A DNA stretch of 64,000 nucleotides from Pseudomonadota bacterium (GCA_963205115.1 CAUJHV010000063.1:61054-125053); one strand, 5' to 3'; positions 1 through 64,000 are shown, numbered from the stretch's first letter. Translations and numbers: made by a program. The notes: generated from the letters alone by a model not told the origin.

Positions 1-323
1 TCGGACAGGTGCACGACGGTCTGCACCACGTCTTCGGGGAACAGGCGCACCAGGGCCGGCACGATGCGCCGGAACTGCGCGTCGCGGTCGACGAAGTCGT
101 GCACGCCGTAGAGCTCGGTCAGGAAAAAGAGCGCCGCCTCACGCGTGCGCGGTGCCGCCAGCAGATCGGCATAGGTCTGGCGAAAGCGCGCGGACTGGTA
201 CTCGCGCACGCGGCGTGTGGCCGCGGCCAGGCCGGGCGTGGTGGCGCGCCGCTGGCGTTCCTGCGTGACGGCGTCCAGGCGTTCGACGATGCGCGCGCCC
301 GGCGCGCCGGTGGGCGTATGCAT
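1..323 (-). CDS. Conserved hypothetical protein with FFLTELYG motif (FFLEELY-motif-like family), C-terminus truncated by window start
   Basis: Reverse-strand reading from the ATG at 323 gives MHTPTGAPGARIVERLDAVTQERQRRAT...REAALFFLTELYGVHDFVDRDAQFRRIVPALVRLFPEDVVQTVVHLS, open to base 1; not in the ORF track because it runs off the edge. Confidence 0.7.
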   Translation of the reverse strand, partial: MHTPTGAPGARIVERLDAVTQERQRRATTPGLAAATRRVREYQSARFRQTYADLLAAPRTREAALFFLTELYGVHDFVDRDAQFRRIVPALVRLFPEDVVQTVVHLS

Positions 324-346
324 GCTTGCGCCGCGAGCCGGAGGGC

Positions 347-1789
347 TCAGCTGCCGGCCAGCTTCATGCCATCGACCAGCACGGATCCGGTGGTCTTGGC
401 GCCGTAGGTGTAGGTGTCGGCGCCGACGGCCTGGATGCCCTGCAGCATCTCGCGCAGATTGCCGGCGATGGTGATTTCTTCGACCGGGTGCACGATGCGG
501 CCATCTTCGACCCAGAAGCCGCTGGCGCCGCGCGAGTAGTCGCCGGTGACGCCATTGACGCCCTGGCCCATCAGCTCGGTCACGAACAGGCCGCGGCCCA
601 GCTTGCGCAGCATCTCGGGCAGGTCGTCCTTCGGGTCGGTCAGCCGGCTGACCAGGCGCAGGTTCTGCGAGCCGCCGGCGTGGCCCGTGGTGCGCATGCC
701 CAGCTTGCGCGCCGAGTAGCTGCTGAGGAAGTAGCCTTGCAGCACGCCGGCGTCGACCACGCGGCGGGCCTTCGTGCGCACGCCTTCGCTGTCGAAGGGG
801 GCGCTGCCGACGGCCTCGGGCACGTGCGGATCTTCCAGGATGTCCAGGTGGCCGGCCATCACCGGCTTGCCCAGGCTGTCCAGCAGGAAGCTGGCCTTGC
901 GGTACAGCGCGCCGCCCGAGACGGCCTGTACGAAGGAGCCGATCAGGCCGACGGCGATGGTCGATTCAAACAGCACCGGCACCGAGCTCGTGGCCACGCG
1001 GCGGCTGCCCAGGCGCGACAGCGTGCGCTCGGCGGCGTAGCGGCCGATGGCCTCCGGCGAGGACAGCGCGACCGGGTTGCGCTTGCTGCTGTACCAGGCG
1101 TCGCGCTGCATGGCCTTGCCGCGGCCGGCGATGAGCGCCACCGACAGCGAATAGCGCGAGCTGGCAAAACCGCCGCGAAACCCGCGCGAATTGCCGGCCC
1201 AGAAGTGCTCTTGCTGCGCCGAGACGCCCGCGCCTTCGCTGTTGGTGATGCGCCGGTCCACCGCCATGCCGGCGGCTTCGCAGCGCAGGGCGAGTTCGGT
1301 GGCGCGCTCGGCGTCGATGTCCCAGGCGTGGAACAGGCGCAGGTCGCGCGCGGCTTCTTCGGCCGTGGCCAGGTCTTCCGCGTCGGGCAGGCCGGACACG
1401 GGGTCTTCCGCGGTGAAGCGGGCGATGTCGTAGGCCGCGCGCACGGTCTGGCGGATGGCCTGCGGCGAAAAATCGCTGGTGCTGGCGCTGCCGTGTTTCT
1501 GGCCGAGGTAGAGGCTGACGCTCAGCGACTTGTCGCGGTTGCGCTCGACATGTTCGAGCTCGCCCTTGCGCACGGAAACCGACAGCCCCGCGCCTTCGGA
1601 GACATCGGCGGCCGCGTCGCTGGCGCCCATCTCACGCGCCTGGCGCAGCACGTCCTCGACCATCTCCTGGAAGCGTGACGAGGCAAAGGCGAAGCCGCGC
1701 TCGTCTGCGCGCGGGCTGGCCGCACCGGACGCCTCGGGGGTTTTTGCGGTCGCGCGGGGCGCTGGACGGGTCGCCGAAGAGGAAGCCAT
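347..1789 (-). CDS. pmbA: Metalloprotease PmbA (TldE), TldD/PmbA family
   Basis: Protein from MASSSATRPAP... to ...TYGAKTTGSVLVDGMKLAGS; C-terminal GVNGVTGDYSRGASGFWVEDGRIVHPVEEITIAGNL is characteristic of PmbA/TldE. Confidence 0.93.
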   Translation of the reverse strand: MASSSATRPAPRATAKTPEASGAASPRADERGFAFASSRFQEMVEDVLRQAREMGASDAAADVSEGAGLSVSVRKGELEHVERNRDKSLSVSLYLGQKHGSASTSDFSPQAIRQTVRAAYDIARFTAEDPVSGLPDAEDLATAEEAARDLRLFHAWDIDAERATELALRCEAAGMAVDRRITNSEGAGVSAQQEHFWAGNSRGFRGGFASSRYSLSVALIAGRGKAMQRDAWYSSKRNPVALSSPEAIGRYAAERTLSRLGSRRVATSSVPVLFESTIAVGLIGSFVQAVSGGALYRKASFLLDSLGKPVMAGHLDILEDPHVPEAVGSAPFDSEGVRTKARRVVDAGVLQGYFLSSYSARKLGMRTTGHAGGSQNLRLVSRLTDPKDDLPEMLRKLGRGLFVTELMGQGVNGVTGDYSRGASGFWVEDGRIVHPVEEITIAGNLREMLQGIQAVGADTYTYGAKTTGSVLVDGMKLAGS

Positions 1790-1850
1790 GGTGCGTGGGG
1801 GGCCGGCCGCGCCGGCGTCAGCAAAGACCCGACGATTATGATCCCCGCCC

Positions 1851-2468
1851 ATGTCCCGAAGACCCGCACCCGGCCGTATGCCCGCCCGCGAGGCCGATGC
1901 GCCTTTCGATGATGACGATCGCCCCAGCAAGTCGCAGCTCAAGCGCGAGGCCCACGAGCTGCAGCGCCTGGGCGACGACCTGGCCGCGTTGCCCGATGCG
2001 CGCCTGGCCGAATTGCCGATGGACGACAGCCTGCGCGACGCCGTGATGACGCTGCGCCGCACCCGGTCGCACGAAGGCCGGCGCCGCCAGCTGCAGTACG
2101 TGGGCAAGCTGATGCGCAAGGCCGATGCCGAGCCGCTGCGCGAAGCAGTCGCGCAGATCCGCCTGGGCGGCGCGCGCGACAGCCTGCGGCTGCACGAGAT
2201 CGAACGCTGGCGCGCCGAACTGATGGCCGACGACCACGCGCTGACGCGCTGGGCGGCCGAGTACCCCGACAGCGACCTGCAGCAGCTGCGCGCCTTGCTG
2301 CGCCAGGCGCGCGCCGATCGCCTGCCCGATCTGGCACCCGGCGTGGGCCAGCGGCAGGGGCGGGCGTTCCGCGAGATCTTCCAATACATCCAGCAGGCGC
2401 TGGCCCAGGCGGGTTCGCCCGAGCCGGCTGGCAGCGCCGCCGAAGACGATGGCGACCATGCAGACTGA
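1851..2468 (+). CDS. darP: YjgA/DarP family ribosome biogenesis factor (DUF615)
   Basis: RPSKSQLKREAHELQRLGDDLAALP...RRRQLQYVGKLMRK typical of YjgA; divergent from pmbA as in many betaproteobacteria. Confidence 0.9.
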   Translation: MSRRPAPGRMPAREADAPFDDDDRPSKSQLKREAHELQRLGDDLAALPDARLAELPMDDSLRDAVMTLRRTRSHEGRRRQLQYVGKLMRKADAEPLREAVAQIRLGGARDSLRLHEIERWRAELMADDHALTRWAAEYPDSDLQQLRALLRQARADRLPDLAPGVGQRQGRAFREIFQYIQQALAQAGSPEPAGSAAEDDGDHAD

Positions 2469-3051
2469 ATTCGATCCCGTTCGCATCGGCCTGGTGTCGG
2501 TCAGTGACCGCGCCAGCTCCGGTGTCTACGAAGACAAGGGCATCCCGGCGCTGAAGGAATGGCTCACGCGTGTGCTGCGCAACCCCATCGAGTGGCAGCC
2601 GCGGTTGATCCCGGACGAGCAGCCGCAGATCGAGGCCGCGCTGTGCGAGCTGGTCGACGTCGCCGGCTGCCACCTGGTGCTGACCACCGGTGGCACCGGC
2701 CCCGCGCGGCGCGACGTCACACCGGAAGCCACGTTGGCCGTGGCGCACAAGCCGATGCCGGGCTTCGGCGAACAGATGCGGCAGATCAGCCTGGCCTTCG
2801 TGCCCACGGCCATCCTGTCGCGCCAGGTGGCGGTGATCCGCGGCAATGCCCTGATCATCAACCTGCCCGGGCAGCCGAAGTCGATCGCCGAGACGCTCGA
2901 GGGTCTGCCCAAGGCGACACCGCCGGTGCACGGCATCTTCGCGGCGGTGCCGTATTGCATCGACCTGATCGGCGGGCCTTATATGGAAACGGACGAGGCC
3001 GTGTGCAAGGCCTTCAGGCCAAAGTCGGCGATCCGCGCGCCGCGCGGCTGA
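2449..3051 (+). CDS. mogA: Molybdopterin adenylyltransferase MogA
   Basis: RIGLVSVSDRASSGVYEDKGIPAL...LVLTTGGTGPARRDVTPEAT, MoCF-binding domain. Confidence 0.93.
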   Translation: MATMQTEFDPVRIGLVSVSDRASSGVYEDKGIPALKEWLTRVLRNPIEWQPRLIPDEQPQIEAALCELVDVAGCHLVLTTGGTGPARRDVTPEATLAVAHKPMPGFGEQMRQISLAFVPTAILSRQVAVIRGNALIINLPGQPKSIAETLEGLPKATPPVHGIFAAVPYCIDLIGGPYMETDEAVCKAFRPKSAIRAPRG

Positions 3052-3155
3052 GCGTCACGCGCGCCGTGCGGCTGAGCATGCAGTCCGCGGCACCGCTGGG
3101 CAGCGGGCGCGGCAAGGCTTGATCGATCGCCAGTGGCGCGGGCTGCCCCGCTGCC

Positions 3156-3935
3156 TCACTTGACCAATCGGTTCAGGCGCTCGGCGTCGAAGTGTTCGCC
3201 GGTCTGCGCGTCTTGCGGCACGCAGTCGTCGCCCGGCAGTTCGCGGGCGCGCGACGAGAGTTTCTCGATGGCCGCCCACAGCAGTGCGATCTGATGCTCG
3301 TGGCCGGCGGTGTGGTCGATCAGACCCTTCATCGCCTGCGCCACCGGATCGTCGCCCTGCGTCACGCCGTAGGCCGAGAAGCCCATGCGCGCCGCGGCGG
3401 CTTCGCGTGCGGCTTCGAGCTCGGCCAGGATGACACGCGCGGGGTTGCCCACCGCCGTGGCGCCGGCCGGCACGGCCTTGACGACCACCGCGCCGGAGCC
3501 GATGCGTGCGCCGTCGCCCACGGTGAAGCCGCCCAGCACCTGCGCATTGGCGCCGACGATCACGTCCTTGCCCAGCGTCGGGTGGCGCTTGGCGCCCTTG
3601 GTCAGCGAGGTGCCGCCGAGCGTGACGCCCTGGTAGATGGTGCAGCCGTCACCGATCTCGGCCGTCTCGCCGACGACGACGCCCATGCCGTGGTCGATGA
3701 AGACACGCCGGCCGACCGTTGCGCCGGGGTGGATCTCGATGCCCGTGAGCCAGCGGCCGAACTGCGAGACGAAGCGCGCGGCCCAGCGGAAATCGTGGCG
3801 CCACCAGAATTTGGCCCAGCGGTGGATGACCAGCGCGTGCAGGCCCGGATAACACGTCAGCACCTCCCAGCGCGACCGCGCAGCGGGATCGCGTTCGAGG
3901 ATGCAGGCAATGTCTTCGCGCAGGCGGCTGAACAT
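3156..3935 (-). CDS. cysE: Serine O-acetyltransferase CysE
   Basis: [42 protein letters not shown]... with left-handed beta-helix hexapeptide repeats [26 protein letters not shown]; start set at the internal Met, not the longer ORF-track start. Confidence 0.93.
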
Positions 3936-4044
3936 GGATGGTTTTCCGTCACCAGGAGTGAGGTAACGAGTGTAGACCTGGGCGGAAAACCGCGTGCAGA
4001 ACGCACGCCTTGGCCGGGGGCGCCTATTCGGAGGTCGGGTGCGG

Positions 4045-4214
4045 GGCTCCATGCAGGTGGAGCCGGGGTGGGGCTCAGCCATCGGACACGGGATGTCCGA
4101 TGGCCTTCGCCAGGCACGGGACTCCACGCAGGTGGAGCCGGGGTGGGGCTCAGCCATCGGACACGAGATGTCCGATGGCCTTCGGCAGGCACAGGGCTCC
4201 ACGCAGGTGGAGCC
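4045..4214. repeat. 75-bp tandem repeat (2 full units plus 20 bp) containing two palindromes per unit
   Basis: ggctccatgcaggtggagcc...catcggacacgggatgtccgatg... recurs at 4045, 4120 and 4195 (exact 75-bp period); palindromes GGCTCCA/TGGAGCC and CATCGGACA/TGTCCGATG. Confidence 0.9.
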
Positions 4215-4226
4215 CTGAGTCCTGCC

Positions 4227-4568
4227 TCAGTCCTCTCGCCGGGTGCGGCGGGTGCTGATGAAGAGCACGACGATCAGTGCGCTGACGAAGAGCAGGAACG
4301 CGGGCGGATCGGTGCCGAGGGCCTCGGGCGGGACGGTGTTGCCGTGCAGGCCCTGCGGGCGCGCGGGGGCGGACGCGGCGGCGGCCACTTTCAGGGCCTC
4401 GCCGTCGTTGGCGGACGTGCGGCGCAGCGTGGCCGGCTGCACGTGGGCCCGCATCTCGGCGGCGGCGGCAAACTCCGATGCGGCGCGCTCGGCCTGCGCG
4501 CCCGCCGACGTGGCGAGCAGGGGCAGACAGGCGAGGATGAGCAGGCGCAGGGTGCGAGCAGTCGGCAT
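4227..4568 (-). CDS. Hypothetical exported protein with C-terminal TM segment and basic tail
   Basis: MPTARTLRLLILACLPLLATSAGAQA signal-like N-terminus; C-terminus DPPAFLLFVSALIVVLFISTRRTRRED. Confidence 0.65.
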   Translation of the reverse strand: MPTARTLRLLILACLPLLATSAGAQAERAASEFAAAAEMRAHVQPATLRRTSANDGEALKVAAAASAPARPQGLHGNTVPPEALGTDPPAFLLFVSALIVVLFISTRRTRRED

Positions 4569-4709
4569 GGTGGTTCTCGGCAGATGCGTCACCCCTGCCC
4601 GACCGGGAAGGGGTGTGTGTGCCAAGGGGCTATCGGTCGCTGCCGCCGCGACCTGAGCCTTGCACCAGACGCGTGCCGGCTGCTGCGGCGACTGCGACCG
4701 ATGCGGGCG

Positions 4710-5432
4710 TCAGCGCGTCAGCACGCTGCGTGCAATGCCGCGAAGGATGTGGACTTCTTCACGCGTGAGCTGCAGGCGGTTGGCCAGCTGGTTCAGCCGC
4801 GGCAGCAGCTTCTTCGGCGCGGCCGGATCGAGGTAGCCGATGTGTTCCAGCGCCTCGCGCCAATGCGCCAGCGCGCCTTGTACGGCCTGTCCGTCGGCCC
4901 ATTGCGGCTCGGGCGCGGCGGGCGTGACGGCGAAGCTGCCCAAAGCCTGCCGCCACTCGTAGGCCATGATCTGCACGGCCTGCGCGAGGTTCAGTGATCC
5001 GTAGGCCGGGTTCGTGGGCACGCTGAGCACACGGTGGCAGCGGTAGACGTCTTCGTTGGCCATGCCGTAGCGCTCACTGCCGAAGACAAAGGCCACGCGG
5101 TGGCCTTGCTGCACCAGTTCGGGCAGGACCTCTCGCGGCGCCGCTGTGGGCGGGCCGAAGTCGCGCGGCGTCATCGCCGTGGCGCAGGCCAGCGTGATGC
5201 CGTCCAGCGCCTGCGCCAGCGTGGGCACGATGCGCGCGCGCGCCAGCACGTCGGCCGCGCCGCTGGCGAAGGCCACCGTCTCCTCGCGGCTGAGCACGTC
5301 CTCGAAGCGGGGCGCCACCAGCACCAGGTCGCCGAAACCCATGACCTTCATCGCGCGCGCAGCGGCACCGACATTGCCGCCGTGGCTGGTGTGCATCAGC
5401 ACGAATCGCGTGGGGTCCAGAGCGTGTTCCAT
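4710..5432 (-). CDS. trmJ: tRNA (cytidine/uridine-2'-O-)-methyltransferase TrmJ
   Basis: [33 protein letters not shown]...[44 protein letters not shown], SpoU-family signature. Confidence 0.93.
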
Positions 5433-5593
5433 CGAGGTCCATTAAAATGGCGGATCTTGCGCGGCATTGTCGTGCCGCGTCCGTTCTTGCTCACCGCCAG
5501 CCGTCCCTTTCCTGCGCGCCGCGTTGCGGCGAGCGGCCGGTCGTGCGGTGCGCCCGACTCCAGGCCTGCCGCATGTCTCAAACGCTTCACCCC

Positions 5594-6604
5594 ATGCTCA
5601 ACATCGCCATCCGCGCGGCACGCGCCGCCGGGGCGATCATCAACCGCGCCGCGCTCGACGTGGACGTGCTGAAGGTGGCCGCCAAGGGCACCAACGACTT
5701 CGTGACCGAAGTCGACCGTGCCGCCGAGCAGGCCATCATCCAGGTGCTGCTGGATGCCTATCCCGAGCACGGCATCCTCGCCGAAGAGAGCGGACGCGAG
5801 CACGGCTCGCGCAGCAGCGACTACCTGTGGATCATCGACCCTCTGGACGGCACGACCAACTTCATCCACGGATTCCCGGTCTACGCGGTGTCGATCGCGT
5901 TGTCCTTCCGCGGCAAGGTCGAGCAGGCGGTGGTCTACGACCCCACGCGCAACGACCTGTTCTTTGCCAGCAAGGGCCGCGGTGCCTTCATGAACGACCG
6001 CCGGCTGCGCGTATCCAAGCGCATCCGCCTGGCCGATTCGCTGATCGGCACAGGCTTCCCCTTCCGCCGCGGCGACAACTTCAAGCGCTACATGAAGATG
6101 TTCGAAGAAGTCATGCCGCATTGCGCCGGCCTGCGCCGCCCGGGTGCGGCGGCGCTGGACCTGTGCTACGTGGCCGCCGGCTGGTACGACGGCTTCTTCG
6201 AGACCGGCCTGAGCCCCTGGGACGTGGCGGCCGGTTCGCTGATGATCACCGAGGCCGGCGGACTGGTGGGCAACTTCACCGGCGAGGCCGATTTCCTGCA
6301 CCAGCGCGAACTGGTCGCGGGCAATCCGCGCATCTACGCACAGCTGGTGCAGATGCTGGCGCCCTACACGCGTGTGATCGAGGCGGCGGCCGAGGCTGCG
6401 GCGGCAGAAGCGGGCGGCGCGTCTGCGCAGACCGCAGGCGATGCGGCCACCCAGGCCTTCGTGGCGTCGGCCGAAGGCCAGCAGGGCAATGCGCAGCCCG
6501 CGCAGACACCGCCTGAGCCAGCGCGCAAGCCCACGCGCATCCGCAAGGAATCGCTGACCCCGCCGTCTGACACGCCGCCGCGCCGCGGCGGGCCGGGGCG
6601 CTGA
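5594..6604 (+). CDS. suhB: Inositol monophosphatase family protein (SuhB-like)
   Basis: [46 protein letters not shown]...[25 protein letters not shown]; start could also be ATG at 5573. Low-complexity C-terminal extension. Confidence 0.92.
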
Positions 6605-6801
6605 GCGCCACGGTCCAGCCGGAGGCCCTGTCAGCGGGCCGCCTGTTTCTTTGCCGCATCAGCCAGCGCTGCGCTTTGTGGGGGGGTGCGGCGGGGATTT
6701 GATCGCGCGCAAGAAACCTGCTTGCCAGGCTTCCAAGATCTTGATGACAGGCATGGACGCCTGTCGCGCGAGGTCCGACGGCCGGACCGCATGGAGGCAC
6801 G

Positions 6802-7449
6802 ATGACAAGAAGCTGGCGACCCGCGGTCGGCGCGGTGGCATTCGTGGGCGGGCTGATGGGCAGCGCACCGGCGCAGGCCCTGACGACGCTGGATGTCTGG
6901 GTGAGCGATTTCAGCTGCAGTTTCACGTCGGCTACAGGCGCGACCAGCGCGCTGGCGTGTGACGGGCCGCGATTGACGGCGAGCATCGGTCCCGGTGAAA
7001 CCATGCGTCTGGATGCGCGGGTGAATTACGTGTACCACGACGACGGCTTGCCGGTGAGTGGGGCAGGGCCGTTTCAGATGGACGCGTTCGGATTGACGGT
7101 CCATCCCGTGACGACGGAACTCGGCGTCATCTACGTGTCGACACCCTTGTGCCAGTCGCGAGGCCCCTGCTATTCGCCGGGCCTCGACGGGATCGGCACG
7201 CCGTTCGTTCCCTTCATCCTCGGCGAAAACGATCGGCCAGACGATCTGCAGGGCAGCTTTGCCGTCTTTGCCGGGTTTACGGTGGCGCCGCTTGCGTTCG
7301 GCGCGAGCCCCACGGCCGGCGTGAACGTCATCACCCGCACCTACAGCCGCACCGTCAGCCCCATCCCTGAGCCCTCGACTTACGCGTCGATGGCCCTGGG
7401 CCTGGTGTTGGTGGCAGGCTCGGTGCGTCGGCGCATGGGGCGGTTCTGA
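6802..7449 (+). CDS. PEP-CTERM sorting-domain protein
   Basis: Signal peptide MTRSWRPAVGAVAFVGGLMGSAPAQA and C-terminal IPEPSTYASMALGLVLVAGSVRRRMGRF (PEP motif, TM, Arg-rich tail). Confidence 0.88.
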   Translation: MTRSWRPAVGAVAFVGGLMGSAPAQALTTLDVWVSDFSCSFTSATGATSALACDGPRLTASIGPGETMRLDARVNYVYHDDGLPVSGAGPFQMDAFGLTVHPVTTELGVIYVSTPLCQSRGPCYSPGLDGIGTPFVPFILGENDRPDDLQGSFAVFAGFTVAPLAFGASPTAGVNVITRTYSRTVSPIPEPSTYASMALGLVLVAGSVRRRMGRF

Positions 7450-7559
7450 GTCTGTGCACAGCCACACGCGCGGGGATGCGCCACGCGTCCCGACCGCGCC
7501 GACCGTGCGAGCCGTGGCGCGCATCCAAGGCCGCCGCCCGTTCGGTGTAGCGTGCGGGC

Positions 7560-8291
7560 ATGAGCGTTCGACCGATCCACAGAGGCCGCAGGTGTCGCTG
7601 GCTGGCCGCCTGGGCGTGGCTCGCGGCCGCCGGTGCCGCCGCCGCCCAGGTGCCCGCGGCACCCGATGCCGACATGGCCCAGCGCATGAAAGCCTGCACG
7701 CCGTGCCACGGCCAGCAGGGCCGGGCTGCCAGCACGGGCTACCAGCCGCGCATCGCGGGCAAGCCGGCCGGCTATCTCTTCAACCAGCTGGTCAACTTTC
7801 GGGACGGGCGGCGCCAGAACGCGCTGATGGCCGGCCTGGTCACGGTGCTGGACGATGCCTACCTGCGCGACATCGCCGCCTACTTCGCGGCGCTGGATCT
7901 GCCGTATCCGGCGGCCCAGACGCAGCAGGCCGACCCCTCGCGGCTGGCGGCCGGCGCGCGCCTGGTGCGCGAGGGCGATGCGGCACGCGGACTGCCGGCC
8001 TGCACGGCATGCCACGGCGCGGCCATGACCGGCGTCGAGCCGTCGTTCCCGGGTTTGCTGGGCCTGCCGCGTGACTACCTGCTGGGCCAGATCGGCGCCT
8101 GGCGCACCGGCACGCGCCGCGCCCGCGAGCCCGATTGCATGGGCCGCATCGCGCGCCGCCTGACGCCCGAGGACATCGAGGCCGTCACGCTGTGGCTGAC
8201 GTCGCAGCCGCCCGGTGCCGACATGAAACCCGCGCCGGCAGCCAGCCTGCGGCAGCCGCTGCCGCTGGACTGCGCGGCGCCCGCGCCATGA
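7560..8291 (+). CDS. Di-heme c-type cytochrome (c4-like)
   Basis: Signal peptide; two CxxCH motifs (CTPCHG, CTACHG). Confidence 0.88.
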   Translation: MSVRPIHRGRRCRWLAAWAWLAAAGAAAAQVPAAPDADMAQRMKACTPCHGQQGRAASTGYQPRIAGKPAGYLFNQLVNFRDGRRQNALMAGLVTVLDDAYLRDIAAYFAALDLPYPAAQTQQADPSRLAAGARLVREGDAARGLPACTACHGAAMTGVEPSFPGLLGLPRDYLLGQIGAWRTGTRRAREPDCMGRIARRLTPEDIEAVTLWLTSQPPGADMKPAPAASLRQPLPLDCAAPAP

Positions 8292-9616
8292 GCACCGCTG
8301 TGGGCGCGGCCGTCACCTGGCGCCGCGGCATGCGGTGGCTGTGGCGCCTGCTGGCGCTGGGCGTGCTGCTGGGCGTCGCCGCCATCGCTGTGCTTTACCA
8401 CCGTGGCACCGCACCGGCCGGTGCAGACAGCGTCGCCGCCGCCTTGCCCGCCGGCATGCGCCTGGCCGCCAGCGCCGACCCGGTGGCCCGCGGGGCCTAT
8501 CTCGCGCGGGCGGGCAACTGCGCCGGATGCCACACGGCGCGCGGCGGTGCGGCGTATGCGGGCGGGCGCGCGATCGCGACACCCTTCGGCGCGGTTGTGG
8601 CGTCGAACCTCACGCCTGATGCCCGCACGGGCCTGGGCGCGTGGACGGCCGACGACTTCTGGCGCGCGATGCACGAAGGCCGTTCGCGTGAAGGGCGTTT
8701 GCTGGTGCCGGCGTTTCCGTATGCGGCCTTCACGCGTTTGACGCGCGAAGACAGCGACGCGCTGTGGGCCTTCCTGCGCAGCCAGCCGCCGGTCGAGACG
8801 AGCACGCCGCGTGCGGCGCTGCGTTTTCCGTTCGGCACGCCGCTGGCGCTGGCCCTGTGGCGCGGCCTGTACTTCCAGCCGGCGCGCTTCGAGCCTGATC
8901 CCGCACGCGACGACGCCTGGAACCGCGGCCGCTATCTCGTCGACGTGCTGGGCCATTGCGGTGCCTGCCACGGCGCACGCACGCGCTGGGGCGGTCCTGA
9001 CCCGAGCCGGCCGGCGGACGGTGCCGAATTGCCCGGTGAAGACTGGTTCGCACCCTCCCTGCAGTCGCCCGAAGGGGCAGGCGTGGCGCAGTGGTCGGAA
9101 GACGAGATCGCGGCCCTGCTGGCCAGCGGGCGCACGGCGCGTGCGTCGGCGCTGGGCCCGATGGCAGAGGTCGTCTTCCGCAGCACGCAGTTCCTCACGC
9201 CGGAAGACCTGCGCGCGATGGCGCGTGTGCTGCGCGACCTGCCGCAACACCAGCGGCCCCAGACGCAACCCCCGGTGACGGCGGCAGCCGCCCGCGTGAT
9301 GGCCGCTGGCGCCGATCTCTACCGCACGCACTGCGCCGATTGCCACGGCAACGATGGCGAAGGCCGCCCCGGGCGCACCGCGCCGCTGGCCGGCAACCGC
9401 GTCGTGCGCATGACGCCGGCCACCAACCTGATCGCCGCCATCCGGCACGGCGGCTTCCTGCCGGTCACCGCGGGAAACCCGCGCCCTTACGGCATGCCGC
9501 CGCACGCCGGCATCCTGGACGACGCGCAGATCGCGGCCGTGGCCACGTATCTGCGCCAGTCCTGGGGCCATGCGGCTTCGGAGGTCAGCTTGCTGGACGT
9601 GATGGGCGGGCGCTGA
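8288..9616 (+). CDS. Tri-heme cytochrome c, alcohol/gluconate dehydrogenase cytochrome-subunit-like
   Basis: MSTAVGAAVTWRRGMRWLW...; three CxxCH motifs (CAGCH, CGACH, CADCH); ATGA overlap with upstream gene. Confidence 0.85.
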   Translation: MSTAVGAAVTWRRGMRWLWRLLALGVLLGVAAIAVLYHRGTAPAGADSVAAALPAGMRLAASADPVARGAYLARAGNCAGCHTARGGAAYAGGRAIATPFGAVVASNLTPDARTGLGAWTADDFWRAMHEGRSREGRLLVPAFPYAAFTRLTREDSDALWAFLRSQPPVETSTPRAALRFPFGTPLALALWRGLYFQPARFEPDPARDDAWNRGRYLVDVLGHCGACHGARTRWGGPDPSRPADGAELPGEDWFAPSLQSPEGAGVAQWSEDEIAALLASGRTARASALGPMAEVVFRSTQFLTPEDLRAMARVLRDLPQHQRPQTQPPVTAAAARVMAAGADLYRTHCADCHGNDGEGRPGRTAPLAGNRVVRMTPATNLIAAIRHGGFLPVTAGNPRPYGMPPHAGILDDAQIAAVATYLRQSWGHAASEVSLLDVMGGR

Positions 9617-9754
9617 GCCTGCCCGCCGCCGGGCTCCGCCAGGGCAGAAGGCGCCGCAGGTGCGGTGCTCGACATTCGATGCGCCGGGGCGCGCCGCGCG
9701 GCTGGGCACCTGCGCCCCTGGCCGACAATGCGCGCTCTCCACCCCGAGCGCCCG

Positions 9755-12340
9755 ATGAGTTCACCGCCCGCCGCCGACCTGTCCGCCCACACGCCCATGA
9801 TGCAGCAGTACCTGCGCATCAAGGCCGAACACCCCGACACGCTGGTGTTCTACCGCATGGGGGACTTCTACGAGCTGTTCTTCGACGACGCGCGCAAGGC
9901 CAATCGGCTGCTGGACATCACGCTGACCGCGCGCGGGCAATCGGCCGGCGAACCTGTCGTGATGGCCGGGGTGCCGGTGCACAGTGTGGAGGGCTATCTG
10001 GCGCGGCTGCTGAAGCTGGGCGAATCGGTGGCGGTGGCCGAGCAGGTGGGCGACGTGGCCACGGCCAAGGGGCCGGTGGAGCGCAAGGTGGTGCGCGTGG
10101 TGACGCCCGGCACCGTGACCGACAGCGAGTTGATGGCCGACCGCGCCGATACGCTGCTGGTGGCCGTGCACCGCGTGCGGTCGACCTTCGGCCTGGCCTG
10201 GCTGGGCGTGGCCAGCGGCACGCTGGGCATCACCGAATGTGGCGAGCGCGAGCTTTCCGGCTGGCTGGCGCGCCTGGATCCGGCCGAGTTGCTGCACGGC
10301 GGCGGCGACTGGCCCGAGGCGGTGATCACGCTGCGCGCCGCGCGCACGAACCGCCCGGCCTGGCAGTTCGATCCCGCACTCGGCGAGCGCAAGCTCTGCG
10401 CGCAGCTGGGCGTGGCCTCGCTGGCGGGCTACAACGCGCAGGACTTGCCCGTGGCGCATGCGGCTGCGGCTGCGTTGCTCAGTTATGCCGAACACACGCA
10501 AGGCCAGGCGCTGGCACACGTGCAGAGCCTGAACGTCGAGCGCGCGCAGGAACTGCTGGAGCTGCCGCCGGCCACGCACCGCAATCTGGAGCTGACGCAG
10601 ACGCTGCGGGGCGAGGACGCGCCGACGCTGCTGTCGCTGCTGGACACCTGCCGCAGCGGCATGGGCAGCCGGCTGCTGCGCCACTGGCTGACGCACCCGG
10701 CGCGTGACCGCCGGGCCGCCGTGGAGCGCCACGGGGCCATCGCCCGGTTGATCGACGCGGGCTTCGAGCCGCTGCGCGAGGCACTGCGCCAGGTCAGCGA
10801 CGTCGAGCGCACGACGGCGCGCATCGCGCTGCGCCAGGTGCGCCCGCGCGAGCTGGCCGGCCTGCGCGCGACGCTGGCTGCGCTGCCCGCCTTGCGGGCC
10901 TGCGCGCCGCAGGACACGCCGCTGCTGGACCGCCTGCACGCGGCCTTGCAGCCGGCGCCGGAGGTGAGTGCGCCGCTGGCGGCCATCGCCGACGAGCCGG
11001 CGGTGCTGCTGCGTGACGGCGGCGTCATCGCGCCGGGCTTCGACGCGGAGCTGGACGAGCTGCGCGGCATCGCCACCAACTGCGACGCCTTCCTGCTGGA
11101 TCTGGAGCAGCGCGAACGTGCACGCACGGGCATCGGCAACCTGCGCGTGCAGTTCAACAAGGTGCACGGCTTCTACATCGAGGTCACGAGCTCGGGCCTG
11201 GACAAGGTGCCGGACGACTACCGCCGGCGCCAGACGCTGAAGAATGCCGAACGTTTCATCACACCGGAACTGAAGAGCTTCGAAGACAAGGCGCTGTCGG
11301 CGCAGGAGCGGTCGCTCGCGCGCGAGAAGTGGCTGTACGAGCAGGCGCTGGATGCGCTGCAGGTGCACCTGCCGGCGCTGGCGGCGCTGGGACGCGCGCT
11401 GGCGGCCTTCGACGCGCTGGCGGCGCTGGCCGAACGCGCGGCCACGCTGAACTGGTGCCGGCCGGAATTTGTGCCCTATCCCTGCATCCAGATCGAAGCC
11501 GGTCGGCATCCGGTGGTCGAGCAGCGCCTGCGCGAGACCGGCGGCGCCGACTTCATCGCCAACGACTGCCGGCTCGATGCGCGCACGCGCATGCTGGTGA
11601 TCACCGGCCCCAACATGGGCGGCAAGAGCACTTTCATGCGCCAGGTGGCGCTGATCGTGCTGCTGGCGGCCATGGGCTCCTACGTGCCGGCGCGAGAGTG
11701 CCGGCTCGGGCCGGTGGACGCCATCCACACGCGCATCGGCGCGGCAGACGACCTGGCCAATGCGCAATCGACCTTCATGCTGGAGATGACCGAGGCCGCG
11801 GCCATCGTGCACGGCGCGGGCGAGCAGAGCCTGGTGCTGATGGACGAGATCGGCCGCGGCACCAGCACCTTCGATGGCCTGGCACTGGCCGGCGCGATCG
11901 CCAGCCAGTTGCACGACCGCAACAAGGCCTTCACGCTGTTTGCGACGCACTATTTCGAGCTGACGGAATTCCCCAAGCGCCACGAGCGCGCCGTCAACGT
12001 GCACGTGGGTGCGGTGGAGAGCGGGCACGACATCGTCTTCCTGCATGCCATCGAACCCGGGCCGGCCAGCCGCAGCTACGGCGTGCAGGTGGCACGGCTG
12101 GCGGGCATGCCTGCCGCCTTGATCCGGCAGGCGAGGGCGGCGCTGGAGGCGCTGGAGGCCTCGCAGCAGGCGCAATCGGCGCAGGTCGACCTGTTCGCCG
12201 CAGCGCCGGCTGCCGCGCCGTTGGCCGAACCCTCGGCGGCCGAGCGCGAATTGGCGCGGCTGGACCTCGAGGCGCTGTCGCCCAAGCAGGCGCTGGACGC
12301 GCTGTACCGGCTGCGAGAGCTGCAGGCGCGTGGCGCCTGA
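9755..12340 (+). CDS. mutS: DNA mismatch repair protein MutS
   Basis: [32 protein letters not shown]...[31 protein letters not shown]...[18 protein letters not shown]. Confidence 0.97.
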
Positions 12341-12550
12341 ATCGCTGGGGCAGGGGCGCGGCACCTGCGCGCCGACTCACCGCCGCTTGGCCGCCCCGCC
12401 ACTGGCCCTACCGTTCGCGGCTGCCTTGCATGTTCACGCCGCGCCGCCGCCGTTTGGCGCTGCACGCCGGCGACTGGTCACATCGCGAGTGGCCGGGTGG
12501 CATCAGCCGTCTAGCATCGCGTCACCTTGAACCCACGGGCCGAATGCCAC

Positions 12551-13507
12551 ATGACTTCCCACGCCTCCCAGCCCCTGCTCGATGCCCGCGGTCTGGCCAA
12601 GCGCTATGGCGAGCGCCAGGCCGTCGCCGACGTCTCGCTGCAGGTGCGCGGCGGCGAGTTGCTGGGCCTGCTGGGCCCCAACGGCGCGGGCAAGTCGACC
12701 ACCATCGCGATGATCTGCGGCCTGACCCCGGCCGATGCCGGCCAGGTGCTGGTCGGCGGTGCTGACTTCGCTGCGGCGCCCGTGGCCTGCCGCCGCCGCA
12801 TCGGCCTGGTGACGCAGGAGCTGGCGCTGGTGGACGAGCTGAGCGCGCGCGCCAATGTCGAGCTCTTCGGCGCGCTCTACGGCATGCGCGGCGCGCAGCT
12901 TCGCGAGCGCAGCGAGCAGGTGCTGGCGCAGGTGGGGCTGTCCGACCGCGCCGGTGACCGGCCCGCGGCCTTCAGCGGGGGCATGAAGCGGCGGCTGCAC
13001 ATCGCCTGCGCGCTGGTGCACGACCCGGATTTGCTTCTGCTGGATGAGCCGACCGCCGGCGTCGATCCGCAGAGCCGGCACGCCATTTTCGAGACACTGC
13101 TGGCGCTCAAGGCCCAGGGCAAGGCGCTGGTTTACACCACGCACCACATGGAAGAGGTCGAGCGATTGGCCGACCGTGTGGTCATCGTCGACCACGGCCG
13201 CGTCGTGGCCGAGGGCACGCTGGCCGCGCTGGTGCGGCGCTTGCCCGCGGCCATGCGCCTGGTGCTGGATCTGGACCCGGCGCCATCGGCCGAGTTGCAC
13301 GAGCAGCTGCGTGCGCTGCCGGGCGTGGGCGAGATCAGCCAGGCGCAAGGCAGCTGGCATCTCGCGCTGGACGATCTGGGCGCCCCGGTGGTGCAGGTGC
13401 TGCAGCGGCTGGCGGCGCACGGCATTTCGGTGCGGCAGCTCTCGTCGGGCCGCACGACGCTGGAAGACGTCTTCCTGGCCCTGACGGGGCACCAACTGCG
13501 CGATTGA
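12551..13507 (+). CDS. ABC transporter ATP-binding protein
   Basis: LGLLGPNGAGKSTTIAMICGL (Walker A), FSGGMKRRLHIACAL, LLLLDEPTAGVDPQSR. Confidence 0.93.
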   Translation: MTSHASQPLLDARGLAKRYGERQAVADVSLQVRGGELLGLLGPNGAGKSTTIAMICGLTPADAGQVLVGGADFAAAPVACRRRIGLVTQELALVDELSARANVELFGALYGMRGAQLRERSEQVLAQVGLSDRAGDRPAAFSGGMKRRLHIACALVHDPDLLLLDEPTAGVDPQSRHAIFETLLALKAQGKALVYTTHHMEEVERLADRVVIVDHGRVVAEGTLAALVRRLPAAMRLVLDLDPAPSAELHEQLRALPGVGEISQAQGSWHLALDDLGAPVVQVLQRLAAHGISVRQLSSGRTTLEDVFLALTGHQLRD

Positions 13508-13569
13508 GCAGACGCGCAGCCCGCGCACGCCACGGTGCGCGACCGGACCATCACCGACACGGAATTCCC

Positions 13570-14883
13570 ATGCACGCCCTGATTGCCCTGATCCGCAAGG
13601 ACCTCCAGCTCTTCCTGCGCAACCGCCGCGCCATCCTGATGACGGTGCTCGCGCCGATCCTCATCGCCGCTTTCTTCGGCAGCTTGTTTGGCAGCGATGC
13701 GCGTGTGTCGCAGCTTGCGGTCGCGTTGAGCGACGAGGACGGCAGTGCGCTGTCGCGGCAGATCGTGCAGGCCATGCGCGCCGATGCCTCACTGCAGCTG
13801 CAGGAAATGCCGGCTGCGCAGGCCCTGGAAGCCGTGCGCGCCGGGCGCCTGAAGGCCGCCGTGACGCTGCCGCCCGGCTTTGCGCAGGCCGCGACGCGGG
13901 CCGTCTTCGGCGCCGGCGCCAAGCCGGAGATCCTGGTCGTCTACGACCCCTCGCAGTCCACGGTGCTGCCGCTGGTGCGTGGGCTGGTGGCGCAGCACGT
14001 GTCGCAGCGCGTGATGCAGTCGGCCTTTTCCAGCGGTGGCGCGGGCTTGGCGGGCATGCGGCGCGACGTGTCGTCCGCGCCGCCGTTGGCGCCCGACAGG
14101 CGACAGGATCTGCTGGCGATTCTCGACAGCATCGAGCGCGTGCAGGCGGCCGATGCCGCCACCGGTGCAGCCTCGTCGGCGGCCGGCGCGGGTACGCCTG
14201 CCGGCAGCGGGCTGGGTGCGCCGTTCGCCACACGAGAGGTCCAAGCCGCCGGCGCCGGCGCGGCGCTCAACCGTGCGGCCCAGGGCTACAACGCCTATGC
14301 CCACTCCTTTGCCGGCATGGGTGTGCAGTTCATCCTGATGCAGGGCGTCGAATTCGGCGTGGCCCTGCTGCTGATGCGGCGCAGCGCGCTGTGGCTGCGC
14401 CTGCGCGCCGCGCCGGTGACACGGGCGCAGGTGCTGGGGGCGCGGCTGCTGTCGGGCGCCATCATTTCGGCCGCCGTATTCACGGTGGTGCTGGGCGTGG
14501 CCATCGCTTTCTTCGGCGTGCGCGTGCAGGGCAGTTGGACCGGGCTGGCCGCCATCGTGACCGCGTTTGCACTGATGACTTCGGCCTTCGGCTTGATGAT
14601 CGCCGCGATCGGCCGCTCGCCCGAGGCCACGCGCGGGCTGGCCATCCTGGCGACGCTGCTGCTGGTGATGGTTGGCGGGGCCTGGGTGCCCAGCTTCCTG
14701 TTCCCGCCTTGGCTGCAGACCGTCTCCGCCTGGACGCCCACGCACTGGGCCGTGCAGGGCCTGGATGCCATGACCTGGCGCGCCCGGCCGCTCGCGGAAG
14801 TCTGGGCGCCGGTGGCCGTGCAACTGGGCTGCGGCGCGCTGTTTGCGGGCATTGCGCTGCTGCGCTTTCGCTGGGACGAATGA
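13570..14883 (+). CDS. ABC-2 type transporter permease
   Basis: MHALIALIRKDLQLFLRNRRAILMTVLAPILIAAFFGSLFG and C-terminal hydrophobic segments; follows the ATPase gene. Confidence 0.9.
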   Translation: MHALIALIRKDLQLFLRNRRAILMTVLAPILIAAFFGSLFGSDARVSQLAVALSDEDGSALSRQIVQAMRADASLQLQEMPAAQALEAVRAGRLKAAVTLPPGFAQAATRAVFGAGAKPEILVVYDPSQSTVLPLVRGLVAQHVSQRVMQSAFSSGGAGLAGMRRDVSSAPPLAPDRRQDLLAILDSIERVQAADAATGAASSAAGAGTPAGSGLGAPFATREVQAAGAGAALNRAAQGYNAYAHSFAGMGVQFILMQGVEFGVALLLMRRSALWLRLRAAPVTRAQVLGARLLSGAIISAAVFTVVLGVAIAFFGVRVQGSWTGLAAIVTAFALMTSAFGLMIAAIGRSPEATRGLAILATLLLVMVGGAWVPSFLFPPWLQTVSAWTPTHWAVQGLDAMTWRARPLAEVWAPVAVQLGCGALFAGIALLRFRWDE

Positions 14884-14977
14884 ACGAACCCGGCCGGTGC
14901 CCGGCGGAAAACCGCATTCAGCGAACCGTCCGCGCGGCCTGCTACGCTTGCCGGGTTCTCTGACTGACCCCGACGCC

Positions 14978-15805
14978 ATGACCTACTGTGTGGGCATCCG
15001 CCTGGATGCCGGCCTCGTTTTTCTGTCCGACTCGCGCACCAACGCGGGACTCGATGCGATCAGCACCTTCCGCAAGATGATGATCTACGAGCGGCCCGAC
15101 GACCGTTTCATGGTCATGCTGTCCGCCGGCAACCTCAGCATCAGCCAGAGCGTGCGCGAGATCCTGCAGGTCGAGAAGATCGACCGCGGCACGGCCGAGC
15201 CGCCGCTGACCATCTGGAATGCCACGAGCATGTTCGATGCCGCGCGCGTGCTGGGCAGCGCCGTGCGGCGCGTCTACGAAACCGACGGCCCTTCCTTCAA
15301 GGCCGCCGGCGTGGAATTCAACGCCAGCATGATCTTCGGCGGCCAGATCAAGGGCGAGGCCATGCGCATGTTCCTGGTCTATTCGGCCGGGAATTTCATC
15401 GAGGCCACGCGCGAGACCTGCTTCTTCCAGATCGGCGAGAGCAAGTACGGCAAGCCCATCCTCGACCGCGTGCTGACGCCAGCCACGCCGCTGGACGAAG
15501 CTGCCAAGTGCGCGCTGGTGTCGATGGATTCGACGCTGAAATCCAACCTCAGCGTGGGCCTGCCGCTGGACCTGCTGGTCTACGAAGAAGGGCGCTTCTG
15601 CAGTGACCGCATCGTCTGCATCGACGAGAAGAACCCGTATTTCCGCATGATCCACTCGACCTGGGGCGAGCGTCTGCGCGAGGTCTTCGAAGGCATCGAC
15701 GACCCGCGCTGGGACGGCGGCGACGCGACGCACCCGCTCATGACCCACAGCCCAGGCGTCGAGCCGATGCGCAAGATCACGACGCCGTCCGAACGCATCG
15801 TATGA
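14978..15805 (+). CDS. Anbu-type proteasome-like peptidase (ancestral beta subunit)
   Basis: MTYCVGIRLDAGLVFLSDSRTNAGLDAISTFRKMMIYE matches the N-terminal pattern of bacterial Anbu / proteasome-type proteases. Confidence 0.88.
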   Translation: MTYCVGIRLDAGLVFLSDSRTNAGLDAISTFRKMMIYERPDDRFMVMLSAGNLSISQSVREILQVEKIDRGTAEPPLTIWNATSMFDAARVLGSAVRRVYETDGPSFKAAGVEFNASMIFGGQIKGEAMRMFLVYSAGNFIEATRETCFFQIGESKYGKPILDRVLTPATPLDEAAKCALVSMDSTLKSNLSVGLPLDLLVYEEGRFCSDRIVCIDEKNPYFRMIHSTWGERLREVFEGIDDPRWDGGDATHPLMTHSPGVEPMRKITTPSERIV

Positions 15806-16617
15806 CGGCCGTGGCCGAACCCGGCCTCATCGTCTTCAGCCACGCCAACGGCTTTCCGGCGGGCACCTACCGGTTGATCTTCGAGGCCTGGCGCGCGGCG
15901 GGCTGGCAGGTCCTGGCGCTGGACAAGTTCGGGCATGACCCGGCCTTTCCGGTGCGCAGCAACTGGTCGCCCACCCGCAACGAACTGCTGGCCTTCATCG
16001 AACGCCAGGCGCCGGGCCGGCGGGTCTTTCTGGTGGGCCATTCGCTGGGCGGCATCCTCAGCCTGCTGGCCGCCTGCAAGAAGCCGGAGATCGCCGCCGG
16101 CGTGGTGCTCATCGACTCGCCGGTCATCGGCGGCTGGCGCGCCCACGGCTTGCAGGTCTTCAAGGCCACGGGCCTGGTCAAGCGGGTCTCGCCGGGCAAG
16201 GTCTCGCAATTCCGCCGCTGGCAATGGCCCTCGGCCGAAGATGCGCTGCGGCACTTTGCGATCAAGTCGGTCTTTGCGCGCTGGGACCCGCGTGTGCTGC
16301 AGGACTACATCGACGCCGGCATCGAGCCCGACCCCGAACACGGCGGCGTGCGCCTGGCCTTCCGCCGGGACGTCGAGACACGCTTCTACAACACGCTGCC
16401 GCACCACTTCAATGCCTTGATGCGCCGTCATCCACCTCGGTGCCCCGTGCACTTCATCGGCGGCACGCAGTCCGTCGAGATGCGCCAGGCCGGCATGGAG
16501 GGCACGCGGCGCTTGGTGAAGGAGCGTGTGACGATGATCGAGGGCACGCACCTGTTCCCGATGGAACACCCCGACGAGACGGCCGCGGCCGTGCTGGCGG
16601 CCATCCGCCGCGGATAG
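15802..16617 (+). CDS. Alpha/beta hydrolase
   Basis: FSHANGFPAGTYRLIFEAWR...FLVGHSLGGILSLLAACKKPE; GHSLGG nucleophile elbow; ATGA overlap with the Anbu gene. Confidence 0.88.
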   Translation: MTAVAEPGLIVFSHANGFPAGTYRLIFEAWRAAGWQVLALDKFGHDPAFPVRSNWSPTRNELLAFIERQAPGRRVFLVGHSLGGILSLLAACKKPEIAAGVVLIDSPVIGGWRAHGLQVFKATGLVKRVSPGKVSQFRRWQWPSAEDALRHFAIKSVFARWDPRVLQDYIDAGIEPDPEHGGVRLAFRRDVETRFYNTLPHHFNALMRRHPPRCPVHFIGGTQSVEMRQAGMEGTRRLVKERVTMIEGTHLFPMEHPDETAAAVLAAIRRG

Positions 16618-16664
16618 TCGCACCCGGCTGCGCCAGCGCCCCGGCGCCAGGCTGCTTTGGCGCC

Positions 16665-17621
16665 TCAGTCCGGGTCGTAGCGGCCCAGCCGCACCATCGT
16701 GTTTCCCGGCTTCAGGTGCGCGATGCCGGGCATCACCAACACGGTGTGGTCGTAGGGCGCGCGCCAGACGTGGTCGCCGTCCTGGGCGATCGGCGTGCCG
16801 GCCTGGGCGATGACGCTCAGGCCCACCATCGGCACGAGGAAGTGGAAGTCGCTGCTGCGCGCGACCACCGCCTCGGTGACGCGCAGCACCCGCTGGCGAT
16901 CGGACGGCGGCAGAACGAGCCGCTCGCGAACCCAGCCCTCGTCGGCCATGCCGCTCAGGCGCAGGAAGCGCACCAGCGTGTCCCAGGCCACGTCGGCCGA
17001 CGAGCGCGCCCAGTGCTGGCCGCATTCGATCAGCAGCGCACGCTTGGGGCTGCCCGGGTCGCCGAAACCGCCGCGCTCCACCATGCGCAGGCCCGAGGGA
17101 TGGCCGGTGTCGATCAGCAGCACGCGCGGCACGCCCAGTTCGCGGGCGTAAGCGGCGTGCTTGTCCAGCGTGCCGCAGACCATCAGCGGCTCGCAGCCGT
17201 CGGTCATCGAGTGGATGTCCAGCAGCAGGTCCGCCGCGTCGACAAACGGCCGCAGCGCCCGCGCGCGGCGCAGTTCGGCACTGTCGCGCGGGCCGAAGAG
17301 TTCGGCATCGGACCATACGCGGTTGAGGTCCTCTTCGACGCAGCGCGACGGGTGCGGGTTGGCCGGGTCGAAGCGCGCGTAGGCCTGGACATTCCCGAAG
17401 GCCAGCGTGAGCTGCCCGCAGGCCGGCCGAAAGCCCTGCTGCATCAGGCGGTCCAGCGCGATCGCGCCGCAGATCTCGTTGCCGTGCGTCAAGGCCTGCA
17501 CCATCACGCGCGGGCCTGGCCGGCCGCTGTCCCAGTGGTGCACGTAGTCGACGCCGGTATTGCCCGCCTGCCAGCCGTGGATGTCGGGGGCGGTGAGTTC
17601 GATCGGTGGCAGCTCGGTCAT
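16665..17621 (-). CDS. Succinylglutamate desuccinylase/aspartoacylase (M14-like) family protein
   Basis: VMVQALTHGNEICGAIALDRLM...VEEDLNRVWSD...LLDIHSMTD, zinc-binding HxxE type pattern. Confidence 0.85.
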   Translation of the reverse strand: MTELPPIELTAPDIHGWQAGNTGVDYVHHWDSGRPGPRVMVQALTHGNEICGAIALDRLMQQGFRPACGQLTLAFGNVQAYARFDPANPHPSRCVEEDLNRVWSDAELFGPRDSAELRRARALRPFVDAADLLLDIHSMTDGCEPLMVCGTLDKHAAYARELGVPRVLLIDTGHPSGLRMVERGGFGDPGSPKRALLIECGQHWARSSADVAWDTLVRFLRLSGMADEGWVRERLVLPPSDRQRVLRVTEAVVARSSDFHFLVPMVGLSVIAQAGTPIAQDGDHVWRAPYDHTVLVMPGIAHLKPGNTMVRLGRYDPD

Positions 17622-17935
17622 GGCATGCGCCTTGCGTGTGGTGTCGGGAGTTCGGGCAGCACACCCCGGTGTGCCCCTCCGCATTTTGATCGTCGATCGC
17701 GGAAATACGCCCCGGGGCGGTGGCAACATGTGCTGTACACGAAAACCCTGTCAGGGATCGGTGGGTGTGTCCGGGCGGACCCGAATGTCCATTCGGGGGC
17801 GCTCACCTAGCATGCGCCCCACATGCGTGCGCCGCGTGTCGGCCAGGTGTGGCCGCCGCGAGGCGCCGATCTGTCTGGACGGGTTTGTGAGGGCGGACCT
17901 TGTGGCCGCCCGTGCTTCGAAACAGGAGAACCGAT

Positions 17936-19729
17936 ATGCAAGAGCGTGAGATTCGCGAATTGATCGAGCAGGTCCGCAGCGGTGAGATGCCCCGCCGTGG
18001 TTTCATCCAGCGCATGGTCGCCGTGGGCCTCACGGCGCCGATGGCCTCGATGCTGCTGATGCACGAAGGTATCGCGCAGACGGCAGCCACGATTCCGTAC
18101 AAGGGCACCAAGCGCGGCGGTGGCGGCACGCTCAAGCTGATCTACTGGCAGGCCTCCGTGCACCTGAACTCGCATTTTGCGGGCGGCACCAAGGACCAGG
18201 ACGCCAGCGCCATCTTCTACGAGCCGCTGGCTGGCTGGGATACCGAAGGCAACCTGATCCCGACCCTGGCTGCGGAAATCCCCTCGCGCCAGAACGGCGG
18301 CCTGGCGGCCGACGGCAAGAGCGTCACCTGGAAGCTCAAGAAGGGCGTGGTTTGGCACGACGGCAAGCCCTTCACGGCCGACGACGTGGTCTTCACCTGG
18401 CAGTACGCCGCCGACCCGGCCACCTCCACCGTCACGGTAGGCACCTACAAGGACATCAAGGTCGTGAAGATCGATTCGCACACCGTGCGGGTCGAATTCC
18501 CCAAGCCCACGCCCTTCTGGGCCGAAGCCTTCGTCGGCAGTGCCGTCGGCCCGATCCTGCCCAAGCACGTGTTCGAGCCCTACATCGGCGCCAAGTCCCG
18601 GGAGAACCCGGCCAACACCAAGCCGGTGGGCACGGGTCCGTACAAGATTGTCGATTTCAAGCCGGGCGACATGCTGCGCGCCGAGGCCTTCAAGGATTAC
18701 CACATCCCCAACCAGCCGTTCTTCGACGCGCTGGAAGTCAAGGGTGGCGGCGACTCCACCAGCGCCGCGCGCGCGGTGCTGCAGACCGGCGAGTTCGACC
18801 TCGGCTGGAACCTGGCCGTGGAGGACGAGATCCTCAAGCGCCTGGAAGCCGCCGGCAAGGGCAAGGTGAACTTCTTCGTCGGCAGCGACATCGAGTTTGT
18901 TTCCCTGCAGACCACCGACCCCTGGAAGGAAGTCGAAGGCGAACGCGGCCACAAGAGCACCAAGCACCCGATCTGGCAGGAAAAGGCGGTGCGCGATGCG
19001 CTGGCCCTGCTGATCGACCGCAAGGGCATCCAGGAGTCCATCTACGGACGCGGCGCGATCACCACGTCGAACTTCCTGAACAACCCGCCGCGCTTCCGCA
19101 GCCCCAACACCAAGTTCGAGTTCAACATCGAGAAGGCCAACCAGATGCTGGAGGCCGCCGGTTGGAAGAAGGGCGCCGACGGCATCCGCGCCAAGGGTGC
19201 GCAGAAGCTGAAGTTCGTTTTCCAGACGTCCGTGAGCGGCCCGCGCCAGAAGGCCCAGGCCATCATCAAGGACGCCTGCACGAAGGCCGGCATCGATCTC
19301 GAGCTCAAGAGCATCATCGCCTCCGTCTACTTCGGCGGCGATGCGGCCAATCCGGACACGTACCAGAAGTTCTGGGCGGACATGCAGATGTTCACCACGA
19401 CCATGTCCGCGCCGGACCCACAGTTCTTCATGGAGCAGTTCACCTCGGGGCAGGTGGCGCAGAAGGCCAACAAGTGGGCCAGCCGCAACCTCACGCGCTG
19501 GAGCAACAAGGAATACGACGACACGTACCAGGCTGCCACGGTCGAGGTCGACCCCGTCAAGCGTGCCGCGATGTTCATCAAGCTCAATGACCTGGTGGTC
19601 AACGACGGCTACGTGATCCCGCTGTTCGCACGTCCGCGGCCCTACGGCGTGCAGAACAAGCTGCATCCCGTGCTCTCGGCCTGGGACAACACGACCTGGG
19701 CGATCGGCTACTGGACACGCGACGCCTGA
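17936..19729 (+). CDS. Peptide/nickel-type ABC transporter substrate-binding protein
   Basis: MQEREIRELIEQVRSGEMPRRGFIQRMVAVGLTAPMASMLL...; SBP_bac_5 style GKSVTWKLKKGVVWHDGKPFTADDVVFTW; twin-Arg-containing N-terminus. Confidence 0.92.
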   Translation: MQEREIRELIEQVRSGEMPRRGFIQRMVAVGLTAPMASMLLMHEGIAQTAATIPYKGTKRGGGGTLKLIYWQASVHLNSHFAGGTKDQDASAIFYEPLAGWDTEGNLIPTLAAEIPSRQNGGLAADGKSVTWKLKKGVVWHDGKPFTADDVVFTWQYAADPATSTVTVGTYKDIKVVKIDSHTVRVEFPKPTPFWAEAFVGSAVGPILPKHVFEPYIGAKSRENPANTKPVGTGPYKIVDFKPGDMLRAEAFKDYHIPNQPFFDALEVKGGGDSTSAARAVLQTGEFDLGWNLAVEDEILKRLEAAGKGKVNFFVGSDIEFVSLQTTDPWKEVEGERGHKSTKHPIWQEKAVRDALALLIDRKGIQESIYGRGAITTSNFLNNPPRFRSPNTKFEFNIEKANQMLEAAGWKKGADGIRAKGAQKLKFVFQTSVSGPRQKAQAIIKDACTKAGIDLELKSIIASVYFGGDAANPDTYQKFWADMQMFTTTMSAPDPQFFMEQFTSGQVAQKANKWASRNLTRWSNKEYDDTYQAATVEVDPVKRAAMFIKLNDLVVNDGYVIPLFARPRPYGVQNKLHPVLSAWDNTTWAIGYWTRDA

Positions 19730-19828
19730 AGCGCTGATTGACGGCACGCGGCGGGCGGACGAGGGGCCGGCCCGCCGCGTCTGCCGCGGCGCCTCCAACG
19801 ACAACAACGACAACAACGACAAGCGCGT

Positions 19829-20788
19829 GTGCTGAACTACATCCTGCGCCGATTGCTGATCGCCTTGCCCAGCCTGCTGGGCATCAGCGTCATTCTCTTC
19901 ACGGTGCTTGCGCTCGCGCCGGGCGATCCCTTCGAGGACCTCGCCAACAACCCCAATGTCCCGCCCGAAGTGCGCATGGCCCTGCGTGCGCAGTTCGGCT
20001 TGGACGACCCCGTCTGGCAGCGCTACATCCAGTGGCTGACCAGCATGCTCCAGGGCAACTGGGGCTTTTCCTTCGTCAGCCGCATCGACGTCGACCAGCT
20101 GATCCTGCAGCGCATTCCGGTCACCATCGCGGTCATCGGGCTGTCGCAGGTGCTCGCGCTGCTGGTGGCGCTGCCGGTGGGCGTGCTGTCGGCCGTCAAG
20201 CCGTATTCCTGGTTCGACCGCATCGCCAGCACGCTGGCCTTCGTGGGTTTTTCACTACCCACCTTCTTCACCGGGGTGATCTTCATCCTGGTGTTCTCGG
20301 TCAACCTGGGCTGGTTCCCGTTTGTCTACCGGTCCGACCTCAGCAGCACCGGCTGGCAGTGGTGGGTGGACCAGTTCAAGCAGTCCATCATGCCGATCAC
20401 CGTGCTGGGCCTGTTCCAGGCGGCGAGCTGGATGCGCTACGTGCGATCGGCCGTGCTGGACGTGATCCGGCTCGACTACGTCACCACCGCGCGCAGCAAG
20501 GGCCTGGACGAGCGGCTGGTCATCGTCAAGCACGTGGTGCGCAACGCGCTGATTCCGGTGGTCACGCTGGTGGCGCTGCAGATGCCGGCGGTCTTCGGCG
20601 GGGCCATCGTCACCGAGCAGATCTTTCGCATCCCCGGCATCGGCAGCCTGCTGATCGACGCCATCCTGCGCAACGACACGCCGGTCATCATGGCGGTGAC
20701 CTTCGTCTTCAGCTGCCTCGTGATCTTCTTCAACCTGATTGCCGACGTGCTCTATGGCTGGCTTGACCCCCGCATCAGTTACCGGTGA
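19829..20788 (+). CDS. ABC transporter permease (DppB-like), GTG start
   Basis: MLNYILRRLLIALPSLLGISVILFTVLALAPGDPF; typical DppB/OppB N-terminus. Confidence 0.92.
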   Translation: MLNYILRRLLIALPSLLGISVILFTVLALAPGDPFEDLANNPNVPPEVRMALRAQFGLDDPVWQRYIQWLTSMLQGNWGFSFVSRIDVDQLILQRIPVTIAVIGLSQVLALLVALPVGVLSAVKPYSWFDRIASTLAFVGFSLPTFFTGVIFILVFSVNLGWFPFVYRSDLSSTGWQWWVDQFKQSIMPITVLGLFQAASWMRYVRSAVLDVIRLDYVTTARSKGLDERLVIVKHVVRNALIPVVTLVALQMPAVFGGAIVTEQIFRIPGIGSLLIDAILRNDTPVIMAVTFVFSCLVIFFNLIADVLYGWLDPRISYR

Positions 20789-21713
20789 CGTGGCGCCCGT
20801 GCCACCGGCCGCGCCGGTGCTGGGCAAGCCGCAGCGCCCCACGTCGCTCTGGGCCGAGGCCTGGAAGCGCTTCAAGCGCCACCGCCTGGCCTACTGGAGC
20901 CTGTGGGTGCTGTGCCTGCTGGTGCTGGCGGTGCTGATCGGACCGATCTTCTACAAGGTCGGCATCAACGATGTCGATCTGCAGGCGCGTCTGGCCGAAC
21001 CCAGTGCCAAACACTGGATGGGCACCGACGACCTGGGCCGCGACCTGCTGGCGCGTGTGCTCTACGGCGGGCGCATCTCGCTGGCCGTGGGCATGGCGGC
21101 GATGCTGATGGCCATCATCGTGGGGGTGTTCATCGGCTCGGTGGCGGGCATGGCACGCGGCTGGGTCGACGCCGCGCTGATGTGGGTGACGGACCTCTTC
21201 CTGAGCCTGCCGCAGTTGCCGCTGCTGCTGCTGCTGATCTTCCTGTTCCGCGATCCGCTGAAGGCGGCCTTCGGGCTGGAGGTGGGCATCTTCATCCTCA
21301 TCGTGCTGGTGATCGGCGGCTTTCGCTGGATGCCGGTGGCGCGGCTGGTGCGCGCGCAGTTCTTCAGCCTGCGCGAGAAGGAATTTGTCGAGGCGGCGCG
21401 CGCGCTGGGCGCCAGCACGCCGCGCCAGGTGCTGCGCCACATCCTGCCCAACAGCCTGGGCCCAGTGATCGTGGCCGGCACCATCGACATCGCCGCGGCC
21501 ATCCTGGCCGAGAGCACACTGAGCTTCCTGGGCCTGGGCTTCCCGCCCGACGTGCCCACCTGGGGCCGCATCCTCTACGACGGCCGCGACTACATGGACC
21601 TGGCCGTGCACTGGGCGCTGTTCCCCGGCCTGGCCATCTTCATCACCGTGCTGACCATCAATTTCATCGGCGACGGCCTGCGCGACGCGCTCGACCCGCG
21701 ACGGGTTCTCTAA
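20754..21713 (+). CDS. ABC transporter permease (DppC-like)
   Basis: [27 protein letters not shown]...; overlaps end of dppB-like gene. Confidence 0.92.
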
Positions 21714-21724
21714 CCCACGACCGC

Positions 21725-22713
<989 letters not shown>

Positions 22714-22717
<4 letters not shown>

Positions 22718-23691
22718 GTGGTGCACCGCTGTTGCAGGTCAAGAACCTGGTCAAGCGCTTCCCCATCCGCGGCGGCGTGCTGCAGCGCGTGGTCGACCAG
22801 GTGCATGCGGTCGACGGCGTGAGCTTCGACCTCGCCGCGGGCGAGACGCTGGGTGTGGTCGGTGAATCCGGCTGCGGCAAGAGCACCACCGGCCGCTGTG
22901 TGCTGCGCCTGATCGAACCGACCTCGGGCGAGGTCTGGTTCAAGGGCCAGAACATCACGACGCTGGGCAAGGAGCCGCTGCGCGCGCTGGCGCGTGACAT
23001 GCAGATCATCTTCCAGGATCCGTATGCCAGCCTGAACCCGCGCATGACCGTGGGCGCCATCGTGGGCGAGGGGCTGGTGATCCACAAGCTGGCCTCGGGT
23101 GCGGCCGACATCGAGCAGCGCGTGGCCGAGCTGCTGCGCACGGTGGGCCTGTCGCCTGACCAGATGAAGCGCTACCCGCACGAATTCTCCGGCGGGCAAC
23201 GCCAGCGCATCGGCATCGCGCGTGCGCTGGCCGTGCAGCCGAAGATGATCGTCTGCGACGAGGCCGTGTCGGCCCTGGACGTGTCGATCCAGGCGCAGGT
23301 CATCAACCTGCTGGAGGACTTGCAGGCGCAGTTCGGCCTGACCTACATCTTCATCGCCCACGACCTGTCGGTGGTGGAGCACATCAGCGACCGCGTGGCG
23401 GTGATGTACCTGGGGCGCATCGTCGAGATCGCCTCGGCGCACGACCTGTACACGAACCCGCTGCACCCCTACACCGAGGCGCTGCTGTCGGCCGTGCCCA
23501 TCCCCGACCCGCGCGTCAAGCGCAAGCGGATCATGCTGCAGGGCGACGTGCCCAGCCCCATCCGCCCGCCGCCGGGCTGCCATTTCCACACCCGCTGCCC
23601 GATTGCACAGAAGGGCTTGTGTGACGTGAAGCGGCCGGAGGCGAAGACGACGGGCGACGGGCATACGGTGGCCTGTCACCTGCGGGGTTGA
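22714..23691 (+). CDS. ABC transporter ATP-binding protein (DppF-like)
   Basis: [27 protein letters not shown]...[23 protein letters not shown]...[20 protein letters not shown]. Confidence 0.94.
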
Positions 23692-23773
23692 GCAGCTGAA
23701 CGGCTGAACGGCTGAATGCCGTGCGGGCGCGGCAGCCGCGCAACTGCCCGCACAGGCGGCTCGCAGCCAGAGC

Positions 23774-25552
23774 TCAGGGCCGGGCCGTGGCGGCCACCGT
23801 CATCGGCTGCAGCGGCTCACGTACGTCTGCTTCCAACTGCTCGAAGGGCACGGCCGTGCCGATGGCGGTCTGCACCAGGCGCGTGCGTGTGCCGAGGTCC
23901 GGCTGCAGCAGGCCCAGCCGCTGCGGTCGCGGGTCGGCCACACGCACGCCGGCGGCCTGCAACAGCGTGGGCACCATGTCGGCATGCATCAGCGGCTGGC
24001 CGGCGTGGCGCTGCAGCCGCGCCCATTCCTGCGGGTGCGCGGCCCTCCAGGCGTCGTTCGCCCAGAAGATGGCCGGCACGCGAATGTCCCAGCGTGAAGG
24101 CTGGCGTTGCGCGTGGCCGTAGAGCCGGCGTGCATCGTCCAGCAGGTTTTCGCCGTGGTCGGGCGTGAAGACGAGGAAGACCTCGCCCGGCAAGCGGGAC
24201 AGGCGTTCGATGATGTCGTTGAGCACGCCCACGCTGGCGTCGGCGGCGTTGGCGTAGGCCGTGCGCCAGGCGGGCAGGGTGGCCTCGTCGGGTGCGTCGC
24301 CCAGGCGGTCGCAGGCGGTGGCGTCGAAGGGCGCCGTGCGGCGGTCGAAGCGGCTGCAGTAGGGCTCGTGCGCGCCCACCATGTGCAGCACCAGCGACAG
24401 CCGTGTGTGCCCGGCGGCCAGCACGTGGTCCAGCGCGGGCAGCAGCACCTCGCGGTCGCTTTGCGTGCCGAAGTGCCGTTCGCGGGCATCGGGCCAGGCG
24501 ACGTCTTCGCTCTGCGCGCCGACCCACGCGGTGTGGAAGCCCAGGTGTTCGAGCGCCTTCTGGAAGCTGCTGTCGGCGGGTATGCGCACCGGCAGGCCGG
24601 GCGTGGCGCGGCTGATCAGCAGTGGCACCGAGGTGTGCGTGGCATTCGAGCCTGCGCTGACGTTGCAGGCCACGACCGCACCGGCGGCCACGGCGCGCAG
24701 CCCCTGCGGTCCGCCGCAGGCCTGCAGACCGTCGCTGCGCAGCGATTCGCCGATCACCAGCACCAGGGTTTCGCGCGCCGGGGCGGCCGCCACGCGTGTG
24801 GCCTGCCAGTGGTCATCCGGCCGGCCCGGATTGACGCCGGCACCCGCAATGGCGTACGACGCCCAGGCCGGCTGCTGTGCCAGCGCCGATGCGGCCACGA
24901 CCATCGCGCTGGCCGGCCAGGCGCGGGTCCAGGCGATGGACGGCGCCACCCAGGCCAGCAACAGCGTCACCACCGCGACGATGCCCAGGCGCCGATGCAG
25001 CGGCAGCGGCCGTTCGGGCGCAGCACCGCGCATGCACAGCGCACACCACGCGGTCAGAACCAGCAGCGCGGCCAATGCCGGCCATCGATAGGGCTGCAAT
25101 ACGGCCTGGACATCCGGCGCCGAAAAGGTCTTCCACTGCGCCGCGAGTTCCAGCAGCGCGACGTTGCGCATGAGGTCGGCGCCCAGGCACAGCACGCCTG
25201 CCAGCACGGCGGGAAATGTCCACGCGAAAAAGGCGGCACCGGGCAGCAACAGCCGCAGGCCCATCACCCACCACGCGGACACCGCCAGCAGCAAGGCCGG
25301 CTGCAGATCCCAGTCGTGCCAGGCCGAGGCGCTGGTGGCGGCAGGCAGCACCAGCAGCAGGATCCACAGCGCACGTGCGGCGCGGGTGAGGGCGTGGCAT
25401 CGCTCCAGCGTGGGGGCTGCGCCCGGATCGATCGGCGCCGCGGCCGTTTGGTGCGGTGGGCGCGGCCGGCCGGACCCCGTGGGCGGCCCGGTCAGGTCCA
25501 GCGGCATCGACGCGCTGTCAGCGCCCGATGCCTGCGGGCCCCGCGTGCTCAA
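23774..25552 (-). CDS. Phosphoethanolamine transferase (EptA-like), membrane sulfatase-fold protein
   Basis: N-terminal TM segments, then [19 protein letters not shown]...[31 protein letters not shown]...[14 protein letters not shown]; exact start uncertain. Confidence 0.85.
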
Positions 25553-27216
25553 GGGCGGCTACTCCGTGCGGGTGGCGCCTCGGCGGCGGGTGCTCGCCAA
25601 CGATCCACGGCATCGAACCAGCTGCCGGCCATGTCCTGCAGGAAGGGGTTCCCGTGCGCCTGTTCGGCCAGCAGGTTGCCGTCGGTGATGGTGGCCGGGC
25701 GGAAGTTCAATCCGGCGTAGCGGCGCTCGGGCGCCACGAAGGGCTGGTCGACGATCGAAGCCGCCAGGCCGCCGGGCAGGAATGCCGCCTCGTCGAAGAC
25801 CGGACGGCCCTCCAGTTGCAGCGAACGAAGCACCGCAACGGCGTTGTCGCGCGCCGTGGCGAAGGCCTGGTCGCTGCCGTAGATGAAGCCGGCGCGGCGC
25901 TCCACGTGCGTGAACACGCCTTCGGCTGTTTTCAGGGCGTCGCCGGAGAAGGTGCTGTTCCACGCCATGATGCCGCCGGGGCGCAGGTGCGCGCGCGCCA
26001 GCGCCAGGTGTTCGCGCGACAGCAGGTTGTTGCTGTAGGCGCGCCAGTGAAAGGTGGTGTTCTGCACGATCAGGTCGAAGCGCGCATCGGGGTGGCGGCG
26101 CAGCCAGCGGCGGCCGTCGTCGATGTGCACGGTGACCCGCGGGTCGTCCAGCAGCGGCGCGGTCTGCGGCGAGCGCCGCACCAGATCGATGTAGGCCGGG
26201 TTGATCTCCAGCACCACCAGTTCGCGGATCTGCGGCGATGCCGAGAGGATGCGTGTCCAGGCGCCGGCGCTCATGCCCAGCACCAGCACCCGCTCGGGCT
26301 GCGGGTGCACGGACAGCAGCACCAGCGCGCGGTCCAGGGCGTTGACGTTGTGGCGCATGTCCACGGAGGTGCTGCCGTCGTAGGCATTGCCGCCAAAGAC
26401 CGTCAGGCCGTGGCCATCGCCCGTGACCGTGTGGATGATGCCGTGGCGGTTCTGCAGCACGTCCGCGACGGCGGCCTCGCCGCTGAGGGCGCGCACCAGC
26501 GCATGGGCGGGCATCAGTGCGCTGGCGACGGCCAGCGCGGCGGCCAGTGCGCCGGGCCACGCGGGGCTCGGCGCGCCGGTGCGTGCAGCGCGCGGGGCAC
26601 TTGAGGTCGCGTGAGCCGGTGCGTGCGCCGGAGCTTGTGCCAGCGCACCCGAGGCCCGCGCACGTGCGCGGGCGCAGGCCGTGGCCAGCAGGGCCGAACC
26701 CACGGCCACGGCGGCCAGGCAGGTTTCGATCGGCCAGATGTCCAGCAGCACGTAACCCGTGACCACCGGCCCCAGCGTGCAGCCGACGATGTTGGCGAAA
26801 TAGACCTTGGACACCGAACGGCCCAGCCGCGGCCCCGACTGCTGCGAGCCCAGGTGGTGCGCCACCGGAAACACCGTGGCCTTGGCCGATGCCGAGGCCA
26901 TCACCAGCAGCAGCAACAGCGCCGTCTGCAGCGGCGCGGCGCCGATGAAGGGCAGCAGCAGCACCGGCACGGCGTCCAGTGCTGCGGACAGCATCAGCGC
27001 ACGCGAGGCCCGGGCCAGCAGATCGTCGCCGGCTTCGCACCAGCGTTTGCCCACCGAGGCGCCGTGCGCCACGCCGATCAGGAACAGCACCAGCACCAGC
27101 GCAAAGGCGTGGCTGGCGCCTTGCAGCGCGAAGGACAGCAGCCGCACCCACAGGATCTCCTGGCTCAGGCTCAGGAAGCCCACCGCCAGCGACAGCGCCC
27201 AGGCCCAGCTAGCCAT
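25549..27216 (-). CDS. MFS-like C-terminal half fused to spermidine-synthase-like domain (second half of a split fused MFS/spermidine synthase)
   Basis: N-terminal TM helices MASWAWALSLAVGFLSLSQEILWVRLLSF... then ERVLVLGMSAGAWTRILSASPQIRELVVLEINPAYIDLVR...IDDGRRWLRRHPDARFDLIVQNTTFHWRAYSNNLLSREHL. Confidence 0.8.
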   Translation of the reverse strand: MASWAWALSLAVGFLSLSQEILWVRLLSFALQGASHAFALVLVLFLIGVAHGASVGKRWCEAGDDLLARASRALMLSAALDAVPVLLLPFIGAAPLQTALLLLLVMASASAKATVFPVAHHLGSQQSGPRLGRSVSKVYFANIVGCTLGPVVTGYVLLDIWPIETCLAAVAVGSALLATACARARARASGALAQAPAHAPAHATSSAPRAARTGAPSPAWPGALAAALAVASALMPAHALVRALSGEAAVADVLQNRHGIIHTVTGDGHGLTVFGGNAYDGSTSVDMRHNVNALDRALVLLSVHPQPERVLVLGMSAGAWTRILSASPQIRELVVLEINPAYIDLVRRSPQTAPLLDDPRVTVHIDDGRRWLRRHPDARFDLIVQNTTFHWRAYSNNLLSREHLALARAHLRPGGIMAWNSTFSGDALKTAEGVFTHVERRAGFIYGSDQAFATARDNAVAVLRSLQLEGRPVFDEAAFLPGGLAASIVDQPFVAPERRYAGLNFRPATITDGNLLAEQAHGNPFLQDMAGSWFDAVDRWRAPAAEAPPARSSRP

Positions 27217-27871
27217 GGCTGCGTCGGGCCCACAGGGCCGTGGTGATGCCGATGGCCAGGTTCAGCACGGCGGCGAAGCGGATCGCCGTGTCCAGATCGA
27301 ACAGGAGGAACCACAGAAAGCCGAACAGCGCCACGCCCACGGCCGCGCCCAGTGTGTTGGCCTGGTAGAGCAGGCCGATGGATTGCCCGACATTGCCGTA
27401 CAGCCGCGTCAGGTGGGCGACCAGGATGGGCAGCGTCGCGCCCATCAGGCAGGTGGGCAGCAGCAGCAGGCCGAAATTGGCGACGGCCACCACCGCACGC
27501 GGCGCCATGACCAGCATCTGCGCGCAGGCGCGCAGCAGCTCCGGGCTGAACCAGCCGAACAGGCCGATGGCGCATTCGGCCGCGGCGAAGAAGATCAGCG
27601 CCCGCTGCGGGTGCCGATCGGCCAGCTGCCCGCCCAGCAGTGCGCCCAGGCCCAGGCCCAGCATGAAGACCGAGACGACGATGGTGATGGATTCGATGTC
27701 CACGCCGACCGCGGTGAACAGCAGCCGCTGCCAGCCGAGCTGGTAGATCAGTGCGGCGGTGCCGGAGGCGAAGAACAGCGGCGCGAGGCGGCGCGCGACG
27801 ACAGCCGGCGCGGCGTCGACGCGGTCGATGGCTGGCGGCAGAAAGGGGCTGGGCGAGGTGTCGGCGTGCAC
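27209..27871 (-). CDS. MFS-like N-terminal half of fused MFS/spermidine synthase (start uncertain, GTG at 27871 proposed)
   Basis: LAPLFFASGTAALIYQLGWQRLLFTAVGVDIESITIVVSVFMLGLGLGALLGGQLADR... typical of fused MFS/spermidine synthases; ends with an 8-nt overlap (ATGGCTAG) with the next ORF. Confidence 0.75.
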   Translation of the reverse strand: MHADTSPSPFLPPAIDRVDAAPAVVARRLAPLFFASGTAALIYQLGWQRLLFTAVGVDIESITIVVSVFMLGLGLGALLGGQLADRHPQRALIFFAAAECAIGLFGWFSPELLRACAQMLVMAPRAVVAVANFGLLLLPTCLMGATLPILVAHLTRLYGNVGQSIGLLYQANTLGAAVGVALFGFLWFLLFDLDTAIRFAAVLNLAIGITTALWARRSHG

Positions 27872-28090
27872 GGTGGCTGCGCAGGCGGACGCCAAAGGGG
27901 CGCGCCGCACGCCCGTACGATTGTTGGTGCCGGCGCTGGGCGGCGATCCGTGAAACTGGGGGGGCGCTCCCGGCTGTCTGGCCGGCTGGCCGCCGCAGCG
28001 CGTGCACCTTGTCCATGGCGATAGTGGAAGTCCCGAGAGCGCGACTGTCTCGATCGGGACAAGCTGCCCGACGGCTCCCTGCATAGAATC

Positions 28091-28102
28091 GAACGATCGT
28101 TC
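28091..28102. promoter_or_regulatory. Candidate TetR-type operator palindrome GAACGATCGTTC
   Basis: Perfect 12-bp palindrome in the intergenic region 77 bp upstream of the fad-type gene ATG. Confidence 0.5.
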
Positions 28103-28178
28103 TTTTTTTCCGAGGGTATCGTGTGCCGCTCGGACGTTTTCAGCGCGGGCCCTGATCCCGCAGGAGAGGACAAGCGAC

Positions 28179-30275
<2,097 letters not shown>

Positions 30276-30318
30276 GCGCCACGGCGCGGCGGTACGTGTC
30301 GAGAAACGGCGGCTGGCG

Positions 30319-31791
30319 ATGATCAAGCGCGGACTACTGGTGGTGCTGGCACTCGTGCTGGTGCTGGCTGCCGCCGTGCTGGTGAACACCTTCGTGCTGA
30401 AGACCTCGCGCCAGATCGAGGTGCCGCCGCTGGCGCCGCTGGCGGTGGATCAGGCCGCGGCGGCCGAATCGCTGTCGCAGGCCATCCGCGCGCGCACGGT
30501 CTCGTCGCAGACCGACGCGCAGGCCTCGGCCGACCAGTTCGCCGCGCTGCAGGCGCATCTGCTGGCGCGTTATCCACGCGTGCACGCGACGCTGCAGCGC
30601 GAGGTGGTCGGCGGCCACAGCCTGCTCTACACCTGGGCCGGCAGCGACCGCAGCGCCAAGGGCATCGGCCTGATGGCGCACCAGGACGTGGTGCCCATCG
30701 CGCCGGGCACCGAAGCGCAGTGGAAGGTCGATCCCTTTGCTGGTGTGCGCAAGGACGGTTTTGTCTGGGGCCGCGGTGCCTGGGACGACAAGGCCAACCT
30801 GATCGCGCAGATGGAAGCCGTCGAGATGCTGCTGGCCAGCGGTTTTCAGCCGCGGCGCAGCATCTATCTGATCTTTGGCGCCGACGAGGAAGTCGGCGGC
30901 CTGCGCGGAGCGGCGGCCATCGCGGCCTTGTTCGCCCAGCGCCAGGTGCAGCTGGATTTTGTCGTCGACGAGGGCCTGCTGATCACCGAAGGCGTCATGC
31001 CCGGTCTGAAGGTGCCGGCCGCGCTGATCGGCATTGCGGAGAAGGGCTATCTGTCGGTCGTGATGAAGGTGCCGGCCACACCGGGACATTCGTCGATGCC
31101 GCCGCCGCCGGGCACATCGGCCATCGCGATGATGAGCGCGGCGCTCAAGCGCCTGGATGACAACCAACTGCCCGCCGCCATCGCGGGCGTGGCGCGCGAG
31201 ATGTTCGAGACCGTCGCGCCGGAGATGGGCGGCTTCAGCCGCGTGGCGCTGTCCAACCTGTGGCTCTTCGGCCCGGTGGTGAAGAAGCAGCTCGAAGCCG
31301 GTGCGAGCACCAATGCCATGCTGCGCACGACCACCGCGCTGACGATGGTGCACGCCGGCAACAAGGACAACGTGCTGCCCGGCCAGGCCGAGGCGACAGT
31401 GAACTTCCGCATCCTGCCCGGCGACACGAAGGCCACGGTGATGGACCACGTCAAGCGCGCCGCGGGCAACGAACGCTTCGAGCTCAGCGCCTTGCCCGGT
31501 GCGTCGGAGCCGTCCAAGGTGACACCCACCGCCAGCGAGAGCTACCAGCTCATCAACCGCACCGTTCGCGAGCTGTTCCCCGGCACCATCGTCGCGCCGG
31601 GCTTGATGGTCGCAGCGACCGATTCACGCCACTTCGAGAAGGTGGCCGACCACATCTACAAGTTTTCTCCGGTGCGCGCCAAGCCGGAGGATCTGCCGCG
31701 TTTTCACGGCACCGACGAACGCATCGCCGAGACCAACCTCGTCGAGCTGATCCGCTTCTATCACCGCCTGGTGCAGCAGGGCGCGAAGTAG
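30319..31791 (+). CDS. M20 family metallopeptidase (carboxypeptidase S-like)
   Basis: [28 protein letters not shown]...[20 protein letters not shown]...[13 protein letters not shown]. Confidence 0.92.
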
Positions 31792-31844
31792 CGCCGGGCT
31801 TTGCCGCCACCCCCTTCACCCACCCATCGCCTCAGGAGCTTCCC

Positions 31845-33020
31845 ATGAGCCGCGCCGTCATCGTCTCCACCGCACGCACACCCCTGGCCAAGAGCTGGAA
31901 GGGTGCCTTCAACATGACCCACGGCGCCACGCTGGGCGCCTTTGCGGTGAAGGCCGCAGTGGAACGCGCCGGCATCGACCCGGGTGCCGTCGAAGACGTG
32001 CTGATGGGCTGCGCCAACCCCGAGGGCGCCACCGGCTGGAACATCGCGCGCCAGGTCGCGCTGGCCGCGGGCCTGCCGATCACGGTGAGCGGCATGACCA
32101 TCAACCGCTTCTGCTCCAGCGGCCTGCAGACCATCGCGATGGCCTCGCAGCGCATCATCTCGGGTGAAGGCGACGTCTACATCGCCGGCGGCGTGGAGAG
32201 CATCTCCTGCGTGCAGAACGAGATGAACCAGCACATGTTCCAGGACCCGGGCCTGATGAAGACCAAGCCCGAGATCTACTGGCCGATGCTGCAGACGGCA
32301 GAGACGGTGGCCAAGCGCTACAACATGCCGCGCGAGCGCATGGACCGCTTCGGTGCGGAGAGCCAGCAGAAGGCCTGCGCCGCGCAGGCGGCGGGCAAGT
32401 TCGACGAAGAGATGGTCGCGTGCACCGTGACCGCGGGCGTGGCCGACGCCCAGTTGGGCCTGCGCAGCAAGCAAGTCACCATCAGCAAGGACGAAGGCCT
32501 GCGCGAGGGCACCACCTACGAAACCGTCATGGGCATCCGCCCGGCCGTTCCCGGCGGTGTGGTGTCGGCCGGCAATGCCAGCCAGTACAGCGACGGCGCG
32601 GGCGCCTGCGCCGTGGTCAGTGAAGCCTATGCCGAGCGCAAGGGACTGAAGCCGCTGGGCCGTTTCCTGGGTTTTGCCGTGGCCGGCTGCGAGCCCGATG
32701 AAATGGGCATCGGCCCGGTCTTCGCCGTGCCCAAGGTGCTGCAGCGCCTGGGCCTGACGGTCGCCGACATCGACCTGTGGGAACTGAACGAGGCCTTTGC
32801 CGTCCAGGTGCTCTACTGCGCCGACAAGCTGGGCATCCCGATGGACCGGCTGAACGTCAACGGCGGCGCCATCGCCGTGGGCCACCCCTACGGCATGAGC
32901 GGCCAGCGGCTCACGGGCCACGCGCTGATCGAGGGCAAGCGCCGCGGCGCCAAGAAGGTCTGCATCACGATGTGCATCGGCGGCGGCATGGGTGCCGCGG
33001 GTGTCTTCGAGGTGCTCTGA
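31845..33020 (+). CDS. Acetyl-CoA C-acyltransferase (thiolase)
   Basis: [18 protein letters not shown] active site, [33 protein letters not shown]. Confidence 0.95.
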
Positions 33021-33164
33021 GCCGCGCTTCGCTGCGGGGCGCCGACGGCGGCCCGCATGCGCCCCGGGCGGCCTGCTGCCGCGCCGACCGCCCGGCCTCG
33101 TCCGGCGGGTCGATGGGGAGTCACCCCGCCTGCCGAACAGAACCCTGTCTGACCGGAGCACCCG

Positions 33165-34034
33165 ATGATGTTTTCTTCCCGAACGATCCTGGCCGCCGCT
33201 GCCGTGGGTGCCTTGGCTGCCGTGCTGGCCGCCTGTGCGGGGCCGGCGCCGTCGGTGCCGCCCACCGCCGTGCCTGCGGGTGAGGTCAAGGGCAGCGCCA
33301 CGCGGCACACACCGGCATCCAGCCAGGGCGTCATCGCCAATGCGCAGGTCGCGCTGCCGGCGCCGCCCGGCGGCAAGCCGTTCCTGGGCAAGTGGACGGC
33401 TGCCGGCGCTGCGGCCACGGGGCGTTATCCGGTGGTGCTGTTCATGCACGGTTCGTCCGGCCTGGGGCTGGCGGCCATCGGTGAGTGGCAACGCGCGCTG
33501 GCCGAGATGGGCATCGCCAGCGTGGCGCCGGATTCCTTTGCCTTGCCCGACCGCCTGACCTACAAGTCGCCCGTGGCCAAGGACGTTTACGAGCGTATCC
33601 ACGCGCTGCGCGCCAGCGAGATCGCCATCGGTCTGGAAGCGCTGCGCAGCGCGCCCTGGGCCGACACCAGCCGCGTGGTGCTGGCCGGCACGAGCGAAGG
33701 TGCGGTGGCCGTTGCGCGCTACGCCGGGCCGGGTCTGGCCGGCCGCATGATGTTCGCGTGGAGCTGCGAAGACAACTACATGGTCGAGGCCCACCGTACG
33801 GCCGTGCCCGTGGACCAGCCCGTGCTCAACGTCATCAGCTCCACCGACCCGTTCTTCAGCCGCAGCAACAGCTACCTGGGCGCGCCGCAGGCCCTGGGCC
33901 ACTGCGGCGGCACGCTGGCGCAGCACAAGTCGTCGACGGTCGTGCTGATCGCCGGCGCGCCGCATACGCTGCTGAACCTGCCGGCGGCGCGACATGCGAC
34001 GGCGGGTTTCCTGCGCGATGTCCTGCGGCCCTGA
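33165..34034 (+). CDS. Dienelactone hydrolase/alpha-beta hydrolase-like lipoprotein
   Basis: Lipobox-like LAAVLAACAG; YPVVLFMHGSSGLG; VLAGTSEGAVAVARYAGPG. Confidence 0.78.
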   Translation: MMFSSRTILAAAAVGALAAVLAACAGPAPSVPPTAVPAGEVKGSATRHTPASSQGVIANAQVALPAPPGGKPFLGKWTAAGAAATGRYPVVLFMHGSSGLGLAAIGEWQRALAEMGIASVAPDSFALPDRLTYKSPVAKDVYERIHALRASEIAIGLEALRSAPWADTSRVVLAGTSEGAVAVARYAGPGLAGRMMFAWSCEDNYMVEAHRTAVPVDQPVLNVISSTDPFFSRSNSYLGAPQALGHCGGTLAQHKSSTVVLIAGAPHTLLNLPAARHATAGFLRDVLRP

Positions 34035-34142
34035 GGGCCTGGCGAGGGCGTGATTCGATCGGCGCGGCGCTTGCGGCGCGCCGCAGTCGGGATCCCGGCG
34101 CCAGTCTTTGACGGGCGTGCTTCACCGTAGAGAGTCAAGACG

Positions 34143-35960
34143 ATGCGAACGACGCTGGATTTCCTGTTGTATGACTGGCTGGACGTGCCGTCGCTGACCG
34201 CACGCCCGCGTTTTGCCGACCATTCGCGCGAGACCTTCGACGCGGTGCTGGACACCTGCCAGCGCATCGCCCGCGAGAAATACGCGCCTTTCAACCGCCT
34301 GGTGGACACCGAGGAGCCGCGCTTCGACGGCGAGAAGGTCATCCTGCCGCAGGCCACGCACGACGCCTGGCAGGCCTACGCCGAAAGCGGCATGCTCAGC
34401 GCCGCGCAGGATGCGGACATCGGCGGCATGCAGCTGCCCTACACGCTGGAATCCGCGGCGAATGCCTTCTTCGCCAAGGCCTCGGTGAGCATCGGTGCGG
34501 GCATGCTGACGGTGGGCAATGCCAATCTGCTGATGGCACACGGCACGCCGGCGCAGAGGCAGGTCTTTGCGCTGACCGAATTCAGCGGTCGCTGGAGCGG
34601 CACGATGTGCCTGAGCGAGCCGCAGGCGGGCTCGTCGCTGTCCGATGTCGCCACGCGCGCCGAGCCGGACGGCGAGGGCGCGCAGGCCGACCCGCTGGGC
34701 CCGCGCTTCCGGCTGCGCGGCAACAAGATGTGGATCTCAGCCGGCGAGCACGAGCTCACCGAGAACATCATCCACCTGGTGCTGGCCAAGATTCCCGGGC
34801 CCGCCGGCAAGCTGGTGCCGGGTGTGAAGGGCATTTCGCTGTTCATCGTGCCCAAGAAGCTGGTGGATGCGCAGGGGCAGCTCACCGGCGAGCGCAACGA
34901 CGTGGCGCTGGCCGGCCTGAACCACAAGTGCGGCTGGCGCGGCACGACCAATACGCTGCTGAATTTTGGTGAAGGGAAGTTCCGTCCCGGCGGCCGCGCG
35001 GGCGCGGTGGGCTACCTCGTCGGGCGCCCCGGCGACGGCCTGCGCTGCATGTTCCACATGATGAACGAGGCGCGTATCGGTGTGGGCCTGGCGGCCACGA
35101 TGCTGGGCATGGCGGGCTACGAAGCCTCGCTGGACTATGCGCGCAACCGGCCGCAGGGCCGCGCGATGGGTCCCGGCGGCAAGGACGCTGCGCAGCCGCA
35201 GATCCCCATCATCCAGCACGCCGACATCAAGCGCATGCTGTTGGCGCAGAAGGCCTATGCCGAAGGCGCGCTGGCGCTGGCGCTGTACAACGCGCGGCTG
35301 GTCGACGAGCAGCACACCGGCGACGAAGCCGCGGCCGGCGAGGCCCGGCTGCTGCTGGAGGTGCTGACGCCCATCGTCAAGAGCTGGCCCAGCGAGTGGT
35401 GCCTGGAAGCCAATTCGCTGGCCATCCAGATCCACGGCGGCTACGGCTACACGCGCGATTTCCCGGTGGAACAGTACTGGCGCGACAACCGCCTGAACAT
35501 GATCCACGAAGGCACGCACGGCATCCAGGGCCTGGACCTGCTGGGCCGCAAGGTGGTGATGGAAGGCGGCGCGGGCCTGAAGGCCCTGGCCACGCGGATC
35601 TCGCAGACGGTGCAGCGCGCCGGGCAGGTGCAGGGCCTGGCCGAACCGGCCACGGCGCTGGCCGAGGCGCTGCAGAAGCTGGGCGCAGCGACCAAGGCGG
35701 CCTGGTCCACCGGCAACCCGGAAGAGGCGCTGGCCAACGCCACACCGTATCTGCAGGCCTTCGGGCATGTGGTGCTGGCGTGGATCTGGCTGGATGTGTC
35801 GCTGTCAGCGAACGACCTGAAGGACGAGGCCCAGCGGGGCGGCAAACTCGCGGCCATGCGCTACTTCTTTGCCTACGAACTGCCGCGCATCGACGCCTGG
35901 CTGGGTGTCGTCAGCCGCCGCGAGGCCGTCTGCCGCGAGATGCCGGAGGCCTGGTTCTGA
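34143..35960 (+). CDS. Acyl-CoA dehydrogenase (approx. 600-aa class)
   Basis: GRWSGTMCLSEPQAGSSLSDVATRAEPDG...GNKMWISAGEHELTENIIHLVLAKI...ANSLAIQIHGGYGYTRDFPVEQYWRDNRLNMIHEGTHGIQ. Confidence 0.95.
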   Translation: MRTTLDFLLYDWLDVPSLTARPRFADHSRETFDAVLDTCQRIAREKYAPFNRLVDTEEPRFDGEKVILPQATHDAWQAYAESGMLSAAQDADIGGMQLPYTLESAANAFFAKASVSIGAGMLTVGNANLLMAHGTPAQRQVFALTEFSGRWSGTMCLSEPQAGSSLSDVATRAEPDGEGAQADPLGPRFRLRGNKMWISAGEHELTENIIHLVLAKIPGPAGKLVPGVKGISLFIVPKKLVDAQGQLTGERNDVALAGLNHKCGWRGTTNTLLNFGEGKFRPGGRAGAVGYLVGRPGDGLRCMFHMMNEARIGVGLAATMLGMAGYEASLDYARNRPQGRAMGPGGKDAAQPQIPIIQHADIKRMLLAQKAYAEGALALALYNARLVDEQHTGDEAAAGEARLLLEVLTPIVKSWPSEWCLEANSLAIQIHGGYGYTRDFPVEQYWRDNRLNMIHEGTHGIQGLDLLGRKVVMEGGAGLKALATRISQTVQRAGQVQGLAEPATALAEALQKLGAATKAAWSTGNPEEALANATPYLQAFGHVVLAWIWLDVSLSANDLKDEAQRGGKLAAMRYFFAYELPRIDAWLGVVSRREAVCREMPEAWF

Positions 35961-36009
35961 TGGGCAGCCGTTCGAACACCGCCTTCACGATGACCGCAGG
36001 AGAGACGGC

Positions 36010-37509
36010 ATGAGCCGTTCGGACGCGTCCAGCGACGAATGCCGCGGTGCGGCGCCCGAAGTCGCTCCCGTGACGCCTGGGCGTCGCCTGAGCCGCCGCG
36101 CCGGCCTGCTGCTGGGCGTGGCGGCGCTGGCGCTGGGCGCCGGCTGCGCGTCCTGGCGACCGGATGTTGCGCAGGCTGCGGCGCCTGCTCAGGCCGCGCC
36201 GGCCCCGGCGAAGACGCTGCCGCCGCCCATCGTCTTCGTGCACGGCAACGGTGATTCGGCCGCGCTGTGGACCACGACACTGTGGCGCTTCGAATCCAAC
36301 GGCTGGCCGCGCGAGCGGCTGCACGCGCTGGACCTGCCGTACCCGCTGGCGCGCGATGCCGACGACAAGCCGCAGCCCGGCCGCACGTCCGCGCAAGAAC
36401 ACATGCAAGCGTTGTCGGCGCTGGTCGAGCAGGTGATCGCGACCAGCGGTGCGCCGCAGGTGGTGCTGATCGGCAATTCGCGTGGCGGCAATGCCATCCG
36501 CCACTACATCGCCAACGGCGGCGGTGCGGCCAAGGTGTCGCACGCCATCCTGGGCGGGACGCCGAACCACGGCGTGTGGTCCAACCCCGGGTTCCGGCCG
36601 ACGAATGAATTCAATGGCGCCGGCCCCTTCCTCACGGCCTTGAACAACCAGGGCGGCCCGGGCATCGAGATCACGCCGGGGCCGCAATGGATGACGGTGC
36701 GCAGCGACGACAACGACAAGTTTGCGCAGCCCGACGGCCTGTGGATCGGGGCCAAGGGCACGCCGACGAACGTCACATTCGCGGGACCTGAACTGCGCGG
36801 CGCGCTCAACGTGGTGCTGCCGGGCATCGACCACCGCGAGACCTCGTACGGCCCGCAAGCCTTTGCCGCGACTTATCGTTTCCTCACGGGGCGCGAGCCG
36901 GCGACCACGCAGCCGCTGGCGCAGACGCCGGTGGTGCTGGACGGCAAGCTCACCGGGCAGGGCCTGGACAACGATCCCGCCAAGGGCAGTTTTTCGACGA
37001 ATCTGCCGCTGCGCGGTGCGACGCTGGAGGTCTTCGCGACCGATGCCGCCACAGGCGAGCGCCTGGGCGCAGCGCTGCTGCGCAAGACCGTGGGCGAGGA
37101 CGGGCGATGGGGCCCGCTGCGCACCGATGAAAAAACGCCGCTGGAATTTGTCATCAGCGCGCCGGGTTATGCGACGACGCACATCTACCGCTCGCCCTTT
37201 GCGCGATCGTCGGATCTGGTGCACCTGCGCGCCGAGCGCCTGGCCGATGCCGACAAGGACGCTGGCGCGGTGGTCACGCTGGTGCGCCCGCGCGGCTATT
37301 TCGGCCTGCCGCGCGACCGCATCGCCTTCGACGGCCAGAACCCCGCGCCGGGCATTCCTGCGGGCGTGGCCGGCGTGGCCTCGTCGAAGCTCAAGCTGCC
37401 GCCGGGGCCGCAGCGGCCCGTGGCCGCGGAATTCAACGGCGAGCGCCTGGTCGGCCGGAACTGGCCCGCGGGCGAGGGCCACGTCGTACTCCTCGAACTG
37501 ATGTACTGA
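36010..37509 (+). CDS. Exported alpha/beta hydrolase (lipase-like) with Tat-like signal and C-terminal beta domain
   Basis: RRLSRRAGLLLGVAALALGAGCAS; IVFVHGNGDSAALWTTTLWRFE; VLIGNSRGGNAIRHYI. Confidence 0.8.
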   Translation: MSRSDASSDECRGAAPEVAPVTPGRRLSRRAGLLLGVAALALGAGCASWRPDVAQAAAPAQAAPAPAKTLPPPIVFVHGNGDSAALWTTTLWRFESNGWPRERLHALDLPYPLARDADDKPQPGRTSAQEHMQALSALVEQVIATSGAPQVVLIGNSRGGNAIRHYIANGGGAAKVSHAILGGTPNHGVWSNPGFRPTNEFNGAGPFLTALNNQGGPGIEITPGPQWMTVRSDDNDKFAQPDGLWIGAKGTPTNVTFAGPELRGALNVVLPGIDHRETSYGPQAFAATYRFLTGREPATTQPLAQTPVVLDGKLTGQGLDNDPAKGSFSTNLPLRGATLEVFATDAATGERLGAALLRKTVGEDGRWGPLRTDEKTPLEFVISAPGYATTHIYRSPFARSSDLVHLRAERLADADKDAGAVVTLVRPRGYFGLPRDRIAFDGQNPAPGIPAGVAGVASSKLKLPPGPQRPVAAEFNGERLVGRNWPAGEGHVVLLELMY

Positions 37510-37544
37510 ACGTCCTTCACAACCACACGCAACGGAGACTGGCG

Positions 37545-38336
37545 ATGAGCACCCCTGTCATGAAGCTTTTTGACCTGAGCGGCCAGGTCGCCCTGGTCAC
37601 CGGCGGCTCGCGCGGCCTGGGCCTGCAGCTGGCCGAGGCGCTGGGCGAAGCCGGCGCGAAGGTCATGCTGACCGCGCGCAAGACCAATGAGCTGGAAGAG
37701 GCCGTGGCGGAGCTGCAGGCCAAGGGCATCGACGCGCGCTGGGTGGCCGCCGATTCCAGCGACCCCGAGCAGATCCGCAAGGTCGTCGACGAGACCGTGC
37801 AGCGCGTGGGGCCGATCGACATCCTCATCAACAACGCCGGTGCCACCTGGGGCGCGCCGGCCGAGGACCATCCGCTGGACGCCTGGGACAAGGTGATGAA
37901 CCTCAACGTGCGCAGCCTGTTCCTGTACGCGCAGGCGGTGGCCAAGTCCGGCATGCTGGCGCGGGGACGCGGACGCATCGTCAACGTGGCTTCCATCGCC
38001 GGCCTGGCGGGATCGGCCGACGTCAAGTTCGTCGCCTATGCCACCAGCAAGTCGGCCGCCATCAACCTCACGCGGCAGCTGGCGGCCGAGTGGGGGCCCA
38101 GCGGCATCACCGTCAATGCGCTGGCGCCGGGCTTCTTCCCCAGCAAGATGACACGCGGCACGCTGCAGGCGATGGGCGTGGACAAGCTCTCCGCGCACGC
38201 CCCGCTGCGGCGCATCGGTGACGACGACGACCTCAAGGGCGCCGTGCTGCTGTTTGCCAGCGCTGCCGGCAAACACATCACCGGCCAGGTGCTGGCCGTG
38301 GACGGTGGCGTCAGCGCCGTGCACAGCGGCGCCTGA
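37545..38336 (+). CDS. SDR family oxidoreductase
   Basis: VALVTGGSRGLGLQLAEALGEAG...ILINNAGATWG...YATSKSAAINLTRQLA. Confidence 0.94.
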   Translation: MSTPVMKLFDLSGQVALVTGGSRGLGLQLAEALGEAGAKVMLTARKTNELEEAVAELQAKGIDARWVAADSSDPEQIRKVVDETVQRVGPIDILINNAGATWGAPAEDHPLDAWDKVMNLNVRSLFLYAQAVAKSGMLARGRGRIVNVASIAGLAGSADVKFVAYATSKSAAINLTRQLAAEWGPSGITVNALAPGFFPSKMTRGTLQAMGVDKLSAHAPLRRIGDDDDLKGAVLLFASAAGKHITGQVLAVDGGVSAVHSGA

Positions 38337-38369
38337 AGCCACTCGACCCTGCCATCACGAGCGACGCCG

Positions 38370-38813
38370 ATGAAATTTCTCGCCCACATTCCCTTTGTCG
38401 AACACCTCGGCTTCGAGCTGCTGATGATGGAAGCCGGCCGCGCCGAGGTGGCGGTGGAGCTCAAGTCCGAACTCACGAACCACTGGGACGTGGCGCACGG
38501 CGGCCTGCTGATGACGCTGCTGGACGTGGCGATGGCCCACGCGGCGCGTGCACCACTGGTGGCCGGCGGCACGCCCTTTGCCGGCGTGGTGACCATCGAG
38601 ATGAAGACGAGTTTCATGCGCCCGGGCCTGGGACGGCTGGTCGCTCACGGTCAGCTGCTGACACGCACCGCCACGATGGCCTTCACCGAAGGCCGCGTGA
38701 TCGACACCCATGGCGACATGGTCACCCACGCCACGGGTACCTTCAAGTACATGCACGGCCTGCCCGTCGGACCCGACGGGCGCCGCATCAACCGCATCGA
38801 CGGCACCGATTGA
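38370..38813 (+). CDS. PaaI-family hotdog thioesterase
   Basis: HWDVAHGGLLMTLLDVAMAHAARAP...VTIEMKTSFMRPG. Confidence 0.9.
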   Translation: MKFLAHIPFVEHLGFELLMMEAGRAEVAVELKSELTNHWDVAHGGLLMTLLDVAMAHAARAPLVAGGTPFAGVVTIEMKTSFMRPGLGRLVAHGQLLTRTATMAFTEGRVIDTHGDMVTHATGTFKYMHGLPVGPDGRRINRIDGTD

Positions 38814-38845
38814 TCGGCCCGCCGCGGACCACACGGAGAGACACC

Positions 38846-39862
38846 ATGACGATGAATGCCCAGATCCTGCTCGCTTCGCGCCCCACGGGCGAAGCCACGG
38901 CCGACAACTTTCGCCTCGTGCAGACGCCGGTGCCCGAGCCGGCTGACGGCCAGGTGCTCGTGCGCCACCACTACCTGAGCCTGGACCCGTACATGCGCGG
39001 GCGCATGAACGACGCCAAGAGCTACGCGCAGCCGCAGCCGCTGGACAGCGTGATGATCGGCGGCACGGTGGGCGAGGTCGTGGCCTCGAAGCACCCGGGC
39101 TTTGCCGCCGGCGACAAGGTCGTCGGCATGGGCGGCTGGCAGCAGTATTCGCTGGTGGACGGCGGCGCGGCCGGCATGCTGCGCAAGGTCGACACCACGC
39201 ACATCCCGCTGTCGGCCTACCTCGGCTCGGTGGGCATGCCCGGCGCGACCGCCTGGTACGGCCTCACGCAGATCATCGCGCCCAAGGCCGGCGAGACCGT
39301 GGTGGTCAGCGCGGCCAGCGGTGCGGTGGGCAGCGTGGTCGGCCAGCTGGCCAAGGCACGTGGCTGCCGCGCCGTGGGCCTGGCCGGCGGTCCGGACAAG
39401 TGCCGCTACGTGGTCGAAGAACTCGGCTTCGACGCCTGCATCGACTACAAGGCCCACGGCGACCTGAAGTCGCTGCTGAAGGCGCTGAAGGAGGCCTGCC
39501 CGAACGGCATCGACGGCTACTTCGAAAACGTCGGCGGCCTGATCCTGGACGCCGTGATGCTGCGCATGAATGCGTTCGGCCGCATCGCGTTCTGCGGCAT
39601 GATTGCGGGGTACGACGGCGTGCCCATCCCCATGGCCAATCCCTCGCTCATCCTGGTGTCGCGACTGAAGCTCGAAGGCTTCATCGTCAGCGAGCACATG
39701 GAGCTGTGGCCGCAGGCACTCAAGGAGCTGGGCACGATGGTGGCCACCGGCAAGCTGAAATTCCGCGAGAGCGTGGCCCAGGGCATCGAACAGGCGCCCG
39801 AGGCCTTCATCGGCCTGCTCAAGGGCCGCAATTTCGGCAAACAGCTCGTGAAGCTGATCTGA
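38846..39862 (+). CDS. NADP-dependent oxidoreductase (MDR/zinc-independent quinone oxidoreductase-like)
   Basis: LVRHHYLSLDPYMRGRMND...VVVSAASGAVGSVVGQLAKARGCRAVGLAGG. Confidence 0.94.
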   Translation: MTMNAQILLASRPTGEATADNFRLVQTPVPEPADGQVLVRHHYLSLDPYMRGRMNDAKSYAQPQPLDSVMIGGTVGEVVASKHPGFAAGDKVVGMGGWQQYSLVDGGAAGMLRKVDTTHIPLSAYLGSVGMPGATAWYGLTQIIAPKAGETVVVSAASGAVGSVVGQLAKARGCRAVGLAGGPDKCRYVVEELGFDACIDYKAHGDLKSLLKALKEACPNGIDGYFENVGGLILDAVMLRMNAFGRIAFCGMIAGYDGVPIPMANPSLILVSRLKLEGFIVSEHMELWPQALKELGTMVATGKLKFRESVAQGIEQAPEAFIGLLKGRNFGKQLVKLI

Positions 39863-39934
39863 AGAAGCCGCCGATGACGGGGACGCACGCACCGGACCGG
39901 ATCAACGGGTCCACAGGCGCGTGCGTCATGCCCC

Positions 39935-40444
39935 ATGGATGAGATCAGCACCCCCGACGTCCGCTGGCAGTTTGCGCGCTTCGAGGATCTCGGCGTGCGC
40001 AACCTCTATGACGCGCTGCAGCTGCGCTGCCGCGTCTTCATCCTCGAGCAGGGGCCGTACCTCGATCCCGATGGCTGGGACGAGCTCAGCTGGCACCTGC
40101 TGGGCCGCGACGCCGCCAGTGGCGAACTGCTGGCCTACCTGCGCATCGTGGACCCGGGCGTGCGCTTTGCCGAGCCTTCCATCGGCCGCGTGATCACCTC
40201 CGCCGCGGTGCGCGGCACGGGGCTGGGGCGCGTCCTGATGCAGGAAGGCCTGGATCTGCTGGCAAAGGTCTGGCCCGGCCAGGCCTGCCGCATCAGCGCG
40301 CAGGCGCATCTGGTGCGCTTTTACAGCGGCTTCGGTTTTGGCGCCGTCGGCGAGCCCTACGAAGAAGACCTGATTCCCCATCTGGAAATGCTGCGGCCGC
40401 CCGGCCCGCAAATGCTGCGGCCGCCCGGCCCGCACACCGCCTGA
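39935..40444 (+). CDS. GNAT family N-acetyltransferase (ElaA-like)
   Basis: NLYDALQLRCRVFILEQGPYLDPDGWDELSWHLLG...VRGTGLGRVLMQEGL. Confidence 0.9.
   Translation: MDEISTPDVRWQFARFEDLGVRNLYDALQLRCRVFILEQGPYLDPDGWDELSWHLLGRDAASGELLAYLRIVDPGVRFAEPSIGRVITSAAVRGTGLGRVLMQEGLDLLAKVWPGQACRISAQAHLVRFYSGFGFGAVGEPYEEDLIPHLEMLRPPGPQMLRPPGPHTA
40386..40433 (+). repeat. Perfect 24-bp tandem duplication at the 3' end of the GNAT gene
   Basis: aaatgctgcggccgcccggcccgc at 40386-40409 and 40410-40433; encodes (MLRPPGPQ)(MLRPPGPH). Confidence 0.92.
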
Positions 40445-40523
40445 AGGTCCGGCCGCCGGCGGCGCGCCGGCATTTCCATCGACAGACACCCCATTCAACC
40501 GAGACACCCACGGAGAGCTTTCC

Positions 40524-41444
40524 ATGAGCAGCCACGCGCAATCTTCCGGCGGCATCGCCGTCATCACCGGCGCCGGTTCCGGCTTTGGCCTGGAGGCCTG
40601 CCGCATCGCCGCCGCGCGCGGCATGCACGTCGCCATGGCCGACGTGCAAACCGATGCGCTGGACAAGGCTGCGGCCGAAATCCGCGCCACCGGCGTGCAG
40701 GTGCTGGCGCAGCGCGTGGACGTCTCCAGCGCCGAGCAGATGCAGGCCCTGGCCGATGCCGTGCAGCAGCGCTTCGGCGCGCCGAACTTCGTCTTCAACA
40801 ACGCCGGCGTCGGCGCGGGCGGCCTGATCTGGGAACACACGCTGAAGGATTGGGAGTGGGTCGTCGGCGTCAACCTGATGGGCGTGGCGCACGGGGTGCG
40901 CCTGTTCACGCCGATGATGCTGGCTGCCGCCAAGGCCGACCCCGCCTGGCAGGGCCACATCGTCAACACCGCCAGCATGGCCGGGCTGCTGTGCGCGCCC
41001 AACATGGGCGTCTACAACGTCGTCAAGCACGGCGTGGTGGCGATGAGCGAGACGCTGTACCAGGACCTGGCGCTCGTGACCGACCAGGTGCACGCGCACG
41101 TGCTGTGCCCGTACTTCGTGCCCACCGGCATCCACGCCAGCGAGCGCAACCGACCGGGCGACATGGCTAACGAAGCAGACAAGCCCACACGCAGCCAGCT
41201 CATCGCCCAGGCCATGAGCACCAAGGCCGTGACCAGCGGCAAGGTCAGCGCCGCCGAAGTGGCGCAGTTTGTCTTCGACGCGATGGACGAAAACCGCTTC
41301 TACATCTACAGCCACCCGCGCGCCATCGGCCTGGTGCAGACGCGGCTGGAAGACATCCTGACGCCACGCAACCCGAGTGATCCGTTTGCGACGCGGCCGG
41401 AGGTGGGGGAGAAGTTGCGGGCAGCGTTGCGGGCGGTGGATTGA
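40524..41444 (+). CDS. SDR family oxidoreductase
   Basis: AVITGAGSGFGLEACRIAAARG...FVFNNAGVGAGG...YNVVKHGVVAMSETLYQDL. Confidence 0.93.
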   Translation: MSSHAQSSGGIAVITGAGSGFGLEACRIAAARGMHVAMADVQTDALDKAAAEIRATGVQVLAQRVDVSSAEQMQALADAVQQRFGAPNFVFNNAGVGAGGLIWEHTLKDWEWVVGVNLMGVAHGVRLFTPMMLAAAKADPAWQGHIVNTASMAGLLCAPNMGVYNVVKHGVVAMSETLYQDLALVTDQVHAHVLCPYFVPTGIHASERNRPGDMANEADKPTRSQLIAQAMSTKAVTSGKVSAAEVAQFVFDAMDENRFYIYSHPRAIGLVQTRLEDILTPRNPSDPFATRPEVGEKLRAALRAVD

Positions 41445-41478
41445 ATACGGTCCGCAGAAGGCCTGGATTTCGCCGCCG

Positions 41479-41505
41479 CTAAGTTGGAGCTAAGAGCGGT
41501 CTAAG
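41479..41505. promoter_or_regulatory. Three CTAAG boxes at exact 11-bp spacing (candidate OmpR/PhoB-family response regulator site)
   Basis: CTAAG at 41479, 41490, 41501: ctaagttggagctaagagcggtctaag. Confidence 0.5.
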
Positions 41506-41579
41506 TCGTCCGCGGTGTGATGCGCCATGTCAGCGCGCGCGGGAAACCTTCCCCCGTGCGCCGACCCAGGAGCTGCATC

Positions 41580-42020
41580 ATGTCAACTTGCGTCAAGCGC
41601 GTTCTGGGGGCCTCGTTGCTGGTGGCTGTCACGGCGTCCCAGGCGATTGTCCTGACCAAACCCATTCGCCCGGTGTCACCGCCACTGGGCACGTCACTGC
41701 CGAGCACTGGCGCTGCCGCAGCGCGGGTGACTCCCGAGGCCGGGAAGGCGGTCCCGTCGATCGGGAGCGCGGGCCGGCAGGCCCCTTCCTTGGGCGGTGG
41801 TGCCGGAATCTCCGCATCACCTGCACCGGCCAAGTCCACGCCGCCCGCCGGGTCCACGCCCGGCGGCGCCTCCGGTCAAGGCCAGCTGTCCGTCAGTTTC
41901 GGTTCCTGCGCGGAGTCTCAACGGATCTGTCGATCCAGGACGTGTACGGATTTCGAGCGTTGGCGCATCTGCAATCCCACGGAACCGGGGTTGGACAAGA
42001 AGCCCCGTAGCGCGCCATGA
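41580..42020 (+). CDS. Hypothetical exported Pro/Ser/Ala-rich protein with Cys-containing C-terminus
   Basis: MSTCVKRVLGASLLVAVTASQAIVLTKPIRPVSPPLG... signal-like; C-terminus SFGSCAESQRICRSRTCTDFERWRICNPTEPG. Confidence 0.6.
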   Translation: MSTCVKRVLGASLLVAVTASQAIVLTKPIRPVSPPLGTSLPSTGAAAARVTPEAGKAVPSIGSAGRQAPSLGGGAGISASPAPAKSTPPAGSTPGGASGQGQLSVSFGSCAESQRICRSRTCTDFERWRICNPTEPGLDKKPRSAP

Positions 42021-42090
42021 CCGGTGGGTCCGGACGCGGTGTTCCACCCGAACGAGCGGGCCATTCCAGAATTCGATCGAGAGCGATGTC

Positions 42091-42621
42091 ATGAGCTTTC
42101 AAGTCGCGTGTCTTGCCATCGCCGGCGCATTCCTGGCAGCGGGCTTGCTGGGTGGCGGCCTCCAGTTCCGCGAGTTCGTGGTGCCCGCCATAGGTCCGCG
42201 GATCCGATCGGCCTGCATTGCATTGGGCTTGGCCTTCGCTTCGGGCGGCTTCTACCTGACAGGCCTGGCGCCGATCGCCGACGCCACACCCAAGACGGCG
42301 ATCTTCCGCATCGAAAACCTGCTGAGCGAAGGGCAGATCAGCGAGCACGTGCGCGTCTTCGTCAACAACGAACTCGTGGGCACGGTCTATGTGGACGAGC
42401 GGTTCCGCTCGGCTGCGATGGTGGTTCCGGTCCGCGGAGAGGGGATGCACAGCTACCAGCTCGTGGCGCTGTGCAAGTACCGCGACGCGGATGGGCGTAC
42501 GGTGGAAGCGCGCGGCGTGGCCTCGGGTGCGCTGGATGTCCGGGCCGGATCGACGTACCGGCTGGAAGGAGAGATCGAGGGCACGCGTTGGCAGGCTCTG
42601 ATCTACAAGAAGACGGTCTGA
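42091..42621 (+). CDS. Hypothetical membrane protein
   Basis: MSFQVACLAIAGAFLAAGLLGGGLQFREF...IRSACIALGLAFASGGFYLTGLAP two hydrophobic segments then a soluble domain. Confidence 0.6.
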   Translation: MSFQVACLAIAGAFLAAGLLGGGLQFREFVVPAIGPRIRSACIALGLAFASGGFYLTGLAPIADATPKTAIFRIENLLSEGQISEHVRVFVNNELVGTVYVDERFRSAAMVVPVRGEGMHSYQLVALCKYRDADGRTVEARGVASGALDVRAGSTYRLEGEIEGTRWQALIYKKTV

Positions 42622-42685
42622 CCCGCTGGGGGGTATCAGTCGCCGCGCCCATGCGTCGGGTCGCGGGGTCGGGCACGCCTTGATC

Positions 42686-43312
42686 TCAGTCCGGACCTTC
42701 GTCACGCCGCCCCCACACCAGCAGCAGATTGTTCGCCGGCATCGCCACACGCTCGCGCAGGCCCAGGCCGGCGGCGCGGGCTTCGGCGGCCACGGCGCTG
42801 AATGCGCGGATGCCCCAGTCCGGGTGCCGCGCGCGCAGGTCGGCGTCGAAAGCCAGGTTGCTGGGCGCTGTGGGGACCTCGTCCTCGAGATAAGGCCCGT
42901 AGCTCAGCAGCAGGCCCTGCGGCGCCAGATGGCGTGCGGCGCCGCGCATCAGCGCGCCGGTGCAGATCCACGGCGAGATGTGGATCAGGTTGGCGCAGAA
43001 GATGGCGTCGACCACCGGCGGTAATGCAGCGGGCCAGGGATCGGCGGTGATGTCCAGGTGCAGCGGCTCGCGCACGCGCGGCTGGCCCTCGCACCAGGCG
43101 CGGATGGAGGCCAGGGCGCTGTCGTCGCCATCGGTCGGCTGCCAGTCCCAGCCCGGCAGGCCGGCGCTGAAAGACGCGGCGTGCTGACCCGTGCCGCTGG
43201 CGATTTCCAGCATCAGGCCGCTGGCAGGCAGCAGGCGCTGCAATTGCGCCAGCAGGGGCGGGGCGTTGCGTTCGGCAGCGGGGCTGAAGCGGCGTGCGTC
43301 GGGTGGGGTCAC
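42686..43312 (-). CDS. DUF938 family SAM-dependent methyltransferase (GTG start proposed)
   Basis: RFSPAAERNAPPLLAQLQRLLP...LMLEIASGTGQHAASFSAGLPGWDWQPTDGDD...AIFCANLIHISPW. Confidence 0.88.
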   Translation of the reverse strand: MTPPDARRFSPAAERNAPPLLAQLQRLLPASGLMLEIASGTGQHAASFSAGLPGWDWQPTDGDDSALASIRAWCEGQPRVREPLHLDITADPWPAALPPVVDAIFCANLIHISPWICTGALMRGAARHLAPQGLLLSYGPYLEDEVPTAPSNLAFDADLRARHPDWGIRAFSAVAAEARAAGLGLRERVAMPANNLLLVWGRRDEGPD

Positions 43313-43418
43313 GGTGCAGGTTTGGTGGGGTGTCGGTGATCGCGCGCGCGGCGCGCAGGGTGGCGATGAAGGGCCATCGCGTTGACGGTGGCGATGGCGA
43401 TGGCAATGGCGATAGCCG

Positions 43419-44849
43419 TCAGCGCAGCCGTGCGAGCTCGCGCTCGGTGGCGTCGAGCAGGCTGCCGCTGGAGCCCGCCGCGCGCAATTCGCGCGCCAGG
43501 CTGTCCAGCGAGGCGCGCGCCGCGCTGCGTTCGCCCGCACGAGCCTGCAGCGTGGCCAGCCCGAATCGCCACAGCAGGCGCCGGTCTTCGGGCACGGTGG
43601 CGGGCGGAAACAGCCACTGGTAGGTCTGCAGCAGGTCGGTCGGCGGCACGGCGGCCATCAGACCCGTGCGCGAGCCATCGTTCAGCCAGTTGGTGGAGAA
43701 CACGCGGCTCCACAGCCGGTCGCGGTGGATGTCGAGCAGCTTCTCGTTGCCGCGGCGCATGTCGTCGGCCACTGTCAGCGCAAAGGCCTGCAGGTCGTCG
43801 GAGCCGCCGACGCTGCCGCCCAGTTGCAGACCGCGGACATACAGCGTGTTTCGCCCCGATGCCAGCGCCTTCGAAAAGTGTGCCCGGGCCTCCGTGAGGC
43901 CGCTGCTGCGGTCGAGCAACTGGCGTCCCCACATGGCATGCGCGTAGACGTTGTCGGCCTCGTCGGCGAGCGCGCGTTTCCAGTGCGACACGGGGTCCAC
44001 ACCCGGCGTGCCGTCACGCCCGCGCAGGTATTCGCCCCAGCCCAGGTGCGCGCGCAGGTCGGCGGCGCGCCGTCCGGTGCTGCGTGCCAGGCCTTGCAGC
44101 AGCACCGGTTGTGCCAGCGCCACCTGTTCGCCAAAGGTGCTCTTGCCGCTGATGGCGCGCATTTCGCGCAGCCAGAGCATGGCGCAGTCCTCGCGCAGAT
44201 CCAGCACGGCGGGCAATGGCGGCTTGCTGCGTTCGGCCAGCTGGTCCAGGCGTGCCAGCGCCGCCGCGTGGCCGGCGCCGATGCAGGTGTCGCGTGTGAC
44301 GCGGGCCTCGGCCAGATCCCGGGCTTCGGCTTCGGCGCGGGCGCGCTGTTCGGCCTGCGCCTGCTGCTGCCGCTGCAGTGCCACACCCGCCACCGCCGCA
44401 ACCACCAGCGCGACGCCGCCGACGATCACCCAGCGCCGCCAGGCCGGCTGGGGATCGGGCCCCAGCCGCGCGACCGCGGCCACCGTGTCGGCCACCGGCT
44501 CGCCCTGCGGCTGCAGCAGCGTCACGGTGCTCAGGTAGGGCGGCAGGTCGGCGATGGGTGTCGGCGCCAGCATCACCGGCAGCACATGGCCGGAAGGCCG
44601 CGGCCAGCGCTGCCGGGCCAGATCCAGTTCGGTCAGGGCATAGCTGCCGGGGCGCACCGACTCCGGCGTGACGAGGAAGACCATCGCATCGGCCTGGGCC
44701 ACGCCCTCGCGCAGCCTCGCATGGAAGGCCTCGCCGGGGTCGAGATCGTGCCGGTCGAAGAAGACCTCGTGTCCCTCGGCTTCGAGCGCCAGCGCCAGGC
44801 GTTCGGCCAGAGGCCGCTGGACGCTGGGGTATGACAGGAAGAGGCGCAC
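43419..44849 (-). CDS. TIR-domain protein with central TM helix and C-terminal TPR-like/alpha-helical region
   Basis: MRLFLSYPSVQRPLAERLALALEAEGHEVFFDRHDLDPGEAFHARLREGVAQADAMVFLVTPESVRPGSYALTELDLA (TIR_2-like, Glu in the position of the TIR catalytic Glu), then WVIVGGVALVVAAVAGVAL TM. Confidence 0.83.
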   Translation of the reverse strand: MRLFLSYPSVQRPLAERLALALEAEGHEVFFDRHDLDPGEAFHARLREGVAQADAMVFLVTPESVRPGSYALTELDLARQRWPRPSGHVLPVMLAPTPIADLPPYLSTVTLLQPQGEPVADTVAAVARLGPDPQPAWRRWVIVGGVALVVAAVAGVALQRQQQAQAEQRARAEAEARDLAEARVTRDTCIGAGHAAALARLDQLAERSKPPLPAVLDLREDCAMLWLREMRAISGKSTFGEQVALAQPVLLQGLARSTGRRAADLRAHLGWGEYLRGRDGTPGVDPVSHWKRALADEADNVYAHAMWGRQLLDRSSGLTEARAHFSKALASGRNTLYVRGLQLGGSVGGSDDLQAFALTVADDMRRGNEKLLDIHRDRLWSRVFSTNWLNDGSRTGLMAAVPPTDLLQTYQWLFPPATVPEDRRLLWRFGLATLQARAGERSAARASLDSLARELRAAGSSGSLLDATERELARLR

Positions 44850-44873
44850 GGCCGTGCCCGAGCTGGGGCGGTT

Positions 44874-45932
44874 TCAGTCCGCCTTCAGGTTGATGCGCCG
44901 CGCCACGGCGCCCCAGGTGGACGAATCGCGGTTCAGCCGCGCCGCGGTGTCGGCGACGCTGGCGGTCACCACGTCCTGGTCGACCTGGCGCAGGCGCTCG
45001 ACCACGTCGGGCTGGCGCAGCGCGGCGGTCGCCGCCGCATGCATGGCATCGATGATGGGCTTGGGCGTGCCCTTGGGCGCAAAAAGCACCAGCGCGAAGC
45101 TGGCGTCGAACTGCGCCAGCCCGGCCACGCCGCCCGGCACGGTAGCGGCCGATTCGGCGACGGTCGGCACGTCGGGCAGCAGGGCCGAGCGCCGTGCGCC
45201 CGACACCGCCAGCGCCACGAGCCTGCCCGTGCGCACCTGGGGCAGCACGGTGGGGCCGGCCAGGAAGCCGCAATCGACCTGGCCGCCCATGACGTCCTGC
45301 ATGGCTGGGGCAGGGCCCTTGTAGGGCACGTGGTCCATCTCGATGCCGGCGGCGGCCATGAAGAGCTCGGTGGTGAGATGGCCGGGCGAGCCGGCACCGC
45401 CGGACGCGTAGGTCATGCGCTTGTCCTTGGCGCGCCGCAGCAGCTCGGCCACGCTCTTCAGGCCCAGGCCGGGGTGGCACACCAGGGTCTGCGAGAACGT
45501 GGTGGCGCGCATCACGGGCTGCAGATCATCCGGCTTGAAGGGCATGCGCGCATAGACGTGCGGGTTGACGGTGACCAGCGTGTCCGTGGTCCACAGCCAG
45601 GTGTAGCCGTCGGGCGCTGCGCGCGCGGCTTCGCCCGCGCCCAGGTTGCCGGCGGCGCCGGGTTTGTTGTCGATGACCAGCGGTTGTTTGAGCGAGAGCT
45701 GCAAACGCTCGCTGGCGCCGCGCAGCACGAGTTCGCTGGGCCCGCCGGGCGGCAAGGGGACGATGATGCGGATAGGCTTGTCGGGCCAGGTGCCTGGCGT
45801 CTGGGCGGCGGCGGGCCCGCTGAGTGCGGCGCCGATCAGGCCCAGGGCGATCAGGCTGGCAGCGGCCCGTGCGCGCCGTGCAGCGTGCGTGGCGTCGGTC
45901 TTGTCGATCCCGGTGGGGATGTCGCGTGTCAT
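44874..45932 (-). CDS. Bug/TctC family tripartite tricarboxylate transporter substrate-binding protein
   Basis: WPDKPIRIIVPLPPGGPSELVLR...DNKPGAAGNLGAGEAARAAPDGYTWLW...PYKGPAPAMQDVMGGQVDCGF. Confidence 0.93.
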   Translation of the reverse strand: MTRDIPTGIDKTDATHAARRARAAASLIALGLIGAALSGPAAAQTPGTWPDKPIRIIVPLPPGGPSELVLRGASERLQLSLKQPLVIDNKPGAAGNLGAGEAARAAPDGYTWLWTTDTLVTVNPHVYARMPFKPDDLQPVMRATTFSQTLVCHPGLGLKSVAELLRRAKDKRMTYASGGAGSPGHLTTELFMAAAGIEMDHVPYKGPAPAMQDVMGGQVDCGFLAGPTVLPQVRTGRLVALAVSGARRSALLPDVPTVAESAATVPGGVAGLAQFDASFALVLFAPKGTPKPIIDAMHAAATAALRQPDVVERLRQVDQDVVTASVADTAARLNRDSSTWGAVARRINLKAD

Positions 45933-46044
45933 GCGCAGGTCTTTCCTGTCGTGGTCGAAGGGGCCGTCGGCCGGTCGGTACCGGATCATGGCGGCTGCGT
46001 GCGGGATGTGGGCGGGATGAGTGCGCGATGTGGGCGTGGAGCCA

Positions 46045-47349
46045 TCAGCGCGACGGCATGTCCTTGGCCCCATAGCCCAGGCTCACGGTCGCATCGGCCG
46101 GAATGGGCGGCATCGTCGCGTCCCAGGCCTCCCACGCGGCGCGCATCGCGGCCAGGCGCTCGGGCTCGCGCGGGGCGCGGTTGGCACGTTCGCGCTCGTC
46201 GGCGTCGATGTCGAAGAGGTAGTCGTGGCCGTCCACGCGCAGGTATTTCCAGCGGCCGTGGCGCATCGCGCGCTGGCCGCGGTGGTTCATGCGCCAGTGC
46301 ATCACGCGTTCGAATTCCGGGCCGCCGCGCAGCAGGCCTTGCAGCGAGACCCCGTCCAGCGGGTGCGTGGGCGCGGCCGGCACGCCGGCCAGGTCCAGGA
46401 TCGTGGCCGACCAGTCCATCGTCAGGCAGTGCTGCGGGGTCACGCGCCTGGGTGCGATGCCACGCGGCCAGCGCGCGACCCAGGGCACGCGGATGCCGCC
46501 TTCGGTGAGGTCCATCTTGCCGCCCACCAGCGGCCAGTTGTCGCTGAAGCGCTCGCCGCCGTTGTCGCTGGTGAAGATCACCAGGGTGTCGTCGGCCACG
46601 CCCAGGCGTTCCAGCGTGGCCATGATGCGGCCGATGCCTTCGTCCATGTGGTGGATCATGCGGCGGTAGGTGTGGATGTCGCCGCCGTGCAGGTGGAAGA
46701 TGTTGCTCTTGACCTCTTCGGCCACGTGCGCGTCGTCGCGGGTCTCCCAGGGCCAGTGCGGCGCGGTGTAGTGCAGGCTCAGGAAAAACGGCTTCCCGCC
46801 TGGCGCGACCCGGTCGATCCAGTCGATCGCGCGGGCGCTGATCAGGTCGGTGAGGTAGCCGATGTCGTGCACCTCCTCCTCGCCGTCGAAGAGGTCGTGC
46901 ACGCCTGAGCTGGCGCAGTGGGTGAAGTAGTCGACGCCGCCCGACATCGGGCCGTAGAAACTTTCGTAGCCGGATTTCAGCGGGCTGAAATGCGGCGGGT
47001 AGCCCAGGTGCCACTTGCCCACCAGTGCGGTGCGCCAGCCGGCGTCGCGCAGCAGCGAGGGCAGGGTGGGCACCTCGGGCGGCAGGCCCAGCGTGCTGCT
47101 GCCGCGCGTGCGGCTGTTGATGGGTTCTTCGGCCGCGCCGCGCAGCCGGTACTGGTAGCGCGCGGTCATCAGCGCAAATCGCGTGGGCGAACACACGGGC
47201 GAATTCGAATAACCCTGCGTGAAGCGGATGCCCTGCTCGGCCAGCCGGTCGATGACCGGTGACACCGCGCCGAAAGCCGCCGGCCGGCCGCCGTAGCAGC
47301 CCAGGTCGGCATAGCCGAGGTCGTCGGACACGATGAAGATGACGTTCAT
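46045..47349 (-). CDS. Cys-type sulfatase
   Basis: MNVIFIVSDDLGYADLGCYGG...SNSPVCSPTRFALMTARYQYR (CxPxR formylglycine motif); no signal peptide seen. Confidence 0.92.
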   Translation of the reverse strand: MNVIFIVSDDLGYADLGCYGGRPAAFGAVSPVIDRLAEQGIRFTQGYSNSPVCSPTRFALMTARYQYRLRGAAEEPINSRTRGSSTLGLPPEVPTLPSLLRDAGWRTALVGKWHLGYPPHFSPLKSGYESFYGPMSGGVDYFTHCASSGVHDLFDGEEEVHDIGYLTDLISARAIDWIDRVAPGGKPFFLSLHYTAPHWPWETRDDAHVAEEVKSNIFHLHGGDIHTYRRMIHHMDEGIGRIMATLERLGVADDTLVIFTSDNGGERFSDNWPLVGGKMDLTEGGIRVPWVARWPRGIAPRRVTPQHCLTMDWSATILDLAGVPAAPTHPLDGVSLQGLLRGGPEFERVMHWRMNHRGQRAMRHGRWKYLRVDGHDYLFDIDADERERANRAPREPERLAAMRAAWEAWDATMPPIPADATVSLGYGAKDMPSR

Positions 47350-47397
47350 GTCGAGGGCTCCGCGGTGGCGTGCAGCGTGTGTGGGTGGCTCAGGGCT

Positions 47398-48366
47398 TCA
47401 GTCTTCCGGCGTGAAGCCCGAGGCCTTGACCACGGGCCCCCACATCGCCGTTTCGCGCGCCTGCTGGGCTTGAAGTTCCGCCGTGGAACTGGGCGCGGGC
47501 ACCAGGCCGAGCTTGGCCAGGCGCTCCTTCGCGCCGGGCGTGGCCAGCATGCCGTGCACGGCGCCGCGTATGCGGTCCAGCGCCGCCGCGGGCGTGGCGG
47601 CCGGGGCATAGAGGGCAAACCACAGCGGCAATTCCAGATCGATGCCGGCTTCCTTGAAGGTGGGCACGCCGTCGACAAACACCGAGCGCGTGCTGCCGGT
47701 GGTGGCGATGATGCGCACGCGGCCGGCCTTGTGCAGTTCCAGCGCCTCGGTCACGGGGCTCACCGTGGCCGCCAGCGCGCCGCCGGCCAGATCGTTCAAG
47801 GACAGGGCGGAACCGCGATAGGGCACGTGTGTCATGGGCTGGCCCAGCGCCCGCGCGATGGACACGCCCAGCAGGTGCGGCAGCGTGCCGGCACCGGGCG
47901 AGCCGAAGTTGGCCTGCGCGCCGGCCGTCTTGAGCCACTGGGTGAAGCCTTGCAGATCCTTGGCCGGCACCAGCGGGCCGATGGTCAACGCATAGTCGCC
48001 CGCCGCCAGGCGCGTGACGGGCACGAAGTCCCGCACCGGGTCGAAGCGCAGGCCCCGAAAGACATGCGGGAACAGCGTCATCGGGCCGTGCGGGGCGACC
48101 AGCAGGGTGTCGCCATCGGGCGCCGCGGCCTTGACCTGTTCGACAGCCAGCCGGCCGGCGGCGCCGGTCCGGTTTTCCACCACGGCCGTGCGCCCACCGG
48201 GGCCAGCCTGCAGCGCCTCGGCCACCATGCGCGCCAGGGCGTCCACGCTGCCGCCGGGGGCGAAGCCCACCAGCACGCGCGCGGAAGTGGTCTGGGCCCG
48301 CAAGGCCGCGCTGGACAGCGCCAGCGGCGCCAGGGCCAGCAAGGGAAGAGCGTCTCTGCGCCGCAT
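47398..48366 (-). CDS. Bug/TctC family substrate-binding protein
   Basis: MRRRDALPLLALAPLALSSAALRAQTTSARVLVGFAPGGSVDALARMVAEAL...VENRTGAAGRLAVEQVKAAAPDGDTLLV. Confidence 0.92.
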   Translation of the reverse strand: MRRRDALPLLALAPLALSSAALRAQTTSARVLVGFAPGGSVDALARMVAEALQAGPGGRTAVVENRTGAAGRLAVEQVKAAAPDGDTLLVAPHGPMTLFPHVFRGLRFDPVRDFVPVTRLAAGDYALTIGPLVPAKDLQGFTQWLKTAGAQANFGSPGAGTLPHLLGVSIARALGQPMTHVPYRGSALSLNDLAGGALAATVSPVTEALELHKAGRVRIIATTGSTRSVFVDGVPTFKEAGIDLELPLWFALYAPAATPAAALDRIRGAVHGMLATPGAKERLAKLGLVPAPSSTAELQAQQARETAMWGPVVKASGFTPED

Positions 48367-48473
48367 GGTGTGTCTCCTGATCGGGGTGCGCCTGTGGACT
48401 GTGGGGCGCCACGCGCAGGTGCGCATCGTAAGGGCGAAGGGCGGAGAAGCGCTGCCGACACGGGCGGGCCGAC

Positions 48474-48549
48474 CCTGCCGCAAACCCTGCTGCACCAGCC
48501 TGCGGCAAGACCCGGCCGATGCACCCTGCCGTAAGACCCGAGCGACCCG
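48474..48549. repeat. Three degenerate 25/26-bp direct repeats upstream of glpK
   Basis: cctgccgcaaaccctg (48474), cctgcggcaagacccg (48499), cctgccgtaagacccg (48525). Confidence 0.6.
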
Positions 48550-48591
48550 GCGCACGCGCGCAGGTAGATTCGAGGTCGCAGGAGCGCCCCC

Positions 48592-50082
<1,491 letters not shown>

Positions 50083-50333
50083 GCCGCCCGGCCCGTCGCG
50101 GCCAACCGCAGCGTGCCCCTGTTGCCGGTTGTCTGCGGCAACGCTCCGGATCCGGCGACAATAAGCGGGTAAACCCGGATATGGCACTGCGCCACCGGCC
50201 TCGGTGCGCGCCGGGCCGGTCAGCGTGCCGTCCGGGCCAGCAGCCCCGGTCAAGGCACGTAGACCGCGGCCGATGCGGGTGCTGTGGGGTCACGATTCGT
50301 CGGTCCTCGCGAGCCCGCCGGACCGCAGCTGGC

Positions 50334-50352
50334 GCATACCTGCCAGGTATGC
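50334..50352. promoter_or_regulatory. Inverted repeat GCATACCT-gcc-AGGTATGC upstream of CoA-transferase/GNAT gene
   Basis: Perfect 8-bp arms with 3-bp spacer, 81 bp before the ATG at 50433. Confidence 0.45.
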
Positions 50353-50432
50353 GGCTTGCTTGATTGACCGGATTTCCCGTACGGAGACTGCACATCGGGC
50401 GACCGGTGCGCGGGACCGTGCCCGAAGCCATC

Positions 50433-52472
50433 ATGAATCTGACCACACCGACTTCCTTCGACCACGCGCTCGACATCGTGGCGCACCGCCTGGCGGCCGT
50501 CGCCGCCAACGGCCGCCGGCCCGTGTGTTACCTGCCCGGCAACGCCGGCCGCATCGATGCGGTCGAGCGCTGGATCTTCGAGCAGCCCGAACGGCTTCGC
50601 GGCGTGGACATCTTCCAGGTGCTGGCGCTCGGGCCTGCCGCAGGCTGGCGCCGCGCCGTGATGGGGGGCGTGGGGATCGTCACGCCCTTCATCGGGCCGG
50701 GTGTGCGCGGCTTGGTCAATGCCGGGCTGGCGCGCAACATTCGCGCGAACCTCTCGCAGGTTCCGCGGCTGTTCGAAGGCCGCTGGCGCCCCGACGTCGC
50801 CTTTGCGCACACCTCGCCGCCGGATGCGCAGGGCCGCGTCACGCTGGGCCTGAACGCCGGCATCGACTACGCACCCATCCGGCAGGCCGCGTTCAGGGTG
50901 GCTTTCGTCAACGCGCGCATGCCGCGCTGGCACATCGACACCCTCACCGATACGGCCACCGGCCAGCAGGTGCAGACCGGCTGTGCCATGCACCTGGCCG
51001 ACTTCGACCTGGTCGTGCAGATCGATGAGGCGTTGCTGGAGCACCCCATGGCGCCCGTGTCGCCGCTGCATGAGTCCCAGACCGGCGACATCGCCCACGG
51101 CATTGTCGGCGTGCTGGCCCGCGAGTCACGCGGGCCGCGTGCCAGCACCAGGGCGCTGCCGCACACGCTGCAACTGGGCATCGGCAAGATCCCGAACGCC
51201 GTGGCGCACCATCTGGTGGCGCGCGGCATCTCGGTGCGCAGCATCTGGTCGGAGCTGTTTTCCGACGGTGTGCTGTCGCTCTACCGCGCAGGGTTGATCC
51301 GAGAGACGCAGGGGCCTGCGCTGCGCCAGCGCATCGTCGTGGGTTTCGTGCTCGGCAGCCTGGACCTCTACCAGGCGATGGACGACAACCCGGCCTTTGC
51401 CGTGCTGCCGCAGGAACTCGTCAACGACCCGGCGCTGATCAAGCACAACCCGTCGATGGCCAGCATCAACTCCGCACTGGCTGTGAGTCTGAGCGGCGAG
51501 GTCTGCGCCGCGACCATCGACACGCGCTACTACTCCGATGTGGGCGGCCAGTTCGACTTTGCGCTGGGCGCCTCCTGGTCGCAGGGCGGCGTGGCGATCA
51601 TTGCGCTGCCCAGCGTGGTGCAGCGTGAGGATCGCAGCCTGCACAGCAAGATCGTGGCGCTGCACGGCGAAGGCGCGCACCACACGATCGGAGCGGACCT
51701 GCCCGTGGTGGTGGTGACCGAACACGGCGTCGCTGACCTGCGGCATCTGAACGATCCCGAGCGTGTCGAGGCGATGCTCGGCGTGGTGCACCCGGACTGG
51801 CGCGAGCAGCTGGAAAAGGAGGCACGCGCGCTGCCGTCGATGCAGGGTGTAGGCTCGATTCCGGCGCGACTGATCGAACTGCAGGACGGCCGGCATGCCG
51901 TGGCGCGTGCCGCGACACGCGCCGACATCGAGGGCATCGGCGACTACATCGTGCGCCTGAGCCAGGACGATCGCCATACGCGCTACATGGGCACCGTGAC
52001 GGCGGACTTCCTGACCGCGCGCGAGCGCCTGCAACGCCTGTACGACCAGACGCTGGACTACCGCGACCACGCGGCCTTCATCGTCGAGTTGGAGGATGAG
52101 ATCATCGGCGTGGCACACGCCTTCCGCATCGGTGAAGAGGACGACTACGAAGTCTCCTTCTCGCGCCGCAGCGACCTGCGCGGCCAGGGTATCGGGCGGC
52201 ACCTGATGCAGATGCTGATCGCGTGGGGTGCCGGTTGCGCGGCCACGTTCCGCGCCACCACCTTCCGCCACGAGAACCCGCGCATGCGCGCGCTGTTCGA
52301 CCGTTTTGGCTTCGAAGCCCAGGCCGATCCCGACGATCCGCGTGCGGTCATCTACAGCGCACGGCTGGACGGTCTGGTCGCAGCCAGCCGGCGCGTCATG
52401 GCCGCGCCGCCGCAGCGGCCGGCGGCCACGCCCGACGCCGCGGGGCAGGCAGTCGAACCGGTCCCCACTTGA
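50433..52472 (+). CDS. Acetyl-CoA hydrolase/transferase domain fused to C-terminal GNAT acetyltransferase
   Basis: N-terminal CoA-transferase family pattern (HTSPPDAQGRVTLGLN, IGKIPNAVAHHL, VVVVTEHGVADLRHL) followed by GNAT domain (DLRGQGIGRHLMQMLIAWG). Confidence 0.88.
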   Translation: MNLTTPTSFDHALDIVAHRLAAVAANGRRPVCYLPGNAGRIDAVERWIFEQPERLRGVDIFQVLALGPAAGWRRAVMGGVGIVTPFIGPGVRGLVNAGLARNIRANLSQVPRLFEGRWRPDVAFAHTSPPDAQGRVTLGLNAGIDYAPIRQAAFRVAFVNARMPRWHIDTLTDTATGQQVQTGCAMHLADFDLVVQIDEALLEHPMAPVSPLHESQTGDIAHGIVGVLARESRGPRASTRALPHTLQLGIGKIPNAVAHHLVARGISVRSIWSELFSDGVLSLYRAGLIRETQGPALRQRIVVGFVLGSLDLYQAMDDNPAFAVLPQELVNDPALIKHNPSMASINSALAVSLSGEVCAATIDTRYYSDVGGQFDFALGASWSQGGVAIIALPSVVQREDRSLHSKIVALHGEGAHHTIGADLPVVVVTEHGVADLRHLNDPERVEAMLGVVHPDWREQLEKEARALPSMQGVGSIPARLIELQDGRHAVARAATRADIEGIGDYIVRLSQDDRHTRYMGTVTADFLTARERLQRLYDQTLDYRDHAAFIVELEDEIIGVAHAFRIGEEDDYEVSFSRRSDLRGQGIGRHLMQMLIAWGAGCAATFRATTFRHENPRMRALFDRFGFEAQADPDDPRAVIYSARLDGLVAASRRVMAAPPQRPAATPDAAGQAVEPVPT

Positions 52473-52549
52473 GCTCGGCCGGCCGGCGCACCTCGTGGCA
52501 CCGCGCCGGCGATTCGTGGCCGCCGCGCCGCGTCGGCCCGACGGCCGGG

Positions 52550-52563
52550 CTGATGCAGATCAA
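52550..52563. promoter_or_regulatory. FNR/Anr-like box CTGATGCAGATCAA
   Basis: Matches TTGAT-N4-ATCAA at 9 of 10 specified positions; 139 bp upstream of the cytochrome c ATG. Confidence 0.5.
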
Positions 52564-52701
52564 CTGCCCCGCAGCGTGTCGGTCAAACACCTGTTCAGCC
52601 GCAGGGCCTTCCAGTACGCTTTGCCTGCACGCCATTCGGGCCGTCGCACCCCCCAGTGCCGACGATCCGAAGGTTTCCTGCGGCTCAACCCAGAGGACAC
52701 G

Positions 52702-53070
52702 ATGAACGCACGCTTGATTTCCCGCATTTCAGCGATCACGCTGGCCGCCGGCGCCCTGATCGGCCTTGGCGTCCCTGCGCAGGCGGCCCCTGACGCCGAA
52801 GCGGCCCAGGCCGTGCTGAAAAAGAACGACTGCGGCAAGTGCCACTCGCTGGACAAGGACAAGAAGGGACCGTCGCTGAAGAAGATCGCCGCGAAGTACA
52901 AGGGCAAGCCCGACGGCGAAGAAAAGACCATCAAGAACATGACCACCGGCCTGAAGGTCAAGCTCGACGACGGCACCGAGGAGGAGCACAAGGTCATCAA
53001 GCTCGACCCGAAAAAGGCCGACGAGATGGCGCAGATCAAGAACATCGCGGAATACATCCTCACGCGCTGA
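52702..53070 (+). CDS. Small monoheme class I cytochrome c
   Basis: Signal peptide MNARLISRISAITLAAGALIGLGVPAQA; CGKCHSLDKDKKGPSLKKIAAKYKGK. Confidence 0.9.
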   Translation: MNARLISRISAITLAAGALIGLGVPAQAAPDAEAAQAVLKKNDCGKCHSLDKDKKGPSLKKIAAKYKGKPDGEEKTIKNMTTGLKVKLDDGTEEEHKVIKLDPKKADEMAQIKNIAEYILTR

Positions 53071-53108
53071 TCGACGCCTGCCCGCGGCGCTCCAGGGGGC
53101 ACGCCCTG

Positions 53109-53134
53109 GGCGCGACGTCGATCGGCGTCGCGCC
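53109..53134. terminator. Hairpin GGCGCGACG-tcgatcgg-CGTCGCGCC downstream of cytochrome c gene
   Basis: Perfect 9-bp stem, 8-nt loop; no U-tract, so terminator or processing/attenuation hairpin. Confidence 0.4.
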
Positions 53135-53255
53135 GGTGGTGGCGTGAGTCCTGCCGGACGCCGCGATCCGCGCTGCAAGCAGCGCCGTCCCCGGACCCCT
53201 GGTGACTTGTCGACCGAGCCGCCAGCCGGTCTTTACTGGACCTGCCGGACGTCCC

Positions 53256-54617
53256 ATGCGCCTGCGTCTTTCCCCATCGGCCGCGTCGCGGCCTTCGCCC
53301 ACGGGCTGGCTGTTGACGGCCTGCCTGCTGCTGGCCACCTGGCTGGCCTTCCCGTCGCCTGCCTGGGCCGAGGAACCCTCGTTCTCCAGTGAGAGCGAGG
53401 CCTGCCTGAAGTGCCACGGCAAGCCCGACATCGCGCCCAAGAAGCTGGACGACGGCAAGACCCTGTCGATGCACGTGCGCGGCAAGGACTTCCTGGCCTC
53501 GCGCCACGTCAAGCAGGACTGCAGCGACTGCCACTCGGGCATGGACGAGCCGGAACACGGCAAGAAGCCCACGCCTCTGGCCAGCGTGCGGGCCCTGCGC
53601 GAGGCGACGCAGGAAACCTGCCGCGACTGCCACAAGAAGCGCTTCAAGCAGTTCGAGGACAGCCTGCATGCGGCCTTGCTGAAGCAGGGTGACACCAAGG
53701 CGCCGCTGTGCGCGAGCTGCCACGACGCGCACTACCAACACGACGTCAAGGTCGTCCAGCCGATCGAGAAGACGAGCTGCGGCGATTGCCACGAGAAGAT
53801 CTTCAAGGCCTACGCCGGCGACGTGCACGGCCTGGCCCGCAAGGCCAAGGGCAAGGAAGCGCCGATCTGCGCCGACTGCCACCAGTCGCACGAGATCCAA
53901 TCCGCCTCGCTGGGCGACGGCCCGCGCGACGCGTGCCTGAAGTGCCACAAGGGCACGGCCACCGACCACGCCAAGTGGCTGCCGAACACGGGCCTGCACT
54001 TCGAGGCGATTTCCTGCGTGGTCTGCCATTCGCCCAATGCCGAGCGCCGGGTCAACCTGCGCCTGTTCGATGCGGTGGCGGGCCAGCAGCTGCGCGAGAA
54101 GACCGGCGTGCCGCAGTTCGTCACCCGCGTGAAGGCCGAGGACGCCGGCAACACCGGCCTGGACGGCGGCGACCTCGAGCGCCTGATCGGCAAGTTTGCA
54201 GCTGACATGGGCGCCAAAGGCCGCGTCGAGCTGCGCGGCCGCCTGGAAGTGCGCGCCGGCGAGATGGCGCACCAGTTGCACCCCAAGGACAAGGCGCTGA
54301 GCACCTGCGATACCTGCCACAAGCAGGGGGCCGAACCTTTCAAGAGCGTCGTGTTGTCCATCGCCAGCGCCGACGGACGTCCGCTGAAGCACGTGGTGCA
54401 GCCCGAGGTGCTGGGCTCGGCCCAGGCGCTGGAGTCGGTGCGCGGCTTCTACGCGCTGGGCAGCACGCGCTTCAAGCTGCTGGACGTGCTGCTCGTGCTG
54501 GCCGTGGCGGCCAGCGCTGGCGGCTGCCTGCTGCACATGATGGCCCGTCGCGCCTTCCGCGGCGAGCGCGAGAAGCGGAAGGCCGCGCGCGCGTCGGCCG
54601 GTCAGGAGAAGTCATGA
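53256..54617 (+). CDS. Nine-heme c-type cytochrome with C-terminal TM anchor
   Basis: CxxCH motifs: CLKCH, CSDCH, CRDCH, CASCH, CGDCH, CADCH, CLKCH, CVVCH, CDTCH; C-terminal LLDVLLVLAVAASAGGCLLHMM. Confidence 0.92.
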   Translation: MRLRLSPSAASRPSPTGWLLTACLLLATWLAFPSPAWAEEPSFSSESEACLKCHGKPDIAPKKLDDGKTLSMHVRGKDFLASRHVKQDCSDCHSGMDEPEHGKKPTPLASVRALREATQETCRDCHKKRFKQFEDSLHAALLKQGDTKAPLCASCHDAHYQHDVKVVQPIEKTSCGDCHEKIFKAYAGDVHGLARKAKGKEAPICADCHQSHEIQSASLGDGPRDACLKCHKGTATDHAKWLPNTGLHFEAISCVVCHSPNAERRVNLRLFDAVAGQQLREKTGVPQFVTRVKAEDAGNTGLDGGDLERLIGKFAADMGAKGRVELRGRLEVRAGEMAHQLHPKDKALSTCDTCHKQGAEPFKSVVLSIASADGRPLKHVVQPEVLGSAQALESVRGFYALGSTRFKLLDVLLVLAVAASAGGCLLHMMARRAFRGEREKRKAARASAGQEKS

Positions 54618-55270
54618 AACGCCTGTACATCAACCCGCTGCCCGTGCGGCTGTGGCACTGGGCCAATGCGCTGTGCATCCTGGTCCTGATCCTCACCGGG
54701 ATCCAGATCCGCTACATCGGCCAAGTCGACCTGATGATGTCGTTCCGTACGGCCGTGTGGTTGCACAACGTGTCGGGTTTTGTGCTGGGCGGCCTGTTCG
54801 CCTTCTGGCTGCTGTACTACCTGCTGAGCGACCGCACCAGCGTGTACCACACCGATCCGGACCGCCAGCGCTTCTTCGCCGAGGCCTATCGGCAGATGAA
54901 GTACTACGGCTTCGGCATCCTCAAGGGCGACCCCAACCCGCACCACGTCACGCCGTACCGCAAGTTCAACCCCTTGCAGAGCATGACCTACCAGATCGTC
55001 ATGTTGGTGCTGCTGCCGCTGCAGTTCGGCACCGGACTGCTGCTGTGGGATGTCAAGCGTTTCGGTACCGTCGTCGACCTGCTGGGCGGCGTGCGCGTCG
55101 TGGACACGGTGCACGTGCTGCTGTTCGTGGCGTTCTCGGCCTTCGTCGTGATGCACGCCTACATGGGCAGCCTCGGCAACAAGGCCTCCACGCACTACAA
55201 GGAAATGCTCACCGGCTACGAGGAAATCGAGGAGCCGGGCGACACGGCGGCTGCGGGAAAACGCGGCTGA
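54614..55270 (+). CDS. Cytochrome b561/formate dehydrogenase gamma-like di-heme membrane cytochrome b
   Basis: MKRLYINPLPVRLWHWANALCILVLILTGIQI...AVWLHNVSGFVLGG...VVDTVHVLLFVAFSAFVVMHAYMG; ATGA overlap with multiheme gene. Confidence 0.88.
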   Translation: MKRLYINPLPVRLWHWANALCILVLILTGIQIRYIGQVDLMMSFRTAVWLHNVSGFVLGGLFAFWLLYYLLSDRTSVYHTDPDRQRFFAEAYRQMKYYGFGILKGDPNPHHVTPYRKFNPLQSMTYQIVMLVLLPLQFGTGLLLWDVKRFGTVVDLLGGVRVVDTVHVLLFVAFSAFVVMHAYMGSLGNKASTHYKEMLTGYEEIEEPGDTAAAGKRG

Positions 55271-55319
55271 GAGCGGCGGGGCCCGAGCCCCGCGCCTTTC
55301 GTCCAGGACCGATAAAGAG

Positions 55320-55359
55320 AAGCCCCGAGGGCGCGGCGGAAACCGCGGCCTCGGGGCTT
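55320..55359. terminator. Bidirectional terminator-like hairpin between convergent operons
   Basis: AAGCCCCGAGG ... CCTCGGGGCTT perfect 11-bp arms with further internal pairing (CGCGG/CCGCG). Confidence 0.75.
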
Positions 55360-55424
55360 GTGTTCGTGTGGCGGTGAAATCGTCTGGCGGTGAAGCCCGG
55401 CGCTCAGGTGCGCGCCGGGGGCCT

Positions 55425-55637
55425 TCAGGCGGGCGAGTTCGAGGACTTGGCCTGCGCAGCGGCTCGCTGCTCTTCCCGCCACAGCTTGAACAAGGCCATC
55501 GGCATCATCGCCGCGTAGGCCATCGTGATGAAGGGGCCGGCGAAGAACAGCGCCATGCGCTTGGCCACGCTCATGACTGGCGGGCGCATGCCTTCGGCCT
55601 CGTGCGCTGCGGACTCGGGGGTGGTGGGTCGGTTCAT
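55425..55637 (-). CDS. Small membrane protein at the end of the mtr-like operon
   Basis: MNRPTTPESAAHEAEGMRPPVMSVAKRMALFFAGPFITMAYAAMMPMALFKLWREEQRAAAQAKSSNSPA. Confidence 0.65.
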   Translation of the reverse strand: MNRPTTPESAAHEAEGMRPPVMSVAKRMALFFAGPFITMAYAAMMPMALFKLWREEQRAAAQAKSSNSPA

Positions 55638-55694
55638 GCGTGTCGGGAGTTCAAGGGAACGAGGGTGGCGCCAGGTCCGCGGCTGCGGCATCCG

Positions 55695-57770
55695 TCAGAA
55701 GCGGTACCTCACCGCCGCGCGCAGCACCTGCAGACTGTAGCCCGGCGAGCCGGTGCCCAGCGTCAGCAGGTTGGGCACGGTGGCCGCCGCAATACCGTCG
55801 AGGTGCCAGTCGGTGGACGCGTAGCGCTCGTGCCAGAAGCTGCCCAGCAGGGTGATGTGGGGTTGCAGCTGGTAGGTGGCGCTGAGCTTGAGGGTCTCGC
55901 GGCGATTGCCGGCGGACGGGAATTCGGACGTCGGCCCGGCGCTGTCGATGGCCACGCGGCTGCGCGAGCGTGAGCTGGCGATCTCGGCGGCGAGCGTCAG
56001 TTTGCCTTTCACGTACCGACCCTGGACTCCGCCGGTGTCCACGAGGTCGCGGGTCGTGGCGGACCAGTCGGCTGTCGCGTAGGCCGCGCTGCCACGCTGC
56101 AGCGAGCGGATCCGCTCGCTCTGCACGAAGGCAGAAACCGAGAGTTCGTCGTTCAGCGCGAGCGACACGTCGGCGCCCAGCGCCTCGCTGCGCGACTGCG
56201 CCAGGCCGATCGGTGAGCGTTGGTAGTCGTCGTTGGAGAACTCGCCGTGCACGCCGAGCTGCACGGCTTCGCTCAGCGTGTAGTCCGCTGCGGCACGCCA
56301 GCTGTCGCGCCGGCGGTCCGCCAGATTGAACTTGCGCAGCAGCGGGTTCTCGGCGGGCGAAATCCAGGTCGCTATGCCGTAGCCGTCGTTCGTGCGTTCG
56401 GCGTGAGCCGCGCGCAACGACAGGTTCAACCCGGTCAAGGGTTCCAGGCGCGCTTGCGCCCAGACCGTGGTGTCCAGGGTGTCGCTGGCTTCCTGCCAGG
56501 TGCGGTTGGTCGCGACCGCCTCGATGCCGCCGGACAGGCGCAGCGTGCCCGGTCCGCGGAAGTCGGCCGTTAGCTTGCCGCGGTCTTGTACGTAGCTGTA
56601 GGGTGTCGTGCTGACCGTGCCGCCGGCCGCAAGGTCGGTGGTCACCGTCGTGAAGGTCATGACCGGCGTCTGGTTGTCGCGCTCACTGTGCGAATAGACG
56701 GCATGTATGCGCAGCGCATCCATCGGCACCAGCGTGAGCCGCACGTTGGCGTTGTAGGTGTCCACGCGGCCCTGCAGCGAAGTCCGCGGCAGCGCTGCCA
56801 GCGTACTGGCCAGCAGCGGGTTCTGCGTCAGCGGCAGGAAGTTATCGTCCTGCGTGAGGCGGCCGACGGCGAAATCGGCGCTGACGCGCCACAGCGCCGA
56901 ATGCACGTAGGCGGCCTGCCCCGATACCTGGTGCAACGTGTTGTCGGGCGCGAGCGCGAGCTGGCCGACCGAAGCGCCGGGCACCGCAGAGATGAACGGG
57001 TTGGCCCAGCGCAGGCCGTCCAGCGCGTTGCGGAACTGCGAAACCTGGTAGCCCAGCGTGGCGTGCCACCGGTCGGCGCGGTAGGTGGCCGCGAGCTCCA
57101 GCTGGTCGGTCACCTGGTCGATCGGCAGCGGCAGCTGCGAAGCCGTCGAGAAGAACGAGCCGCTGCCGATGCGCAAGCCGTCACGCACGTCGTGGCGCAG
57201 GGACAGGCGTGTCGTCCAGCCGGGTTCCAGCGGCACCACGGCGGCGAGGTCCAGGCGCTTGCGGGTGGACGACAGGTCCACCGGCTGCAGGCTCGCGGCC
57301 AAGGGCATTGCGCCGGTGCTGGCCGCAGGGAAGCCCGCCGGCAGCGTCAACGTGTTCGCGCCGATGCCGAGGAAGGGCGATGCGGCGTCGTCGGCCAGGT
57401 AGCGGGGGATCTCGGCGTAGCCCAGCCGCAGGCCGACCAGGCCGTCCCGTCCGCCGCGCAGGTCGAGCTGGCGCAGCGCGGTGCTGCCGCTGGCATCGAG
57501 CCACCAGCCTTGCGGACCGCGCCAGCGCACGTCGCCTTCCAGCTGGAGGTAGTTGCCCTCGCGGCGCAGCCCGGTGTAGTCACCGAACCGGGCCGAGCGG
57601 TCGCTGACGACGGCCAAACCGGCTTCGACGGCGCCGGAGACGCCTTCCTTCTCGAAGGGGCAGGTCGCGCAGGCCCAGGCGGAGGTGTCGACGGCTTCGG
57701 CAGCCGCAGCGGCCGCGGGCGACAACACGCCCAGCGCGGCGAGCAGATAGAGCGAACTGAAGCGGGTCAT
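55695..57770 (-). CDS. mtrB: MtrB/PioB family decaheme-associated outer membrane beta-barrel protein
   Basis: Signal peptide, N-terminal CxxC (WACATCPFEKEG), repeated amphipathic beta-strands, C-terminal ...VLRAAVRYRF; adjacent to MtrA-like gene. Confidence 0.92.
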   Translation of the reverse strand: MTRFSSLYLLAALGVLSPAAAAAAEAVDTSAWACATCPFEKEGVSGAVEAGLAVVSDRSARFGDYTGLRREGNYLQLEGDVRWRGPQGWWLDASGSTALRQLDLRGGRDGLVGLRLGYAEIPRYLADDAASPFLGIGANTLTLPAGFPAASTGAMPLAASLQPVDLSSTRKRLDLAAVVPLEPGWTTRLSLRHDVRDGLRIGSGSFFSTASQLPLPIDQVTDQLELAATYRADRWHATLGYQVSQFRNALDGLRWANPFISAVPGASVGQLALAPDNTLHQVSGQAAYVHSALWRVSADFAVGRLTQDDNFLPLTQNPLLASTLAALPRTSLQGRVDTYNANVRLTLVPMDALRIHAVYSHSERDNQTPVMTFTTVTTDLAAGGTVSTTPYSYVQDRGKLTADFRGPGTLRLSGGIEAVATNRTWQEASDTLDTTVWAQARLEPLTGLNLSLRAAHAERTNDGYGIATWISPAENPLLRKFNLADRRRDSWRAAADYTLSEAVQLGVHGEFSNDDYQRSPIGLAQSRSEALGADVSLALNDELSVSAFVQSERIRSLQRGSAAYATADWSATTRDLVDTGGVQGRYVKGKLTLAAEIASSRSRSRVAIDSAGPTSEFPSAGNRRETLKLSATYQLQPHITLLGSFWHERYASTDWHLDGIAAATVPNLLTLGTGSPGYSLQVLRAAVRYRF

Positions 57771-57811
57771 GAGGGCCTCAGAAAACGATGTGGGGTGGCC
57801 GGTGCGCTGCA

Positions 57812-58816
57812 TCAGCGCATCAGCTTGTTGCCCGCAGGATGGTTCGAGCCATGCACCTGCGTGTGGCAGTTCAGGCAACTGCCGGCCGTGACGAAGATGG
57901 CACCGGCGCCGCCCTGCGACGGCAGACCCGCGGCCGTGCGCGAAACCGCCGGGTGGCCGGCCACGGTATGGCATTCCTGGCACAGCAGCGGCGCGGACTT
58001 GGTCAGCAGACCCGCGCGCGGCGAGCCATGGCTCGTGTGGCACTGGCCGCAGTCCTCTGCCACGGGCGCGTGCTCCCACAGCAGCGGACCGCGCTTCTCC
58101 GCGTGGCACGAGAAGCAGGTCTGGTTCAGCGTCTGCCCTGCCAGCATGGCCGGCGTGCTGTTGCCGTGCGCGTTGTGGCAATCGCTGCAACCCATCTTGC
58201 CCTGGCGAACCGGGTGGGCCGACGCCCGCTGGAATTCCGCGCGCTGGGTCTTGTGGCACGTGTAGCAGACCTGGGCCTCGGTGGCCTTGGCCATCACCGG
58301 ATCCTTGGCCGTGTGCATCTTGTGGCAGCTGGCGCAGGCCAGGTCGGCACGGCCGTGGCCTTCGGCGTGCCAGGCGTTGCGGGCGCTGTTTTCGTGGCAG
58401 CCCAGGCAGGGCGCATTGCGCTGCGCCGGCGTCATGAAGGAGCTGGCCTTCTGGCTGTTGATGGTGGGCAGCTTCTTGCTGTCCTTGATGGAGTGGTTGT
58501 AGCCGGGGCCGTGGCAGGATTCGCACTGCAGGCCGCCCTTGGCGAAAGGCGAGCGCGGGTCACCGCGTCGCGCGTGCTTGCTCTTGAACATCGCTGCCGT
58601 CGTATGGACGGCCGTGTCGGCGTCCTCGTCGTGGCAGTTCAGGCAGGTGTCGGCGCCCTTTTCGCTGTAGCGCGTGCCCTGCACGACGGGCAGCGGCGTG
58701 GCGGCGGCGGTGACAACCTTTGGCGCCGCAGGCGTCTGTGCCGCTGCGGGTCCGGCGCCGGACGACAGGGCGGCCAGCGCCAACAGCGCGCTCAGCAGGG
58801 GCTTGGAGAGTCTCAT
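57812..58816 (-). CDS. mtrA: DmsE/MtrA-family decaheme periplasmic c-type cytochrome
   Basis: Ten CxxCH motifs (CLNCH, CESCH, CLGCH, CASCH, CYTCH, CSDCH, CFSCH, CGQCH, CQECH, CLNCH) after a signal peptide. Confidence 0.94.
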   Translation of the reverse strand: MRLSKPLLSALLALAALSSGAGPAAAQTPAAPKVVTAAATPLPVVQGTRYSEKGADTCLNCHDEDADTAVHTTAAMFKSKHARRGDPRSPFAKGGLQCESCHGPGYNHSIKDSKKLPTINSQKASSFMTPAQRNAPCLGCHENSARNAWHAEGHGRADLACASCHKMHTAKDPVMAKATEAQVCYTCHKTQRAEFQRASAHPVRQGKMGCSDCHNAHGNSTPAMLAGQTLNQTCFSCHAEKRGPLLWEHAPVAEDCGQCHTSHGSPRAGLLTKSAPLLCQECHTVAGHPAVSRTAAGLPSQGGAGAIFVTAGSCLNCHTQVHGSNHPAGNKLMR

Positions 58817-58865
58817 TGTTCTGGCCCGTCGAAGCAGGGTGATGTTGGGCATGGCTGCGCGCCCC

Positions 58866-59348
58866 TCAGCGGGCAGCCGATGCGGCACGCGGCGGGGCGC
58901 CAGGTGCGCGGGTAGGCAAGGCCTGGCGCGGTGGCCGTCCGGCGGCGGCCGGCACGGCGACCATGGTGCCGCGGTTGGCGAGGTAGACGCCGGTCGGGAT
59001 GCGGGCCTTGTCGACGATCTCGGCGCTCGTCAAGTAGGGGCGGGCGGCGATGATGCGATCGGCCTCGGCGTCCTCGATGTACGCCAGCGTTTTCAGTTGC
59101 TCTCGCGTGGCCGAGTTGACATCGATGCGAGGCCGCGGCCGGGGTGCCTGCACCGCCCGCCGTGCCGCACCCGAGGCCACCGTGCCGCCCGGAACCTCCT
59201 GCGCGCCCGAGGCCGCATGCGGAGCCGGCGAGGCCATGGCAAATGCCAGGGCCTCATCCGGTGCGAGCGAGGCGGACAGCAGGCCTGCGGCCAGCAGCAT
59301 GGCGCTGCCGAACCGGTACCCCGTCCCCCACGTGCGAGCCCCTGGCAT
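58866..59348 (-). CDS. Exported helix-hairpin-helix (ComEA-like) protein
   Basis: Signal-like N-terminus; RIDVNSATREQLKTLAYIEDAEADRIIAARPYLTSAEIVDKARIPTGVY. Confidence 0.82.
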   Translation of the reverse strand: MPGARTWGTGYRFGSAMLLAAGLLSASLAPDEALAFAMASPAPHAASGAQEVPGGTVASGAARRAVQAPRPRPRIDVNSATREQLKTLAYIEDAEADRIIAARPYLTSAEIVDKARIPTGVYLANRGTMVAVPAAAGRPPRQALPTRAPGAPPRAASAAR

Positions 59349-59357
59349 GGCGTCGGC

Positions 59358-62195
59358 CTAGCGCTTGTGGACCGCGCGGATGTCACCCACGCGACCGGAC
59401 TCGTGGCAGACCCCGCAGGTCTCGACCCGTGCCAGCGCGGTGCTGCGCGGTTGGTAGATCGAACCGCCGTTGGACTCGATGTGTGCCCGCGACTGCAGCG
59501 AGTCGTGGCAGGCGAAGCACACCGTGGTCGTCGGCGACGTCACCAGCGTGGTCGCAGCAGCCTCCGTGGTGGTTCCCGTGGCGGCGGCGAAGCTGAAGCC
59601 CGTGCCGTAGGCCTTGTCCAGGTCGAAATACTTCGGCTGGATGGGGTTGGCCCAGGAGGTGCTCTGCGGCGCCGCGAACGTGAAGGCGGTGGTGCTGGTG
59701 CTGGCCAGCGAGCCGCTGAGCGTCGTGCGGTACAGACGGTTCGGCAGCGCGGTGATGGCGCTGGCGGCGCTGTAGTCGTACGTGCCGGGCAGGTGGCAGG
59801 TCTCGCAGTCCTTCAAGACGCCGGGATAGCCGATCTCCCAGTACCCGCCGGTGGCCGCGGGGGTGTGCCAGTTGTACTTCACCGTGCGCTTCGCTCCGCC
59901 GTGGATGGCGTGCACGAAGGCGGTGGAGTCAGCCGACCAGCCGCTGCTGGCGCGGTTCGGGGTGTGGCACCACGAGCAGGTCGTGCCGTCGTTGCGCTGG
60001 CCACCGTGGAAGGCTTCTTCCGTGAACGTGCCCAGCTCCTGGTGGCAGGCGTTGCAGCGCTTGTCTTCGACGATCGCGCGACGTCCGGTATAGCCGGCGG
60101 CGACCTTCTGCGCGTTCGGCGTGACGACCAGCAGGCCGCCGATCTCGTTGGCCGCGCCCACGGGCGAGGCCTTCACCGGGTAGCCGTCGACATTGGTCTG
60201 CGTCAGCGGCAGGGTGGACGTCACGTTGTACGAGTACCCCAGGCCGCCGGTGAGCATGACGGCCCCATCCGGCACCGTGACGCCGGTGAGCGTGGCGGTG
60301 TAGTAGCCGTCGGCATCCGGCCCGGCGAGCGTGCCGGCGCCCGTGCCGGTGGCCTTGCCGTTCCAGATTGTCTTCAGGTAGCCGCTGGCACTGGCATTGA
60401 AGTCGGCCGGCGCGGTGATGCCGTCCTGCGGCACCGCGAAGACAAAGTAGACGCTGGGCGCACCCATGAAGTTGTCCCAGATCTCCTTGTCACCGGTCAG
60501 CGGGCTGGCGGCGGTGTCGGCCAGGACGTTGAGGTCCTTGCGGGCGCCGTTCTGCAGCATGCGGAAGACGATCACCGGGCGCTTGGCGCTGTTGCGCGAG
60601 ACGCTCTTGATGTCATAGCTCACGGCGATGGCGCCGGCCGGCAGGCGTGCCGGGTTGGAGGCGATCCAGGCCGAATTGCTGTTCGCGTTGCCACCGGCCA
60701 CGTGCAGGGCGCTGCCCGCATTGGGCGGCGTGACCGGCAGGTGGTTGCGGTCGATCGTGTCGGGCTTGTGGCACATCGCGCACAACGAATCGTCGGCCTG
60801 CGGGCCCGCCGCATGGGCGAAGCCGGTGGAGCCGATGACACTGGCCTTCAGGCCGGCCCGCGCATCGGCCAGCGTGACGCCGGCACCGGTGGCGAAGTTG
60901 ATGCCGTCATGGCAGGAACCGCAGGCCACCCGACTGGGCATGTTCTTCCAGTTGTCGCCTTGCGCGGTCTTGGCCGTGGACTTGTCGGAACCGTCGTGGC
61001 ACTTGGTGCAGTTGCGCAGGTCCTGCGGATACCCGACGTGGTTGAACGCCAGGCCGCCGTAGTTGTAGTTCTGCTTGCTCAGCGTGTGACCGGCGTGCAG
61101 CTTGTGCACGAAGTTGGACAGGTTGCCCACGGCCCTGCCGTCGACCATGTTGGTCGCGCTGGTGAAGGTGAGCGTGGCGTTGTCCAGCGTGGCGTCGGTG
61201 CGGCCGTACTTGCGTTGCTCGGTGTGGCACATCACGCAGTAGCGGACCTCGTTGCGCGCGCCGCCGTGGAAGCTGGCCGAGGAACTGGAGGCCGTGTCGC
61301 CGGCGATGCCGCCGAGCTTGCGGTGGCACTCCTCGCACTTGGCATTGGCGACGACGTCGCGGCCCGAACTGGCGACGGGCGCGCCCGTGGAGGGCACGAA
61401 GTCGTAGATGGCATCGACCGGGCGGGTCAGCGGCACGCCGGTGGGCGTGGCGGCGAAGGCCGTGCCGGTGGCGGTGTTGGTGCCGGTGCCCGGGGCGTTG
61501 CCGGAGAACTGGATGCTCACGCGGTGCACGCTGGCTGGCGTGTAGCTCAGATCGGTGAGGTCCTTGTCACCGCCCAGCGCGGCCTTGTCGGCGTCGGTCA
61601 TGCTGGTGACGGCCAGCAGCTTCTGGCGCATCGTGGTGATGTCGCGTGCGAAGGTGTATGTGTAGGTGCCGTCGCCGTTGTCAACCAGCGTGCCGGTGTT
61701 GTCGGTCGAAGGACGGGTCGGTGTGGTCGTGGTCGCCGTGGTGGTGACGATGTAGCTGACCCAGCGCGCGGGCGAGCCGTTGACCGCAGGCACCAGCTTG
61801 GCCAGCGAAAAGGCCAGGTTCGGCAGGCTCTTGAGCGTAGTGCCGCTGGTGTTGCCCAGGCCGGCGATGGCCGCGCCATCGACATTCGTGACTTTGAAGT
61901 TCACCACCGGTGCGCCGGCGATGCTGACGCCGGTGACGGTGACCTGCGGCTCCAGCGCCTTCCACGCGGCGATGGACGCGTCGGTGGCCGCCGTGGCGTT
62001 CGAGGCAATCCTGACGGTGGCGCTTCCTGCAGGGCCCGCGGGGCCCGCAGGCCCTGTCGGGCCGGCCGGGCCCGAGGCACCGGTGGAACCCGAGGCGCCG
62101 GTGGTTCCGCCGTCTCCACCGCCACAGGCGGCAAGCATCGATACCAGCAGGCCTGCGGCCAGGCGGTTACGCCAGACGGCGTTCGTGCGCTTCAT
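59358..62195 (-). CDS. mtrC: OmcA/MtrC-family decaheme outer-surface cytochrome c lipoprotein
   Basis: Lipobox LLVSMLAACGGG; ten CxxCH (CEECH, CVMCH, CTKCH, CGSCH, CAMCH, CNACH, CSWCH, CETCH, CFACH, CGVCH); FHGGARNEVRYCVMCHTEQ pattern typical of OmcA/MtrC. Confidence 0.94.
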   Translation of the reverse strand: MKRTNAVWRNRLAAGLLVSMLAACGGGDGGTTGASGSTGASGPAGPTGPAGPAGPAGSATVRIASNATAATDASIAAWKALEPQVTVTGVSIAGAPVVNFKVTNVDGAAIAGLGNTSGTTLKSLPNLAFSLAKLVPAVNGSPARWVSYIVTTTATTTTPTRPSTDNTGTLVDNGDGTYTYTFARDITTMRQKLLAVTSMTDADKAALGGDKDLTDLSYTPASVHRVSIQFSGNAPGTGTNTATGTAFAATPTGVPLTRPVDAIYDFVPSTGAPVASSGRDVVANAKCEECHRKLGGIAGDTASSSSASFHGGARNEVRYCVMCHTEQRKYGRTDATLDNATLTFTSATNMVDGRAVGNLSNFVHKLHAGHTLSKQNYNYGGLAFNHVGYPQDLRNCTKCHDGSDKSTAKTAQGDNWKNMPSRVACGSCHDGINFATGAGVTLADARAGLKASVIGSTGFAHAAGPQADDSLCAMCHKPDTIDRNHLPVTPPNAGSALHVAGGNANSNSAWIASNPARLPAGAIAVSYDIKSVSRNSAKRPVIVFRMLQNGARKDLNVLADTAASPLTGDKEIWDNFMGAPSVYFVFAVPQDGITAPADFNASASGYLKTIWNGKATGTGAGTLAGPDADGYYTATLTGVTVPDGAVMLTGGLGYSYNVTSTLPLTQTNVDGYPVKASPVGAANEIGGLLVVTPNAQKVAAGYTGRRAIVEDKRCNACHQELGTFTEEAFHGGQRNDGTTCSWCHTPNRASSGWSADSTAFVHAIHGGAKRTVKYNWHTPAATGGYWEIGYPGVLKDCETCHLPGTYDYSAASAITALPNRLYRTTLSGSLASTSTTAFTFAAPQSTSWANPIQPKYFDLDKAYGTGFSFAAATGTTTEAAATTLVTSPTTTVCFACHDSLQSRAHIESNGGSIYQPRSTALARVETCGVCHESGRVGDIRAVHKR

Positions 62196-62303
62196 CGTCG
62201 GTCTCCTCGATTGCCGAATGCAACCCACCGACGATCGGCCCCTCAGCCTTCGCCCGATGGATAGTTCTCCCGCATGAGCCTACGTCTGCCCATGGCGCCG
62301 ACG

Positions 62304-62317
62304 TTGATATAGATCAC
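62304..62317. promoter_or_regulatory. FNR/Anr-like box TTGATATAGATCAC in divergent mtrC/rquA intergenic region
   Basis: Matches TTGAT-N4-ATCAA at 9 of 10 specified positions. Confidence 0.6.
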
Positions 62318-62482
62318 TTGCCGACCAGAGGACGAGTGATTGACAGGCCGCCGCCCGACTGCCCATCGCCCGGTGATCTGTTCTGGTGCATGGTCCGATG
62401 CGTGCAGGCAACAGGATTGATGCAGGGCAATGAACATGACGCGTACCACGGCAACATGGTGGGCCGTCGGTCGTGACCCCGG

Positions 62483-63289
62483 GTGATCCCCAGGCAGGCC
62501 GAACCGGCACATCACAACTTCGAGGAGAACAGCATCGCACCTCCAACTGCTGTGGCCAGCCGTGGTGAACACCCGGTGTGCGCGGTCCGTGATCCGGCCG
62601 CCGCCGAGACCTTGCAGATTCCGCGCTACCTCGAGACGGTGTACTGGTGGGCTTATGTGCACCCGAAGGCGGTCAACGTCTTCGAGCGCGAGTGGCTGGT
62701 CAACGCCATCCTCTTCGGCAACTATGCGCGGCTGCGTGACGCCGCCGTGGCCGCACTGGCCGAACCCGGCGCGCCGATCACCGGCCGCACGATGCAGGTC
62801 GCCTGCGTCTACGGCAACCTCACGAACAAGCTGATGTCGCGCCTGGCGCCCGAGGCGCAGCTGGAGGTGGTGGACATCCTGCCGATCCAGCTTCAGAACC
62901 TGCGCGAGAAGATCGCGCCCGATGCGCGTGTGACGCTGCGCCAGGGTGACTCGTCCGCGCTGCCGCATGCCGATGCCAGCGTCGACCAGCTGCTGCTGTT
63001 CTTCCTCTTGCACGAGCAGCCCGAGGCCGTGCGCCGCGCCACGCTGGCCGAGGCCATGCGGGTGGTCAAGCCGGGCGGGCGCATCGTCGTCGTCGACTAC
63101 CACCGGCCTTCGGCCTGGCACCCGCTGCGGCTGCTGATGCGCGGCGTGTTCGGCCGGCTGGAGCCCTACGCCATCGACCTGTGGAAGCAGGAGATCGAGG
63201 ACTTCCTGCCGCCGGCCAACCGGCCGACCACGCGCAGCAAGCGCACCTGGTTCGGCGGGCTGTACCAGATGCTCGTCTGGACCCGCTGA
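62483..63289 (+). CDS. rquA: RquA-like rhodoquinone biosynthesis methyltransferase-fold protein (start uncertain)
   Basis: [40 protein letters not shown]...[17 protein letters not shown]...[18 protein letters not shown]...[39 protein letters not shown]; located directly upstream of frdA. Confidence 0.82.
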
Positions 63290-63308
63290 CCTCACCCACG
63301 GGGCTTCC

Positions 63309-64000
63309 ATGGAAACCTTTTCTTCCGACGTCGCCATCATCGGCGCGGGCGGTGCGGGGCTGCGCGCGGCCATCGCGATTGCCACGCGCTATCCGCAGCT
63401 GAAGGTGGCGCTGATCTCCAAGGTCTACCCGATGCGCAGCCACACCGTGGCCGCCGAGGGCGGGGCCGCGGCGGTCACGCAGGCGCACGACACGCTCGAG
63501 TACCACTTCAACGACACCGTCAGCGGCGGCGACTGGCTCTGCGAGCAGGACGTCGTCGAAGACTTCGTCGCCCAGTGCCACGACGAGATGGTGCAGATGG
63601 AGCACTGGGGCTGCCCCTGGAGCCGCAAGCCCGATGGCCACGTCAATGTGCGCGCCTTCGGTGGCATGAAGATCGAACGCACGTGGTTTGCCGCGGACAA
63701 GACCGGCTTCCACATGCTGCACACGCTGTTCCAGACGTCCATCCAGTACCCGTCGATCACGCGTTTCGACGAGCACTTCGCGGTCGACCTGATCGTCGAG
63801 GACGGCCGCGCGCAAGGCGTGCTGGCGCTGGAGATCGCCACGGGCGAGTTCCGGCTGATCCAGGCCAAATCCGTCATCATCGCCACCGGCGGGGCGGGGC
63901 GCGTGTTCCGCGAGAACACCAACGGCGGCATCGTCACCGGCGACGGCATGGCGCTGGCCTACCGCCACGGCGTGCCGCTGCGCGACATGGAGTTCGTGCA
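63309..64000 (+). CDS. frdA: Fumarate reductase flavoprotein subunit, E. coli FrdA type (truncated by window end)
   Basis: [87 protein letters not shown]...[44 protein letters not shown]; open at 64000. Confidence 0.92.

Follow-up and report, generated by a model that had tools for sequence, protein, structure and literature searches.

A nine-heme and cytochrome b561 gene pair beside a complete MtrCAB-like module in Rubrivivax

The locus described here raises the question of how an outer membrane electron conduit could be connected to the quinone pool when a nine-heme cytochrome and a cytochrome b561-type protein are encoded where its sister clusters encode other quinone-linked proteins, and of the direction in which electrons would then flow. 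The DNA that we analyzed, referred to as the window herein, is a stretch of 64,000 nucleotides from an assembly placed in the genus Rubrivivax (6.08 Mb, 80 contigs, 89.7% complete).

Results

Gene content of the MtrCAB-like cluster

The minus strand carries mtrC, an HhH gene, mtrA, and mtrB, in that order, between 62195 and 55695, and then a small ORF. Monoheme, nine-heme, and b561 genes on the plus strand (52702-55270) converge on this set (Table 1). Between the two lies a hairpin in which 55320-55330 pairs with 55349-55359 over 11 bp with no mismatch; our terminator scan found none of the T-runs that it requires at this hairpin (55320-55359). The first-pass annotation had described such a facing operon converging on a hairpin, and the CxxCH counts (one in the monoheme and nine in the nine-heme protein), the PF01292 match of the b-type protein, and the 11-bp stem bear it out. 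To that annotation we add the small ORF with one TM segment after mtrB, as well as rquA and frdA from 62483 onward. When compared with the segment just upstream of the gene pairs in L131 and L132, the small ORF gave an E-value of about 0.02, which is too weak to serve as evidence. Most cluster genes have a GC content of 0.68-0.74, with lower values for the monoheme (0.61) and b561 (0.63) genes.

Table 1. Features of the mtr cluster and its surroundings, in window coordinates
Feature	Coordinates	Strand	Evidence
Monoheme class I cytochrome c, signal peptide, MtoD homolog	52702..53070	+	PF00034 above cut-off; PDB 4xxl match
Nine-heme c-type cytochrome, signal peptide and one C-terminal TM helix	53256..54617	+	9 CxxCH; relatives L131, L132, L093
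Cytochrome b561-type membrane subunit, 4 TM	54614..55270	+	PF01292; His conservation; TM count
Hairpin between convergent operons	55320..55359	.	11-bp perfect stem
Small ORF, one hydrophobic segment, directly after mtrB; putative coding	55425..55691	-	
mtrB, outer membrane barrel, N-terminal CxxC	55695..57770	-	TIGR03509, PF11854, 6r2q_B
mtrA, periplasmic decaheme cytochrome	57812..58888	-	TIGR03508, 6r2q_A; start uncertain, ATG at 58816 likely
HhH protein, probable signal peptide, ComEA/PsbU-like fold	58866..59348	-	PF12836, alignment, model and fold search
mtrC, surface decaheme lipoprotein with collagen-like stalk	59358..62195	-	TIGR03507, 3pmq, lipobox, Gly-X-Y run
rquA, rhodoquinone biosynthesis enzyme	62483..63289	+	NF038261
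frdA, N-terminal part; contig end here	63309..63998	+	NF006686 best match

To assess the core proteins, we used profile searches, in which all three passed the curated cut-offs of their families. The OmcA/MtrC profile TIGR03507 matched at 429 bits (cut-off 209), the MtrA/DmsE profile TIGR03508 at 277 bits (cut-off 192), and the MtrB profiles TIGR03509 and PF11854 at 385 bits (cut-off 240) and 461 bits (cut-off 23), respectively. Comparisons with the sequences of solved structures agreed: MtrA and MtrB matched chains 6r2q_A (E = 2e-80) and 6r2q_B (E = 1e-80) of the MtrAB crystal structure, and MtrC matched the MtrF structure 3pmq (E = 6.5e-21). A PF22112 search of the window's own assembly gave no match; its controls gave none either, so this result is uninformative. 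MtrC and MtrA each contain 10 CxxCH motifs. Since shuffling the residues of these two and of the nine-heme protein gave a mean of 0.01-0.07 such motifs and a maximum of 3, the observed counts are far beyond chance. Read from the ATG at 62195, MtrC shows by inspection the lipobox LAAC, behind which lies a collagen-like Gly-X-Y stalk here and in most relatives; the N-terminus of MtrB carries the CxxC motif CATC. A decaheme lipoprotein, a decaheme DmsE/MtrA-like protein, and an MtrB/PioB-type barrel with an N-terminal CxxC had been proposed from the sequence. Every profile and structure-sequence comparison supports them, and with them the proposal that this betaproteobacterial locus encodes a complete MtrCAB-like porin-cytochrome module.

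The mtrC-HhH-mtrA-mtrB core is already published. Baker et al. (2022) described a betaproteobacterial 'Group 4' of mtrCAB clusters that has an HhH gene after mtrC and has mtoC/mtoD homologs, frdABCD, and ccm as neighbors; the main text of that paper mentions neither b561 nor RquA/rhodoquinone (PMC8805035). Of these features, the window contains the HhH gene after mtrC, the neighboring MtoD homolog, and the start of frdA at 63309, the remainder of which lies past the contig end, frd being a frequent and not a constant neighbor in Group 4. We found strong MtrB matches (E < 1e-100) in 18 of 81 Rubrivivax genomes besides the window's own, in one case divided between two contigs, and the same gene order in most mtr loci that we read.

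The HhH protein had also been put forward as a mark of a distinct variant. While the HhH call itself is correct, as an alignment shows the family to be conserved at the equivalent position in relatives even though PF12836 matched at 24 bits, just below the cut-off of 27, the proposal of a distinct variant is not supported: an HhH gene between mtrC and mtrA is ordinary in relatives and published (PMC8805035). In the AlphaFold model of the protein (mean pLDDT 63 over the whole model), the HhH region at residues ~75-130 is fairly confident. Among solved structures, the folds nearest to this region are those of the ComEA-related 2duy and of chains of PsbU, the HhH protein that serves photosystem II as an extrinsic subunit (probability 1.00, E about 0.01). 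The GIG hairpin present in most relatives is missing from the window's copy, where AYIED replaces PGIGD. DNA binding therefore looks unlikely, and a part in assembly or stabilization would be the more likely role.

The facing operon encodes an MtoD homolog and a nine-heme/b561 pair

The monoheme protein matched PF00034 at 38.9 bits (cut-off 21.3) and aligned over nearly its full length (residues 12-121, E = 1.2e-24) with MtoD of Sideroxydans (PDB 4XXL; PMC4412085), including the histidine of an EEEHK motif. By this likeness, it is an MtoD homolog. Monoheme genes 44-62% identical to it stand beside the cluster in six related loci (L051, L052, L053, L067, L068, and L075). MtoD has been proposed to serve a high-potential acceptor, and recent experiments call its involvement in that of Mto into question (PMC13390432).

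The nine-heme and b561 genes overlap by 4 bp. With a TM helix centered at residue 417 of the nine-heme protein, the pair comprises 1 + 4 TM helices. The b561 protein matched PF01292 at 91.6 bits (cut-off 30.1), and its residues His 15, 51, 167, and 181 are invariant in 15 sequences, as expected for two b hemes; its closest NCBIfam family, thiosulfate reductase cytochrome B, fell below the cut-off. A Pfam scan found PF03264 (NapC/NirT) in neither protein. In L093, a genome of another family, a nine-heme and a b561 part form one ORF and are 32% and 46% identical to the window's parts, and genes for 7- or 8-heme proteins recur across the phylum directly upstream of b561 relatives. From this we infer that the two proteins form one inner-membrane complex. 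When the parts were compared with unnamed fused relatives, the c-part matched their MtoC/CbcL-like c-parts at E = 2e-31 (MtrA control, 2e-14), and the b-part gave a weak match (E = 9e-5, probability 59%). The nine-heme protein found no relative in our related-locus search and none on plasmids. Partial matches to it in relatives (30-37%) covered only parts of the protein and were not taken as orthologs, and its AlphaFold model, with a mean pLDDT of 41, was set aside.

Quinone modules differ among closely related mtr loci

Among the ~33 other mtr loci that we read, none contains the nine-heme and b561 pair, an absence that is not exact since flank lengths vary and some contigs are short; likewise, no homolog of the window's b561 was found near mtr within the flanks, of differing length, of the related loci. 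Seven loci (L051, L052, L058, L061, L066, L068, and L077) encode a protein that has 3-4 hemes and a TM helix at its N-terminus, and all three members of this group that were scanned (L051, L058, and L068) gave a NapC/NirT Pfam match. Fused 8-11-heme proteins with several C-terminal TM helices, which is the CbcL/MtrH/MtoC architecture (PMC6295460), were found in seven genomes (L060, L062, L067, L071, L075, L080, and L084). In L052 and L066, monoheme and NapC-type genes converge on mtrB where the window has its monoheme, nine-heme, and b561 genes.

The MtrC tree groups the window with L067, L068, L075, and L081 (support 0.99). In the MtrB tree, it falls together with L051, L067, L068, L073, and L075 (support 0.93); the MtrA tree gave no resolution of the window's clade. 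Within the MtrC/MtrB group, L051 and L068 have a NapC-type module, and L067 and L075 have a fused one. In our reading, the quinone module has been replaced inside a single clade of conduits. The nine-heme/cytochrome b pair, which had likewise been suggested as a variant feature, is supported as one, since no other mtr locus that we read has it. What sets the window apart is thus the inner-membrane part, a two-gene nine-heme and b561 module beside a known mtr core. Elsewhere in the window's own assembly are two NapC-type genes, both away from mtr: an intact gene on contig C4 directly after an apparent napB end and a second gene with an in-frame stop beside ccm.

Quinones and host

The start of rquA lies 288 bases beyond mtrC, and its product matched NF038261 at 296 bits (cut-off 175); the best match of the frdA product was NF006686 (2.7e-138 over residues 1-230). 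Near the mtr genes, rquA is also found in L051, L053, L054, L068, and L075, and L053, L068, and L075 have frdA too. In the window's own assembly (89.7% complete), we found no menD above the cut-off and no MqnA-family match. The menD-family matches, the best at 62 bits against a cut-off of 244, were all far below the cut-off and were not taken as menD. At this level of completeness, the lack of such matches is no more than suggestive. According to a survey, rhodoquinone and menaquinone rarely occur together (PMC11707229). Given this, the presence of rquA, and the lack of menD and MqnA matches, rhodoquinone is the likeliest low-potential quinone here, and the Mtr conduit may use it. We found no literature linking rhodoquinone with extracellular electron transfer. 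The assembly also contains pufL and pufM, two adjacent reaction-center L/M genes, so the host is probably a purple phototroph.

Discussion

We consider it probable that this locus encodes a complete and likely reversible Mtr conduit whose link to the quinone pool is a split CbcL-like bc-cytochrome, possibly with rhodoquinone. By homology, MtrC at the surface and MtrA within the MtrB barrel would carry electrons across the outer membrane, and the MtoD-like protein would act as the periplasmic carrier. Through its two b hemes, the nine-heme/b561 complex would exchange electrons with the quinone pool, and at its other end with the periplasmic carriers or MtrA. Since the pair occupies the place that CymA/NapC or a fused MtoC/CbcL-type protein holds in sister clusters, it may be read as a split CbcL-like quinone module. 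In the anoxic dark, the probable direction would be outward, with rhodoquinol or ubiquinol as the electron source; with a high-potential acceptor, for instance the photosynthetic chain, inward flow would be possible. Several observations weigh against our reading: the pair is linked to Mtr through proximity, with the two sets of genes on opposite strands, the b-part bears a weak relation to the fused proteins, the clade is not resolved in the MtrA tree, and elsewhere in the genus a 7-heme/b561 pair is located away from mtr (L131 and L132, both Rubrivivax with an mtr cluster). A more specific version, in which the split complex replaces CymA/MtoC and oxidizes or forms rhodoquinol, coupled to the outside via MtrCAB, draws on the adjacent rquA and a host that would lack menaquinone, and we hold it to be rather doubtful.

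With regard to direction, electron uptake of the Mto/Pio kind is a serious contender that falls somewhat short of even chances in our judgment. Here, Fe(II) or another donor would be oxidized at the surface, MtrCAB would conduct inward, MtoD would deliver to the reaction center or an oxidase, and the pair would feed the quinone pool. The MtoD homology, the proposed high-potential acceptor of MtoD (PMC13390432), the reaction-center genes, and a published list that counts Rubrivivax among the genera with many pio/mto components (PMC10654088) all point this way. However, a large surface MtrC is present and no HiPIP (PioC) gene was found among the cluster proteins scanned, while RquA and FrdA fit anaerobic respiration as much as uptake, and MtrC, RquA, and FrdA together point to outward or reversible flow. 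Published work found no direction-setting feature in CbcL/MtrH/MtoC (PMC6295460). We lean toward a conduit that could run in either direction.

The pair could instead be a neighbor that serves a separate function, acting on a soluble substrate as a quinol-linked reductase in the manner of the 8-heme/b561 pairs, with the conduit using a NapC-type protein from elsewhere. The below-cut-off proximity of b561 to thiosulfate reductase cytochrome B, the related pairs located away from mtr, and the intact NapC on contig C4 would suit such an arrangement, which we nevertheless judge unlikely: the pair comes immediately after the MtoD gene and runs toward mtrB, in the position that NapC-type genes take in L052 and L066, and the intact NapC appears, from the NapB-like end upstream of it, to be part of a nap operon. 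Finally, the MtrA profile match bears the name DmsE, as would be expected of a DmsEF-type conduit for a surface molybdoenzyme. We take TIGR03508 to cover MtrA and DmsE alike. With no molybdoenzyme among the cluster genes and a complete mtrC present, we rejected this reading as highly improbable. Under the split-module reading that we prefer, the quinone module varies between this locus and its sisters while the adjacent mtrCAB sets remain closely related, which amounts to a natural experiment on the determinants of direction and redox range. Should rhodoquinone prove to be the partner, bacteria that lack menaquinone would have in it a low-potential quinone for extracellular electron transfer.

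Comparison with known systems

The window resembles the Group 4 clusters of Baker et al. in mtrC, HhH, mtrA, mtrB, and the mtoD and frd neighbors, but it has the nine-heme and b561 pair where those have mtoC/cymA, and it adds an adjacent rquA. In PioABC, the HiPIP PioC is encoded in the operon, whereas the scanned proteins of the window's cluster include no HiPIP. ComEA and PsbU share the fold of the window's HhH region; unlike theirs, the window's HhH gene sits inside an electron-conduit operon. CymA and ImoA hold the same place in sister clusters and have the same proposed task as the pair, but they belong to the NapC family, whose domain the pair lacks. CbcL, MtrH, and MtoC combine nine c hemes with a membrane diheme b part (PMC6295460, PMC9129911), as in the window, and the genes for MtoC and MtrH also adjoin mtrAB/mtoAB. 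However, each of these is a single gene with 6 TM helices of the HydC/FdnI type, while the window has two genes with 1 + 4 TM helices and a b-part that is of the b561 type (PF01292) and has a weak relation to fused relatives. We therefore propose that the pair may work like CbcL but do not file it as a member of CbcL/MtrH/MtoC, since it is not a single polypeptide and its b-part match is weak (E = 9e-5). By description, the pair can also be likened to CbcBA of Geobacter, a bc-type inner-membrane cytochrome of extracellular electron transfer with a two-gene name (PMC9129911, PMC12307469).

Genes around and within the mtr cluster

The rhodoquinone biosynthesis gene rquA, followed by frdA, borders the mtr genes of the window, and both genes are neighbours of mtr in the related loci L053, L068 and L075. 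At L051 and L054, the neighbour is rquA alone, without frdA. Within the cluster, a Gly-X-Y collagen-like stalk that is kept in most relatives joins the MtrC lipobox to the heme domains. The HhH protein of the window is predicted to have a fold similar to those of ComEA and PsbU and is missing the GIG hairpin present in most of its relatives. On a separate contig labelled as a Myxococcaceae MAG (L082), we observed an MtrC with 56% identity to that of the window; its occurrence under this label may reflect transfer or misbinning.

Positions of features in the window and related loci
Feature	Location	Placement
rquA, then frdA	window 62483-63998	directly past mtrC
MtrC collagen-like stalk	window about 62030-62130, minus strand	
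HhH protein	window 58866-59348	
Small one-TM ORF	window 55425-55691	3' of mtrB
TM tail sharing the weak VALFFAAPF motif	L131 5680-5736; L132 5812-5868	ORF just upstream of 7-heme/b561 pair
8-heme/b561 pair	L135 (G000:C52) 4925-7318	away from mtr
Second NapC-type gene	within L090 (G000:C16:59500-76500)	adjoins ccm genes

Multiheme/b561 pairs and other multiheme proteins

Comparison with two members of the genus, L131 and L132, revealed a weak motif, VALFFAAPF, common to the small ORF of the window and the TM tails listed. The 7-heme/b561 pairs of these two loci are flanked by response-regulator genes and by a CxxCH-motif ORF that looks like a sensor kinase. The assembly from which the window derives (G000) holds a second multiheme/b561 pair, with 8 hemes, and a second NapC-type gene, which contains a single in-frame TAG. 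Lastly, a protein that combines 5 hemes with three TM segments at its N-terminus, a layout that resembles that of ImcH, is encoded near several Rubrivivax-type mtr clusters (L060, L062, L063, L069, L071 and L084).
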